The position numbers and the translations under genes were made by a program. A stretch of 47,788 bases of DNA from a virus, in the IMG/VR virus record IMGVR_UViG_3300014914_000009, positions 1 through 47,788 of that record. One strand, 5' to 3'. Shown here piece after piece: positions 1 through 47,788 of the stretch (positions are counted from its first letter, which is position 1; each line of letters begins with the position of its first letter). The notes below the pieces were generated by a model, which searched no databases, was not told the origin of the DNA, and was given only the letters and a program-made list of their open reading frames with translations.

Positions 1-123
1 CAGCATATGCGCATGTGTCAAGCCACAAAGCCATGACCGGCAAAACGACTGACGATGAACAAAAGCGCTGGCTGCGTGCAGCTGAGATCATCCATGACGC
101 GCCAGTCTGGATCTCGGATCGCG
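1..123. repeat. Left copy of 123-bp terminal direct repeat
   Basis: These 123 bases are identical to the last 123 bases of the window (47666-47788). The helicase reading frame passes through the join without interruption. This is what an assembler leaves at the ends of a circular or circularly permuted molecule, so the window is a full genome closed at this point. A biological terminal repeat is less likely because the repeat lies in the middle of a gene. Confidence 0.95.
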
Positions 124-554
124 ATGACTGGACAACAACCACGCTCAAAGCCGATGTTGCCAGGCTGATCGAGGAACATGGTATCGAGTGGGTCTTGATC
201 GACTACGCCGGGCTGCTGAACGACCAGGCGGAATCAGAACTCGCGCGAGAGAAGATCATAAGCCAGCAGCTTGCGAGCATCGCCAAAATGGACATTGCAG
301 TTATCGCCGTTGAGACGCTCAATAAGCAGGGCTTCGGCGGCAACAAGACGCTCGCGGGCGTGCGGGGAAGCGTGCAAAAAGTTTATGACGCCGACGTTGT
401 GGCGTTTTTGGAACGGCAAGACGAGGAAAGCATGGTTCGGCATCTCAGGTTCACGAAGGCACGCGATGCCGATATGTATCTCAAGATACCGATGGTGCTC
501 AACGGCCCGGAAAAACGATTTGACCCGGCGATAGAAACCAGAGTGCAATTTTAG
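1..554 (+). CDS. dnaB: Replicative DNA helicase DnaB, C-terminal part (continues from 46957-47788)
   Basis: This is the 3' part of a DnaB-family helicase whose 5' part begins at 46957; joined through the terminal repeat the protein is 420 residues. The part here is the C-terminal half of the RecA-like ATPase domain. It has the Walker B-like segment VLIDYAGLL followed by a conserved Gln/Arg-rich DNA-binding and arginine-finger region ending near RVQF. DnaB is the ring-shaped helicase that unwinds the replication fork. It lies directly downstream of the replication initiator gene, the usual phage initiator-helicase pair. The frame is open from the first base; codons start at base 3. A strong ribosome binding site for the next gene overlaps its stop. 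Confidence 0.93.
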   Translation, partial: AYAHVSSHKAMTGKTTDDEQKRWLRAAEIIHDAPVWISDRDDWTTTTLKADVARLIEEHGIEWVLIDYAGLLNDQAESELAREKIISQQLASIAKMDIAVIAVETLNKQGFGGNKTLAGVRGSVQKVYDADVVAFLERQDEESMVRHLRFTKARDADMYLKIPMVLNGPEKRFDPAIETRVQF

Positions 555-562
555 GAGGCATC

Positions 563-733
563 ATGACAGAGCAAATTGTGTATAAAACACGCGAACAATC
601 GCGGCGGTACGCTATGCAGTATCGCATTGCGCAGCTGGAGGCACTTGTGCTTGTGCTGGCCGATGAGCTGGGCTATCGAGTCAAACGCGACGGCGATAAC
701 GGATGGCACCTGGAAAAGAAGGCTGAACAATGA
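563..733 (+). CDS. Small hypothetical protein, 56 aa
   Basis: A 56-residue protein with no recognised family. It starts 8 bases after the dnaB stop behind a near-perfect ribosome binding site (TAGGAGG, five bases from the ATG). It is basic at the N-terminus with a helical, Leu-rich middle, and no membrane segment is seen. Its stop overlaps the start of the next gene (ATGA), so the two are translationally coupled in the early operon that continues from dnaB. Function unknown. Confidence 0.7.
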   Translation: MTEQIVYKTREQSRRYAMQYRIAQLEALVLVLADELGYRVKRDGDNGWHLEKKAEQ

Positions 734-942
734 GTGAGTTTTGGGTGCCCGCTTATTCCGGCGACGATCCTTTGATCGGGCTATTTGCGACCGCAAGCAC
801 AGCCGCGCGCTTTGCGTTGCCATTGAATTATGTGGTTGTTGTAGGATCACATCTTGGCTTGTCGAACGATACCATTGGCCAGGCGATAAACCACTATGTT
901 GACAGAAGCCGGACGCTTGCAAAAACGGCAAGACTGAATTGA
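730..942 (+). CDS. Small hypothetical protein, 70 aa
   Basis: A 70-residue protein whose ATG overlaps the previous stop (ATGA). The middle is hydrophobic (LPLNYVVVVGSHLGL) and the C-terminus basic. The hydrophobic stretch is short and interrupted, so a buried strand is as likely as a membrane segment. I do not recognise a family. The tight coupling to its neighbours supports it being a real gene of the early operon. Confidence 0.65.
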   Translation: MSEFWVPAYSGDDPLIGLFATASTAARFALPLNYVVVVGSHLGLSNDTIGQAINHYVDRSRTLAKTARLN

Positions 943-950
943 GGCGCGGG

Positions 951-1271
951 ATGGACAAACTGAAAACGTATTACATGGTCGAAAACTGGAAACTGGATAA
1001 AGCGATTGCACAACGCGACGAAGCCCGCCGCTGGGCGCGTAAGCTAAAGCTGGAGCTGGATGTGGCACAGAGCGATGCAAAAAACGCGATCTCATGGATG
1101 AAGGAACATCGCGACAAATGGCGAGCCATAGAAGCAGACAAAGCCGAACTGCTGGCGATGGTGCGGGAGGCAAAACTAGAACTCAAGAAACAACTTGGCT
1201 ACTGCCCGTGGTATTTTGGCAACAATAGATACGCCCCCAACTGCCCATGGCTGAAGTGGAAGGAGAAATAA
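951..1271 (+). CDS. Coiled-coil hypothetical protein, 106 aa
   Basis: A 106-residue, highly charged, helical protein. Residues about 10-80 are rich in Lys, Glu, Arg and Ala with heptad-like spacing, as in a coiled coil. The C-terminus carries CPW and NCPW, two Cys-Pro-Trp pairs about 15 residues apart, which could bind a metal or form a disulfide. The ATG at 951 is preferred over an in-frame TTG at 939 because GAGGCGCGGG directly precedes it. No family recognised. Confidence 0.65.
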   Translation: MDKLKTYYMVENWKLDKAIAQRDEARRWARKLKLELDVAQSDAKNAISWMKEHRDKWRAIEADKAELLAMVREAKLELKKQLGYCPWYFGNNRYAPNCPWLKWKEK

Positions 1272-1366
1272 TGCCTCCCTGGTATTTGGCCCCGCTGACT
1301 GCGCTATGTGTCCTGCCGGTGTGCCTGGTGATCTGGGCGCTGCTGGCGTGGGCAGAGAGAGGATGA
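1271..1366 (+). CDS. Very small single-span membrane protein, 31 aa
   Basis: A 31-residue protein starting at the last base of the previous stop codon (TAATG) behind AAGGAGAAATA. About residues 4-26 form one hydrophobic segment rich in Leu, Val, Ala, Cys and Trp, followed by a short charged tail (AERG). It looks like a one-pass membrane peptide. Function unknown. Confidence rests on the ribosome binding site, gene overlap and membrane character. Confidence 0.55.
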   Translation: MPPWYLAPLTALCVLPVCLVIWALLAWAERG

Positions 1367-1370
1367 GACG

Positions 1371-1808
1371 ATGAAGTGGACTGTTGGCGAATATGAGGAT
1401 GATCCAGAAATGGGTTTCATTGGGCAACTTGGCGGCTCGGTATGCTTTGTGGATGAGATCCCAAAATGCAAGGCGTTGATTATTGTGGCTGCTCACAATG
1501 CCGAAATCCCAAGCGAGACACATATCGAAAACTGTTATGAAATTTTCGGATTGATGGAGCACGGCGGCGAAGAGGTTACAGTGAATTTGCAACCCGAGAT
1601 TGCCAAGCTGATCCACGACCTCGCCCGCGTGACAGCGGAGCGGGATGAGCTAAAGATGAAATCGCTGGAACAGAACGCGCTCATCTTGCACCTGCAACTT
1701 GTGCTTGCTGAGTTAGAGGAACGACATCCAGAGGAAAAACAATTTATCCTGGATATGGTTTATTCAGAGGATGTGGCAATCCGGCCTAGCGGCGATGGCT
1801 GCGAATAG
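1371..1808 (+). CDS. Hypothetical protein, 145 aa
   Basis: A 145-residue acidic protein. Residues 1-70 look globular, mixed strand and helix, starting MKWTVGEYEDD. Residues 75-125 form a long charged helix likely to be a coiled coil (ARVTAERDELKMKSLEQN). The start follows a GAGAGGATGAGACG leader 4 bases after the previous stop. No known domain recognised. The N-terminal half resembles short phage proteins of unknown role. Confidence 0.7.
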   Translation: MKWTVGEYEDDPEMGFIGQLGGSVCFVDEIPKCKALIIVAAHNAEIPSETHIENCYEIFGLMEHGGEEVTVNLQPEIAKLIHDLARVTAERDELKMKSLEQNALILHLQLVLAELEERHPEEKQFILDMVYSEDVAIRPSGDGCE

Positions 1809-1819
1809 AGGCGGTGGTG

Positions 1820-1843
1820 GAGGGCGGGGTCGCGCCCGCCCTC
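1820..1843 (+). terminator. GC-rich perfect hairpin between early genes
   Basis: A perfect 9-bp inverted repeat (GAGGGCGGG and CCCGCCCTC) with a 6-base loop, between the 145-aa gene and the 215-aa gene. No T-run follows, so it is not a standard intrinsic terminator. It may be an RNA stability, processing or attenuation hairpin. Confidence 0.5.
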
Positions 1844-1868
1844 GAAGGACTTATACACAGGAGAGTAC

Positions 1869-2516
1869 ATGACAACTGCCATCACGCCGACTAATGTCAA
1901 TCAGCTGACTGTCACCGAAATTGTCGACAAACTGATACCGAACATGGAAGCTGCTCTTGCGCAAGCGACCGACGCGCCAGAGGCAAACGAGATCCGGCAC
2001 CGCATTGGAGTTGTGGCAGACTATCTCAAGAGGCACATCCCGGCTGAGATCAAGGAGCGCAAAAAGCGCCTGCATGTTGCAAACAGGGCGAACCGTGTCT
2101 ACCTGGATGCCTGCCGCAAAGCCGGATCCTACTGGGACATCGCCGAAAAACACACTGGACGACCGCCGGAAAGCGTGACAAACCGCACGCTTTTGACTGC
2201 CGAACAGGCTGGATTTGCGTCGCGCAAGGACGCGCAAAGATGCGTGCAGGCGGCAAACGTGGACGATGAAGATTACCGCGTATGGCAGGAGCAATGCGAC
2301 CTGTACCAGCGACAATACACGCTGCACGGCCTGGTACAGCTATTCGCGACGCTCAACGGAGATGAGGTGGCCTTGACGATTGACGATTTGCTAGAGCGCG
2401 TGAAGGGCAACCTGGAGGATCTGCTGATAATGGCAAGTGATGACCCGATATATCCGCATGTGTACGATGCCTATACCGCTATCGTAACGGCAAGTGAGAA
2501 GAGGAGTAAGTCATGA
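1869..2516 (+). CDS. Hypothetical early protein, 215 aa
   Basis: A 215-residue, mostly helical protein starting behind CAGGAGAGTAC. The N-terminal 40 residues include an acidic Ala-rich helix. The centre (about residues 75-105, DACRKAGSYWDIAEKHTGRP) has a helix-turn-helix-like flavour, but I cannot assign it to a family. The C-terminal third is acidic and helical. It stands at the head of a tightly overlapping gene cluster that leads into the nuclease at 2635. Confidence 0.75.
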   Translation: MTTAITPTNVNQLTVTEIVDKLIPNMEAALAQATDAPEANEIRHRIGVVADYLKRHIPAEIKERKKRLHVANRANRVYLDACRKAGSYWDIAEKHTGRPPESVTNRTLLTAEQAGFASRKDAQRCVQAANVDDEDYRVWQEQCDLYQRQYTLHGLVQLFATLNGDEVALTIDDLLERVKGNLEDLLIMASDDPIYPHVYDAYTAIVTASEKRSKS

Positions 2517-2638
2517 ACCCCTGGATTGCAGCACTTATCGGATTTATGGCCGGTGGAACCTGCGGCGTGCTCATCATGGCGCTCATGTGCGCGGCCGGGC
2601 GCGTGTCGGATGCGGAGCGAAGGGCGCGCGGCGAATGA
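2513..2638 (+). CDS. Small membrane protein, 41 aa (DUF3789-like)
   Basis: A 41-residue protein overlapping the previous stop by four bases, with GAGGAGTAAG as ribosome binding site. Residues 4-27 form one Gly/Ala-rich membrane segment with small residues spaced as in packed helices (GFMAGGTCGVLIMALM), followed by a charged tail. Position, length and the G-x-x-x-G/MAL pattern recall the DUF3789 family of tiny phage membrane proteins. That match is from memory and uncertain. Confidence 0.6.
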   Translation: MNPWIAALIGFMAGGTCGVLIMALMCAAGRVSDAERRARGE

Positions 2639-2949
2639 AATCGCGCTCTAAAGGCCCGCGCCACGGAAAGCGCGACGCCAATCACAAGCAGATTTGCAAC
2701 AGCCTGAAGCTATACCCGTGGATCGTGGTATTCGACAGCGCCGATGTCGGCGGCGGGTTTCCTGATCTGGTTGTGGGCTGCACGCGCTCGCGCAAAATTG
2801 CGCTCGTTGAACTCAAAATGCCGGGCAACGAAGATGACCTGACGCCAGCCGAAGAAACATTCCGCAAGCTATTCACGCCATGGTACTACGTTTGCACTAC
2901 CGCAGACCAGGTTTTGGATGCAGTCGGATATGATGATTTTGCGATCTGA
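2635..2949 (+). CDS. VRR-NUC / PD-(D/E)xK nuclease, 104 aa
   Basis: A small stand-alone nuclease of the VRR-NUC group in the PD-(D/E)xK superfamily. The active-site residues are visible: Pro-Asp at 43-44 (GGGFPDLVVG), then Glu59-x-Lys61 (ALVELKM) after the expected spacing, and the family's LTPAE motif around residues 69-73. Such phage proteins cut structured DNA such as junctions during replication or packaging. The N-terminus is strongly basic. The start overlaps the previous stop (ATGA). It is the last gene before the promoter region of the Cas operon. Confidence 0.85.
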   Translation: MKSRSKGPRHGKRDANHKQICNSLKLYPWIVVFDSADVGGGFPDLVVGCTRSRKIALVELKMPGNEDDLTPAEETFRKLFTPWYYVCTTADQVLDAVGYDDFAI

Positions 2950-2984
2950 ATCTGCCATAGATATAGGGTGTTAAGCCAATTAAC
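2939..2984 (+). promoter_or_regulatory. Predicted promoter and palindrome ahead of the Cas operon
   Basis: A sigma70-like promoter can be drawn as TTGCGA (2939-2944), a 17-base spacer and TATAGG (2962-2967). An inverted repeat GTTAA-N5-TTAAC (2970-2984) sits at the expected transcription start, as an operator would. It precedes the small HTH gene at 3014 that leads the csf genes. Promoter strength is moderate (4/6 matches in each box), so this is a prediction. Confidence 0.5.
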
Positions 2985-3013
2985 GGCATCTTAGCGCCAC
3001 GAAAGCAATAAAT

Positions 3014-3253
3014 ATGGATAGTAAGACAAGCGACATACAGAAGCGCCTTAGAGCCGAATTAGCAAATGGCGAAACTTATGCAAGCCTTGGCCGGAAATAT
3101 GGCATAAATCGCGGCCTGATCTGGCAAATCGTCAATCGCGGCCATGAGCCTAAAGACCCTGAGATCAGGCGCAGGCTCGGCCTGGCACAGATCGTCGAGA
3201 TCCGGCTGCGGAGGGATGCGCGTGGGAGGTTTGCGAGTGATAAAACCAAATAA
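3014..3253 (+). CDS. Small HTH DNA-binding protein leading the Cas operon, 79 aa
   Basis: A 79-residue basic protein. Residues about 17-42 (NGETYASLGRKYGINRGLIWQIVNRG) form a classic helix-turn-helix: helix, Gly-Ile-Asn turn, recognition helix. The Arg-rich C-terminus (RLRRDARGRFASDK) could add DNA contacts. It is the first gene after the promoter-like region and overlaps the csf1 start by 17 bases, so it is cotranscribed with the Cas genes. An autoregulator of the operon is the simplest reading, but the operator assignment is inference. Confidence 0.75.
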   Translation: MDSKTSDIQKRLRAELANGETYASLGRKYGINRGLIWQIVNRGHEPKDPEIRRRLGLAQIVEIRLRRDARGRFASDKTK

Positions 3254-4076
3254 ATCCAAATTGGGAGTGTGCAGGATCTGCGGAAAACAAGCTACAGGCG
3301 ATGATTTCAATTCGTGGGCTCGTCCGACGTTCACCAACTGGGATGTATTATATCCCGGAGATATTATTTGCGAGGATTGTGCTTTCTGGTTTCAACAGAA
3401 ATCAACAGCGCTTCAGGAGAAAATGGGAAAAGATAAACCTCAGAAGATGCAGAATTACAGCCATTTTATTATTGATGGGGAGTGGATACCGCTATCCAAG
3501 AGTGACAAATCCAGGATGACAGAATTATTACTTGGCGATCCATTCCCGGAGTTAGCCGCGATTGCAGAAAGCGGTCAGAAACATATTGTTTTCAGAGCCA
3601 TTCGAAATCCACGGGGAAGCAAAGAGGGGTGGGTGCAATTTGAGGAGCAGTCAATATTCGTTGAGCCCGAAAAATTGCAACTCATTCTTGATGTAACAAT
3701 AAAGCTTTATGAAACATTCTCCAAAACAGAAATACAATCAGGCAAATATTCCAGTAATCGAATAATGAAATTTGGTTTGAAACGCTGGCAGAAATTTGAA
3801 GATCAAATCAAAGACTTGCGCGGAAGCAAGTTATTTGATCTTGCGATCTATTTGACGCAGAAAAGGAGTGAAGATGGAGACGACGAAGGAAGCAGCGAGC
3901 GAATTGCTGATGATTTTGTGGAGGGGGATACCGTCAGATTACAAAAGCCGCTATCGGATGTCGATTTGGGATCAATTCGAGAGTCAGATTCGCAGCGCAG
4001 CATACACAAGCAGTCTGAGCAAGTTCATCAATTCGATCTGTTTGAAGATGCAGGCGACTCTGGGGATCAACAATGA
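3237..4076 (+). CDS. csf1: Csf1, type IV CRISPR-Cas large-subunit-like protein
   Basis: This 279-residue protein is placed as Csf1, the Cas8-like subunit of type IV effector complexes. A treble-clef type zinc site is visible: C12-x2-C15 (CRIC) and C45-x2-C48 (CEDC). The rest is mixed alpha/beta. The GTG start at 3237 is chosen because GGGAGGT lies 6 bases upstream; an ATG at 3216 lacks a site. The last ~68 residues overlap cas11 out of frame and are acidic and low in complexity, so the conserved core probably ends near residue 212. Order csf1-cas11-csf2-csf3-cysH fits type IV-B. Csf1 sequences diverge strongly, so identity rests on the zinc site plus context. Confidence 0.82.
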   Translation: MIKPNKSKLGVCRICGKQATGDDFNSWARPTFTNWDVLYPGDIICEDCAFWFQQKSTALQEKMGKDKPQKMQNYSHFIIDGEWIPLSKSDKSRMTELLLGDPFPELAAIAESGQKHIVFRAIRNPRGSKEGWVQFEEQSIFVEPEKLQLILDVTIKLYETFSKTEIQSGKYSSNRIMKFGLKRWQKFEDQIKDLRGSKLFDLAIYLTQKRSEDGDDEGSSERIADDFVEGDTVRLQKPLSDVDLGSIRESDSQRSIHKQSEQVHQFDLFEDAGDSGDQQ

Positions 4077-4254
4077 TGACCGCGAACGCGCGGGGTATCT
4101 GATCGAACATCTGGATGATAAGCAAACGCTAAAACTACTTCGCGAGGAAACGACTCTATTAGTTCTGATGGTTCGGATCGCAAATCAAAAGCGCCGGGAA
4201 CAATTCGATCAAGCCAAGGCGGATAATCTCCCCTGGTTTGAGAATGGAGAATAG
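3874..4254 (+). CDS. cas11: Cas11-like small subunit of the type IV-B complex
   Basis: A 126-residue, apparently all-helical protein between csf1 and csf2, the position held by the small subunit Cas11 in type IV-B operons. Cas11 proteins form a helical 'belly' along the Cas7 backbone and have little sequence conservation, so the call is contextual. The ATG at 3874 has AAAAGGAG five bases upstream. It overlaps the csf1 reading frame by 203 bases in a different frame, and its end is 2 bases ahead of the csf2 ATG. Composition is Leu, Glu and Arg rich, without membrane segments. Confidence 0.75.
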   Translation: METTKEAASELLMILWRGIPSDYKSRYRMSIWDQFESQIRSAAYTSSLSKFINSICLKMQATLGINNDDRERAGYLIEHLDDKQTLKLLREETTLLVLMVRIANQKRREQFDQAKADNLPWFENGE

Positions 4255-4255
4255 C

Positions 4256-5233
4256 ATGCATACCTATGTTTTTGAAGGCACGATGACGGTTCTAACCAGC
4301 ATCAGCCATATCGGAGAAAGCTACGGTATTAACTCGCGGTTGCGCAGGGAGAAGATCGTGCAGCCGGATGGATCGGTCGAGGAAATTCCTGTTATCTCCG
4401 GCAACGCGCTACGCGGAATTTTGCGTGATCGCGGCATGTACCAGATGCTTTCTAGCCTGGGATATGGCATCAATCAGGATACAGGCGAGGTGGCCGGCTT
4501 GAGCCTGGCTGCGTTCTATTTCCTTTTCTCCGGCGGCGCCCTCACCAAGTCGACTCGCGGCCTGGATATTGATGAGGCCCGGAAATGGCGACGCCTCATC
4601 CCGCTTGTGGCGATTTTTGGCGGAGCGATGGGCAATCAGATCATGCCAGGCAAAGTCAAGATCGGCAAAGCAATACCAATTTGCCGTGAAACTGCGCATC
4701 TGATCCCAGAGCGATTTGTCAACGAGGATGATGTAAATAGCGTGTGGGAGTTTTGTCAGGAGGAAGCCTACACGAGGAGAGACGATGAGAAAAACGAGGC
4801 TTTGCGCCAACTCATCGCGCCAGAAGTGCGTGGTTTATTGGAAGCTGAGAGCAAAGCGAAACGAGAAAAGGCCAAAACGCTCGATGGCGATGTCGTAAAA
4901 GAAACTGGCCAGAAACAGCAAATGCGATACTATGTAGAAACTTTAGCCGCTGGCACAAGGCTGTTTTGGGACATAACCCTCGACGATGTGAACGATATTG
5001 AGTTTGATGCCTTTTGTGTGACGCTCGCTGAATTTGGAAAGCTGCCATACATCGGTGGGAAATCAGGCGTAGGACTTGGGAAAATCAGGATCAATTTCGA
5101 CAAGTGGATCAACATTGACCCAAGGCTTGCACCATCGGGATCAGAGATTGATGTATCGCTTGGTACAAAATATCAACAGCATCTTATAAAGCATGGTGAT
5201 GAAATACGGGAAACTCTCGATGGTCTCAAATGA
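4256..5233 (+). CDS. csf2: Csf2 (Cas7 family), backbone subunit of the type IV complex
   Basis: A 325-residue Cas7-type RAMP protein, the subunit that polymerises along guide RNA. Visible hallmarks are a first strand followed by SHIGE (residues 17-21), the strongly conserved Csf2 motif ISGNALRG (47-54) and the C-terminal glycine-rich RAMP loop GGKSGVGLGK (267-276). A charged helical insertion lies around residues 155-225. Length agrees with the family. The ATG at 4256 is chosen over upstream in-frame ATGs because GGAG precedes it by 6 bases. Its end overlaps the csf3 start by 14 bases. This is the most secure call of the operon. Confidence 0.92.
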   Translation: MHTYVFEGTMTVLTSISHIGESYGINSRLRREKIVQPDGSVEEIPVISGNALRGILRDRGMYQMLSSLGYGINQDTGEVAGLSLAAFYFLFSGGALTKSTRGLDIDEARKWRRLIPLVAIFGGAMGNQIMPGKVKIGKAIPICRETAHLIPERFVNEDDVNSVWEFCQEEAYTRRDDEKNEALRQLIAPEVRGLLEAESKAKREKAKTLDGDVVKETGQKQQMRYYVETLAAGTRLFWDITLDDVNDIEFDAFCVTLAEFGKLPYIGGKSGVGLGKIRINFDKWINIDPRLAPSGSEIDVSLGTKYQQHLIKHGDEIRETLDGLK

Positions 5234-5909
5234 TTACCAGCCTTTGCAAATCATGGCCAATCTGAGATCGCCAGTTGTTGCTGATGAGTGGCTGCCATTC
5301 GATGGACTGCTATTGTATCAATCCGTTAGGCGCGATCTTGGCCCACGGGATGTAACTATATCCGGCGCGTCTACATTGGCGCAGCCCAAGGGTGAAAAAT
5401 TGCGCGGAGGAAGATTACCAATTAAGATTGTGCATGCCAAGGATTGGTACTACAGATGCTCATGGGCCGAATGGGGGCCAAGCGCAGATGGGATAGATCA
5501 CTGGAATAAACGCTTCGACATGGCGTATTCCGAGCTGATTGATTTCGGGAAACGGCGCGGCGTCGTCAACCATAAAGCGGCAAAATATAAGGCGTATCAT
5601 ATGCCGATCTATTATAGATCAGCATTATGGGTGCGATGGTATTGCGTGGGCGATAAAGATAAGATTGAGCAACTGCTATCAACGATGACTCATATTGGCA
5701 AAAAGACAGCTCAGGGCTGGGGGCGAGTTATATTGCCCTGGCGAGTGAAGTCTGTTGATGAAGATTGGTCGATATGGAAAGATGGCGAGCTGATGCGCGG
5801 CATCCCGATCTATCACAAGCCCCGCGATTATTCAGGCAGGCGGGCCAACTATGGTATCAGGCCATCATATTGGGATCACCGTAACCAGATGGAGCTGGTT
5901 GTACCTTGA
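5220..5909 (+). CDS. csf3: Csf3 (Cas5 family) subunit of the type IV complex
   Basis: A 229-residue Cas5-like RAMP protein. The N-terminus has the ferredoxin-like first strand and 'spV..wLPFDGLLLY' pattern typical of Csf3, followed by a C-terminal glycine loop GKKTAQGWGRV (about residues 160-170). In the complex Csf3/Cas5 caps the 5' end of the guide next to Csf1. The ATG at 5220 lies inside the csf2 end, 14 bases of overlap; a second ATG at 5253 would remove part of strand one. Its stop overlaps the TTG start of the next gene (TTGA). Many aromatic residues, as in relatives. Confidence 0.9.
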   Translation: MVSNDYQPLQIMANLRSPVVADEWLPFDGLLLYQSVRRDLGPRDVTISGASTLAQPKGEKLRGGRLPIKIVHAKDWYYRCSWAEWGPSADGIDHWNKRFDMAYSELIDFGKRRGVVNHKAAKYKAYHMPIYYRSALWVRWYCVGDKDKIEQLLSTMTHIGKKTAQGWGRVILPWRVKSVDEDWSIWKDGELMRGIPIYHKPRDYSGRRANYGIRPSYWDHRNQMELVVP

Positions 5910-6502
5910 TCGTTGAAGATATTTACCGGATCGCCAAAAAGTCCGCCAAGTCAGCGGCCGCCAGGGGCTGCTATGCGATTTGCGATTCTGACCTGGATGA
6001 TATGATACAGAATGCGGCCATTGCTATCTGGCAAAGTAAGCCAGGTATGAGCAATGCTTATTACTTTGTAGCCGGGAAACGCAGCGCGTCCGCGTGGTTG
6101 ATATGGTGGAAATATGGAGCGACTAGAGACAAATTGCGCGGAATGCTCGATGAAATAGAGACGCCAATAAACATCTCCGCAATCGAGCGATGGGAAGAAG
6201 TCATTGCCAATGTTCGGCCACATCAGAAAAGCGGGCTGTCGCTGCAACAGCAAGAGGTCCTGCACAACATCTTTTGGCAAACACGTCGAAAGCATGGCTC
6301 AAAGGAAATTGCTGGGATACGTCGAGACATAGCCATCTGCAATGGTCTTGTGCGAGGAGATACAACGGCCGGAATAGCGCAGGAAATCGGATTGACAATG
6401 CAGAAGATCAATCGTTATCGCCAGGATATTCGGAAACGCCTAGAGAAATACATCAATGAAAAAGCAAATTGCTCTACTACATGCCAAAACCAAACGGCAT
6501 AA
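5906..6502 (+). CDS. Sigma-70-family-like protein between csf3 and cysH
   Basis: A 198-residue protein resembling a small sigma factor. Residues about 28-75 (DLDDMIQNAAIAIWQ... YYFVAGKRSASAWLIWW) match the helical pattern of sigma region 2. Residues about 150-190 hold a region-4-like helix-turn-helix (GIAQEIGLTMQKINRYRQDIRKRL). The start codon appears to be TTG, overlapping the csf3 stop by four bases. The C-terminal 15 residues overlap cysH. Proteins of this kind are not a standard IV-B component. It could drive expression of the operon, or be a DNA/RNA-binding accessory factor. Family assignment is moderate. Confidence 0.7.
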   Translation: MIVEDIYRIAKKSAKSAAARGCYAICDSDLDDMIQNAAIAIWQSKPGMSNAYYFVAGKRSASAWLIWWKYGATRDKLRGMLDEIETPINISAIERWEEVIANVRPHQKSGLSLQQQEVLHNIFWQTRRKHGSKEIAGIRRDIAICNGLVRGDTTAGIAQEIGLTMQKINRYRQDIRKRLEKYINEKANCSTTCQNQTA

Positions 6503-7154
6503 GTATGCACTCAACTCAGCCCGGCGAATAATCGAACAAGCGCTATCACGTGGCGCATTTGTTTGGTCGGTATCTTTCTCCGGCGGCAAAGACAGCACCG
6601 TGGTGGCGGCTCTTGTGCGTGAGCGGCTGCCGGACGTTCCGCTGGTTTGGTCAGATGATGAGTGGTATCTACCAGAGACCGCAGAGTACATGGCGAGGAT
6701 CAACAACCTGCATCATATCCGTACTAACGCGAATCACGCGGAATGGTTCAATGTATCTGGTGATTGGGGCGGGATACCTGAATACGCCCTCGCTCAAGGA
6801 TGGGATGGTGCATTTCTCGGATTGCGCCAGGAGGAGAGCAATCAACGACGGGTATACTTGCGAACCTATGGCCCATTGCATTATGTAATGGCGCGCAAGC
6901 AATGGCAATGCAATCCAATACACAATTGGTCCTGGATGGATGTTTGGGCATACATTTACGCCAACGATGTTGATTACAACAGGGCATATGATCGACTCGA
7001 TGAAATCGGAGTTGATCCAGAACATCAACGCATAGGCCCGTTGGCGGTTGATCGAGTATTAGGTTATGGACAACTTGTGATACTCAAGCGCGGGTGGCCG
7101 GAATTGTTCAATGAATTTGCAGCAGCACATCCTGAGGCTAGATCCTACGTTTAA
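6456..7154 (+). CDS. CysH-like ATP-pyrophosphatase associated with type IV-B Cas genes
   Basis: A 232-residue PAPS-reductase-family protein. The PP-loop SGGKDS is at residues 42-47 for ATP/PAPS binding. Further family marks are the GLRQEES motif in the middle and PIHNWSWMDVWAYI towards the C-terminus. The catalytic ECG(I/L)H cysteine motif of true PAPS reductase is absent, so a different N-type ATP-pyrophosphatase or nucleotide-modifying activity is likely, as in DndC-related proteins. CysH-like genes are the accessory gene that marks type IV-B loci; their role there is unknown. The ATG overlaps the preceding gene by 47 bases. Confidence 0.88.
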   Translation: MKKQIALLHAKTKRHKYALNSARRIIEQALSRGAFVWSVSFSGGKDSTVVAALVRERLPDVPLVWSDDEWYLPETAEYMARINNLHHIRTNANHAEWFNVSGDWGGIPEYALAQGWDGAFLGLRQEESNQRRVYLRTYGPLHYVMARKQWQCNPIHNWSWMDVWAYIYANDVDYNRAYDRLDEIGVDPEHQRIGPLAVDRVLGYGQLVILKRGWPELFNEFAAAHPEARSYV

Positions 7155-7195
7155 TCCCACCTGTTCTATCGGATTAGAACACCAGATTAGAGATT

Positions 7196-7235
7196 CACGA
7201 TACCGCTTGACATGATGAGCGGTATCGTGTATTAT
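7196..7235 (+). promoter_or_regulatory. Strong sigma70 promoter overlapping a perfect 12-bp inverted repeat
   Basis: TTGACA (7207-7212), a 17-base spacer and TATTAT (7230-7235) give a near-consensus promoter. A perfect 12-bp inverted repeat (CACGATACCGCT and AGCGGTATCGTG, 7196-7207 and 7218-7229, 10-base gap) covers the -35 box and the spacer. It would suit a repressor operator, or an RNA hairpin ending transcription of the cysH operon. The promoter faces the genes at 7271 and 7627. Confidence 0.8.
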
Positions 7236-7270
7236 ATAGACAGATCGAGAGACAAACAGGAGAGAACGAA

Positions 7271-7615
7271 ATGTTGAGCGCCAAAGAAATCAAGCAAATA
7301 GCCCAAAAAGTAATCAGCGAAAATCACGATTACGATGCAGTCGGCATCAGAATGCAAGACGAATTACACGGGCTGGAAATCGGCGACAAGATCGAGCACA
7401 AGTCCTACATCTGGATCGACGGCGAGCGCACAGACGACACACTTGACGGTGTCAGCGCAGTAGACGCCGAAATGGCCGCACAATACAATCTTGGTTTTGG
7501 ATACTATGCAGGCGAATATATCCTGATCCTGGGAGGCAATTATTACTCACATGGCGAAGATGATGGCGAAATCATCATGCAAGCCCCAACCGTAATCAAC
7601 ATCATAAAAATCTAA
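7271..7615 (+). CDS. Acidic hypothetical protein, 114 aa
   Basis: A 114-residue acidic protein with an excellent ribosome binding site (AGGAGAGAACGAA) directly behind the strong promoter at 7207-7235. The middle is rich in Asp, Glu and Gly (IDGERTDDTLDGVSAVDAE) and the C-terminal half in Tyr, Gly and Ile strands. The high negative charge and early, strong expression are compatible with an inhibitor that mimics nucleic acid, but nothing proves that. No family recognised. Confidence 0.8.
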   Translation: MLSAKEIKQIAQKVISENHDYDAVGIRMQDELHGLEIGDKIEHKSYIWIDGERTDDTLDGVSAVDAEMAAQYNLGFGYYAGEYILILGGNYYSHGEDDGEIIMQAPTVINIIKI

Positions 7616-7626
7616 AGGAGAAAGCA

Positions 7627-7989
7627 ATGAACGAGCACTTGATGACCACAGCAGAAGCCGCGATGGTAACTGGATCTAACGACTCCACATGGCGCAGGAA
7701 GTGCGGCGAGGGTAAGGTTCCAGGGGCCTTCAAGAAGGGCAAAACCTGGCTGATCCCCGTCAATAGGGAAGACTTCTACACCGATGAAACTGATCGCCTG
7801 AACTGCCTGCGTAAGTACGCCGATGACTTCGTCGGCGATGGCGGATTCACGCCGGACGATGCCGAGAGCGTTCTTGACCGCTACCTGAACGGCGACGCGG
7901 GAGAAAAACCTCGCATGCCGATCTGGTTTACTACGGATCGCTATTATCGACGAAAGCTCATTGAGTTCATGCAGCTTTTGGTAGAATAG
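7627..7989 (+). CDS. MerR/excisionase-type HTH protein, 120 aa
   Basis: A 120-residue protein with an N-terminal winged-helix of the excisionase/MerR 'helix-turn-helix 17' kind: TTAEAAMVTGSNDSTWRRKCGEGKVPGAFKKGKTWLIP (described at residues 7-44). The C-terminal part is helical and charged. It follows the acidic 114-aa gene by 11 bases with AAGGAGAAAGC as ribosome binding site and shares its promoter. It may regulate the adjacent promoter, whose inverted repeat is a candidate operator. With no integrase present, an excisionase role is unlikely. Confidence 0.75.
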   Translation: MNEHLMTTAEAAMVTGSNDSTWRRKCGEGKVPGAFKKGKTWLIPVNREDFYTDETDRLNCLRKYADDFVGDGGFTPDDAESVLDRYLNGDAGEKPRMPIWFTTDRYYRRKLIEFMQLLVE

Positions 7990-8008
7990 CATCGAGGCGC
8001 AACATTGC

Positions 8009-8042
8009 AAAACGGCCTGAGCGAACATGCTTGGGCTGTTTT
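8009..8042. terminator. Bidirectional intrinsic terminator between convergent genes
   Basis: A stem of nine pairs (AAAACGGCC with GGCTGTTTT, one G-U) around a 16-base loop, with A-run and T-run on its flanks. It lies between the rightward HTH gene and the leftward phosphoesterase, and can end transcription from both sides. Confidence 0.75.
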
Positions 8043-8053
8043 GCTGTTGGCAA

Positions 8054-8914
8054 TCACCCCAGCATCTGGCTGAACTCGAAACCGATTTTGCTCTGCATTG
8101 AACTTGCCAAATAGAACCTCAGCCACACGCATCCCACGGGCTTCGGCGACATCTTCTCAACATCGAAACCCTTGCCGCTCTCCCACCCGTTCTTATAGCT
8201 CGGCACTCTGACATGCCACTGAGGAGCCTGATAGATTTTGCCGGATTGCCTTATGCGCTCACGCTGGATTGGCACTATCCAACTCTCGTGGTTGTGGCCC
8301 GATACCAGAATGTCGGCGTCTGGAAACATCACCGCCATGCGGTTTGTGCCGATAACGCCGCGAGTAACAGGCGCGTTGCTGCCTATGCCATGATGGTACT
8401 TCATCACGACAGCCGCGCGTTTTGTCTTGTGGATCCTGAATCTGAACAACACATAGCCGGAATACTCGCCAGCCATACAATGTCCACCGCGCCTGTTAAG
8501 CTCCTGGACAAGACGCTGCACCAGGTTTGTGCCCATTCGGCGCTCCAGGTTGGTCTCGTGGTTGCCCATCGCGATCACAGCGAACCGGTCAGCATAAGGC
8601 GCAAACCACTTTCCGGCATCTGTCACGATGGCATCAAGATAGTTCGTGGCAACATATTCTGGCCGGAGTTCGTCGTAGTTTTTTCGCGGGTCGTAGAAGC
8701 CCTGCATAGCATCGAAGAAGTCCCCGGCATCGATGACCAGAGCATCGCGCTGCACCGCGAGATCCATGTGCCGCTTCATCAGCTTCCGGTTGCAGTGTTT
8801 GCTGTCGAAATGTCGATCAGCCGTGAGCAGCACCCACTGCTCCCAATCCGTGTCCGGTACATCCAGGTGGATAACATGCGAGTTTGGAGATTTTGCCTCG
8901 ATGGTAAAGCCCAT
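8054..8914 (-). CDS. Calcineurin-like metallophosphoesterase, 286 aa
   Basis: A metallophosphoesterase with the family motifs in order: an altered first motif D-R-H (usually D-x-H), GDFFD, GNHE, a middle His (YHHG) and GHNH near residue 205. These bind two metals and hydrolyse phosphoesters. Phage relatives are annotated as DNA repair nucleases or nucleotide phosphatases; the substrate is not clear here. The ATG at 8914 follows AAAGGAGAAATTG; a TTG one codon upstream is unlikely. It is the last gene of the leftward block and ends at the bidirectional terminator. Confidence 0.87.
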   Translation of the reverse strand: MGFTIEAKSPNSHVIHLDVPDTDWEQWVLLTADRHFDSKHCNRKLMKRHMDLAVQRDALVIDAGDFFDAMQGFYDPRKNYDELRPEYVATNYLDAIVTDAGKWFAPYADRFAVIAMGNHETNLERRMGTNLVQRLVQELNRRGGHCMAGEYSGYVLFRFRIHKTKRAAVVMKYHHGIGSNAPVTRGVIGTNRMAVMFPDADILVSGHNHESWIVPIQRERIRQSGKIYQAPQWHVRVPSYKNGWESGKGFDVEKMSPKPVGCVWLRFYLASSMQSKIGFEFSQMLG

Positions 8915-8968
8915 CAATTTCTCCTTTAGTCTATTGTTTTCACTGATGCCGAAAACTTACGCACAGAC

Positions 8969-8990
8969 AGCCGGGGAATCTTCCCCGGCT
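8969..8990 (-). terminator. Hairpin after the lysis genes
   Basis: A near-perfect palindromic hairpin (AGCCGGGG stem, 6-base loop) between the holin-like gene and the phosphoesterase. The leftward T-run after it is weak (TGTCTGTG). It is likely to reduce readthrough from the lysis genes. Confidence 0.6.
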
Positions 8991-9023
8991 ATCCTTATAC
9001 CAGCACAGATATCAACCGACCCG

Positions 9024-9215
9024 CTAAAGCTCAATAGCTTTGTTAGTCACAAGGCGCAGGATTAATATGATAACCGCGCCAACCACATTCACAATCTCCG
9101 CGACGTCGCTCGATGGTGTGTAGTCGGCGAAACCGAACAGCCCGGCCACGTGCACCAGCCCGAACAAAATTGCGAACCAAAATGTCTTTGATGCGTACCA
9201 CTTCTTTGTTTCCAT
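9024..9215 (-). CDS. Putative holin, 63 aa
   Basis: A 63-residue membrane protein with two hydrophobic segments (about residues 10-29 and 40-57) separated by a short polar turn (ADYTPSSDVAE), and charged ends (METKKWYASK, TNKAIEL). The pattern is like a common class of short phage proteins found beside endolysins, where they act as holin or holin-like membrane proteins. It lies a few genes downstream of the endolysin. Functional proof is not available from sequence. Confidence 0.7.
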   Translation of the reverse strand: METKKWYASKTFWFAILFGLVHVAGLFGFADYTPSSDVAEIVNVVGAVIILILRLVTNKAIEL

Positions 9216-9216
9216 A

Positions 9217-9402
9217 TCACTCTCCTAGTCGTTTTCGTCTGTGCTCAAGCGCGTATTGCTCCGCGGCGGCTTCGCCAGACGACTGCCGCACGCGCTTTAG
9301 CTTATTCTTGAACCGCTGATCGCGGGCTTTGTAGCGTGCTGTCTTTGGCTTGCGAGAAGCCCGGCCAAGTTTGCGGTTTTTCTTTCCCTCTTTACGTGCC
9401 AT
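9217..9402 (-). CDS. Small strongly basic protein, 61 aa
   Basis: A 61-residue protein with almost one third Lys and Arg, arranged in runs (KKNRKLGRASRKPKTARYKARD). No hydrophobic core is evident except an Ala-rich patch near residues 44-52. It could bind nucleic acid or be a virion-packaged basic peptide. The ATG at 9402 follows CAGGAGAGTGTCT and is preferred over an upstream ATG at 9408. It ends one base before the holin-like gene. Confidence 0.65.
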   Translation of the reverse strand: MARKEGKKNRKLGRASRKPKTARYKARDQRFKNKLKRVRQSSGEAAAEQYALEHRRKRLGE

Positions 9403-9438
9403 AGACACTCTCCTGGTTACTTAAAGTCCCGATAATAG

Positions 9439-9487
9439 TGTGATAAAACCTATAACATTGAGTAAGACCATATAGGTTTTCTCACAT
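9439..9487 (-). terminator. AT-rich long inverted repeat after tRNA-Met
   Basis: AAAACCTATA (9445-9454) and TATAGGTTTT (9471-9480) pair perfectly. TGTGA/TCACA extends the stem past one mismatch. It lies a few bases beyond the 3' end of the tRNA-Met gene and before the basic 61-aa gene. It could be a terminator or processing hairpin of the tRNA/ncRNA transcript. Confidence 0.5.
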
Positions 9488-9489
9488 TG

Positions 9490-9561
9490 TAGCGGGTGCC
9501 GGAATTGAACCGGCCTCCTTAGGCATATGAAACCCGTGAGACACCATGCCTCCCACCCGCA
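9490..9561 (-). tRNA. tRNA with anticodon CAT (Met-type)
   Basis: A cloverleaf can be drawn with acceptor stem GCGGGT/ACCCGC, a D arm, an anticodon loop TTCATAT giving anticodon CAT, and a perfect T arm GCCGG-TTCAATT-CCGGC. The anticodon stem is weak (one C-A mismatch and two G-U pairs) and the first acceptor pair is T-T, slightly reminiscent of initiator tRNAs. It could also be an Ile tRNA that is modified at C34. No encoded CCA. Confidence 0.8.
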
Positions 9562-9572
9562 ATGATATTCTT

Positions 9573-9883
9573 GAGATCGGCCAGGGCTTATACGGTCCGG
9601 TTGCCCGATGCCCTGTTACCGGAGGAGATCTCTTCCGAGCGTGTAGCGCCTTACTTCCGCCCGGCGTAGCAACCTGTGCCAGTCCCGGCACGGACGCCGA
9701 TCTCAATCTTTTTTTGACTGGCAGTTGCGGCGAGCGACATTATATCGCTACACTGTTTAGCCCAACTGCCAGCCGGGTGAGTCCTACTACTGAGATCGCC
9801 CAGGTTTAGACTCATTTACGATGGCCCGCCCGGCCAGGTCGCTCTTTCAACCACTTGGGCTGTCAGCCCTCGCTGCGGGCGGG
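9573..9883 (-). ncRNA. Candidate structured noncoding RNA between two tRNAs
   Basis: About 310 bases without a credible gene, holding several perfect long-range helices. These are GAGATCGGC (9573-9581) with GCCGATCTC (9696-9704), CTGGCAGTTG (9718-9727) with CAACTGCCAG (9763-9772) and CCCGCCC (9825-9831) with GGGCGGG (9877-9883). Inside the first helix lie further pairs: CAGGGC with GCCCTG, GTGCC with GGCAC, and GGTTGC with GCAACC, the last as a possible pseudoknot. I could not match it to tmRNA, RNase P, a group I intron or a tRNA. It is flanked by tRNA-Met and tRNA-Thr on the same strand, so they probably share a transcript. Strand is inferred from the tRNAs. Confidence 0.6.
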
Positions 9884-9884
9884 A

Positions 9885-9956
9885 AGCTGACGGTCGGATT
9901 CGAACCGACACCATCGGGTTACAACGCCGATGCTCTTCCTAATGAGCTTCGCCAGC
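9885..9956 (-). tRNA. tRNA-Thr (anticodon TGT)
   Basis: A good cloverleaf: acceptor GCTGGCG/CGTCAGC with one G-T pair, D arm GCTC/GAGC, anticodon loop GTTGTAA giving anticodon TGT, and T arm GTCGG-TTCGAAT-CCGAC. One C-C mismatch closes the anticodon loop. No encoded CCA. It reads threonine ACA codons. Confidence 0.9.
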
Positions 9957-9993
9957 ATAACTAATTATTGCACAAAAAACACACCAGCGCAAG

Positions 9994-10263
9994 CTATTTA
10001 AGCCCAAGCACCGCGGCCATCGCTGCGATTGCCGTTGCAAATACCGCCAGCATCCTGTCCCATAGCTTTAGTTTTTCCATATCATCGCAAAGATCTTCTA
10101 TTTGCTGCTTGTTACGATCAGCCTGTGTTTCGACATCACGCATACGTTCTAATATTTCGGCTTGAGACGACATCATAATCTGCCGGAATGTGTACGCGGG
10201 TACGTTCCGCGGGTCCTGTTGCGATAAGTCATGTAGTTCTTTCAAGATGCCGCCGTTTGCCAT
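9994..10263 (-). CDS. Coiled-coil protein with C-terminal membrane anchor, 89 aa
   Basis: An 89-residue protein with a polar N-terminus, a central coiled coil (about residues 30-68, ILERMRDVETQADRNKQQ) and a C-terminal hydrophobic helix (AVFATAIAAMAAVLGLK). This layout is that of XhlA-like or other lysis accessory proteins next to endolysin genes, which anchor in the membrane and help holin function. It follows the endolysin gene with one base between them. The lysis role is inferred from layout and position. Confidence 0.7.
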   Translation of the reverse strand: MANGGILKELHDLSQQDPRNVPAYTFRQIMMSSQAEILERMRDVETQADRNKQQIEDLCDDMEKLKLWDRMLAVFATAIAAMAAVLGLK

Positions 10264-10264
10264 G

Positions 10265-11209
10265 TTAGTCCTCGAGTATCGGTTTTCGTAATGCGTTTTC
10301 TATTTCTGTCACTTCGTCGTTAATCGCATCGCACCAGTGTTCCAGGTCCCGGATAGCCTGCCAAACTTCATCCAAGCCGCCTATAGCGGGTGGCTCTATT
10401 GGCTCGGTTGCACTAAAGCCCGGTAAATCTACAAGAACCGGCCAGATGTCTGGCATCGCCTGAGCGCGTTCCAGCACCCACCAGCTTATGCCCTGCAAGC
10501 CAAGCGCGCTGGTCTCCTCGCCGAATGCTCGCACCGCGTCCGGTTCTGCTGTAGTTCCATCGCCATCGTAGGCTCGACCCACCGGAATGATGGGCTTATT
10601 GGTGATTGCGCGCCACTGCTTCAGACTTTCTACTAACCAGAAGAGCGCATTATCTATGCCGTTTGCAGGGTATGGTGTTACGTTGCCGACTGGAACCCAG
10701 TACATCATAGGCATGGCAAAATCACATACTGCCATTGCTGTTTCGGCTATTTTTCGCGGATGCCATTGTGCTCCAGTGTGCGGATTTTCAAACAGCGCCC
10801 ACGAACACCACCCAAGCGGCAATGTTGGATTTGCAGCTCTAACAGTTCGCACAAGCGTACTGGCGCGGGATGTTGCATTTTTCTTGGCGTCTGCGAGTGC
10901 TTCCCAATCAAAAATCCATCCATCAAGTCCAAGCCTTGCGATTTCAGCATTGGCTATTCGCGCCTCGCCCGCTGGATCTTGGCCATAGATAAACTGCCAG
11001 CCATAGACTTTCAAGCCCTCGGCCTGCAAACCGGCCACATACTCGGGCGTCAGATTGTCCACGCCGCCTGGCATATAGCGATAGGCTCCATTTGCAGCCT
11101 TGACATCCACACGCTCAAAGCCAGCGTCGAGCAGGAAGTGGGCAGTTTCATGCGCGTCACCGCCTTTTGTGCTTGCTGTATGCCAGATAAATATTCCTTT
11201 GCCTTCCAT
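10265..11209 (-). CDS. TIM-barrel glycoside hydrolase, probable endolysin, 314 aa
   Basis: A 314-residue protein whose first 240 residues look like a (beta/alpha)8 hydrolase of the GH25-like lysozyme group. It starts GIFIWHTAS and includes VDVKAANGAYRYM, the acidic strand end DGWIFDWEALAD with probable catalytic Asp/Glu, and MPMMYWVPVG. It would cleave host peptidoglycan. The C-terminal ~75 residues, after a Pro-rich link (EPIEPP), are helical and may bind the wall. The ATG at 11209 has GTGAGGCAGAA upstream; longer in-frame starts would overlap the next gene. It lies next to holin-like genes, supporting a lysis role. Confidence 0.75.
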   Translation of the reverse strand: MEGKGIFIWHTASTKGGDAHETAHFLLDAGFERVDVKAANGAYRYMPGGVDNLTPEYVAGLQAEGLKVYGWQFIYGQDPAGEARIANAEIARLGLDGWIFDWEALADAKKNATSRASTLVRTVRAANPTLPLGWCSWALFENPHTGAQWHPRKIAETAMAVCDFAMPMMYWVPVGNVTPYPANGIDNALFWLVESLKQWRAITNKPIIPVGRAYDGDGTTAEPDAVRAFGEETSALGLQGISWWVLERAQAMPDIWPVLVDLPGFSATEPIEPPAIGGLDEVWQAIRDLEHWCDAINDEVTEIENALRKPILED

Positions 11210-11216
11210 TTCTGCC

Positions 11217-11438
11217 TCACAATTCGCTGTTGAAAATCGCCGCAAGTTCAGGATCGTAGGTTGCATTTACTGGGCCGATTTTATCAGGAACCAACTCTGC
11301 CATGCTTGTTTTTTCCGTGCTCGCGCTCGAATCGGAGTTGGCGGTTGTCCCGGTAGCGCTTCCTTGCGCCGATTTTGCAGGTATGATTACCGACGCCCAA
11401 ATGCCATCGATCATGGGAAATGTAGGTCCGTGTGTCAT
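11217..11438 (-). CDS. Small tail-end protein, 73 aa
   Basis: A 73-residue protein overlapping the previous stop (TGATG). Its middle is low in complexity, rich in Ser, Thr, Ala and Gly (QGSATGTTANSDSSASTEKTS), between a short hydrophobic N-terminus and an acidic C-terminus. It lies between the receptor-binding candidate and the endolysin. It might be a tail fibre accessory or virion peptide. No family recognised. Confidence 0.6.
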   Translation of the reverse strand: MTHGPTFPMIDGIWASVIIPAKSAQGSATGTTANSDSSASTEKTSMAELVPDKIGPVNATYDPELAAIFNSEL

Positions 11439-12316
11439 CAGCCTTTTCCTCCTGCCGCGCGCGAGATGATAACCTCGGCAAGTTCGTTTCTGTTGCCCTT
11501 CATCCTGAGCCCGCGCCCGCTCATAGCCGTTTCCATGATGTACACGACATCCCAATCCTCGACCAGCGATTCAAATACCTTTGCGCCAGGCATCGAGATA
11601 CCCAATACTCGCATCCAGTTATCCGGCTCGACTTCCTCAGGAGGTACGATGCGCCCCTGCTGATCCTTAATGCGTCGCTTCGGGTCCCAAATGTCAAACG
11701 TATATTCGACAAGTCGCCCGCTTGGCTCGATCCAGCGGACATAGAGCTTCGGCCTTGTGTTTGCAGTAGCGTGGTCTGAAGTACGATAATCTAGCCCTGC
11801 ATTTGTACCGGCCGCGCGTTCCGTGGAGAAAAGCTTAATGCCATAATTGCCGACATCGATCAGGGCCTGAAATTCGCCAACATCAAGCGAGAAATCTTCC
11901 CAAGCCCCCACGGCAGTATTTACACTTGCGCTTGAGTACATTGTCGTGTTGGCAATATCGACACCATATACTTCGCACCCTGCACCGCCAGCCCATGCAT
12001 TAACTCCGTCCATTGTGTTCCAATCTGCTCCGCCCTCAGTCCATGCTGCGTTAGCCTCCAAAATACGTCTGATTTCCACATTGGCAACACCCGCCAGCTT
12101 TGAATCACAATAGAGCGACATCGTAGCGATTTCTATTTTCGATCCTTTTTTGATCGGCGTAAGATCAAAGGCGATATGAATGTCACGACTATAAGGATTG
12201 CTCGAATAGCCGAGAGACATGGTAGTAGAAGCGCCATAATTGTTCGCGGGAAATCGGCTGTTAATCCATGTGTCTTTGCCGTCCGCCGCCGCTGGCTGAA
12301 AGGTTTGTTCAGGCAT
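11438..12316 (-). CDS. DNRLRE-domain tail fibre / receptor-binding protein, 292 aa
   Basis: A 292-residue tail protein. The first ~190 residues form a DNRLRE-type beta-sandwich: 'DGKDTWINSRFPANNYGASTTMSLGY', then AFDLTPIKKGSKIEIATMSLY, and a WTEGGADWNTM segment typical of carbohydrate-binding modules of this group. The C-terminal 100 residues (RLVEYTFDIWDPKRRI...) are a separate domain. The domain binds polysaccharide in cell-surface enzymes, so host glycan recognition is likely. It sits at the distal end of the tail genes, overlapping both neighbours by single bases or four-base overlaps. Confidence 0.78.
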   Translation of the reverse strand: MPEQTFQPAAADGKDTWINSRFPANNYGASTTMSLGYSSNPYSRDIHIAFDLTPIKKGSKIEIATMSLYCDSKLAGVANVEIRRILEANAAWTEGGADWNTMDGVNAWAGGAGCEVYGVDIANTTMYSSASVNTAVGAWEDFSLDVGEFQALIDVGNYGIKLFSTERAAGTNAGLDYRTSDHATANTRPKLYVRWIEPSGRLVEYTFDIWDPKRRIKDQQGRIVPPEEVEPDNWMRVLGISMPGAKVFESLVEDWDVVYIMETAMSGRGLRMKGNRNELAEVIISRAAGGKG

Positions 12317-13170
12317 TAGTAAGGCCTCGCTGCCGGTCGATAGTAAAACTCGCGCCCAGGGCCAACACCAACTACCCAGGGCAGATATGATACATCCCCA
12401 AGCGCCGCTATTGACTCTAATATGTCCTTGGCGCGTCGATCCGCATCAAACTCTTGTGTCACCTGTGTGACGTTTGTGCGGATGTCTGTAGACGCGATGA
12501 ACTGTCCAACGTGCGCATCAGCCAGGATAGCCGATATGACACTATCCGCATCGGCCTCGCCGGATAGTGCTGTCTGATTGTATACGCACCAATTGAGCGT
12601 ATGGTAATAGCCTATGCAGTTAAATTTGATTTTGGCCTGCATTGAAGTTGCGTCAAAAGAGATTTGATCGAGAACCGGTTGAGGCCAGTAATTTCCGCGC
12701 AACCACTTCTCGGCCATTTGATCTGCTACGCCTGCATCAAGTTCTCCGCCAGCTATTACCCAGTGTTTATAGCCATAACGAGCCTGAGAAGCCGCATTCT
12801 CGGCGATGTTCGAACGTACTGCCGCGCCTCCGCCAACAGGCTGATGGCGAACCCAGACGTAATTGCCCATGTTGTCTATTGTGGTTCTGATGCGTGCCGT
12901 TCCAGTATCCAGTTCTACTGCCGAAATCATACCTTCCCAGGCGGTCCGGCCATCTTCGTAAAACAGTTCCACATTGCGCCCGACGCCCTGACTAAGGTAT
13001 TGTCGCGCTATCGCCTCCTCAACGATCATTTCGAATGTCATCGAGTGATAGCCGCCCATGTCGCGCTTGACCACGCGCGGAATATCAAGCAGATCCTGCG
13101 TATGAAACATCTCATGGAATTGTTCCCATGCTGTCACTGGGTTTTCTGTGATGACCAGCGATCCATACAT
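12316..13170 (-). CDS. Distal tail / tail-tip protein (Gp37-like), 284 aa
   Basis: A 284-residue tail protein resembling the siphovirus Gp37-like family of tail-tip proteins. It starts with strand-rich sequence (YGSLVITENPVTAWEQF), passes through a conserved 'ARQYLSQGVGRNVELFYEDGRTAWEGMI' region and ends with FDADRRAKDILESIAALGD. Such proteins form the baseplate hub that carries receptor-binding proteins. Start and stop overlap its neighbours (TGATG and shared base), so it is cotranslated with the large tail protein upstream and the DNRLRE protein downstream. Confidence 0.7.
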   Translation of the reverse strand: MYGSLVITENPVTAWEQFHEMFHTQDLLDIPRVVKRDMGGYHSMTFEMIVEEAIARQYLSQGVGRNVELFYEDGRTAWEGMISAVELDTGTARIRTTIDNMGNYVWVRHQPVGGGAAVRSNIAENAASQARYGYKHWVIAGGELDAGVADQMAEKWLRGNYWPQPVLDQISFDATSMQAKIKFNCIGYYHTLNWCVYNQTALSGEADADSVISAILADAHVGQFIASTDIRTNVTQVTQEFDADRRAKDILESIAALGDVSYLPWVVGVGPGREFYYRPAARPY

Positions 13171-15197
13171 CAGTCAGCGCCTCGCAAATAGAAGTAACGA
13201 TCTCGCTTGCGCAGTTCAAAGGCAAAGTGCATACCGCAAGATGCCATCATTGGCGCGTCGCCCCAATCGCCGCCGGATTTATAGTGCATCATCAGAAAAA
13301 ATATCTTAGCATCAACGCCAGGCTCAATCTCTGGAGCTTTGCCCTTACGCGTCCACTCCTCGCCAGAATATATGTGTGATCCATCTATGATTCGTTTGAC
13401 TGTGCGATTGAGTACAACGCCAGCATCGTCATCGAGCATGTTCAGCCCACGGAGCGCACTTGTGCCATCATCACTGTCCGAGATTGGGTCATTAAGCTCT
13501 ACACTCCACTCGTCAACAGGTATCAAGATCAAATCGTACAGATCAAGTGTAGCCGCAGATCCAGCCTCTCGTGAAGCGTGAATTTCAAAGATCAAATCGC
13601 ACCCGGTGAAATCGTCGTCTGATACATTTTCCGTAAACGGAATTTGAAGTACGCCTCCATCGAACATGTCGACAACCTCAATGCCTTCATCAACACCCTT
13701 TAGCGCAACAATCTGAGAATCCATCTTTGTTGCCGTAGTTTCGGTGGAGTTGATTAATGTGCGCACCATAAGAGATACATCGCCAGCTGCCCCACCGGAT
13801 TGTTGCGCACGCACAAACACACGATACAAACCACGCCAATCATCTAATTTGTCCGTACCGGTAATAGTAGTTCTGACGGTCAATGGGTCAGTTGTTGCAA
13901 AATCCACCCCCATAATCTCGCCGCGAGGACCGGCAGGGTCTTGAGCGCCCACGGCATCTGTACCTGCCACAGCCGCCCATCCAGGGACAATGGCCGCGTC
14001 AAATGCATGTATATGCGAAATGAAAGTATTTGGATTTGTTCGTACTCCACAAACCACCCTGGACATGGAGCTAAAGTTCGGGTCATCATCGCCCCCGTCT
14101 GGCGTTTTATATCGCATATGCAAAAGAGGAGAAATAGATCCTGAAAAAGCGTCAGAAGGAATATCTATATAAGGCTTACGTGGAAAATATACCTTTGCTG
14201 TTCCGTTTTGCGGAGTAGTCGTCCAGGCGGTTACTGTGTTCAGGCGTAATCTTATCCAGTATCTATCCACTCCATTTACAATTTCCGAGGCCCAATCCGA
14301 AGGCCCAAAATCGTTTAAGCACCAATCCCCGACCGACTTGAATATTTCATCCTCGTCACCATTTGGATAAATCGTACATTCATCACCATAATCTAGTGTA
14401 GGCCAACCGCCGCCCCCGTCTGAATATTCAATAACAACATCGGCATCATAAACTCCTGCTGTAACAATATTCCACACAATATTATGGAAGCCCCGAAACC
14501 CTCCTATGTAATAAATATCGCCAGCCGCGGGAACAGCGCCTCCAACAGACCATATATCATGATTCGCTACCGCAGAAAGATTCCCGGACCATGCGGCAAG
14601 AGAGCTGTCGTAATTGAAAATCCTTGACACATTCAAATCGCTGTATTCGTTTGGGACATGAATCAAAGATCTTCCGCTTGGACCGTCCGTCGCGTCCAGC
14701 GTTATCGCATCTGGCAGCACGCCAGGCACGCCGGATTGCCATAAGCCGCGCGTGATGCCGACGCCAAATTCTTTGATGATCTGCATGACTTCGAAGCTCT
14801 GCGAGAACATGTATGGTTGCAACATAACATCAGGCGAACCGTAGACTATCGCCCAGCGTGTTTCGGTTTCGCCAACCGCCCGTTGCTTGATATATACCGG
14901 CGTCCACTGGCGCTTGCGCGAGTTGGTATTGAGCCAAGCCTTACGCAGCAGCTTCAGGAATTTGTCTGTCTTGCGCTTGAGCTCATCTGTGTCGCCGCCC
15001 TTGTAAACTAGCTGCCAGCGCTCGCTGAACGTTGTCGCCTCAAGATTGTTGATGCTCTCATCCCAGGCGTGCGGCGTTAGCTGGATCTGAGATCCGCCGC
15101 CGGGCACGAAAGTTGTCGCGCTGTTAGGTGCCGTAAAAGTTAGATCAACGGTATCTGTACCATCAGTTATCTCGAAAATTCTGTAGTCAGAAGGCAT
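13170..15197 (-). CDS. Large distal tail / baseplate protein, 675 aa
   Basis: A 675-residue protein directly after the tape measure gene. The N-terminal ~160 residues resemble a distal tail protein (Dit) domain: it starts YRIFEITDGTDTVDLTF and has a 'RWQLVYKGGDTDELKRK' segment. The rest is a series of beta-rich, Gly/Asp-rich regions that look like carbohydrate-binding or decoration domains. The order tape measure, Dit-like, Gp37-like, fibre is the standard siphovirus order. The ATG at 15197 overlaps the tape measure stop (TAATG). Precise domain boundaries cannot be fixed by eye. Confidence 0.72.
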   Translation of the reverse strand: MPSDYRIFEITDGTDTVDLTFTAPNSATTFVPGGGSQIQLTPHAWDESINNLEATTFSERWQLVYKGGDTDELKRKTDKFLKLLRKAWLNTNSRKRQWTPVYIKQRAVGETETRWAIVYGSPDVMLQPYMFSQSFEVMQIIKEFGVGITRGLWQSGVPGVLPDAITLDATDGPSGRSLIHVPNEYSDLNVSRIFNYDSSLAAWSGNLSAVANHDIWSVGGAVPAAGDIYYIGGFRGFHNIVWNIVTAGVYDADVVIEYSDGGGGWPTLDYGDECTIYPNGDEDEIFKSVGDWCLNDFGPSDWASEIVNGVDRYWIRLRLNTVTAWTTTPQNGTAKVYFPRKPYIDIPSDAFSGSISPLLHMRYKTPDGGDDDPNFSSMSRVVCGVRTNPNTFISHIHAFDAAIVPGWAAVAGTDAVGAQDPAGPRGEIMGVDFATTDPLTVRTTITGTDKLDDWRGLYRVFVRAQQSGGAAGDVSLMVRTLINSTETTATKMDSQIVALKGVDEGIEVVDMFDGGVLQIPFTENVSDDDFTGCDLIFEIHASREAGSAATLDLYDLILIPVDEWSVELNDPISDSDDGTSALRGLNMLDDDAGVVLNRTVKRIIDGSHIYSGEEWTRKGKAPEIEPGVDAKIFFLMMHYKSGGDWGDAPMMASCGMHFAFELRKRDRYFYLRGAD

Positions 15198-17158
15198 TAT
15201 GCACCCAACCATTCACGCATCATAAGATCAAAATTCGCCTCGCTCATTGGAGACTGGAAATTCATTGGGCCGCTGATGTTCAAGTTGCGGCTCATATCCT
15301 GATGTACAGAAGGCGCCGCCATCGGAACCACGGTTCCACTTGTCGAAGGCACAAACATCTCAGGTATGCCACCCTCGCCAACAATGTAGGGCTGGCCTGC
15401 TGATACTGGCCCGCCGAATTGCCTCAGTTGTCCAAGGAGCGTTTGCAATCCGCTTCCGAGCACAAAATTCAGCTTGACTTCAACCTCGGTCTTAATCTCG
15501 GACGGAATCTCTGTGATCGACTGCTTGGCGTTCTGTATCATGGTGTTTGCTTCTTCCCACGACACGTTATACTCATCGCGCACTTGAGCTATGGCATCGT
15601 CCATACTGATATTGCCGATTTCCTCATCCACGGCAAGCGCGGCAAGTTCCAAATCCTCAAGCATTGCCGAGGCATCTTCGGGCGCTATTACACCCTCTTG
15701 CATGCCTTTTTTCACGGCCTCGTAGGCTGATATAATTTCGCCGCCGCCAGCCTGGATGAATGCGATTTCTTCCTTAAGCGATGCAATATTAGATCGTACT
15801 CCAACGTTTACCGAACCCCAGGCAACATCGGATTTGATCTTGACCGCATCGAGTGCGCTTTCAACATCCGTTAGCGCAGGCGTTAGGCCGGTGCTAATCG
15901 CCTGGCCGGTTTCTTCTATTGCTGGCGCGCTCGCGGCCATCTCCTCTGTCAGGCCCATGAAACTCGCCGAATAGGATTGCAATGTTGTTTGACCATGCTC
16001 CAGAATATCAGTCGCCACAACCCACTCGCCATTCAGGTTTTTCACCATCCCGCGAGCGATGAGCATGCCATCATTCGTGTTGTTGAATTCCTCTCCGAGC
16101 AGGCCCAGAAGTTGCACAAGAGGCCGTATGCCGCTATCAATCTGCTGCTTGATGCGCTCGGTCGTGCGCTGGGTTTGTACGCCCAGTTTATCATAGTCGT
16201 CCGTGAGCGATTCAACGCTGCCGCCAGCCTGTTCAACAAGCCGTTGGCCCTTGATTTGGACAAGGTTCAAAAGGGCAAGCTGCTGTTGCACATCTGTTAG
16301 TTTCGTTGCCTCAAGTCCAAGCTGTTCGGCATAGACTTTATTCGCTTCGCCAGCTGTCACTTTCAAGCCCGTGTTGTCGATCAAAAGCGGAGAATTGCGC
16401 TTGATACCACGCGCTATTGAGTCAAGCATAAATGTGGTATCGCCCAGCGCCGGGTTTAGCTTACTCGCCGCTTTGGAATAGAGCGCCAGATCTGGAAGTG
16501 CTCTTAAAAGAGCCTCGGCCACTTCATCGTTCGCGCCTGCGGCAAGCGTCAGAGATGACGCCATCAAGTCCGTTTCCGCCACTGTGTGATTTACAGCACT
16601 GGACATTTCGTCAAGCATGGATGGAGCAATATCGAATTTTTGCAAAAGCATGTCGAACGATTCGCGCGTCTGCGCGATTGCAGCGCCCTCGCGCCCGAAC
16701 TCAAATGCCTTTTCAACGCCCTTCACAACAGCAACGACAGAACCAGCCGCGGCAGAAAGTGCAACCCAGTTCTTTTGCAGGAACTCGCTCGCGCTCCGCA
16801 TCCGGTCCATAACAGATACTGTGCCGTCGCCAGCTTTAGCAATGTCCGTGTAACGCGCCGCAAGTGCTCCTGCTTGCTGTGCCTGCTCGGCCAGCCTTCC
16901 GGCTTTTGCCATCTTGCCCTGCGCCATGGCTTGCAAAGACGCCTCACGCGCGGCAACCGCCATGTCGCCATATTTTTTGGCAAGACGACCGGCAACAACA
17001 GCTGCTTCGCCCTGTCCTTTTATTGACGCAGCGGCCATTTGCTTCAGGTCTTTTTTGGCCGCGCGGATGTGGCCTTTCATGCCGTCCATATCGCGGATAA
17101 ATCCGCGATAGTTTTCTACAACCGCATGCACGCCGTAAAGCGGCAATTTACCAGCCAT
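15197..17158 (-). CDS. Tail tape measure protein, 653 aa
   Basis: A 653-residue helical protein with a coiled-coil N-terminus (Ala/Lys-rich, residues 30-110) and a hydrophobic stretch near residues 130-150 (WVALSAAAGSVVAVVKGVE). A body typical of TP901-like tape measure proteins follows (ARESFDMLLQKFD-type repeats, 'MASSLTLAAGANDEVAEALLRALPDLALYSKA'). It sets tail length. By the usual 1.5 angstrom per residue it suits a tail near 100 nm. It follows two small genes in the position of tail assembly chaperones. Confidence 0.88.
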   Translation of the reverse strand: MAGKLPLYGVHAVVENYRGFIRDMDGMKGHIRAAKKDLKQMAAASIKGQGEAAVVAGRLAKKYGDMAVAAREASLQAMAQGKMAKAGRLAEQAQQAGALAARYTDIAKAGDGTVSVMDRMRSASEFLQKNWVALSAAAGSVVAVVKGVEKAFEFGREGAAIAQTRESFDMLLQKFDIAPSMLDEMSSAVNHTVAETDLMASSLTLAAGANDEVAEALLRALPDLALYSKAASKLNPALGDTTFMLDSIARGIKRNSPLLIDNTGLKVTAGEANKVYAEQLGLEATKLTDVQQQLALLNLVQIKGQRLVEQAGGSVESLTDDYDKLGVQTQRTTERIKQQIDSGIRPLVQLLGLLGEEFNNTNDGMLIARGMVKNLNGEWVVATDILEHGQTTLQSYSASFMGLTEEMAASAPAIEETGQAISTGLTPALTDVESALDAVKIKSDVAWGSVNVGVRSNIASLKEEIAFIQAGGGEIISAYEAVKKGMQEGVIAPEDASAMLEDLELAALAVDEEIGNISMDDAIAQVRDEYNVSWEEANTMIQNAKQSITEIPSEIKTEVEVKLNFVLGSGLQTLLGQLRQFGGPVSAGQPYIVGEGGIPEMFVPSTSGTVVPMAAPSVHQDMSRNLNISGPMNFQSPMSEANFDLMMREWLGA

Positions 17159-17163
17159 CAGTC

Positions 17164-17424
17164 CTACTTTCGCCTGGTTCGCGCTTTCGCCTCTGTGTAT
17201 TTTCTGCCAGCATCCGCGATGTGCGCCTCGATCATGCCGTGTAGCTTGTACCAGGCCATTACTTTCGCCTTAAACCAGTTCGGATACTCGTTCTCTTCCC
17301 AGCGCCAGAGGTCCAGGTGTGCCGCCGCCGCTGCCTCATACTCAAAAAATGGATATTCGTACTTGATCCCGTGCGTTATTGTCTTGATCGCGACATCCGT
17401 TATCGGCTCGCCGAATCTAGTCAC
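17164..17424 (-). CDS. Probable second tail assembly chaperone, 86 aa
   Basis: An 86-residue helical protein between the larger chaperone-like gene and the tape measure. It starts with GTG at 17424 and overlaps the upstream gene by 8 bases in a shifted frame. This is the layout of G/GT-type chaperone pairs, where the second is often made by ribosomal frameshifting. Its frame is +1 (or -2) relative to the first gene, and I see no canonical -1 slippery heptamer. It may be independently started. It is Trp- and Tyr-rich with a basic tail (KARTRRK). Confidence 0.6.
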   Translation of the reverse strand: MTRFGEPITDVAIKTITHGIKYEYPFFEYEAAAAAHLDLWRWEENEYPNWFKAKVMAWYKLHGMIEAHIADAGRKYTEAKARTRRK

Positions 17425-17947
17425 CCGGAAACCCGGCGATTGCCGCGTCCACCTCCTCTGGCGTCACGCTTGCCAGCATACCGATCAACCGCACATCTGG
17501 CGGGTTCACAGCAACATATTTCTTGAACACATATTCGCGATCTGCCGAGCTTTCGAGATCATAGCCCTCAAGAGATATTGTGCCCATGCGTTCTAGCTGG
17601 CGCAGTTTTTTCAGCCAGCCATCATCTTTTGGCACGCCATCCACAAGATCGACGCCGAACAGGAGCACAATGTCCGATACGGCCTCAGACCGTTTTTCCT
17701 CAGCTTCAAGCATGGCGGCGCGGTATTCGGGATGATCGTAGTTTGGTTCTTTGCGCCCCTTGCCCACATCCTGCATGGGCGGCTTAGGATCCTTCACGGA
17801 TCTTTGAGCTTCCATGATCAGACGCGATGAAACCGGGCGCACAATCGCCCTGTAACCACTGGATAGCGTGACTGTATCGCCCGCCTTAATGCGGTGTTTT
17901 TCTGCCTTCGCGACCTGCAAGGCCGCCGGGGTTTCTTTTTCAGCCAT
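17417..17947 (-). CDS. Tail assembly chaperone, 176 aa
   Basis: A 176-residue protein upstream of the tape measure and downstream of the tail tube gene, the usual place of the tail assembly chaperone. The N-terminus carries a short beta domain (HRIKAGDTVTLSSGYRAIVRP) as in phage tail chaperones that recognise the tube protein; the rest is helical. The C-terminus (DAAIAGFPGD) ends in the overlap with the second chaperone gene. The ATG follows GGAGTACATATA. Confidence 0.65.
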   Translation of the reverse strand: MAEKETPAALQVAKAEKHRIKAGDTVTLSSGYRAIVRPVSSRLIMEAQRSVKDPKPPMQDVGKGRKEPNYDHPEYRAAMLEAEEKRSEAVSDIVLLFGVDLVDGVPKDDGWLKKLRQLERMGTISLEGYDLESSADREYVFKKYVAVNPPDVRLIGMLASVTPEEVDAAIAGFPGD

Positions 17948-17979
17948 TATATGTACTCCAGTCCGAAGATTTTATTTGA

Positions 17980-19485
17980 TTAGTCGGTTCCGAGCGTGAT
18001 GATCCCGGTTGAACCATCGTCATCGATGCCAACCGCGATCAGCTTATCAGGATCGTATGCACAGGCCGCCAGCGCGGAATACTTCTCTGCGCCCGGTAAC
18101 AGGCCCGGCATCTGCGGCAGTACGACAAAATCATAGCCGCCGTTGAAACTTGCAAGTACACGCCCAACATTTGCAGCGGTTGTGTGAGCGACATACATAA
18201 CGGTCGAGTTCGCCATTACGATGTCCTCAACTTCACCTGATCCGCTGCCAGGGAATGTTGCTTCCGTCCAGTGCTGCCCACCGTCAAGCGTGTAGTAAAT
18301 CTGTCCGCCATCGGTGCCGATGAACCATTCCTTCTTGGTTTTGGCATAAATCGCATTGATTGTAGTGCCCACGCCAACAGGTGTACTCGGTGAAAGCGCC
18401 CAGGTCTCGCCATCTTCCGTGACTGCAACAACTCCGCCATCTCCGCCAGCAATGGCGAAGTAGCGCGAGATCGCATGCACACACTTATAGTCCGAGATGG
18501 TTGCAATCGCGTTATCCTGTACAGTTACGCCAGCGCTTGGGTCTGTAAGAACATAGATGTGCCCGCCAGCGCCGACAACCCAGGCCTTGTTGCCAACGCT
18601 CCAGATCGCATTAGGAGCGCCGCCAGCCTCGAATCCGGTTGTCACTTCCTCGAATTCTGGATCAGCCTCGCCATCAAAGTCAGTTAGCGGAGCATAGACA
18701 AGAGAAGCGGCATCTGCTGAGATGACCACGACATTAGATCCCAAACATGCAACACCACTTGCATCCTGTGCGCTGTCCAGTTCTTCGATGTCGTGTGCAT
18801 ACCAATTCAGCCCGCCATCAAGCGTGTATAGGATGTCGGGCGGTGTGCCTGGAGATCCACCCTCGCCAATCGTAACGGCAAAAGCAACCTTGCAACCGTC
18901 CGATTCATCTGCGCAATTGCCGCATGATGGATCATCACAGTAGATTACGTCTGTGATTTCTTTAGTCGTCAGGTCCTCAGCCTTTTTGCTGAAGTTCAGC
19001 GGCACATACTCAAAGAGATTCCGCCCACTGATAGGTGCGCTTTCAAGGATGGGTGCTTCGTCATCGCTCTGGAGCGCGCCAGCCTCATCGGTTTCCCACG
19101 ATGTCAGACGCGCTTCCTCGTAAACGGCGATTTTCTTGAAGGAATTGAAGTCGCTGAGATCCTCGCAAACGCCCCAGTGCAGATGAACGTCTACAGGACA
19201 GCGCAGCTTAGCCCATTTCAAAAGTTCGGAACGGATGTCGAGTGCATAGCGACCCTCAAGAGTGGTCTGTGCTCGGCCATCTGCACCCTGCACTTCGCCG
19301 ATCTTTACAAATGCTCCTGGTCGACTCATGTGCGGCGCTTCGATGTCCTCAACATCGCCGAACTCTTTGGATTGCGCCTGCGCTCTCATGCAGCTCATGA
19401 AAACCGGTGCATGATCCGGCCGCGCGCCTCCAGGGATGATAAACACCCGTGAAAGTCCGCGCTTGTTAGGAATGAAATCACTCAT
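17980..19485 (-). CDS. Major tail tube protein with C-terminal Asp-box beta-propeller, 501 aa
   Basis: A 501-residue protein in the major tail protein position. Residues 1-180 are a tail-tube-like domain, including 'PGAFVKIGEVQGADGRAQT' and 'GRYALDIRSELLKWAKLRCPVDVHLHWG'. A Cys-rich link follows (CDDPSCGNCADESDGC, 183-198). Residues about 200-501 form repeated blades with Asp-boxes such as TLDGGLNW (221-228), TEDGETW (356-362) and TLDGGQHW (399-406), as in sialidase or Ycf48-like propellers. Asp-box propellers bind or cut glycans or proteins; no sialidase catalytic set is evident. A propeller of this size on every tube subunit would decorate the whole tail. Confidence 0.8.
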   Translation of the reverse strand: MSDFIPNKRGLSRVFIIPGGARPDHAPVFMSCMRAQAQSKEFGDVEDIEAPHMSRPGAFVKIGEVQGADGRAQTTLEGRYALDIRSELLKWAKLRCPVDVHLHWGVCEDLSDFNSFKKIAVYEEARLTSWETDEAGALQSDDEAPILESAPISGRNLFEYVPLNFSKKAEDLTTKEITDVIYCDDPSCGNCADESDGCKVAFAVTIGEGGSPGTPPDILYTLDGGLNWYAHDIEELDSAQDASGVACLGSNVVVISADAASLVYAPLTDFDGEADPEFEEVTTGFEAGGAPNAIWSVGNKAWVVGAGGHIYVLTDPSAGVTVQDNAIATISDYKCVHAISRYFAIAGGDGGVVAVTEDGETWALSPSTPVGVGTTINAIYAKTKKEWFIGTDGGQIYYTLDGGQHWTEATFPGSGSGEVEDIVMANSTVMYVAHTTAANVGRVLASFNGGYDFVVLPQMPGLLPGAEKYSALAACAYDPDKLIAVGIDDDGSTGIITLGTD

Positions 19486-19786
19486 TTGTTATATCCTCCT
19501 GCCCGTACAGATCATCCATACGGAAAAGATCAACTACTCTTTTGTGAAGAGCTTGCTTGATGGCGCGGGCAATGGAATTTTGCTCACGCTGGACATCAGA
19601 CCAATCAAAGACGCCCGACTTGACCAGATAGTTGTTGATGTCCTTTTTCACCGCCTCACAATCGAGATTGCCAATGTCTACGCCCGTGACAGGCAAACCC
19701 ATTGGTGCGGCCTCGTCTGGATCACTGTCGCGCACAAGCGCCGCGCGAAGCCATCCGTTTCTATCTTCGTATACCACTTTCCTCAT
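19478..19786 (-). CDS. Head-tail junction hypothetical protein, 102 aa
   Basis: A 102-residue protein between a connector-region gene and the tail tube. Mixed N-terminal strands (RKVVYEDRNGWLRAALVRD) and a helical, charged C-terminal half. Its ends overlap both neighbours by four and eight bases. By position it may be a tail terminator or head closure protein. Sequence alone does not establish this. Confidence 0.65.
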   Translation of the reverse strand: MRKVVYEDRNGWLRAALVRDSDPDEAAPMGLPVTGVDIGNLDCEAVKKDINNYLVKSGVFDWSDVQREQNSIARAIKQALHKRVVDLFRMDDLYGQEDITNE

Positions 19787-21069
19787 ACTGCAACTCCGGT
19801 CATGCGCTTAGGAGCAAGCCCCATTAAGCGGCGGTACGCCCATACCTCTCCATAGCGCGTTCCAAAGGGGTTTGACATCATTTCATCGCTCAAAAACCAG
19901 GAAGAACCATCTCCGCTGTTGAATGCCGTTTCTGCTCGCAACTTTCGATAAAGAGCTTCTGTGTTTCCGCAAGAGCACAAAGGCCTCTCAAGGCGTGCCG
20001 TCGCCAAGTATGCAATTATGCGCGCCCATTTTTTCGGCATCGGATCAGTAGTCTTGTCATCGATATAGCGTTGATCCATGTCGCCAGCGTAATAATAGAC
20101 TTTGATCTGATCCGGCTCGCGGCAAACCGCAAAAGCAGCTGCCGACCATTCTCTATCATCAGCGCTGTATGTGGCTGGAGCTGGAACAGCTATTCCGTTC
20201 TCCACATCGCGCACAACCAAGCATCCGTTCTGCGTTGTTAGCGTACATTCAGGACATCCTGCTCCGCCACAAGACGAACAGATCGCGCCGCTTGCAAGAT
20301 CGTTTGCGGCCTCCCAATAGAATACAACTCCTGTTCCAGTGTTATCGGTATAAACCCGGCGCACATCCACCGATGCAAGATAAATGGCGTCGGATATGTC
20401 GAGCGTTCCGGCCTCATCAGAACCGGGGAACGCTTCGGAGTATTTTTCGTCTATCAGCTGCCAGGCCCAAAACACGATTACAACGTTTCCACCGGCAATA
20501 GTGATCGAACGCGCAGGCCGGATCTCCCATGCGTCATCGGTCTCGCCCGGATAATAGCACTTGATTTCTTTCGGATCGGTTACAGTTGTGGCGAGTGTGA
20601 TCGTGGCGGTTTCTGAGTAGCCATCGCCATCTTCATCGCTGTAAACGAGCGTTGCGCCCGCCGTTGTAGCGGTCCCGATGACGCTTTCTGCTCGCGGTCC
20701 TGGAGAGATGAGTTTTCCGTTTTTGAGTATGATTGACTTCCGCAAATGGCGATCATTGAATACGCCGTTGCGAATGTTTGGTCTATGATGGCGGGGGAAC
20801 TTATGAACCTCAGAGATCCATTTGGGCGCAGGCCAGAAGCCCAGAACATCGTGGATGTCTTGTTCCGCCTCCGCGATTGTCTCTGCCAATTCCTCCCGTG
20901 AGATCCTATCGTTCCCCTGCCAGGCATACTGATACCATACATCGGTACAGCCGCCAGCCGCGGAGAATATTTTCTCTCCCACCGCGCCATTGAAATGAGG
21001 CGGAGAGACGCCCATGATTTTGGCGTATGTATCAAGCGGTAAAAGCGTTGGCGTGCTAGCGCGTGCCAT
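19783..21069 (-). CDS. Connector-region structural protein with Cys-rich motif, 428 aa
   Basis: A 428-residue protein lying between capsid-side and tail-side genes. The N-terminal 60 residues (TYAKIMGVSPPHFNGAVG) resemble start regions of head-tail connector adaptors. The middle is beta-rich with Gly/Asp loops. Around residues 265-285 is a zinc-knuckle-like cluster (CSSCGGAGCPEC) resembling DnaJ zinc repeats. It is larger than ordinary adaptors. ATG at 21069 is preferred (AAAGGCTCGCAA upstream) to an earlier ATG. A neck or adaptor role is inferred from position. Confidence 0.6.
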   Translation of the reverse strand: MARASTPTLLPLDTYAKIMGVSPPHFNGAVGEKIFSAAGGCTDVWYQYAWQGNDRISREELAETIAEAEQDIHDVLGFWPAPKWISEVHKFPRHHRPNIRNGVFNDRHLRKSIILKNGKLISPGPRAESVIGTATTAGATLVYSDEDGDGYSETATITLATTVTDPKEIKCYYPGETDDAWEIRPARSITIAGGNVVIVFWAWQLIDEKYSEAFPGSDEAGTLDISDAIYLASVDVRRVYTDNTGTGVVFYWEAANDLASGAICSSCGGAGCPECTLTTQNGCLVVRDVENGIAVPAPATYSADDREWSAAAFAVCREPDQIKVYYYAGDMDQRYIDDKTTDPMPKKWARIIAYLATARLERPLCSCGNTEALYRKLRAETAFNSGDGSSWFLSDEMMSNPFGTRYGEVWAYRRLMGLAPKRMTGVAV

Positions 21070-21397
21070 TTGCGAGCCTTTCAATCACGATTGCCGCCGC
21101 GCTCAGCGCGAACGGAAACGATATCAGTATCGTAGCTTTTGAAGCGATTAGATAAGCAACGGCGAGAGCTATACCGACCCATATTGAGAGACACCAGACG
21201 CATAGAAACGCCCTCGCCAATTCATGCTTACCATACCTCTCGCTAGATTCATCATAACGTATTCCGATGATGTAACGCAACCTCTCCAAAATGTAAAACG
21301 GTCCCTCCTCAGATACGAGGAGGGATGTTATCCGCCATGTTGCCAATGCCAAGATGAGAAATTCAGGATGAGATAGAACTGAGTCTGTGAATTGCAT
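21056..21397 (-). CDS. DUF1360-family membrane protein, 113 aa
   Basis: A 113-residue membrane protein with the DUF1360 signature: 'LATWRITSLLVSEEGPFYILERLR', then 'CVWCLSIWVGIALAVAYLI', followed by a third hydrophobic segment. Members occur in phages and Gram-positive bacteria beside structural or cargo genes; function unknown. It overlaps the large glycosyltransferase by 35 bases and the connector gene by 14, so it closes the glycosylation island. Confidence 0.82.
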   Translation of the reverse strand: MQFTDSVLSHPEFLILALATWRITSLLVSEEGPFYILERLRYIIGIRYDESSERYGKHELARAFLCVWCLSIWVGIALAVAYLIASKATILISFPFALSAAAIVIERLANGTR

Positions 21398-24377
21398 CTA
21401 CGATTCTCTCTGCCGTGACTGGGCCGATGCGGTCCAGCTTCTGCATGCCCTCTACGCCAAGTTCCAGGATGTCAGCCGCACTTTCTACACCCTGAGCGCG
21501 TAGTGCTTCAGCGACTTTCTTACCAACGCCAGGAAGCGCCTCAAGATCCATCTTTGACATATCTGGCGGCGTCATGGGTTTTGGCGGCGGCATCTGCGAC
21601 TCTGGAATGGTTTTTGGCTTACGCAAACTTACCGGCGCGGGTGCGCGTACAATTGCGCTTTTTGGCGGACGGATCGGACGTGCAACCTCAAAAAGATGCG
21701 GCTGCGCTTCAATGTCCGAGCGATGCACAAGGAATTCTTCGCCGCCTCCGCGCATGCCGTATTTTGTGTGAGTAGCGCCGCCAACTACCATGTGCTGGCC
21801 TCTGTTAGGATGCAAATAACGAACTTTCAGGTAATCATCATCTTTCATATCAACCTCACTTTTTGAGCGTGGGCCCGGAACTTGCTTTCTGACGGGCACA
21901 CGTGCCGGAGATTTTCCACCGCAACCACCTGGACATGGCATAAGTTTTTCCCTTTCATATTTAGATTGCATGTAAGCGGCCAATTCTTTGAAGTTTTCGC
22001 GGCCATATTCTCTCCGCGATCCACTGTAGAACCGATAAACAAGCAACTCATCTTCAAGCCTATGATAACACTTGCCTGCACGCGCCATGCGGATATGATA
22101 ATCCCAATCCTCCCAGGATTTCATTTCCTCATCGAATCCGCCGATCTCTTTATGCCATTCTGTCGGTATCAGAGCCGTAACGTTGCACCAGATGTAAGGC
22201 TTCGGAAATGTCGGCTGTACCTGCGCCCGCTGGCAATCATAATCATGTGCCCTGTAGCCTATCACGGTCTCGCCTGTCTTTTCATCCCGATGATATATCC
22301 GCTCCTGCAAGCGCGGATCAAGTTTTGATATATCCCCGATGAAAGCCTTACCAATGTAATCGGAGTATATGATTGACTCTTTGCTCTGCCATGTCTCCAC
22401 CATATCATGTAGCGCATGCGGAAACAGCCAATCATCAGCGTCCAAAAACAACAGGAACGGAGCACGTGCGATGTTAGCGCCAGCGTTTCGGGCAGCGCCA
22501 GCGCCAGCAGGCGCCTTTTCCATTTGCACTTCGCGGATGAAAGGAAACGTGGTTCTGATGTAATCTTTATCCTCGTTCTCTTCTTCGGGCGGCGTGTCCC
22601 AGACCACAACAGCCTCCCACCGGCGCAGTGTTTGCGCGTCAAGCGAGTCAAGCGCGTTGATGATGGCTCCTGCATGACCTGGGCCAACCGGTATCACTAC
22701 CGATACCATAGGTTCATCATATTCCCGTGCCGGATGCGACCAGCGTTTAGGCTTTGCGACAGACGGAAGCGGATGCAGCTTATCTTTTGCCCACGGATGC
22801 CAGGCAAGCCAATCCACCTCTTTGTAATCCTTGTTTCCGCTTACGATCCCGCTCTGCCATGAGTAGATAAACAACGGCTTGGGTGATGCCTTCCTTGCGC
22901 CATAACCATAGGCGCCCATACGCGTCCAGAATTCGGCATCTTCAGAACCAGCCCCATGCGGAGCGTACCGCTGCCGAAATCCGCCAAGCCTGCGCCAGGC
23001 TTCCACGCGGAACACGCAGCATGTAGGCACCTGATTTTTCCGTTTTAGCTGCGCCTCAAAGTTGTACTCACCAGGCCATTCGGAATTGCCCTCTGAGCCG
23101 TCCGGCTTTATCCAGTGCAACCCGGTATAGGCAATACCAAGCGTCGGATCATTCTCAAGCTCACGTATGCAGAAGTCGGCGAATTGCGGTTCTATCGCAT
23201 CATCTGCGTCCAGACAACAAACATACTTGTAGCCAAGTTCATCTGCTCGTTTGATGCCGCGATTGCGAGCATGCGCCACGCCTGCATTTGGCTGATGGAT
23301 ATACTCTACCCGGTCATCAAGCGCCAGGATCTCCTGCATCCTCTCACTCGTGTTGTCGGTTGATCCGTCATCAACAACGATGACCTTTTTTACGTGCTCA
23401 GACGTTTGCGCAAGCGCTGATTTAACGGCCCGGCCTACTCTTTCAGCATGATTATAAGTCGGTATAATGATGGCAGTATCAGGATCTGGCGGTATAAGCA
23501 CGCGCTGATAGATACCGGCAACTTTTTCGCATGCGGCTTCCCACGTCCAGCGCTTCGCCATTTCACGCGCATTATCGCCAAGGATTCTCCGGTAGCGATA
23601 GCAGTAATCAAGCCCTTCTGCCAGATCGTCGTAATTTCCGGGCTCTGCCAGGTATCCGTTTACGCCATGCTCGATTAGCGTGACATTGCCGCCATTACGC
23701 CAGCCAAGCGTAGGCACTCCAGACGCCATCGCTTCCAGTACGCCAATGCCAAAAGTCTCTTTCGTCGTGCTGAGATAGACGCCCGCGCTCATGATAAGGC
23801 GCTTCATTTCATCATGCGGAAGTATGCCCTGCGGATGGACGTTATCCATCTCCTGGCTGGTCAGCGTCGTTATAAACTTGCGGTTCGGAAACCGCTTTGC
23901 AAGCTCTATCATAGGCGCGGGATCGCATACGTCTACCGCCCTGTTTTTATTCCATAGCACGTATTGGTCATTATTGGCATATTGCTGCCACGCTTCCCAG
24001 TCAATACCGTGACCCACAACGTCCGGCTTGAAGCGAAAGTCTCGCATGATCGTTTCAGCGACCCACTCGCTTGGAACAGTCACAGCGCGAGCGTGCCGAA
24101 TGGACTGTACAACGCTTTTATTTGTGTACCACTCCCAGGCCGCGCATTGGTAATCCGCACTCCAATAAAATCCGTGCACGTGAGCGACATCGGTATCACC
24201 GTCATATGTTCCAGCATGCACCGCCAGGAGATCAAAATCGGTGCGCTTTGTTTCCCGCGGAACCAGATCGATGCCGTAATCAGGCAGATGCTTGAAATAC
24301 GCCTCCAGCACGCGCTTGATGCCCGATTCTTCGGATTTCATCTCTGTGATGTGGGGAACCATGCGGACTCGAATCAT
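21363..24377 (-). CDS. Multi-domain glycosyltransferase (GT4-GT2-GT2) with C-terminal virion-like/HhH tail, 1004 aa
   Basis: A fusion protein. Residues 1-295 are a GT-B glycosyltransferase of the GT4 type, with the E-x7-E motif region ETFGIGVLEAMASG at 207-220. Residues 301-545 are a GT2 domain (IIIPTYNH, VVDDGST 334-340, LDADDA 389-394). Residues 557-810 are a second GT2 (VSVVIPVGPG, LDADDW 645-650). A CPGGCGG knuckle (815-821) follows, then a small beta domain (844-898), a Pro-rich link and a helix-hairpin-helix pair (about 943-1000, LEALPGVGKKVAEAL). The last 160 residues look like small phage head-tail proteins, not enzymes. It probably builds a glycan on a virion protein; acceptor unknown. 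Confidence 0.88.
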   Translation of the reverse strand: MIRVRMVPHITEMKSEESGIKRVLEAYFKHLPDYGIDLVPRETKRTDFDLLAVHAGTYDGDTDVAHVHGFYWSADYQCAAWEWYTNKSVVQSIRHARAVTVPSEWVAETIMRDFRFKPDVVGHGIDWEAWQQYANNDQYVLWNKNRAVDVCDPAPMIELAKRFPNRKFITTLTSQEMDNVHPQGILPHDEMKRLIMSAGVYLSTTKETFGIGVLEAMASGVPTLGWRNGGNVTLIEHGVNGYLAEPGNYDDLAEGLDYCYRYRRILGDNAREMAKRWTWEAACEKVAGIYQRVLIPPDPDTAIIIPTYNHAERVGRAVKSALAQTSEHVKKVIVVDDGSTDNTSERMQEILALDDRVEYIHQPNAGVAHARNRGIKRADELGYKYVCCLDADDAIEPQFADFCIRELENDPTLGIAYTGLHWIKPDGSEGNSEWPGEYNFEAQLKRKNQVPTCCVFRVEAWRRLGGFRQRYAPHGAGSEDAEFWTRMGAYGYGARKASPKPLFIYSWQSGIVSGNKDYKEVDWLAWHPWAKDKLHPLPSVAKPKRWSHPAREYDEPMVSVVIPVGPGHAGAIINALDSLDAQTLRRWEAVVVWDTPPEEENEDKDYIRTTFPFIREVQMEKAPAGAGAARNAGANIARAPFLLFLDADDWLFPHALHDMVETWQSKESIIYSDYIGKAFIGDISKLDPRLQERIYHRDEKTGETVIGYRAHDYDCQRAQVQPTFPKPYIWCNVTALIPTEWHKEIGGFDEEMKSWEDWDYHIRMARAGKCYHRLEDELLVYRFYSGSRREYGRENFKELAAYMQSKYEREKLMPCPGGCGGKSPARVPVRKQVPGPRSKSEVDMKDDDYLKVRYLHPNRGQHMVVGGATHTKYGMRGGGEEFLVHRSDIEAQPHLFEVARPIRPPKSAIVRAPAPVSLRKPKTIPESQMPPPKPMTPPDMSKMDLEALPGVGKKVAEALRAQGVESAADILELGVEGMQKLDRIGPVTAERIVDAIHRLSSISS

Positions 24378-24553
24378 TTTTCAACCTCAAAAATTATTAT
24401 GCTAAGAGCAATGGCCGCAATCATAATTCCCATCAATTGCCATGCGACAATTGGCGATTTGTCGTAAAGATTAGATGCCCCAGCAATTGCAAATAAGTTA
24501 TAAATCAAAAGCCCCACAATTGCACAAGAGACCGATAGTGCTTTTTTATACAT
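24374..24553 (-). CDS. Two-span membrane protein, 59 aa
   Basis: A 59-residue protein with two hydrophobic helices (about residues 4-24 and 36-55) and short charged ends (MYKKA, FEVEK). It overlaps the aminotransferase stop (TGATG) and the glycosyltransferase start (ATGA), so it is translated with them. It is too short for a flippase or polymerase. It may help hold the glycosylation enzymes at the membrane. No family recognised. Confidence 0.7.
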   Translation of the reverse strand: MYKKALSVSCAIVGLLIYNLFAIAGASNLYDKSPIVAWQLMGIMIAAIALSIIIFEVEK

Positions 24554-25647
24554 CACTCAAACCTCCTGATCTCATAAGCGATCTTCTCGACCTCTGCCAA
24601 ACCCATGAACGGATGTAGCGGTAGGCTCAATTCCTGTTCTGAGAACCGTTCGGCTACCGGAAATTCGTCAGACTTCCAGGCATTGCGATATGCCGCGCTG
24701 TGATGGCATGCCACAGGATAGTGCATGGATGTATCAACGCCCTGTCGTCTTAGATATGCCCGCAGATCGTCCCGGCGCTCGCTCAGGATCGGAAATACAT
24801 GCCACACCGGATCTGAGCACGGATTGATCTTCGGAAGCTCGATAAATTCAATGTCGCTCATAAGTTCTATATAACGCTGCGCCAGACGCGCGCGTCTGGC
24901 GTTCCAATTGTCGAGATACTCCAGCTTCACGCGCAGAAATGCAGCTTGCAGCGGATCCATCCTGAAATTGTGCCCCAGATAGTAATGATTAAAACGATGA
25001 ATTCTGCCCACGTCTCGTAGCGCACGCGCCCGCTTTGCAATATCGTGGCTATCGGTTGTGATAGCACCGCCCTCGCCAAATCCGCCCAGATTCTTTGTCG
25101 GATAGAACGACCAGCAAGTAGCATCGCCGAACTGGGCCACGTTGCGCCCGTTGTATTTTGCACCATGCGCCTGCGCACCATCGCTGATGACATAAAGCCC
25201 ATGATTGTCGGCCATCTCGCAGACCTCATCCATCAAGGCCGGAAAACCATACATATGCACAGGTAGTATGACTTTTGTCATACCGTCAACATGCAATTTG
25301 TCAATCTTGCCCACGACATAACCGCTGGTTGGTTCCACTGGCTGAAGCATCATCCCGGCATGCGTAACCGCCAGCCACGTCGATATATGCGTATGTGTTG
25401 GTACAATGGCGATTGATCTGCTCTTTTCGCCTCCGGCCACAGATTCAAGCGCAAGCTGTAGCGCAGCCATTCCAGACCCTACCGCAACGCAATGCGTCGT
25501 GCCACAGTATTTAGCCCATTCATCTTCAAAGGCAGCGACTTCAGGGCCGCCAACATAAACGCCAGACTGCATGACTCTACTGTAGGCTGCGTCCAGCTCA
25601 GGTCTCAGCGCGTCATAGTGCGAACGGAGCGAAAGGTATTTGATCAT
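24553..25647 (-). CDS. DegT/DnrJ/EryC1 aminotransferase, FdtB/QdtB-like, 364 aa
   Basis: A PLP-dependent sugar aminotransferase of the DegT/DnrJ family at full length. Seen are VGSGMAALQLAL (phosphate-binding region), DGAQAHGA (Asp contacting PLP nitrogen) and the PLP-lysine segment YPTKNLGGFGEGG. With the neighbouring ketoisomerase it would turn dTDP-3-keto-6-deoxyhexose into a 3-amino-3,6-dideoxyhexose, as FdtA/FdtB or QdtA/QdtB do. The precursor dTDP-4-keto-6-deoxyglucose would have to come from host RmlA/RmlB, as neither is encoded here. ATG at 25647 overlaps the isomerase stop. Confidence 0.88.
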   Translation of the reverse strand: MIKYLSLRSHYDALRPELDAAYSRVMQSGVYVGGPEVAAFEDEWAKYCGTTHCVAVGSGMAALQLALESVAGGEKSRSIAIVPTHTHISTWLAVTHAGMMLQPVEPTSGYVVGKIDKLHVDGMTKVILPVHMYGFPALMDEVCEMADNHGLYVISDGAQAHGAKYNGRNVAQFGDATCWSFYPTKNLGGFGEGGAITTDSHDIAKRARALRDVGRIHRFNHYYLGHNFRMDPLQAAFLRVKLEYLDNWNARRARLAQRYIELMSDIEFIELPKINPCSDPVWHVFPILSERRDDLRAYLRRQGVDTSMHYPVACHHSAAYRNAWKSDEFPVAERFSEQELSLPLHPFMGLAEVEKIAYEIRRFE

Positions 25648-26042
25648 ACCGCCTCCAGGATCTTCCATAATTCATCTCTTGAATTTATATACCCATCAGG
25701 ATCATACTCATGCGATGCCAGACAAACGATAGTGGTGTCTTTCCCGCCATACACTGTGCGCCAGGCAAGCGGCGGTATATATAGGGCCAGATTTAGATCG
25801 TCGAATATGACTTGTTCAATATCAGTGGGCGAATACTCGATTTCGAAACGCGCGATGCCACTGGTCAGAAAGAACAGTTGTTCACATTCGCGCAAAGCAT
25901 GGTCTCCGCGGGACATAATTGGATCAAACAGCGATAAAACAAATACTCGTTTAGGCCGGAATGGAAGCTGCTCCATGATCTCGATTCGGCCGCGTGGGTC
26001 ATAGATGTTTTTCGTTTCGATGAGATAGTGTCTTTTTGTCAA
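25644..26042 (-). CDS. FdtA/QdtA-like dTDP-sugar 3,4-ketoisomerase (WxcM-type cupin), 132 aa
   Basis: A 132-residue small cupin of the FdtA/QdtA/WxcM kind. Family features are the N-terminal DPRGRIEIMEQLPFRPKRVFVLS, the loop RGDHALRE, 'EQLFFLTSGIARFEIE', IPPLAWRTV and the closing YDPDGYINSRDE. It would convert dTDP-4-keto-6-deoxyglucose to the 3-keto sugar for the adjacent aminotransferase. In characterised members the loop reads RGxHAHK with two catalytic His. Here the second His is Leu, so stereochemistry or activity may differ. It overlaps both neighbours by four bases. Confidence 0.85.
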   Translation of the reverse strand: MTKRHYLIETKNIYDPRGRIEIMEQLPFRPKRVFVLSLFDPIMSRGDHALRECEQLFFLTSGIARFEIEYSPTDIEQVIFDDLNLALYIPPLAWRTVYGGKDTTIVCLASHEYDPDGYINSRDELWKILEAV

Positions 26043-26782
26043 TTCAGTGCACCTCTCTTCCAGCTACGCATAATAATTTTAGCATTGATTTCACGCTCAA
26101 TCCGCTCATAGTCACCATCCAGCGGCCTGCCATGCAGCACCTTGACTTTGTAACTCGCAAAGCCGCCGAAACCCCAGCGGCAATTATACTCCGATGGCAG
26201 TATACCAAGGCGCACGTGCGGCGAGTGGTATAGAGCATGTCGAAGCGCAGGCTGATCGTTTTCGCCAAAACTGGCCGCGTGCTGTAGAAAATGGTTCATC
26301 CAAAGGTCAAAAAGCGCGGCTATGCAACCCGAATTCCTGAAGGCGTTTACCCCAATGTTGATCTCAGGGAATGCTGGCGGTACGGTCTGGCGCACTCGCG
26401 GGCGCGTAATGCGTCCGGGCGCGTGCGCTCCAAGGAAGTCAAATCCAGCATCAAGCATGCTGAATAGATCCGTGATGTTATCGCAAATATAGGTGTCCGA
26501 ATCAAGATAAAGTATCTGCTCTACATCTATGAAATTGAGCACAAGACTAAAGTATCGCGTTGAGTCCAGGAACCAGTTATCAGGATGTTCGCGCTCTGGC
26601 AACCTCACTACCTCATCAAACTGCTTATGGTTGGCATCAAACCACGATTGCGATGGCGGAAAATCCGGCGTAAAGAGATAAGTGCGAATTCCAGGATTAT
26701 GACGCCGGAAGCTCGCCGCACTCACGGCTGCCTCATCGTGATAGGTCGTGATCCAGATTGCAGCTTTAGAATGCTGGCTCAT
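26039..26782 (-). CDS. GT-A fold glycosyltransferase (DxD), 247 aa
   Basis: A 247-residue nucleotide-sugar transferase with a GT-A fold. The metal/nucleotide-binding DxD is in ILYLDSDTYICDN, and INIGVNAFRNS and EYNCRWGFGG follow as in GT8-like or 'nucleotide-diphospho-sugar transferase' families. N-terminal KAAIWITTYHDEAAVSAASF is the first Rossmann strand and helix. It overlaps neighbours by four bases on each side. Donor and acceptor sugars unknown. Confidence 0.83.
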   Translation of the reverse strand: MSQHSKAAIWITTYHDEAAVSAASFRRHNPGIRTYLFTPDFPPSQSWFDANHKQFDEVVRLPEREHPDNWFLDSTRYFSLVLNFIDVEQILYLDSDTYICDNITDLFSMLDAGFDFLGAHAPGRITRPRVRQTVPPAFPEINIGVNAFRNSGCIAALFDLWMNHFLQHAASFGENDQPALRHALYHSPHVRLGILPSEYNCRWGFGGFASYKVKVLHGRPLDGDYERIEREINAKIIMRSWKRGALN

Positions 26783-27399
26783 ACTTTATCCTTTCGCTTC
26801 CACGCCCACACGCCGCCCGGCATGACCTGAGGCCCAATCCAGCCGCCATCGTCTGCAAGGCATTTCTCCAGCGTCCTGGAGCCAAGCTGCTGATCAAATG
26901 TATCGTGCATCGCCAGAAAGCCACCGGGCAAAACCCGCTCGCGCCATCCGTAGAGATCAGCGACAACCCTCGCCATGACGCCTAGATCCCACACTATCAA
27001 GGATACTAAATCCGGCCATTTTTTCGCCATCTTGCGCGCATCGCCCTGGCGTATGGTCACATCAGCGCGCAGAAATCGCAGATTAGAGCGCGCAATCTTG
27101 AGATTGTCCGCAACATATTCTTCATTCGCCCATCCTTTGCGCTTGAGAAAATCGTCGATTGTGTATACACGATGTATATACTTATCGCTTCCCCACCACA
27201 GCGCGAAGGCTCCAAGGCCACGATAAGTCCCAAGCTCAACGATTGTTCCAGCAGGAGCTGCTCTTGCCAGGCTCGCGAATGTCTGGAATTTCTTTGCTCG
27301 CGCCTTTGGCATACGAGATATAGCGCTCAGGATCTCGATTAGCCCAGGCTCCTCGCGATACTCTACGATTTCTTCTGGAACGCTATCAGCCTTTGGCAC
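26779..27399 (-). CDS. Class I SAM-dependent methyltransferase, 206 aa
   Basis: A 206-residue methyltransferase with motif I TIVELGTYRGLGA (SAM binding), the acidic end of strand two (VYTIDDFLKRKGW), and the post-motif strand SLIVWDLGVMARVV followed by LPGGFLAMHDTF. It resembles the Methyltransf_24 group, often O-methylating sugars. It overlaps the next upstream methyltransferase by 37 bases, so its true start could be a little further in, for instance Met30. Sugar methylation in the glycan island is inferred from context. Confidence 0.82.
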   Translation of the reverse strand: MPKADSVPEEIVEYREEPGLIEILSAISRMPKARAKKFQTFASLARAAPAGTIVELGTYRGLGAFALWWGSDKYIHRVYTIDDFLKRKGWANEEYVADNLKIARSNLRFLRADVTIRQGDARKMAKKWPDLVSLIVWDLGVMARVVADLYGWRERVLPGGFLAMHDTFDQQLGSRTLEKCLADDGGWIGPQVMPGGVWAWKRKDKV

Positions 27400-27923
27400 C
27401 TTGCGATCTCCTCGTATTCGTCATGTTTCTCAAGCCAGTCTCGCACAGCATGGGCTACTCGGCCTTTGATATGCGCCGGTATCGGGTCCTCGATGTAATC
27501 ATGCAGCGCCAGAATGCCGCCGGGCTTTATTTTATCAGCCCATATATACAAATCCTGACTGACGCCTTCATAACGATGGTCTCCGTCGATGAAGAGCATG
27601 TCGCATTCCCAGTTCATCGGCCACCAAAGACCAATATCCTGAGAACGCCCAAGAGCGCGTACAACCTGTCTATGATCCAATTCCGCACGCTCTACGTTTG
27701 CGCGTTCTTCTGGTCTCTCGCCAATGTCGATTGATAGGATGAATGCCAGTGGCCGCTCCTCAAGCATCGCAACAGTTGAACAACCACGCTCCGCGCCAAT
27801 CTGAATGATTGTTGGAGTGTACGGCAATTCACGAACAAGCTCCTTGAGCGCGTCCACTTCTTCATGGCTCATCGGGTTCGGATCATCGCCTGCAAGATCA
27901 TGTGCCGTAAGTTTCTTGGTCAT
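27363..27923 (-). CDS. Class I SAM-dependent methyltransferase (CmcI/Methyltransf_24-like), 186 aa
   Basis: A second, distinct methyltransferase of 186 residues. Motif I is TIIQIGAERGCST, followed by LSIDIGE and the typical MLFIDGDHRYEGVSQDL with metal-binding-like acidic residues, then KPGGILALHDY. The FIDGDH...LHD pattern is that of CmcI-like and macrocin-O-methyltransferase-type sugar methylases. It overlaps the sulfotransferase stop by four bases. Two different methyltransferases suggest at least two methylation sites on the glycan. Confidence 0.84.
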   Translation of the reverse strand: MTKKLTAHDLAGDDPNPMSHEEVDALKELVRELPYTPTIIQIGAERGCSTVAMLEERPLAFILSIDIGERPEERANVERAELDHRQVVRALGRSQDIGLWWPMNWECDMLFIDGDHRYEGVSQDLYIWADKIKPGGILALHDYIEDPIPAHIKGRVAHAVRDWLEKHDEYEEIARCQRLIAFQKKS

Positions 27924-28675
27924 AGTTCCTCCGGTAGATCCTTCATCCAGGATGAATCTTTCTCATATCCGTAGCGCCTGAGATGCGTGCCAAGGTGAAG
28001 TTCCACAAGCTGCGCCTGTCGCCGATTGAAATACTCCGGCCAGTGACCAGCGCGACCTTTCCAAAGATGCGATTTTTGGACGCCTTTACCATATGGCAGA
28101 TCATCAGTAATCGTTGCCTTGCGGTTTTTGAAAGACTGCCTGCGCACTACGCGGGAAATTTTATGCGCAGGAACAACATTAAGACGATGACAAAGTTTTC
28201 GCATCATTGCTTCGGTATCGGACAATAAATCCTCGTACCGCACAAGCACATAAGGCAAATCGGCCGCGTGCCATTCCGCGTAGAAATCGCCCAGCGGTCC
28301 GTGCACTCTAATCGGATTGTCGCCAAAGATCATTGCCTGCAATGCATCATCCAAACTCTTACGTTGCCAATAGTGCATGACGCTCAGGGCCACATCCCGC
28401 GGATCGCGCACAATCAAAACGATCCGCTCGCCGCCGTAATACCTAGTACAAATACGATATGCGCTTGGCATAAATTTGCCCATGTCCTCTTTGGCGATCC
28501 TAAGATGAAGCTGGCGCACAACGAACGGGCCCGATCTGTCAAGACCTTCCTCGCCCAGCGGATGCGCACCCAAATAGCCTGTCACTGGCGAATTCAGCGC
28601 ATCGCCAAGCAAGCGTGAGATCCATGTATTGCCGGAGCGCGGCCAGCCTACCACCAGGATGTCATTAGCTGCCAT
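27920..28675 (-). CDS. PAPS-dependent sulfotransferase, 251 aa
   Basis: A 251-residue cytosolic-type sulfotransferase. The 5'-phosphosulfate loop is VGWPRSGNTWISRLL near residue 10, the 3'-phosphate motif is IVLIVRDPRDVALS near residue 85, and the C-terminal PAPS-binding loop is LWKGRAGHW near residue 205. It transfers sulfate from host-made PAPS to an acceptor, most likely a sugar of the phage glycan given the flanking glycosyltransferases. Its ends overlap both neighbours. Sulfotransferases are unusual in phage glycan islands. Confidence 0.9.
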   Translation of the reverse strand: MAANDILVVGWPRSGNTWISRLLGDALNSPVTGYLGAHPLGEEGLDRSGPFVVRQLHLRIAKEDMGKFMPSAYRICTRYYGGERIVLIVRDPRDVALSVMHYWQRKSLDDALQAMIFGDNPIRVHGPLGDFYAEWHAADLPYVLVRYEDLLSDTEAMMRKLCHRLNVVPAHKISRVVRRQSFKNRKATITDDLPYGKGVQKSHLWKGRAGHWPEYFNRRQAQLVELHLGTHLRRYGYEKDSSWMKDLPEEL

Positions 28676-29511
28676 TATCGAAAATACTCCTTGTGCTCAT
28701 CATAAATCCTGTTTTCCGTCCAGGCAAATTCCTGTGCCGCAATCAAGTTGTTTTTGACGGCATCGCTCCTTGCTCGATAGTCCGCAATTCCTGAACCAAT
28801 CGCAGACAGAATTCGCTCCAGATGTTCAATGCTGTGAAAGTTGATTATGCCATCCATGTCGAAGTATTCTGCCAGCCGCCACGCGCCCCAGTATATCGGC
28901 ACGCATCCACACAGCATGGCGTCAATGAGTTTCTCCGAGAAGTACAGCGGCATCTTGATCGACTCGACCACGATGCAATAGCGATAGTGCTTCAGCGCGT
29001 CCCACTTGTTCGCCACAGGATTAATCTCGCGCCCATAGACATCAATCTGATCTGACAATGCGCTGGCAATGTCGTGCCGGAAAGCGTGACCAACGGCACG
29101 CTTTTTTTGCGATACAAACATGCAGACCGTGCGAGTCTTTTCGTGCATTCCCCAATGCGCCGGTCTGATCCATGTCCCGCCATGCAGCGCGAGTTTGAAT
29201 CGTGTATCACCGCAACTTAACAGCGCTTCATCATAAGTGAAGATAGCGTCAAACAGGTTTCTACGACTGGCGACGTACTGATAAGGCCACGTTTGGAGAC
29301 TTGGCGGCTCCCAAAGCCATGCGACCTTTCGAGGGTGAAAATCTGTATGCGCCTGGTGCAAAGTCCAGTTAGTGTACCAAGTGTAAATCGAGTTACAAGA
29401 ATTGTCGCGGCACCACTTGAAACGTTGAGGATGTCTGCCAGCATTCTCGCCACCTGCGCTTGACGGCTGGCCCGGAAAACAAGCGTCGATGAGCCTTACT
29501 CTGGTATCCAT
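28675..29511 (-). CDS. GT10 fucosyltransferase-like glycosyltransferase, 278 aa
   Basis: A 278-residue protein with the C-terminal donor-binding signature of family GT10 (alpha-1,3-fucosyltransferases): 'YRYCIVVESIKMPLYFSEKLIDAMLCGCVPIYWGA' at about residues 175-210. The N-terminal half has the acceptor-side Rossmann features (VAWLWEPP, DAIFTYDEALL). It may transfer fucose or the 3-amino-dideoxy sugar made by the neighbouring enzymes, as the donor pocket is similar. It shares one base with the sulfotransferase start and overlaps the next gene by 16 bases. Confidence 0.83.
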   Translation of the reverse strand: MDTRVRLIDACFPGQPSSAGGENAGRHPQRFKWCRDNSCNSIYTWYTNWTLHQAHTDFHPRKVAWLWEPPSLQTWPYQYVASRRNLFDAIFTYDEALLSCGDTRFKLALHGGTWIRPAHWGMHEKTRTVCMFVSQKKRAVGHAFRHDIASALSDQIDVYGREINPVANKWDALKHYRYCIVVESIKMPLYFSEKLIDAMLCGCVPIYWGAWRLAEYFDMDGIINFHSIEHLERILSAIGSGIADYRARSDAVKNNLIAAQEFAWTENRIYDEHKEYFR

Positions 29512-30203
29512 CGTCTCTCCCGCAGATACTGTAGGTGCTGTTCGTCGATCTTATCGAGGTTTTTCAAGTCCTTCGGATCGCCGCCCTGGCAAACGTTAGC
29601 ATAGCGCACAGGACACTGACGCGTACCAACTACGCGCAGATCCTTTCGATCATGCAGCGCAGCGCTTATCTGCAACTCCACCTCCCACGGCGATAGTCCT
29701 GTCCGCATGATAGACAGCAGATGGTTACGATTCCAGATCGCAGCCTGTAGACTCATTTGATATGGCGATGTCGGCGGCGTCTCAACCATGTCATAATGCC
29801 CGTATGACCCAATGTCATACTTGTCCCCGGCGAAAAAACGGTCATCAGTAAGGTCGATCCTGAGCACATCAGGATGCTCTCGCCCGTACTGCGCAAGCGT
29901 CTGGATGCCATGATGATCAACGGTCCGGCAAAGCCAGTAGTCGTCCAGGAGCAAAACGAACTGATCCATCCTGAGGTTCTCCATAGCAACGATGAAGCCG
30001 TTCGACCACTTCTCCTTTGGCAGCGGCCTGTCACCGTTCATCGAATGGCAATGGAAATTGTTCGGCAACGAGAACTTCGGCAACACGTCAGAAACAAGAT
30101 ACACTTCCTGAAGTGATGACCAATAGATGTTGAACAGGTATGCAAACGGCGAAATTGTCCACAGGTATTTCTCGGATGTCATCACTACAACGGGAACGCT
30201 CAT
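29496..30203 (-). CDS. GT-A-like glycosyltransferase, first gene of the glycosylation island, 235 aa
   Basis: A 235-residue glycosyltransferase-like protein. It starts VPVVVMTSEKYLWTISPFAYLFN and has the acidic strand end QFVLLLDDYWLCR in the place of a DxD motif, then 'SPYQMSLQAAIWNRNHLL', which recalls acceptor-loop regions of GT-A enzymes. It leads the nine-gene island. Its ATG lies 9 bases behind a T-run that closes a terminator-like hairpin in the leader. Substrate unknown. Confidence 0.75.
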   Translation of the reverse strand: MSVPVVVMTSEKYLWTISPFAYLFNIYWSSLQEVYLVSDVLPKFSLPNNFHCHSMNGDRPLPKEKWSNGFIVAMENLRMDQFVLLLDDYWLCRTVDHHGIQTLAQYGREHPDVLRIDLTDDRFFAGDKYDIGSYGHYDMVETPPTSPYQMSLQAAIWNRNHLLSIMRTGLSPWEVELQISAALHDRKDLRVVGTRQCPVRYANVCQGGDPKDLKNLDKIDEQHLQYLRERRWIPE

Positions 30204-30212
30204 ATCACCTCA

Positions 30213-30268
30213 TAAAAACAACCCGCAAACGGGACGCGTGCGAATAGTATTTGGGCGCGCCTGCGGGT
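30213..30268 (-). promoter_or_regulatory. Leader hairpin with T-run just ahead of the glycosylation island
   Basis: In leftward RNA, ACCCGCA (30268-30262) pairs with TGCGGGT (30227-30221), followed by TGTTTTTATGAGGTGAT and the start codon at 30203. The hairpin plus T-run looks like an intrinsic terminator or attenuator placed directly against the ribosome binding site. A very similar layout, TTTTTATGAGGTTGAT, precedes the protease gene at 33491. Confidence 0.6.
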
Positions 30269-30395
30269 CTTGGTTCACCACCACTGTTTCTTTTGTTATT
30301 GCGTCCATTTATCGCCCAGTGAAGAGCACAACTTCCGACAACTCCATCTTAGCATAAAAGTGGGTTGAAATGCAAGAGTAAATCGTCAGAATGAG

Positions 30396-30467
30396 AAAAG
30401 CCCCCATCCAGGGAGCTTTTGCGTTTGCGCTCCGGCGACTGGCGGAGGCGAGTGTGACCCCGCCTCC
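30396..30467 (-). terminator. Terminator after the major capsid gene, with second hairpin
   Basis: AAAAGC-x-CCC pairs with GGG-x-GCTTTT around a 5-base loop (30396-30420), giving a leftward stem followed by TTTT. A GC-rich stem (GGAGGCG/CGCCTCC, 30444-30467) lies between it and the capsid stop codon. Together they separate capsid and glycosylation transcripts. The remaining 30269-30395 region holds no gene that I can support; I did not find a convincing promoter in it. Confidence 0.75.
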
Positions 30468-30504
30468 AACCTTACCGCCGCTGCGAAGTAGGTTATGGTC
30501 AGTC

Positions 30505-31953
30505 TTACAGCCAGACCGCGTAAACCGATTCGTCCTCGCGGATACTTACTCCACCGTCCTCGAAGTAAGGACCGCCGGGGTACACGCCGCGAAGATGCTG
30601 AAGCGGTACGTACTTGACCTGATCGATGCGCCCGGCAAGTTGCGGCGCACGCAGAACCACCCGCTGCTCAGATTTCACACTGAGCTTATAGCACCACTTG
30701 ACCTTCTCGACCGCCCAGGAATACATCCCGTTATCGGTCCAGAAGTTTTCGGTGCCGCGCAGAAGAGCCGTATCGGCATCGGCCAGCTTATAATCCACAT
30801 ACTCCAGATAGCAAGTGCGCAGACCAGCGGCCCGAAGCGGCAGGAAGAAGATGCTAGAAGCATATTCACCCGGCAGAAGTTCTCCGTTGTTGATGTTGTT
30901 GTGCTCATAGATCCCAACATCGGTCGCCACTGGATAGCGTCGGCCATTGATGTCGATGTACATTCCCGTGCGCATCTTATCGCGCTCGGAAACATAGCGG
31001 AAACCATCGATGTTGACGCGTGCGTTGCTGTCATTCATGAAGCCCGCACATCGATTGGTATTGTAGGCGCAAGGCCATACCTCGCTCAACACCTGCCACA
31101 TCTCTGGGCGGCAAACAAAAAGCCAATCGACGGGCAACAGGCCCATGCGATCCGCGTTGTTGTAGAGATACCACTCAAGCATGGATACATACTCTACGAT
31201 GTCGCGACCGGTCCCGCCAAGCTCATCATAGCCGAAGGTCTTGACATCCGAGTCCATCGCTGGACAGGCTGTGTTGGAAAGAGCATCGACTTGTCCGGTT
31301 GCAACCTGATTCGCCAGGCCGGGCATTTCCTTATAGCCGCCGCCTGGGTTGTTGTTTGCCGGCGATCCGTTCCACATCTGGTAGCTGTAGGAGCTTTCCA
31401 GATTGACGGCAGCCGTAACCATCTCGGCTTTTGTCACCGTGCGAAGCAGATCGGCCTGTGTGATGCCATCAGGCGAGAACCCGGTTTCACCGATCAGCTC
31501 GCCATAGAGCACGAGATCATCGAAATCGCCGCGGTTCTTGCGAAGCATCACTTTGTCCATCTCGATGGTCTGTGTATCGCGCGCCACACGGCCATACTGT
31601 GCCGTCAGCAAACAGCCCTTGAGATAACCTTGCGGATTGTCGGCACACGGGGTTGCGGCCTCATCACCGGTCGTGGCCGTGAAGCCAGTAATCGACGGGA
31701 AGAATGGTGTTTGTGCGACGCTGGGAATGCGGTCCAAAATAGCACCGATTCCGTGCGGGCGCATGTGCGCGGTAACTACCTCGCGCTCAACGGATGCACT
31801 GCCAAAGATTGAGCCGTTGCCATGGATCTCGGTATAGGTGCCGAAATTGGCGGGCGTCTTGGTGTGCATTTCTTTCGTTGCCAGCTTCTCCAGGATCGCA
31901 TCCTGGCGAGATTGATTGGCAACGAGCTGTTTCAAAAGCTCATTTTCACTCAT
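30505..31953 (-). CDS. Major capsid protein, 482 aa
   Basis: A 482-residue protein in the major capsid position, directly after the protease/scaffold gene. The first ~35 residues are a short coiled coil (MSENELLKQLVANQSRQDAILEKL), then capsid-like sequence ('REVVTAHMRPHGIGAILDRIPSV') continuing through 'LFVCRPEMWQVLSEVWP' and 'GIYEHNNINNGELLPGEYASSIFFLPL'. It is probably of the HK97 fold, with the separate protease supporting maturation. I recognise the class from position and pattern and not from a specific close relative. A terminator follows it. Confidence 0.8.
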   Translation of the reverse strand: MSENELLKQLVANQSRQDAILEKLATKEMHTKTPANFGTYTEIHGNGSIFGSASVEREVVTAHMRPHGIGAILDRIPSVAQTPFFPSITGFTATTGDEAATPCADNPQGYLKGCLLTAQYGRVARDTQTIEMDKVMLRKNRGDFDDLVLYGELIGETGFSPDGITQADLLRTVTKAEMVTAAVNLESSYSYQMWNGSPANNNPGGGYKEMPGLANQVATGQVDALSNTACPAMDSDVKTFGYDELGGTGRDIVEYVSMLEWYLYNNADRMGLLPVDWLFVCRPEMWQVLSEVWPCAYNTNRCAGFMNDSNARVNIDGFRYVSERDKMRTGMYIDINGRRYPVATDVGIYEHNNINNGELLPGEYASSIFFLPLRAAGLRTCYLEYVDYKLADADTALLRGTENFWTDNGMYSWAVEKVKWCYKLSVKSEQRVVLRAPQLAGRIDQVKYVPLQHLRGVYPGGPYFEDGGVSIREDESVYAVWL

Positions 31954-31976
31954 GTTCTACCTCACATGCCCGATGA

Positions 31977-33491
31977 TTATTTGCCGTAAATCATCGGAGC
32001 GATTATGTTGTCTTTGAACGGATCACCGGAGAGATTTTCAGGCGCTGCCTTTTCTTTTGGCTTGCCCAAATCTTCAGCCTCCTTATCGGTGATTGCTGTG
32101 GAAGGCGCAGACGAACCCTTGATCTCCTTCATGATCAGCGCGGCGAGAGATGCGGGCGGCGTCTCGGCTGCCTTTTCGGCCACCTTGCGTCCGTCCTCCA
32201 CCATCAATTCCTTGATCGTGGTTTTCAAATCCTCTTGCTGCTTGACTAAAGGCTGCATGAGTTCACTCATCGTTGAGACAAATTCCTCACGCGTTAGAAA
32301 TTCGTTGCCTTCTTTCACTTCATCTTTCTTCTCGGTCTCGGTCGCGGCGGCTTGTTCCTGTTCTTGTTCTTTGAATTCAAGCTCTGCTTCCGAGGCCTCC
32401 TTTGCGCGGCTCTCCAGCGTGGCTTCGACCATCGCAATCTGATCGTCGCTCATACCGGTACTGCGCAAATATTCTTTCTTCTCTTCAGGAATAGCCATCA
32501 TGTTCTCCTTCACGATTTTGAAACCAGTAAGTTTGTTGGCAGCGACGTGCGGCGGCAAATCACTGATCTCCCTTGATACATATCGGGTAAGCACACTGTT
32601 ATCTTTCTCGTCTCGTTCGATGTACTCTACTGGCATGCCATGTGATACAGCTATCGGGCGTTTTATAGCTGCCATCACCTCGGCTTCTTTTTCATGTCCT
32701 TCATCAATCGTTCCACTGGCAAGCGCGAAACCGGTTTCCTTGTCAAAGTGCAGCCAATCAGCCACTCCATAGCGTGTGCCTGGTACATGCCAATGCCACA
32801 GTTCTGGATATGGCTGCTCGCCAGCCTCAACCTCTTTGACGAACCGCTCATGTGCAGCTGCGCTCAGGATTTCGGGCGGGTTGTCGTTGTCGCGATATTT
32901 GTTGGAGTAAATCGCCATCCAGCGATATTGACCTGTATCAGCGTCCTTCCAAACCATCAATTGCGACTGTGGCGGATCTTCTTTCTTTTCCTTCGGCTTT
33001 ATGATGCCCGTTACCTTGTCTTTCAAGACTCGCACCCAGCCTGGCGGATCATCGCTCATGACATCGTTCAGGCGCGCCTGCAATTCCTTGGTTAGATCAT
33101 TAAGCGCCGTTTCCTTGTCCTCGATGTTCTCATCCCACAGGATGTTGGCCGACAGCGTTTGGAAGATGCGCGAAAGTTCTCCAACGCGATCCTTTTTAAT
33201 CTTGCTTATCGCGTATTCGTCCACATCATCGAAAGATGTCGCGCCGTATGGAATGCTGTAGACAACCTGAGCCTCAGTTTCCAAGTACTTCTCATGAGTC
33301 TCTTTCACTTCCTGCTCAGGCGCTTCCAATGTTTTTTCCGGCATGTCCACTTCCTTTTTCGCTTCGCGCCACATGCTGTTGCAGATCGCGGCAGCCTGTT
33401 TGTTGTCCTTTGCCGTACCTTCATGCATCACTATCGGAATGCATCGTGAGACAAAGTCTTTCTGCTTTTCGTTTTTCTTCGGCTTCGGCAT
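31977..33491 (-). CDS. Capsid maturation protease fused to scaffold, 504 aa
   Basis: A 504-residue protein. The N-terminal 45 residues (EKQKDFVSRCIPIVMHEGTAKDNKQAAAICNSMW) are a motif found in phage prohead and structural proteins. The middle (about 175-340) resembles phage serine/prohead proteases with AVSHGMPVEYIERDE and 'LTGFKIV'. The C-terminal 150 residues are a charged coiled coil, typical scaffold sequence (EAELEFKEQEQEQAAATETEKK). A fused protease-scaffold precursor upstream of the capsid gene fits HK97-like assembly. The catalytic residues cannot be fixed by eye. Confidence 0.72.
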   Translation of the reverse strand: MPKPKKNEKQKDFVSRCIPIVMHEGTAKDNKQAAAICNSMWREAKKEVDMPEKTLEAPEQEVKETHEKYLETEAQVVYSIPYGATSFDDVDEYAISKIKKDRVGELSRIFQTLSANILWDENIEDKETALNDLTKELQARLNDVMSDDPPGWVRVLKDKVTGIIKPKEKKEDPPQSQLMVWKDADTGQYRWMAIYSNKYRDNDNPPEILSAAAHERFVKEVEAGEQPYPELWHWHVPGTRYGVADWLHFDKETGFALASGTIDEGHEKEAEVMAAIKRPIAVSHGMPVEYIERDEKDNSVLTRYVSREISDLPPHVAANKLTGFKIVKENMMAIPEEKKEYLRSTGMSDDQIAMVEATLESRAKEASEAELEFKEQEQEQAAATETEKKDEVKEGNEFLTREEFVSTMSELMQPLVKQQEDLKTTIKELMVEDGRKVAEKAAETPPASLAALIMKEIKGSSAPSTAITDKEAEDLGKPKEKAAPENLSGDPFKDNIIAPMIYGK

Positions 33492-33502
33492 ATCAACCTC
33501 AT

Positions 33503-33539
33503 AAAAATAGACGCACCTCCCACATGGGGGAAGTGCGTC
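33503..33539 (-). promoter_or_regulatory. Leader hairpin with T-run ahead of the protease/scaffold gene
   Basis: In leftward RNA GACGCAC-TTCCC pairs with GGGAG-GTGCGTC around a short loop (33539-33510), followed by TATTTTTATGAGGTTGAT and the ATG at 33491. This is an intrinsic terminator shape placed right before a ribosome binding site. It could end the upstream head transcript or act as an attenuator. Same plan as the leader at 30213-30268. Confidence 0.65.
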
Positions 33540-33574
33540 CAGTGCGAACGCTCTACTTTGATATTACTAATGCG

Positions 33575-33787
33575 CTACTCGTCTGTCAACAGTGCTAAAA
33601 TCTCCGACGCGCTTCTCCAAGGCTCCAAAAGAGTCGTTTTGGGCTCTGTCCACAACACAGGCTCACCATCCTCTTTTACCAGTACATCAATCCGAATGAT
33701 CATAAGACCTTTGTTTCTTGAGCACACCGATTGCAATCGCCGGATCACATTCAACCAGGCCGACTTAACGTCAAGTGGTAACGTCAT
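33575..33787 (-). CDS. Small head-tail region protein, 70 aa
   Basis: A 70-residue protein overlapping the gp10-like gene stop by four bases. Sequence alternates strands and a helix (LMIIRIDVLVKEDGEPVLWTEPKTTLLEP, ending SASEILALLTDE). No family recognised. It may be a connector-associated protein by position. Confidence 0.6.
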   Translation of the reverse strand: MTLPLDVKSAWLNVIRRLQSVCSRNKGLMIIRIDVLVKEDGEPVLWTEPKTTLLEPWRSASEILALLTDE

Positions 33788-34263
33788 TTAGTTATGTCCT
33801 TTGTAATTACCGCAAATGTGCGCTCTACCTTCACACGGAATTTCGGCGTGCGGCGCTTGCGGATCTCGTCTGTCCACTCCCGCGCCTTGATGCCTGGCTG
33901 CCTGATCTTGCGACTTACGAATACCATCCCTCCACGTCCGCGGCGAGAGCCAATCGTGCGATGTCGCGTTTTTGGGCGGAAGTCTTTTGACATCACGGCG
34001 TGCCGAACCCGCGTTCCTTCGTTGAGCCAGCGAAACTTATTTACTGCCTTTGGATTTCCGTATGGCAACGTTGTCAGCCGTAAGTTGCCGCGATCCACTT
34101 TTATCTCGCGTTTGAAACGCGGTTTTGTGCCCTTCCAGGTGCGCGTGACCTTCTGCATCATGCGTCGTTGAATCCAGGCCTCATGTCGCAGCATCTTTTC
34201 CAGCTTGCCCTTGATTCCTGGGATCTTGAATTCCTTTGGCTCTATCGGCTTCAAATTTATCAT
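33784..34263 (-). CDS. HK97 gp10-like head-tail/minor tail protein, 159 aa
   Basis: A 159-residue basic protein resembling HK97 gp10-like (tail completion/minor tail) proteins. Features are the helical N-terminus IKGKLEKMLRHEAWIQRRMM, the central 'FRWLNEGTRVRHAVMSKDFRPKT', the basic loop RRGRGGMVF and PGIKAREWTDEIRK near the C-terminus. Such proteins help close the tail end. Here it lies on the head side of the capsid gene. Start ATG at 34263; ribosome binding site is weak (GGATAAATTCGT). Confidence 0.68.
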   Translation of the reverse strand: MINLKPIEPKEFKIPGIKGKLEKMLRHEAWIQRRMMQKVTRTWKGTKPRFKREIKVDRGNLRLTTLPYGNPKAVNKFRWLNEGTRVRHAVMSKDFRPKTRHRTIGSRRGRGGMVFVSRKIRQPGIKAREWTDEIRKRRTPKFRVKVERTFAVITKDITK

Positions 34264-34280
34264 ACGAATTTATCCATAAC

Positions 34281-34877
34281 CTATATTTTGTTTCCATAAT
34301 AAAAATTCACGCTGAGCGAAGCGCTCTGCGTCTGGCCCGATATGTTCGTCAGCCTCACTGCGTAATTGCACGCCGGATTTGTTACCCAATGCAAATCAAT
34401 CTTTGAAGTCCCGGTTCCTCCAACCGCACGCGGGCCGCTACCGCCGGGCACATACATCTTTATAAGAACCGTGCCTCCAGCAAGCGTCGGATTTAATAGC
34501 ATCGCCCCGGCCACGTCCGGGAAGTTTCGATTCATGTTATATATGGTCTGCAACGTGCCCTCATCAACCCCAGGATTTTCCAGCAACTCCAACGTAGATT
34601 GTGCGCTGCAAGCCGCCGTAAACGTAAAGTGGTAAGCCTCATCGCATGGCACAGGCGTTGCAAGAATAATGGCTTCGTCATTTGAAAGCGTCGCGTCATA
34701 CGCCCATGTTTCAAACATATTACCTTGATGAATAATGTAGCACTCAGCATCGGTTATTACCATGCCCTCGTTTAATGCGTCGATCAACAGAGGATACCAA
34801 CGCTCGCGCGATGCCTCTTCTCCATGCAGCGCAACCGGCCTCACTATGCCATGCTCTTTTTTGCGTCCCTGTACCAT
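34281..34877 (-). CDS. Structural hypothetical protein, 198 aa
   Basis: A 198-residue protein starting behind a good site (CCGGAGGATAAAT) overlapping the end of the head morphogenesis gene by 3 bases or fewer. The N-terminus is Arg/Lys-rich; the C-terminal 120 residues are beta-rich with Gly/Ser/Thr loops (VPGGSGPRAVGGTGTS) and end in a strand YYGNKI, like trimeric decoration or fibre proteins. A capsid decoration or head fibre role is plausible but unproven. No family recognised. Confidence 0.65.
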   Translation of the reverse strand: MVQGRKKEHGIVRPVALHGEEASRERWYPLLIDALNEGMVITDAECYIIHQGNMFETWAYDATLSNDEAIILATPVPCDEAYHFTFTAACSAQSTLELLENPGVDEGTLQTIYNMNRNFPDVAGAMLLNPTLAGGTVLIKMYVPGGSGPRAVGGTGTSKIDLHWVTNPACNYAVRLTNISGQTQSASLSVNFYYGNKI

Positions 34878-34879
34878 AT

Positions 34880-36736
34880 TTATCCTCCGGTCATTCCAGG
34901 CGGTCTGCCGGGCCATGCGTTTTCCGTCGTCACCTCAAAATGACACTTGCAGTTATAGCCGTGGCACGCCAGATTCGGATGCTGCGGCCTGATGTCATAC
35001 TTCGCCCAGATCGAAGCGCGGTACACCCGCCCGGAATAGTTCAGGCAGTCAATGCAATTATGAATGAGAATGCCATTTGCAAAAAACTCTGGCAAATCAT
35101 CAATTTCCAAATTGTAAACTGCTGTTCCATTTGTAAAATAATGATTTAGTGCTATAATGGGAGTGTGGTGAAATGGAACAATACTGCTATGACGATTAAA
35201 CAATTTACTTGTCAATTCTGCGGAAAGTCTTTTGAACGCAATGTTTATCCTTCTTATCCATTTCGCCGTTTTTGTTCGCCAGCTTGCAGGAACAAAGCCA
35301 GAAAGCTCAAGCCAATCCCATGTCCTATTTGCGGAAATTTGTTTAAGCCTGACGTTGTTGATACTGGTGGCGTTAGGCGCAAGTTTTGTTCGGTTACCTG
35401 TGCCAATGTGGCGCGTTCCAGATCCAGCAAATATCACCCGACGACTATATCTCAAGATACGATAGATCAGATTGTTTATCTCTACAAAACGCATACCGCC
35501 AAAGAGATTTCCGTAATAGTCGGACGGCACATCAACAGTGTTCGCATTATCCTTCAGAAACACGCGGAGCGCCTTTCTCCTGATGTCGCTAAAGAAAGAC
35601 AGAAAATTGGTGCCAGGAATTATATGCTTCTTCATAATCCCATGAAAACCAAAGAGGGAATTGACGCTGTTCAAAAGTGGCGAGAAAAACATCCTGAAAT
35701 TGTTATCCGCAACGCCATTAATGCTTCCAGAAGCAATAGAAGAGATAACCCCAGCGGTCTTGAATTGAAGCTGCATTCTATTCTCAACGATTTTGGGGTT
35801 TCTTTCAAGGCCAACGTAATCATTAAACCAAGATTCATAGTTGATATTCTTATTGCAGATAATTTCATCATCGAGGCCGATGGCGACTATTGGCATGGAC
35901 ATCCCAGATTTGCGCCATTTACTGATAGGCAACTTGCGCAGCAAAAACGTGATCGCGCTCGCAATAACTATCTTCAAAGCAGGGATTATATTGTTGAAAG
36001 AATATGGGAAAGTGATATGACTGCGGACACAGTTGCCAATATCCTGACTAAGCATAATATCATCTAGACGCAAGTACCGCGCCTCGACCCATCCTCGTCC
36101 CGTCAATACCAAATGATCCTCTGTCATTTTAACGCTATCGCCTTTATGCTTCAATTCGACCATTCTGCCACTATAGCCATGCTTAAATGTTTCTGTCACC
36201 TTTCTGAAGCCCGCACGAGTCAATACCCTGTCACCAACAATTACCTCTTCAATCGGAATCTCTCCACGGTCCGTCAATATTATTGTTCCGGCCACTACAC
36301 AATGCTCCGCGCGTCCCAAAACCCATTTCAGCTTCTGGTCACTGCAAGCCATCCGCTGCGCCAGGTTGCGCACAGCGTCAGTCCTGTTTTCCCACACCTT
36401 GCCGCGCTTGAGCGCGTTTGTGATCGTGGGCGCATTTTTGCCACCCGCCTCGGATCGTTCTTTCAGCTTCAAAATCGCTTCGCCAAAGTTGAGTAGATAT
36501 CCAAAGTCGTTTTGAATCTCTTTGTCCAGCGCAAGCGACTCTTCCAGCGATCTCTCTCCAGTCAAAATTCCACACCTGGATTCGCCCTCGCGCCATGCCA
36601 CTTCATAATCGCGCAATATGGCAGTCGTCATGGTATCGACAAAACCAATCAGATCGAGATGCCCTTTCCATAAGCCACGTATCGAAGCACGCACGCTGCG
36701 CCCAAAGTCATAACTTGCATCTTTCTGATATGCCAT
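34880..36736 (-). CDS. Phage head morphogenesis protein interrupted by an intein, 618 aa precursor
   Basis: A 618-residue precursor. Residues 1-145 and 561-618 together make a 203-residue minor head protein of the kind encoded next to portals. The C-terminal extein starts CIDCLNYSGRVYRAS and includes HPNLACHGYNCKCHFEV, as in Mu F-like head morphogenesis proteins. Between them lies a 415-residue intein inserted before Cys561, within an HC-x2-C motif of the mature protein. Splicing would be needed to rebuild the metal-like Cys cluster. The start overlaps the portal stop. An opposite-strand endonuclease gene lies inside the intein. Confidence 0.87.
   Translation of the reverse strand: MAYQKDASYDFGRSVRASIRGLWKGHLDLIGFVDTMTTAILRDYEVAWREGESRCGILTGERSLEESLALDKEIQNDFGYLLNFGEAILKLKERSEAGGKNAPTITNALKRGKVWENRTDAVRNLAQRMACSDQKLKWVLGRAEHCVVAGTIILTDRGEIPIEEVIVGDRVLTRAGFRKVTETFKHGYSGRMVELKHKGDSVKMTEDHLVLTGRGWVEARYLRLDDIMLSQDIGNCVRSHITFPYSFNNIIPALKIVIASAITFLLRKLPISKWRKSGMSMPIVAIGLDDEIICNKNINYESWFNDYVGLERNPKIVENRMQLQFKTAGVISSIASGSINGVADNNFRMFFSPLLNSVNSLFGFHGIMKKHIIPGTNFLSFFSDIRRKALRVFLKDNANTVDVPSDYYGNLFGGMRFVEINNLIYRILRYSRRVIFAGSGTRHIGTGNRTKLAPNATSINNVRLKQISANRTWDWLELSGFVPASWRTKTAKWIRRINIAFKRLSAELTSKLFNRHSSIVPFHHTPIIALNHYFTNGTAVYNLEIDDLPEFFANGILIHNCIDCLNYSGRVYRASIWAKYDIRPQHPNLACHGYNCKCHFEVTTENAWPGRPPGMTGG
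35131..35158 (+). promoter_or_regulatory. Predicted promoter for the antisense endonuclease gene
   Basis: TTGTAA (35131-35136), a 16-base spacer and a perfect TATAAT (35153-35158) point towards the endonuclease gene, opposite to the surrounding structural operon. It lies inside the coding sequence of the intein C-terminal part. Confidence 0.7.
35189..36067 (+). CDS. Vsr/EDxHD-like homing endonuclease, antisense inside the intein, 292 aa
   Basis: A 292-residue endonuclease on the strand opposite the intein. Two zinc-ribbon-like units lie at the N-terminus (C8/C11 with C29/C33, and C45/C48 with C67/C71). An HTH-like region follows (about 85-125, ISQDTIDQIVYLYKTHTAKEISVI). The C-terminal nuclease domain is Vsr/PD-(D/E)xK-like: NPSGLELKLHSIL (187-199), RFIVDIL with Asp219, IIEADGDYWHGH with Glu229, Asp231 and His236, and a final R-x-W. 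This matches the EDxHD homing endonucleases related to I-Bth0305I. It would cut intein-less alleles. The ATG at 35189 has no clear Shine-Dalgarno; an in-frame GTG at 35165 is the alternative. Confidence 0.85.
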   Translation: MTIKQFTCQFCGKSFERNVYPSYPFRRFCSPACRNKARKLKPIPCPICGNLFKPDVVDTGGVRRKFCSVTCANVARSRSSKYHPTTISQDTIDQIVYLYKTHTAKEISVIVGRHINSVRIILQKHAERLSPDVAKERQKIGARNYMLLHNPMKTKEGIDAVQKWREKHPEIVIRNAINASRSNRRDNPSGLELKLHSILNDFGVSFKANVIIKPRFIVDILIADNFIIEADGDYWHGHPRFAPFTDRQLAQQKRDRARNNYLQSRDYIVERIWESDMTADTVANILTKHNII

Positions 36737-38376
36737 TACGCCTCCACAGTTAGTGGCTCGTTCTCGTTTTCTTCGGCCTCCGACTGTTCGTCATCGCCGG
36801 TTGTCTCATCGCCCTCTTCTGGCTCTTCCTCTTGCATCTGCTCTTCAATCTGCTCGCCTTTGTAATCGCTCTTGAGTTTGCTCAGCGCAGCGATGGATTC
36901 TTGCAGCACTTTCTTGACTGTCGGCCGCGGCCGGTTGGCAAGCTGCTTCATCAGCACTGCCCGCTGCTCGTCAATCGCCTGGATCATCGTTTCGGCATCG
37001 TTAACGTCTACGTTCGTCGGGTCTGGAACGCCCAGGTTGAGATAGATCCGATAGTCCGGATTATAGAACAGTGTCAGGATGTCGGTACCGTCCTGTAAAC
37101 GTCCGTCGTCCAGCTCAAGCCGGATGAATTGCGCCTCCGTGATCTCGCCTGCCTCAAGCATGTCCTCACGCATAGTGCGCTCATCAATCGCGCCGGAGTT
37201 GTAGTTGATAACGCGCCCTTCGCCACGGATCTTGCGGATCTCTGCAACCTGCCGATCCTGCGCGTCATCCTGGAAGTCAAATACGACCTTCACCGATGAA
37301 GGCACGACTTTCTGGTTGAGTATCTGTTCCGTCTGTGTCAGGATCTCGCCGATGGCCTTGCCGCGCGCCTTGAGATGCGAAATAAGCGCATCCGCCTTTG
37401 TAGCGCCCACGCTCATGGCAGGCCATAACTCGCGAGCATCAACTCCGAAAGCAAGCGCCACCGCCGCCATGCCCAGCGTCATCGAGTCTTTTTCGTCGAA
37501 TCCGTCCGGTATTCCAGCCAGATCAGTAAGCTCAAGCGATGCCTCTTTGATATTGCGATCACCGATCAGCGCCAGCTTCGAGAACCGGTCAAGATTCTGG
37601 TTGTCCATGGACTCGTTGACAAGCGCCAGGGCAGCCTGCACATCCTCAGGATCCAGACCGCCGGTTGTGGTCAAAATGCCACGCATCGGACGTGAGCCTA
37701 ATTTTTCTTGTTTATAAGTCATGATGTCCAGGAAGTTCTGCGCGATGTTGAGGCAGCGGCTGATTGCACAAAAGCCGACGCCATTCAATTCGGCGTCCGG
37801 GCTTGGCATCTGCGACAGGTAAAAGCAACGTGTGTAGTGCAGCTTATGCCGTCCAGTACGTGGATCTTCGTAGATGACCGGAAATTCGGCATTGCCCGTG
37901 CGCGTACACCGACCCGAGTCAAGATGGGCGATGCCGAGCGGCCTACCGATATAAGGTCCTGATGGATCCCCAGGCGCTATGATCTCGCCGAACGCGCCAT
38001 TATCTGTAGTAAGTAAATCCTGAATGAACGGCGAGTAGAACCTCGACCAGCCGCCGCCAAACTCTGAGCCATCACGCAGCATGGCGAATGTTTCATCTGC
38101 AATCCGCTGATAGCTTGCTATGTTGCGATCACGCGGCTCCACCCTGAATGGAATCGTTGTCATACGCGATGACAGCGCATACACAGCGCCTGCGATATGA
38201 TCGACCTTCTTCCAGAAGTTGCGCAGATCCTGATCGCGACGAGGCGACCAGTATGGCGCGATCAAACCCTGGCCCTGCACCAGCCACATCAATATGGGTA
38301 TAGACGACTCTGGACTTTTTTTCACGCGTGATTGTATCGTTGCATCAATCACTGCTTTATTATCTGGTTCAGCCAT
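36736..38376 (-). CDS. Portal protein, 546 aa
   Basis: A 546-residue portal protein following the large terminase. Portal-like features are 'WKKVDHIAGAVYALSSRMTTIPFRV' near the N-terminus, 'IQDLLTTDNGAFGEIIAPGDPSGPYIGRPLGIAHLDSGRC' and the central helix region 'GFCAISRCLNIAQNFLDIMTYKQEKLGSRPMRGIL'. Its C-terminus ends in a very acidic tail (Glu/Asp-rich, residues about 505-546), common in portals. It forms the dodecameric DNA channel. It overlaps the head morphogenesis start by one base. About 140 bases precede it without a gene. Confidence 0.87.
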   Translation of the reverse strand: MAEPDNKAVIDATIQSRVKKSPESSIPILMWLVQGQGLIAPYWSPRRDQDLRNFWKKVDHIAGAVYALSSRMTTIPFRVEPRDRNIASYQRIADETFAMLRDGSEFGGGWSRFYSPFIQDLLTTDNGAFGEIIAPGDPSGPYIGRPLGIAHLDSGRCTRTGNAEFPVIYEDPRTGRHKLHYTRCFYLSQMPSPDAELNGVGFCAISRCLNIAQNFLDIMTYKQEKLGSRPMRGILTTTGGLDPEDVQAALALVNESMDNQNLDRFSKLALIGDRNIKEASLELTDLAGIPDGFDEKDSMTLGMAAVALAFGVDARELWPAMSVGATKADALISHLKARGKAIGEILTQTEQILNQKVVPSSVKVVFDFQDDAQDRQVAEIRKIRGEGRVINYNSGAIDERTMREDMLEAGEITEAQFIRLELDDGRLQDGTDILTLFYNPDYRIYLNLGVPDPTNVDVNDAETMIQAIDEQRAVLMKQLANRPRPTVKKVLQESIAALSKLKSDYKGEQIEEQMQEEEPEEGDETTGDDEQSEAEENENEPLTVEA

Positions 38377-38474
38377 TTGCTACCTTTCGACAAATTGTGA
38401 GATTCTCCACACAATAAGGCGCGAGTGTATAGAGTTCATCACGCTGCGCACTTGCTACTCTTATCATATAACGC

Positions 38475-38499
38475 AAAAAGCGCGCCAGGCAAGCACGCT
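38475..38499 (-). terminator. Intrinsic terminator after the large terminase
   Basis: Leftward RNA AGCGTGC-N7-GCGCGCT (38499-38479, one G-U pair) followed by TTTTT. It lies 20 bases past the terminase stop codon at 38519. The rest of the 38377-38518 gap holds a 6-bp inverted repeat ATTGTG/CACAAT and probably the portal operon promoter, which I could not place securely. Confidence 0.72.
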
Positions 38500-38518
38500 A
38501 TAACGGATTTCGGCTTTC

Positions 38519-40018
38519 CTATCCGCCTACCCGCATCACGCGAGCGCGATACGATGGCGCATAAGCCAGCATACAAGCATCGGCCAAATCTGGCGACACG
38601 CCCAAGTCTTTTTTCATCTTGTCCTTCGGCTCAATTATGATTTTGCCGTTTGATCTATATGTGTACTTTATAGCGCTCAACTCACCGAGCAAACGCTCAT
38701 AAACCGTTTCGCTCAGACGTGTTAGATCAATGGCATCATCATAGTCCTCATGAGTTGGCTGTTCTACCTTGCCGCTCTGGATCTCCCACGACTTTTTGAA
38801 TCTGTCTCGTAAGGTGAAGTACAATTCAGCCCTCAAATTCTGGAAGTGTTCGCTATCCCGAGCCGCATTTCCGACATTGATGCCAACTACTGGAAATTTC
38901 TGTTCTCTCAATCTATCCACAACTCCAGATCCTAGTCCTATCTCGTCTACGTTTGCCCGGATGCCTGCTGCCTTCACCTTGCCAGTCGTTTGCATGATGT
39001 CGTTTCCGTTCCACCAAGTCGCTTTGATTGCACATGAACCATCACGTACAAACATGGCTGAATCATCCTCGCCGAAGCGCGCCACGTCCACACCGTTAGA
39101 GGGTTTGCCTGGTGGTTTAATTTCTAACCCCCTCGCCGCCTCGATCCACGCCAGCGGAATAAGCGTGCCCTCTTCCTGGTCAGGGAAGTTGCCCAGCACA
39201 CGCGCCTGGTATATCGGCGAATCAACGCCCCACTGCCGCTTGCGATCATCAGCCCACGATTGACTTACGCGCCCGGCAGCTATAGCCTCCTCAAGTGTGA
39301 CATGCCGGGCCCACCAATCCTCATAACCATTCTTTTTTGTGTGGATCTTCCAGAACGTGCCGCCCACGCCGCCCGGAGTCGAGATCGAAAGCCAATAGCA
39401 GTCTCCTGACGCGAAGGCGCCTTCTGCTGCATCCCAGGTTGGCGTTACAATAGCCTTTGACTCATCAAAGATGTACAGGAGATTATCGCCGTGCGCGCCC
39501 TCGATGAAATCCGAATTCTTTGATGCTACCGGAAACGCCTCGCACGTTTGGCCGATGCGTAACGACTGCGTGTACATCTCCGGCACCTGGCCGCCTATCC
39601 GCGCCCATGCAGCCCAATCCACGCGGCCATTCCATACCCGGATCTCAGGCCACAGATAATGCGTAAGCTGACGCCATGCAGATGCCGTTGTTACAACTTT
39701 CGTATTGACTGGTCGCGTGGCGATGAAGTGAAGCGTGACTAAAGCCGCAAGGCACGTCTTGCCCAGACCATGCGGACCGCGTGCGCTTGCGCGTCTTTTC
39801 TCATATAGCTTTGTTCCGATTTCAGCCTGGTAATCAGCAAGACCTTCTCCGCGCGTGAAATTAACAAAGTCATCTACCCAGCGCGTGAAGCCGCTCGGAT
39901 CTTCCGGCGATGCGCGATAGTCAAGCCAACCAGTACGATTAAGTTGGGCTCGGCGAAGCTTCTCAACTTGAAGAGATCGGTATGCCTGCGGACTCAAACA
40001 ATTCTTGAGCAAGCTCAC
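38519..40018 (-). CDS. Terminase large subunit, 499 aa
   Basis: The packaging motor ATPase/nuclease. Walker A is RGPHGLGKTCLA near residue 80. A Walker B region LLYIFDESKAI (DE pair) comes near residue 180. The coupling region is SISTPGGVGG. A C-terminal RNase H-like nuclease domain begins NGVDVARFGEDDSAM and continues to DYDDAIDLTRLSE. The predicted start is GTG at 40018, overlapping the small subunit by 56 bases; GAGGAACTGGGAA precedes it. Length is normal. Confidence 0.93.
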   Translation of the reverse strand: MSLLKNCLSPQAYRSLQVEKLRRAQLNRTGWLDYRASPEDPSGFTRWVDDFVNFTRGEGLADYQAEIGTKLYEKRRASARGPHGLGKTCLAALVTLHFIATRPVNTKVVTTASAWRQLTHYLWPEIRVWNGRVDWAAWARIGGQVPEMYTQSLRIGQTCEAFPVASKNSDFIEGAHGDNLLYIFDESKAIVTPTWDAAEGAFASGDCYWLSISTPGGVGGTFWKIHTKKNGYEDWWARHVTLEEAIAAGRVSQSWADDRKRQWGVDSPIYQARVLGNFPDQEEGTLIPLAWIEAARGLEIKPPGKPSNGVDVARFGEDDSAMFVRDGSCAIKATWWNGNDIMQTTGKVKAAGIRANVDEIGLGSGVVDRLREQKFPVVGINVGNAARDSEHFQNLRAELYFTLRDRFKKSWEIQSGKVEQPTHEDYDDAIDLTRLSETVYERLLGELSAIKYTYRSNGKIIIEPKDKMKKDLGVSPDLADACMLAYAPSYRARVMRVGG

Positions 40019-40514
40019 TTCCCAGTTCCTCGATTACATCATCAGAATCTACTTTACCCTCGCGGATCAATTCAATAACTTCATCGCGCCAGTTTTCCAC
40101 TTTCACCCTGTCAGTGAATAAGGCAAAGTGTTTGCCGATATGAACAAGCGCAGCCTGCGGATCATGAAGTTCTATTTCCGGCCCGGATGCTGTGTACCGG
40201 ATCTTCTTTATCAAATGCCCCTTTTCTTTGACCTTGTCCATATTCAGAAAAAATTGATGCTCGCCAATCGGCTCGATGAAATCGGAGATGCTGGCACGTG
40301 CTTGTTGTCCAAGACGCAGAAGCACCTCATCAGCATCCATTGCCAATTCTTTCATGCGCTTCTGGATGGCCTCCTGGATCACTGGATTTTTCAGCAACCT
40401 CGGCCCTTGCACGTTAGGATGCGCAAAGCCAGCTTTTCTTGCTGCATCAGTCGCGTTCCAGCTTATCGGATAATATTCGACGAACGCTCTTCGCTTATCT
40501 GTTAGCTTTGCCAT
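39963..40514 (-). CDS. Terminase small subunit, 183 aa
   Basis: A 183-residue terminase small subunit of the Terminase_2/phage P1-like 'terS' group. It starts AKLTDKRRAFVEYYPISWNATDAARKAGFAHPN, the typical DNA-binding N-terminus with helix-turn-helix and 'G..LL.NP.I...I' segment (LLKNPVIQEAIQKRM). The ATG at 40514 begins this domain; an open frame extends upstream to 40598 into the tRNA and is not coding. Binds packaging sites and regulates the large subunit. Confidence 0.9.
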   Translation of the reverse strand: MAKLTDKRRAFVEYYPISWNATDAARKAGFAHPNVQGPRLLKNPVIQEAIQKRMKELAMDADEVLLRLGQQARASISDFIEPIGEHQFFLNMDKVKEKGHLIKKIRYTASGPEIELHDPQAALVHIGKHFALFTDRVKVENWRDEVIELIREGKVDSDDVIEELGSELAQELFESAGIPISSS

Positions 40515-40559
40515 TTCAAACCCCTGAAACGAACTTTCACAAACACTTCCTCTCGACAG

Positions 40560-40632
40560 CTGCCCGAGCAGGAATCGAACCTGCAACGCCCCGGTCAACA
40601 GCCGGGCGCTCTTCCAGTTGAGCTACCGGGCA
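40560..40632 (-). tRNA. tRNA-Asn (anticodon GTT)
   Basis: Clear cloverleaf: acceptor TGCCCGG/TCGGGCA, D arm GCTC/GAGC, anticodon stem CCCGG/CCGGG with loop CTGTTGA (anticodon GTT), T arm GCAGG-TTCGATT-CCTGC, and discriminator G, as expected for Asn. No encoded CCA. It is the first transcribed feature of the leftward block, right at the predicted promoter start, so the tRNA may be processed from the terminase mRNA leader. Confidence 0.96.
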
Positions 40633-40639
40633 TATATCC

Positions 40640-40667
40640 ATCATAGCACACCTGAGCAAGTTTTCAA
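40640..40667 (-). promoter_or_regulatory. Leftward promoter ahead of tRNA-Asn and terminase
   Basis: Read leftward: TTGAAA (40667-40662), a 16-base spacer and TATGAT (40645-40640). The start would fall near 40633, exactly where the tRNA begins. It probably drives the packaging and structural block. Confidence 0.75.
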
Positions 40668-40670
40668 CTC

Positions 40671-40692
40671 CTTACTGTCAGCTTACAGTCAG
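40671..40692 (+). repeat. Tandem 11-bp direct repeats between divergent promoters
   Basis: CTTACTGTCAG (40671-40681) and CTTACAGTCAG (40682-40692) are adjacent and differ by one base. They lie upstream of both divergent promoters and so are a likely binding site for a regulator of the early/late switch. Confidence 0.7.
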
Positions 40693-40700
40693 TTTTGGAC

Positions 40701-40745
40701 TTGCATTTAATGCGCAGATGCTGTATAATGAACCTGAAAGCGAAA
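40701..40745 (+). promoter_or_regulatory. Main rightward early promoter with conserved transcript start GAAAGCGAAA
   Basis: TTGCAT (40701-40706), a 17-base spacer and perfect TATAAT (40724-40729). A palindrome GCATT-T-AATGC overlaps the -35 box. The transcript would begin with GAAAGCGAAA (40736-40745), the same ten bases found at the start point of the promoter near 45500 and at 44771. Confidence 0.82.
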
Positions 40746-40759
40746 ACAAAGGAGATGAC

Positions 40760-40867
40760 ATGGTCAAGAAGATCTGGAACACATCCGAGCAAACTTGTCC
40801 ACGATGCAATGGGCGCCTGGAAGAACAATCTTCAATCGATGCAACCGACAATGGAGAGCCAAAATGA
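40760..40867 (+). CDS. Small early protein with CxxC, 35 aa
   Basis: A 35-residue protein beginning MVKKIWNTSEQTCPRCNGRLEEQ. One CPRC metal knuckle is seen, which could pair in a dimer to bind zinc. It has a proper GGAG five bases upstream of the ATG and ends in a four-base overlap (ATGA) with the next gene. It is the first gene of the early operon. An alternative frame starting at 40755 is longer but has no spacing to the ribosome binding site. Confidence 0.65.
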   Translation: MVKKIWNTSEQTCPRCNGRLEEQSSIDATDNGEPK

Positions 40868-41148
40868 AAACCCACAAGACACGATCCATTTCCGTAACTA
40901 CATTCATGAACCTGGAGCACAAATCCAAATGCTCTATTCCAGCATTCGTAGGTGTGTTTTTCCACAGCGACGGACATCGCGTCCATAATAACGCCATGAG
41001 CAACTTGCAGTTTTACAAGCTGCAAACCGCGCTGGATCGCATGGTCGAAACTGGAAAAGCAACGGCAGAAACTCCTTATACGCAACTGATCGACGATGAG
41101 CACATCTCGCGCTGCACCCGATACATAATCCTGGACAACAAAAGATGA
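40864..41148 (+). CDS. Hypothetical early protein, 94 aa
   Basis: A 94-residue basic protein overlapping both neighbours by four bases. Sequence starts MKTHKTRSISVTTFMN, with a likely strand-rich half (IPAFVGVFFHSDGHRV) and a helical half. No family recognised. Early expression from the 40701 promoter. Confidence 0.7.
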   Translation: MKTHKTRSISVTTFMNLEHKSKCSIPAFVGVFFHSDGHRVHNNAMSNLQFYKLQTALDRMVETGKATAETPYTQLIDDEHISRCTRYIILDNKR

Positions 41149-41441
41149 ACTGGGCAAGCAACGACCAGAGCAGCCTGCGCGACCAAACCGCCGCCATGAA
41201 CTATGCAAAAATCCGCAGGCCAACAATGGAGAGGATCATGGAACATATCGCGAGTTTTGAAAAAGCCATTCAGGAACTGACCGAAACGCGCAATCGCTTC
41301 ACGCGTTATAAAGCGCAAAAACGATTGTCCTATCAAAAGCGGATGGCGGTGAAATACGCCATCAACTCCATCGACGCAGCGCTTGATGAAGCCGCCTGGC
41401 TGATCCAGTGCGAGCGAGAAAATCCCACACAGGAGTTATAA
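41145..41441 (+). CDS. Helical early protein, 98 aa
   Basis: A 98-residue helical, basic protein. Residues 28-90 look like two long helices (ERIMEHIASFEKAIQELTETRNRF and AVKYAINSIDAALDEAAWLIQ) forming a hairpin, as in small DNA-binding or antirepressor-like adaptors. No family recognised. Start overlaps the previous stop (ATGA). Confidence 0.7.
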   Translation: MNWASNDQSSLRDQTAAMNYAKIRRPTMERIMEHIASFEKAIQELTETRNRFTRYKAQKRLSYQKRMAVKYAINSIDAALDEAAWLIQCERENPTQEL

Positions 41442-41443
41442 CA

Positions 41444-41722
41444 ATGTGCTATCCAGATCCAACCGACCGCGTGCCCGATGACGACCAGGAAATAGAAGAT
41501 CCTATTTTGGCCGAGTTTGGCGAAGTCTTTGCGCCGGTGTACTACAAACACTGGCAGCAAGAAATGGACAGCATCAGCGCCGAAGTCCTGGAGCGCTCGA
41601 TGCGGATGGAAGATAAAGACATCATCGACTGGCTCGCGGGACAGCTTGCAGATGTCCGGGCGCGGGCCGAAACACACAAAACCGAAGCATTCTGGGCTGC
41701 CGAAGCACTGAACATGGAATAG
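41444..41722 (+). CDS. Acidic early protein, 92 aa
   Basis: A 92-residue acidic, helical protein. It starts MCYPDPTDRVPDDDQEIEDP behind CAGGAGTTATAAC. No domain recognised. It lies immediately upstream of the RecT recombinase and may be part of the recombination module. Confidence 0.7.
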   Translation: MCYPDPTDRVPDDDQEIEDPILAEFGEVFAPVYYKHWQQEMDSISAEVLERSMRMEDKDIIDWLAGQLADVRARAETHKTEAFWAAEALNME

Positions 41723-41731
41723 GAGAAAATC

Positions 41732-42706
41732 ATGAGCGAAAACGCAGAGACTAAATCCATCGCTTTGTCACATTTCCAAACGCCGCACGACATCAGCCAG
41801 CTAAAAACCCTGTCGATCCTGCTGGCACAATCCGGCTATTTCCAGGATGTCAAAAGCGAGGCGCAGGCGCTAACAAAAGTGGTCGCTGGCGCAGAGATTG
41901 GACTGGGCCCTGTAACTTCCCTTACAGCCATCTATATCGTCGAGGGCAAACCATCCTACAGCTCGAACCTGGTCGCCGCACAGATCAAGCGACATCCACG
42001 CTATGATTATCGCATCAAGGCGCTGGACGATGATGGATGCACAATTCAGTTTTTCCAGGAAGGCAAAATGATCGGCGAGGCCGGCTTTAGCAAGGCCGAC
42101 GCTCAACGTGCCGGGTTGCTCAATAAATTCAACTGGAAAACGTACCCGCGAAACATGTACTTTTCGCGCGCACTCACTAACGGCGCACGCTGGTATTGCC
42201 CGGACGTGTTCATCGCGCCAGTCTACACGCCGGAAGAGTTGGACCCTGACATCCAACTCGATGAATCTGGCGAACCAATCGAGATTGTGGATGCCGAAGT
42301 GCGCGAGGCTCCGACGCCCAAGCCACAGCCGAAACCCAAATCGGCAAAATCCGAACGTCCAATGGCACCAGAAGCCCTGCGTGATTATCTCATTGACAAG
42401 GTAGCGCCGCGGCACAACGATGCCGTAGCCAGCACAAAGCAACGCGGGCTGTGTGTCGGGATGCTGAACGCATGCTTTGCCGGTGATGAGAATAGTGACA
42501 ACAAACGACACAGTGTCCTGCAATATCTGTTTGGAGAAACCAGCCTGAATGATGTTGAAGATGCCGGGGTGCTGGCGCTCCTGGACTGGCTGAATCCCGA
42601 GAAGGACAGCGGCGGAGCCTACACACCAGATCCGATGGCCGCGAAAGAGGCGCTCGCCATCTATCGCGCTCGCCTGGTCGAACTTGGGCAAACCGAATTG
42701 CTGTAA
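41732..42706 (+). CDS. recT: RecT-family single-strand annealing recombinase, 324 aa
   Basis: A RecT-like annealing protein. The family signature runs through residues 30-165: SGYFQDVKSEAQALTKVVAGAEIGLGP, then KPSYSSNLVAAQIKRHPRYDYRI, 'FSKADAQRAGLLNKFNWKTYPRNMYFSRALTNGARWYCPDVF' and PVYTPEEL. After a Pro/Lys-rich linker (TPKPQPKPKSAK, about 190-203) the C-terminal 110 residues are helical and of unknown role. It pairs single strands during phage recombination. No matching 5'-3' exonuclease lies beside it. Good ribosome binding site (AGGAGAAAATC). Confidence 0.9.
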   Translation: MSENAETKSIALSHFQTPHDISQLKTLSILLAQSGYFQDVKSEAQALTKVVAGAEIGLGPVTSLTAIYIVEGKPSYSSNLVAAQIKRHPRYDYRIKALDDDGCTIQFFQEGKMIGEAGFSKADAQRAGLLNKFNWKTYPRNMYFSRALTNGARWYCPDVFIAPVYTPEELDPDIQLDESGEPIEIVDAEVREAPTPKPQPKPKSAKSERPMAPEALRDYLIDKVAPRHNDAVASTKQRGLCVGMLNACFAGDENSDNKRHSVLQYLFGETSLNDVEDAGVLALLDWLNPEKDSGGAYTPDPMAAKEALAIYRARLVELGQTELL

Positions 42707-42741
42707 TCACATGCCCAGATGCTTTTAGTCCTCGATTACAA

Positions 42742-42765
42742 GGCGAGGGTCTTATGGCCCTCGCC
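42742..42765 (+). terminator. Perfect 8-bp hairpin between recT and the HTH gene
   Basis: GGCGAGGG and CCCTCGCC with an 8-base loop, without T-run, directly ahead of the ribosome binding site GGAAAGG of the HTH gene at 42779. It may stall transcription or set translation of the HTH gene. Confidence 0.5.
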
Positions 42766-42778
42766 GGAAAGGCACAAG

Positions 42779-43024
42779 ATGAACAGAACAGTAGCGGAAA
42801 TCCTGGAAGATCCGTTCGCCGAATACGAGGAACTGACCGACCGGCAGCGAAAAGTGTTGCGGTTGTCGGCTGAGGGCTATGAGATCGCTGAGATAGCCAG
42901 GATCCTCGATGTGTCAGTGCGAACGATCAACTATGACCGCAAGGCTGGCTGTGAGGTCGTCAAGATCAAGCCGAGCGATCTGACGTGGCTAGTGTTTAGA
43001 TGGCTGCGGAATGCCACAAACTAA
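42779..43024 (+). CDS. LuxR/sigma-region-4-type HTH protein, 81 aa
   Basis: An 81-residue protein. Residues about 20-60 (LTDRQRKVLRLSAEGYEIAEIARILDVSVRTINYDRK) are a textbook LuxR/sigma region 4 helix-turn-helix. It probably regulates phage transcription. ATG at 42779 is chosen over an earlier ATG at 42719, which has no ribosome binding site and would read through the hairpin. A perfect inverted repeat follows the gene (43029-43055), a candidate operator. Confidence 0.82.
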   Translation: MNRTVAEILEDPFAEYEELTDRQRKVLRLSAEGYEIAEIARILDVSVRTINYDRKAGCEVVKIKPSDLTWLVFRWLRNATN

Positions 43025-43028
43025 GCCG

Positions 43029-43055
43029 AATTTGTGGAGCCGCAGTCCACAAATT
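43029..43055. promoter_or_regulatory. Perfect 10-bp inverted repeat, possible operator
   Basis: AATTTGTGGA and TCCACAAATT, 7-base gap, between the HTH gene and the next. Size and symmetry fit a dimeric HTH regulator. No T-run follows, so termination is less likely. Confidence 0.55.
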
Positions 43056-43087
43056 ACGATTATACAAATCGCGACAGGAGATGAATG

Positions 43088-43531
43088 ATGAACGACCTGA
43101 AACAACAAGAAAAGGGCAAGCCACTGGCCTGCATCAACTGGCTGCACCTTGGCACAACCGAAAACTATGCAGAACTCAAAAAGGATATCGCAAATGTATG
43201 CCGCGATGTAACCGAAGCTGGCTGCATTGACGAAATCTGCATCAACGACATTGTTGAATCGTTCAAGCTCCTTGGTTACGAAGTTGTACCCACGGAAAAT
43301 GTATGGTTCAACTCGACTACTGGAGAATACATGTCCGCGGAGGCATATGATGATCTGAGATGCAAACGAATCGCCACCCTCGAAGCCGAAAATGAGTGGC
43401 TGCGGAGGGCGTTAGAATCCGTGAATTACTGGATGCACGAAACGTCCCCCCCATGGCCCACTGAACAGGATGCTGCAAGTGCTGGGGAGATAGCGGAAAT
43501 TGTATCTCAGGCCCTCAAGGAAGGTAAATGA
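43088..43531 (+). CDS. Hypothetical early protein, 147 aa
   Basis: A 147-residue acidic protein with a strong GGAG seven bases from the ATG (another ATG one codon upstream). Central region has several Cys (CINW, CRDV, GCIDEICIND) and the C-terminal half a coiled coil-like helix (RIATLEAENEWLRRALESV). No family recognised. Confidence 0.7.
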   Translation: MNDLKQQEKGKPLACINWLHLGTTENYAELKKDIANVCRDVTEAGCIDEICINDIVESFKLLGYEVVPTENVWFNSTTGEYMSAEAYDDLRCKRIATLEAENEWLRRALESVNYWMHETSPPWPTEQDAASAGEIAEIVSQALKEGK

Positions 43532-43887
43532 TGAACGAATTTGAAAGCTACCGAAAAGCCTATGACGAAATGGAAACAGATCCTGCGGTATTAGCCGCAC
43601 GCGAGCAGGCCGATGTACTGCGAGCGAAGATGATGGAGGTTGACGAACTGATCTCCGATGCCGAGAAGCCATACCGCGAGCGCATGGCTGAAGCTGAGGC
43701 GCAGATTGTTGACGCTGTGATGTCTCAAGGCGAAAGCGTTACACTCCATAATGTTCAGGCCAGGTACACAAAGGGCCGCTCTTCCGTGTCCTGGAAGAAG
43801 GTCGCCGAGGCCTGCAACCCGCCCGCTGAAGTTGTCGAACAGCATACCAAAGTTGGCAAGCCGCGCGTATCAGTTTCTGTTCTTTAG
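43531..43887 (+). CDS. Hypothetical protein, 118 aa (phage 'YRKG..SW' type)
   Basis: A 118-residue protein with an N-terminal charged helix (residues 20-60) and a C-terminal half of a pattern seen in small phage proteins near recombination genes: VTLHNVQARYTKGRSSVSWKKVAEACNPPAEV followed by KPRVSVSV. Function of this pattern is unknown; some are neighbours of RecT/Gam-like proteins. Starts at the previous stop (ATGATG). Confidence 0.68.
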   Translation: MNEFESYRKAYDEMETDPAVLAAREQADVLRAKMMEVDELISDAEKPYRERMAEAEAQIVDAVMSQGESVTLHNVQARYTKGRSSVSWKKVAEACNPPAEVVEQHTKVGKPRVSVSVL

Positions 43888-43898
43888 GAAGGTGAATG

Positions 43899-44111
43899 AT
43901 GCATAAAATCAACCTCCGCTGGTACCTAGAGATAGACGGCGAGCAATCCGGCCAATGGCGTCAAGGCCCTGCCACCCTGGACGACTGGGGCGAGGCCATG
44001 CGCCAGCAGCAGATGGCGCAGGAGCGCATGGATGCCGAGATCGAGCGATGGACTGACGAATATTGGCGTCAAATGGCCGAATGCGAGGGCATGCCGGATT
44101 TAGAGTTTTGA
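43899..44111 (+). CDS. Hypothetical protein, 70 aa
   Basis: A 70-residue protein starting MHKINLRWYLEIDGEQ behind GGAAGGTGA. The first 25 residues look strand-like with Trp; the rest is a helical Gln/Glu/Met-rich segment (MRQQQMAQERMDAEIERW). No family recognised. Confidence 0.62.
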   Translation: MHKINLRWYLEIDGEQSGQWRQGPATLDDWGEAMRQQQMAQERMDAEIERWTDEYWRQMAECEGMPDLEF

Positions 44112-44146
44112 CTTCATTCGCGCAGGATGAAGCGGAAAGGATTGAG

Positions 44147-44383
44147 ATGACCAAGCCAATCAAGACCCTGAGCGACTTGCGGGCTGAGCTGCTTGACAAA
44201 GGTCACAAATTTGCCGACGCCGCGGATATGCCAGAAATCGTCAGGCGTAATTGGCCCCACGCAGAATACTTTGCCATCTATGCGGTTGGGTATAGTGATT
44301 TGTTGCCTGGCGTGGAGGGGTCTTGGGTAGTGGAAACAGGCGTAGCCATCCACGATGTGCCGGCGGTGGTAATGTGGAGGTAA
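44147..44383 (+). CDS. Hypothetical protein, 78 aa
   Basis: A 78-residue protein beginning MTKPIKTLSDLRAELL after GGAAAGGATTGAG. The longer frame from 44063 has no ribosome binding site. The sequence is mixed, with a closing strand-rich part (WVVETGVAIHDVPAVVMW). No family recognised. Confidence 0.62.
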   Translation: MTKPIKTLSDLRAELLDKGHKFADAADMPEIVRRNWPHAEYFAIYAVGYSDLLPGVEGSWVVETGVAIHDVPAVVMWR

Positions 44384-44389
44384 AGACAC

Positions 44390-44461
44390 TTGACGCTGTA
44401 TGCGGATAGCAAGGGTTTTGTTGCCGCTATCGCCGAGGAATGTCAATTGGAGGTGAGATGA
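44390..44461 (+). CDS. Possible 23-aa peptide
   Basis: A short frame from TTG at 44390 (GTGGAGGTAAAG upstream) to a stop overlapping the next gene start. It fills the gap between two genes and keeps the overlap style of this operon, but its length and TTG start make it uncertain. Confidence 0.3.
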   Translation: MTLYADSKGFVAAIAEECQLEVR

Positions 44462-44772
44462 TGAATAAAACCTTGGGAATACACTGGCTGAAGAAATCGC
44501 TAAATTTCTGGATGAGTTTTGCTGATATGTCGGAGGGCGGAAAGCGACAACATAAACAAATGTTACGCGAAGTTGAAGCCCTTGAAGCTGAACTCGCCCG
44601 CCTGCGCCCGCTGGCAGAGGCAACTGAGCTACTGCCCGCTGATTTAGCACGAGACATTATGGACGAATTACGCGACTACAAATATCCAGAGGACGACCAA
44701 TATCAGGGTAGTTTTTGGGGAGCGCTGAACGCCTACGCCGAAGCCCTGGAAGCAACTGAAAACAAGAAGTGA
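44461..44772 (+). CDS. Coiled-coil hypothetical protein, 103 aa
   Basis: A 103-residue acidic helical protein. Residues 25-55 (GGKRQHKQMLREVEALEAELARLRPL) are a likely coiled coil. GGAGG lies seven bases before the ATG at 44461. The stop overlaps the GAAAGCGAAA motif that precedes the next gene. No family recognised. Confidence 0.65.
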   Translation: MNKTLGIHWLKKSLNFWMSFADMSEGGKRQHKQMLREVEALEAELARLRPLAEATELLPADLARDIMDELRDYKYPEDDQYQGSFWGALNAYAEALEATENKK

Positions 44773-44780
44773 AAGCGAAA
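44771..44780 (+). repeat. Internal copy of the GAAAGCGAAA motif
   Basis: The same ten bases that begin the transcripts predicted at 40736 and 45513 occur here, directly upstream of AAGGAG for the surface protein gene. No promoter boxes are seen at the matching distance here, which suggests the motif acts in RNA. Confidence 0.55.
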
Positions 44781-44793
44781 AGGAGAACAAGAA

Positions 44794-45444
44794 ATGAGCA
44801 AGAAGTCTATAATCATTGTATCTGTACTTGGAACGCTCGTTGTATGCCTGGCGCTTGCGCTTGCGATTGTGCTTTCCGCCGAACAGCCGGAAGCGCAAAA
44901 GAGCACGGCGAAGATTTCGACCATTGCGCCTATCAAACCTACCGTAGCACCGACTGCCACAACTGCACCGACCAAAGCACCCACACCTGTTCCGCCAACA
45001 AACACACCTACTCCTATCGACACAGGTTTCCTGGTCAGCACAGCGGAACTCAAAAGTCAGCACGCCGACATGGAGTGGGAATACGATGGCGAGAATTGGA
45101 TGGGCTCCAGGCAATTCGCCAGCGGCCAGGGCATCTATGCGATTACCTTCGGCCAGACCGACGACAACGAAACTTTGATCTGCTATGGAGCAATACTCAA
45201 CCTGGGCGCGAGCGACGCCGATTATCAATTCGTCGGCGATTGGGGTGCAAATGGCATGTTGGAAATTCTACCGCCCGATACTGCCTCTGCGGCAATGGAC
45301 TTTTTCTTGCTGCAATTAAGCTCAATCGGTTTACAACCGCAACTCACAGAAATTGAGGTGATCGACGGCTACTACATAGCCTATAGCTATAAGTACAACT
45401 CCAGCCAGGATACAGTAAGACATATGTTCTGCGCGGCCAAGTGA
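44794..45444 (+). CDS. Membrane-anchored surface protein with Pro/Thr linker, 216 aa
   Basis: A 216-residue protein with an N-terminal membrane anchor or uncleaved signal (residues 4-28, KSIIIVSVLGTLVVCLALALAIV). A Pro/Thr-rich linker follows (about 45-76, PTVAPTATTAPTKAPTPVPP), then a soluble domain of about 140 residues (MEWEYDGENWMGSRQFASGQGIYAITF). It would be displayed outside the host membrane during infection. Early, membrane-anchored phage proteins of this layout can block superinfection; that is inference. The TPTPT-type linker is common in Chloroflexota surface proteins. AAAAGGAGAAC upstream. Confidence 0.78.
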   Translation: MSKKSIIIVSVLGTLVVCLALALAIVLSAEQPEAQKSTAKISTIAPIKPTVAPTATTAPTKAPTPVPPTNTPTPIDTGFLVSTAELKSQHADMEWEYDGENWMGSRQFASGQGIYAITFGQTDDNETLICYGAILNLGASDADYQFVGDWGANGMLEILPPDTASAAMDFFLLQLSSIGLQPQLTEIEVIDGYYIAYSYKYNSSQDTVRHMFCAAK

Positions 45445-45454
45445 ACGCGCCCGG

Positions 45455-45488
45455 GCCTGGATGCAGGCGCATCGGCTTGCATCCGGGC
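45455..45488 (+). terminator. Strong hairpin after the surface protein gene
   Basis: GCCTGGATGCA pairs with TGCATCCGGGC (11 bp, one G-T) around a 12-base loop, without T-run. Its downstream arm contains the -35 box of the next promoter. Confidence 0.55.
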
Positions 45489-45522
45489 CGGATTAATAGT
45501 ATACTTGAGGACGAAAGCGAAA
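45477..45522 (+). promoter_or_regulatory. Second early promoter with the GAAAGCGAAA start
   Basis: TTGCAT (45477-45482), 17-base spacer, TATACT (45500-45505). The transcript would begin with GAAAGCGAAA (45513-45522), as at 40736. The -35 box is identical to that at 40701. The promoter drives the HNH, initiator and dnaB genes. Confidence 0.78.
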
Positions 45523-45578
45523 CCGAGGAACGGGCCTGAGTGTCTTGGGGAAACAACGAGCATGAAAAGAAAGGCGTA

Positions 45579-45767
45579 ATGCGAATGGATTACAATAGAA
45601 AAAGTAAATCGCCCTCGATTGGGCGGTGTTTGCGGAACCTCGCATTAGTAACGCCTCTTGGATATGCCACGATTGGTTTCTCCTCGATAGGCCTCTTTCT
45701 CACTTGCGTGTTTCGCTTTCAACGCAGACACCGGCCACACGCGGGCGATTTTTTGTCGGGAGGATAA
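45579..45767 (+). CDS. Possible small membrane protein, 62 aa
   Basis: An open frame of 62 residues between the second early promoter and the HNH gene. It starts MRMDYNRKSKSPSIGRC behind AAAGG, has one hydrophobic segment (LALVTPLGYATIGFSSIGLFLTCVF) and ends in a basic tail overlapping the ribosome binding site of the next gene. The stretch also contains long imperfect self-complementarity (AGGCGT...ACGCCT) and a reverse copy of GAAAGCGAAA at 45711-45720, so it might be an untranslated leader instead. Confidence 0.4.
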   Translation: MRMDYNRKSKSPSIGRCLRNLALVTPLGYATIGFSSIGLFLTCVFRFQRRHRPHAGDFLSGG

Positions 45768-46172
45768 ATGATCGAGCTTCCAACACATGACGAAATTGAA
45801 GAGATTATTGAGCAAGAAGAAACATCTCAGGACAAATTCAATGAATTGGTTCGAGAATTTATTTTGCGCGCAATTCCAATGTGGAAATATGGCGACGGCT
45901 GTGGGGGTTATGTTTTGACAGAAATCGCTGAAGCGGCAATGGATGCAGGTTTGCCAATTCATCCGCCGTTTAAATGGCCATTCAGAGGACAAAAACATTT
46001 GGCGAGAATGGTATTCGAACGCGATAAATATCGTTGCCAATATTGTGGCACATGGAAAAACCTAACAGTCGATCACATTGTACCCGTGTCAAAAGGCGGC
46101 TCAGATGACGTGAATAACCTTCAAACGTTGTGCAACGAATGCAATGCCCGCAAGGGTGCGAGATTGGAGTAA
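45768..46172 (+). CDS. HNH endonuclease, 134 aa
   Basis: A 134-residue HNH nuclease. The domain is C-terminal: C90-Q-Y-C93, the DH pair at 102-103 (LTVDHIVPVSKGGSDDVNNLQTLC) and C122-x2-C125, i.e. the zinc-supported beta-beta-alpha metal fold of the McrA-like group. The N-terminal 70 residues are helical and acidic. It stands directly upstream of the replication initiator and could be a homing, packaging or replication-associated nuclease. GGGAGGATAA precedes the start. Confidence 0.88.
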   Translation: MIELPTHDEIEEIIEQEETSQDKFNELVREFILRAIPMWKYGDGCGGYVLTEIAEAAMDAGLPIHPPFKWPFRGQKHLARMVFERDKYRCQYCGTWKNLTVDHIVPVSKGGSDDVNNLQTLCNECNARKGARLE

Positions 46173-46177
46173 AGTTC

Positions 46178-46960
46178 ATGGCTAAAAAGACATGGATAAA
46201 GGTCAAGCGCGGCCTTCTTGAACCTAAACACAGAGTGGCATTGGGTATTCGCATCTGGCTTTATTTGCACATTCTGGATCGGGCGAACTGGGAAACCGGA
46301 AAAGTGCTTGAGTGGATTGACGAAGAAGAAGCTGACGCGTTGGAAATGTCCGTTCATACGCTGAGAAAACAGCGCGCACAACTCCAGGCTGATGGATACA
46401 TTACATCTGTAAGAGGCAAGCACTCCCAAACTATCATAATTCATAACTGGATTGATCCGAGAAAGTACGATGGCAAGAAGATAAACCAGAGTAACCAAAG
46501 TCTACCAGTCAACGAAAAACAAGAGTCACCACTAGAGTCACCACTAGAGTCACCACTAGATTATACTGCGATTGGTGACTCTTCATTAGATTCACAGATC
46601 ACAGAATCACAGATCAATAAACCCACGCGCGCAAAACCAGCGCGCGTGCCGAAAAACGATATCAGGGCTATTTTGGAGAATGAGTTTTCCAGTAGAACAA
46701 AGATTCCAAAACCAAATCCCAAAACACAAAAACAGAAACGCGCGGCTGGCGCGCTGTGGTATGCACCGCTAAGAGAAATAGCAGCACTGTGTGAGTGGGA
46801 CGAAAAGAAAGCCGTGTATCTCATCGACAAGACAATCAGAAAAATGCGCGCTGATCGCCTGACCATCAGCAGCCCGAAGAGCATACTCAACCCGGCAATT
46901 GCCACATTCGGCGAGTTGAAAACCGATCCAGGCAACCGCTATAGGATAGGCACCGCATGA
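46178..46960 (+). CDS. Replication initiator / helicase loader-like protein with internal iterons, 260 aa
   Basis: A 260-residue protein in the position of lambda O-like initiators, right upstream of dnaB. The N-terminal ~100 residues are a winged helix (WIKVKRGLLEPKHRVALGIRIWLYLHIL... LEMSVHTLRKQRAQLQADGYI), as in phage replication initiators with DnaD/O-type HTH. A low-complexity linker (about 116-150) holds ESPL repeats encoded by DNA repeats. The C-terminal part (about 165-260) is helical and may bind the helicase. The ATG at 46178 has GGAG upstream. The stop overlaps dnaB (ATGA). Confidence 0.82.
   Translation: MAKKTWIKVKRGLLEPKHRVALGIRIWLYLHILDRANWETGKVLEWIDEEEADALEMSVHTLRKQRAQLQADGYITSVRGKHSQTIIIHNWIDPRKYDGKKINQSNQSLPVNEKQESPLESPLESPLDYTAIGDSSLDSQITESQINKPTRAKPARVPKNDIRAILENEFSSRTKIPKPNPKTQKQKRAAGALWYAPLREIAALCEWDEKKAVYLIDKTIRKMRADRLTISSPKSILNPAIATFGELKTDPGNRYRIGTA
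46523..46616 (+). repeat. Iteron-like repeats: candidate replication origin inside the initiator gene
   Basis: Three head-to-tail copies of GAGTCACCACTA (46523-46534, 46535-46546, 46547-46558) are followed by an AT-richer stretch, a reverse GGTGACTC (46574-46581) and three TCACAGA repeats (about 46592-46616). Lambda-type phages carry initiator-binding iterons in the middle of their O gene in just this way. An origin here is inferred from this arrangement. Confidence 0.7.
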
Positions 46961-47788
46961 ATGACTTTTTCGATCACGACGCTGAGCGTAGACTGATAGG
47001 ATCGGCCATGCTTGGCCGGATCGAGCCTGTCGATCCACAGATGTTCCACGACACGCAACATCGCAGCATCTGGCGCGCCATCCTGGATCTGCAAAATCGC
47101 GGAGAGCCGGTCAGCCCGCAGACAATAAGCGACATTATGGGCGACAAATTTGACGACTTGGCGCTCCTAACCGGCTATATGCTCTATGGCTCAAGCCTGA
47201 CGGCCAACCTTAACGCCGAGCGAGTGCGATACGAATACAATCGGCGCGGCCTGATAGCGCTCCTGGAGAATGCGGCACGGCAGCTAAACAAGAAAGCGCC
47301 AGTTGAAAGCATTATCAGCGATCTCCAGGCGTCGGCGCTGCAATTCGCGCAACGCGCTGATGGAGCGCACAAGCTCACTGCGTCAGAGGTCGTGGATCGC
47401 TTCCTGGATCGCATTGCAAAACCGAGAGATGTTTGGGGAATCCGTTGCGGTATCGGCGCGCTGGATCATGAGTTTGGCGGCATCCACAAAAATCAGGTTG
47501 TGCTTATCGCCGGAGAGCCGGGCGTGGGCAAATCGATATTTACGACGCAGTTGGGTTTCCAAATGGCCGGAGTGCAATATTGGGAGGATCAGATCGTAGA
47601 GCGCAAACCAGGAGCGATGTACCACCTGGAGATGGATGAGAGCCGTGTGCTCAACCGCGCCATATCAGCATATGCGCATGTGTCAAGCCACAAAGCCATG
47701 ACCGGCAAAACGACTGACGATGAACAAAAGCGCTGGCTGCGTGCAGCTGAGATCATCCATGACGCGCCAGTCTGGATCTCGGATCGCG
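46957..47788 (+). CDS. dnaB: Replicative DNA helicase DnaB, N-terminal part (continues at 1-554)
   Basis: The first 277 residues of a 420-residue DnaB helicase. Residues 1-105 are the helical N-terminal domain (starts MNDFFDHDAERRLIGSAML). A linker helix follows. The RecA-like domain begins near 158 with Walker A GEPGVGKS at 186-193. Residues 161-170 (GIRCGIGALD) are the usual start of the ATPase domain. The start overlaps the initiator stop by four bases. The frame continues past the window end into position 3. The terminal 123 bases duplicate the start of the window. Confidence 0.93.
   Translation, partial: MNDFFDHDAERRLIGSAMLGRIEPVDPQMFHDTQHRSIWRAILDLQNRGEPVSPQTISDIMGDKFDDLALLTGYMLYGSSLTANLNAERVRYEYNRRGLIALLENAARQLNKKAPVESIISDLQASALQFAQRADGAHKLTASEVVDRFLDRIAKPRDVWGIRCGIGALDHEFGGIHKNQVVLIAGEPGVGKSIFTTQLGFQMAGVQYWEDQIVERKPGAMYHLEMDESRVLNRAISAYAHVSSHKAMTGKTTDDEQKRWLRAAEIIHDAPVWISDR
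47666..47788. repeat. Right copy of 123-bp terminal direct repeat
   Basis: Identical to bases 1-123. It lies inside dnaB in frame with the left copy, as expected if a circular or permuted genome was cut at an arbitrary place during assembly. Confidence 0.95.

What the first reader, a model, noticed from the sequence alone, without database searches (positions are those of the whole stretch)
35189..36067. Homing endonuclease gene antisense inside an intein, codon-aligned, with its own promoter
The intein has intact splicing blocks at both ends but no endonuclease on its own strand. Its middle is instead occupied by a full zinc-finger/HTH/Vsr-like (EDxHD) endonuclease gene on the opposite strand. 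The endonuclease ends at 36067, just where block B finishes, and begins just before blocks F/G. Codons of both genes are exactly in register, so the endonuclease must lack TTA, CTA and TCA codons for about 300 codons to keep the intein open. EDxHD nucleases are known near split inteins; a nested antisense one in a continuous intein would be unusual.
Basis: partly seen in the sequence, partly recalled or inferred. Interest (0 to 1): 0.88.

Follow-up and report, generated by a model that had tools for sequence, protein, structure and literature searches.

The report
Endonuclease gene antisense inside an intein
In a phage capsid gene, a self-splicing protein insert (intein) carries its DNA-cutting "homing" enzyme backwards on the opposite DNA strand, codon against codon, and at least thirteen other phage loci do the same without ever using the three codons that would stop the capsid protein, so one stretch of DNA must satisfy two genes at once.

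Summary
Confirmed and extended. The minus-strand 618-aa ORF (34880-36736) is a phage minor-head gene next to the portal gene. It is interrupted by a 415-aa intein (35057-36301) with a complete set of splicing residues. The intein's middle is occupied on the plus strand by a 292-aa zinc-finger/EDxHD (Vsr-like) homing-endonuclease gene (35189-36067) in exact codon register, with an extended -10 promoter-like site (35131-35158) inside the intein.

It is not a one-off. I found 14 distinct cases across very different phages (GC 32-70%), mostly at the conserved CxxC motif of Mu-F-like minor head proteins. All have both splicing ends on the opposite strand, an open intein frame and the same register. 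Over 13 of them, TTA/CTA/TCA codons number 0 against 61 expected (the GC-32% case alone: 0 against 24). In 91 free-standing relatives they number 852 against 724. Only this register lets synonymous choice always avoid host stops.

Substitution patterns and folding show that the plus strand codes in the middle and the minus strand at the ends. The antisense endonucleases are probably not one clade, which suggests repeated invasion. Antisense homing genes are known in nuclear group I introns; I found no report for inteins. Splicing, cleavage and homing are inferred, not tested.

The parts
34880..36736 (-). Minor-head (Mu F-like/SPP1 gp7-like) precursor ORF, 618 aa, containing the intein; one-base overlap with the portal ORF 36736-38376
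   Evidence: extein family inferred from position next to portal and TerL and from the matching insertion site in L165, whose extein is Pfam Phage_Mu_F 3e-10
36302..36736 (-). N-extein (145 codons)
36082..36301 (-). Intein N-terminal splicing region, blocks A-B (C1, TxxH)
   Evidence: modelled with pLDDT 80-94
35189..36067 (+). EDxHD/Vsr-like homing endonuclease gene, 292 aa (300 aa from GTG 35165): zinc fingers, helical linker, Vsr-like nuclease with EADGDYWH
   Evidence: PDB profile hit 3r3p (I-Bth0305I) 2e-14; Foldseek Vsr and 3r3p
35131..35158 (+). Promoter-like site TTGTAA-16-TATAAT with extended -10 TG, inside the intein C-terminal coding part
   Evidence: consensus match only
35057..35119 (-). 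Intein C-terminal splicing region, blocks F-G, ending H414-N415
   Evidence: pLDDT 88-90
34883..35056 (-). C-extein, beginning at C+1 (CIDCLNYSGR...)
36736..38376 (-). Portal gene directly upstream (context)
   Evidence: Pfam Phage_portal 1.4e-6
38519..40018 (-). Terminase large subunit (context)
   Evidence: PHROG terL 1.9e-31

Best explanation
This is a mobile intein whose homing endonuclease is encoded on the opposite strand of its own linker, not as an in-frame domain. The minor-head gene is transcribed with the head operon and translated straight through the intein. The Hint ends fold and splice out at the protein level, carrying about 290 residues of anti-endonuclease peptide as a disordered loop. 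Separately the plus strand is transcribed from a promoter inside the intein and yields the endonuclease, which would cut intein-free copies of the minor-head gene at the conserved insertion site so that repair copies the whole cassette in. The linker must stay stop-free, so the endonuclease may not use TTA, CTA or TCA. The codon-against-codon register is kept because it is the only antisense register in which any protein can be written without host stops. Shown: anatomy, recurrence, codon ban, which strand is constrained where, and uninterrupted site homologues. Inferred: splicing, cleavage, homing and promoter use.
For: Same architecture in 14 distinct loci (32 records), all open and all in register; no off-register or broken antisense case found. 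TTA/CTA/TCA: 0 against 61 expected over 13 cases; the GC-32% case alone 0 against 24, P about 1e-19; 91 free-standing relatives 852 against 724. Leu/Ser codons turn over without reaching the banned three: 9 of 10 conserved Leu/Ser sites use a different codon between window and L159, 12 of 23 between L027 and L110. Unavoidable host stops: 0 in this register, 5-6 in the other two for the window protein. Differences between L027 and L110 pile up at endonuclease codon position 3 in the insert (67/58/110) but at sense position 3 in the intein blocks (16/7/27 and 2/2/12). AlphaFold: Hint ends pLDDT 80-94, insert residues 130-382 below 50, nearest solved folds are inteins. Endonuclease nuclease domain pLDDT about 90 or more, nearest Vsr and I-Bth0305I. 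Uninterrupted Mu-F homologues exist.
Against: No experiment; splicing, transcription of the plus strand and cleavage are untested. No intein-free allele of the window's own minor-head lineage was found, so homing at this locus is not shown by presence/absence. Promoter-like sites elsewhere in the family are mostly weaker than in the window. In the GC-rich cases the open frame alone would be weak evidence; the force comes from the window, L159, L020 and L165.
Confidence: 0.87

Rival explanations
1. It is functionally a split ('fractured') intein: the two halves are made as separate proteins and trans-splice, the endonuclease is a free-standing gene between them, and the open frame is incidental.
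For: EDxHD endonucleases were first described with split inteins (Dassa 2009, from memory and cited in PMC12350094; the paper itself is not held).
Against: A split arrangement needs no open frame, yet all 14 cases are open, and 61 expected banned codons are absent, including 24 at GC 32%. No separate start for the C-part was identified.
Confidence: 0.06
2. The antisense open frame is a by-product of codon bias or GC content; intein and endonuclease coexist by accident.
For: Many cases are GC-rich (65-70%), where single-locus P values are only about 0.05-0.2.
Against: AT-rich and mid-GC cases are decisive (L165 P about 1e-19, L159 3e-4, L020 3e-3, window 6e-3); free-standing relatives show no avoidance (852 observed, 724 expected); both intein ends are conserved and flank the gene each time.
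Confidence: 0.02
3. The sense-strand middle is the functional domain, and the plus-strand ORF is spurious.
For: The sense translation shows a conserved-looking motif (MPVVAVxL) across cases.
Against: That motif is the exact mirror of EADGDYWH. Substitutions follow the plus-strand codon frame, the plus-strand protein matches I-Bth0305I and Vsr, and the sense middle is predicted disordered.
Confidence: 0.01
4. The insert is removed at RNA level (intron), so the intein frame is not translated through.
For: Phage EDxHD genes are also found in group I and II introns (PMC12350094, PMC3943268).
Against: No Rfam match on either strand; the element ends are protein-splicing blocks; an intron need not keep the frame open.
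Confidence: 0.02
5. Right anatomy, but the endonuclease or the intein is already dead (degenerating element).
For: No functional data; no empty allele of this lineage found.
Against: All splicing residues and all invariant nuclease positions (E192, D219, E229, D231, H236 in the 292-aa numbering) are intact in the window, with no frameshift on either strand.
Confidence: 0.08

Closest known systems
Class 1 inteins with an in-frame homing endonuclease
   Same: Hint splicing domain split by an endonuclease insertion between block B and block F; C1, TxxH, HN, C+1; insertion in a conserved motif of an essential gene
   Different: The endonuclease is on the opposite strand with its own start, so host and endonuclease are two genes sharing DNA and not one polypeptide. 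Ordinary in-frame EDxHD inteins also exist in my set (e.g. L010, L021, L196, L219)
EDxHD/Vsr homing endonucleases (I-Bth0305I; 'fractured genes' with split inteins, Dassa 2009)
   Same: Same nuclease family by profile (3r3p, 2e-14) and fold, with zinc-finger DNA-binding parts; association with inteins
   Different: Here the intein is continuous, and the gene is nested antisense and codon-aligned inside it. I could not read Dassa 2009, so the orientation of its free-standing genes is unchecked
Antisense homing genes in nuclear rDNA group I introns (I-DsqI, PMC9548176)
   Same: Homing gene encoded antisense to the host inside a self-splicing element; I-DsqI is shown to be expressed and to cut the intron-less site
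   Different: An intron imposes no reading-frame constraint; in an intein the host frame must stay open, which creates the codon ban and the fixed register
ShiLan-type hidden HNH insertions in phage methylases (PMC11855218)
   Same: A homing gene overlapping a host frame that stays open through it
   Different: Same strand, other frame, no self-splicing domains, HNH type

Membership tests
Class 1 intein | N-terminal splicing region with C/S at position 1 | tested here: met
   TIGR01445 24.7 bits, cut-off 24.5; C1; invariant in 13
Class 1 intein | Block B TxxH | tested here: met
   T60, H63 invariant in A4
Class 1 intein | C-terminal HN followed by C/S/T +1 | tested here: met
   H414 N415 C+1; TIGR01443 21.5 bits, cut-off 15.6
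Class 1 intein | Hint fold | tested here: met
   AlphaFold ends pLDDT 80-94; Foldseek top gp41-1, 7e-6
Class 1 intein | Protein splicing activity | not testable with these tools
   needs expression assay
EDxHD (Vsr-like) homing endonuclease | Vsr-like nuclease fold with conserved E, D, H active-site positions | tested here: met
   3r3p 2e-14 and Vsr 1.8e-8 by profile; Foldseek 1vsr 7e-4, 3r3p 9e-4; EADGxYWH invariant
EDxHD (Vsr-like) homing endonuclease | Cleaves the element-free allele | not testable with these tools
   needs a cleavage assay
Split intein / fractured gene | Intein frame broken into separately encoded halves | tested here: not met
   frame open in 32 of 32 records
In-frame endonuclease intein | Endonuclease domain on the intein's own strand and frame | tested here: not met
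   sense middle has no family match and is predicted disordered
Group I or II intron with homing gene | Catalytic intron RNA | tested here: not met
   no Rfam match up to E = 1
Phage Mu F-like minor head protein (extein) | Pfam Phage_Mu_F match | tested here: inconclusive
   not matched by the window extein, matched by L165 at 3e-10; same insertion motif and position after the portal gene

The most novel reading that the evidence does not exclude
Homing endonucleases have invaded inteins backwards several times independently. Each time only the codon-against-codon register survived, because it alone lets synonymous codons keep the host open. This makes a natural, testable class of fully nested antisense dual-coding genes with a three-codon ban. 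A further step not excluded is that antisense homing genes in phage head operons keep the host-strand frame open even outside inteins (L217, L270, L260), perhaps so that ribosomes can follow the operon transcript.
Probability: 0.45. Interest if true: 0.87.

Novelty: new variant of a known kind. Interest (0 to 1): 0.8.

Why it matters
Inteins are thought to carry their endonuclease as a domain of the same polypeptide, or beside a split intein. Here the mobility gene is uncoupled from the splicing protein while remaining inside it. That changes how its expression can be controlled, and it creates an unusually clean test of antisense dual coding: a protein gene that may never use TTA, CTA or TCA, over about 300 codons, in unrelated phages from 32% to 70% GC. 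The banned codons are absent although Leu/Ser codons turn over freely, so selection on overlapping reading frames can be measured directly. It also explains the conserved 'MPVVAVxL' motif in these intein middles: it is the mirror image of a nuclease active site, and such inteins could be misread as having a novel domain.

Tried and rejected
(1) Searching viral contigs with the whole 618-aa protein or its spliced extein found no relative, and blastn of the gene against the phage collection found none either. (2) Chance/GC explanation: rejected by the AT-rich case and the free-standing control. (3) Sense-strand novel domain: the conserved motif is the mirror of EADGDYWH and the sense middle is predicted disordered. 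(4) Intron: no Rfam match. (5) Off-register or broken antisense cases: looked for with block HMMs in all loci holding the nuclease motif; none found. (6) One origin of all antisense endonucleases: AU test p = 0.007 against it, but only about 110 columns, long branches, and the group was named after a first tree. (7) Single-sequence PDB search with the endonuclease gave only noise; the 13-sequence profile was needed. (8) Scanning 395 genomes of the Streptomyces host's family found only the known prophage. (9) The first tree mislabelled duplicate loci and was redone. (10) Dassa 2009 and the I-Bth0305I paper were not held.

Full report
What is in the window. The window is a 47.8-kb virus record. 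On the minus strand TerL (38519-40018), the portal gene (36736-38376) and a 618-aa ORF (34880-36736) follow one another. Residues 146-560 of the 618-aa ORF are an intein: NCBIfam N- and C-terminal splicing models pass their cut-offs, and C1, TxxH, H-N and C+1 are all present. Splicing would leave a 203-aa protein. On the plus strand 35189-36067 encodes a 292-aa protein with zinc fingers and a Vsr/DUF559-type nuclease. Every one of its codons faces a codon of the intein ORF. It uses none of TTA, CTA or TCA, the codons whose complements are stops.

It recurs. A scan of viral contigs with the endonuclease, and then with a degenerate EADGxYWH DNA pattern, brought in well over a hundred EDxHD genes. 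I built HMMs of the intein N and C blocks and looked for them on both strands around every nuclease motif. Thirty-two locus records, 14 distinct cases, have intein blocks on the strand opposite to the endonuclease: the window, L159, L020, L165 (identical endonuclease in L175, L193, L226, from different samples), L045, L164, L227, L027 (also in the Streptomyces alboflavus genome, L051), L110, L174, L183, L038, L208 and L261. In all of them one open frame runs from block A to block G (one truncated duplicate record, L221, shows only the N block), and it is in the same codon register as the endonuclease. About 21 other records have ordinary in-frame EDxHD inteins, so both solutions exist.

The open frame is selected. 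Against each locus's own codon usage, 13 distinct antisense endonucleases should hold 61 TTA/CTA/TCA codons and hold none, log10 P about -36. The GC-32% case L165 alone should hold 24 (P about 1e-19), L159 7.3, L020 5.4 and the window 4.7. The same calculation on 91 free-standing relatives gives 852 observed against 724 expected. Shared ancestry does not explain it: between relatives, about half or more of the conserved Leu/Ser sites use different codons, and dozens of Leu/Ser positions are gained or lost, without one banned codon.

Why this register. In the codon-aligned antisense register host stops come only from Leu and Ser codons that have synonyms, so any protein can be written stop-free. 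In the other two registers adjacent residues force stops whatever codons are used. The window protein would carry at least 5-6 unavoidable host stops there; ten of thirteen endonucleases carry unavoidable stops in both other registers, and all carry them in at least one. The tree of the nuclease domain does not put the antisense endonucleases together (five changes; AU p = 0.007). This suggests several invasions that settled in the same register; the tree is short and has long branches, so this is a lead.

Which strand codes where. Between L027 and L110 differences in the insert fall mostly on endonuclease third positions (67/58/110), with endonuclease identity 71% and mirrored sense identity 58%. 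In the intein blocks they fall on sense third positions. AlphaFold with 13 sense sequences models residues 1-88 and 383-415 as a Hint fold (pLDDT mostly 80-94) and leaves residues 130-382 below 50; Foldseek finds gp41-1 and other inteins. The endonuclease model has a confident nuclease domain whose nearest folds are Vsr and I-Bth0305I, in line with the profile search.

Insertion site and empty sites. Apart from L208, which sits elsewhere, the inteins interrupt a minor head protein at the first cysteine of a C-x-x-C motif. In L165 the extein is Phage_Mu_F by Pfam. Uninterrupted homologues run through the site, for example HATV-3 gp13 DDRV-CPFCDRLDG and phage D6E. No intein-free relative of the window's own lineage was found.

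Mechanism. Most likely the precursor is translated through the antisense gene, splices at protein level, and carries the anti-endonuclease peptide as a loose loop, while the endonuclease is made from the plus strand. In the window a TTGTAA-16-TATAAT extended -10 site lies 30 bp before its ATG. The endonuclease then spreads the cassette by cutting empty alleles. The anatomy, codon ban and strand usage are shown; splicing, promoter use and homing are inferred from the families.

Prior knowledge. Antisense homing genes are known in nuclear group I introns, and one has been shown to be expressed and active (PMC9548176). Out-of-frame, same-strand HNH genes hidden in an open methylase frame are known (ShiLan, PMC11855218). 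EDxHD genes near split inteins are known (Dassa 2009, cited in PMC12350094; not readable here). Five full-text searches combining inteins with antisense, opposite-strand or overlapping homing genes returned no report of an antisense endonuclease inside an intein. The library lacks most subscription papers, so priority is not proven.

Noticed in passing
L217, L270, L260 (also L225, L072), EDxHD gene between the minor-head and prohead-protease genes: Free-standing EDxHD genes antisense to the head operon, not in an intein, also with 0 TTA/CTA/TCA codons in L217, L270, L260 (expected 4.3, 7.7, 3.6; L225 2 against 8.8) and a long open antisense frame. In L217 it overlaps the end of the minor-head gene; in L270 it stops just before the protease gene. 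Unexplained.
   Followed up: partly
L010 and L021: Ordinary inteins with in-frame EDxHD nucleases in phage head genes; L010 seems to hold two such inteins in one 1277-aa frame.
   Followed up: partly
L208:2086-3336: Antisense-endonuclease intein in a different extein context (HAPGEVPDEKGE/CKLPVRQPDG), so the arrangement is not confined to one insertion site.
   Followed up: no
window 30391-31812 (+) and 30505-31953 (-): Two long ORFs (473 and 482 aa) lie antisense and codon-aligned over each other; neither matches a PHROG. Probably codon-bias mirror, but unresolved.
   Followed up: partly
window 21363-24377 (-): 1004-aa protein with several glycosyltransferase matches in a phage record.
   Followed up: no
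window 41732-42706 (+): RecT-like single-strand annealing protein.
   Followed up: no
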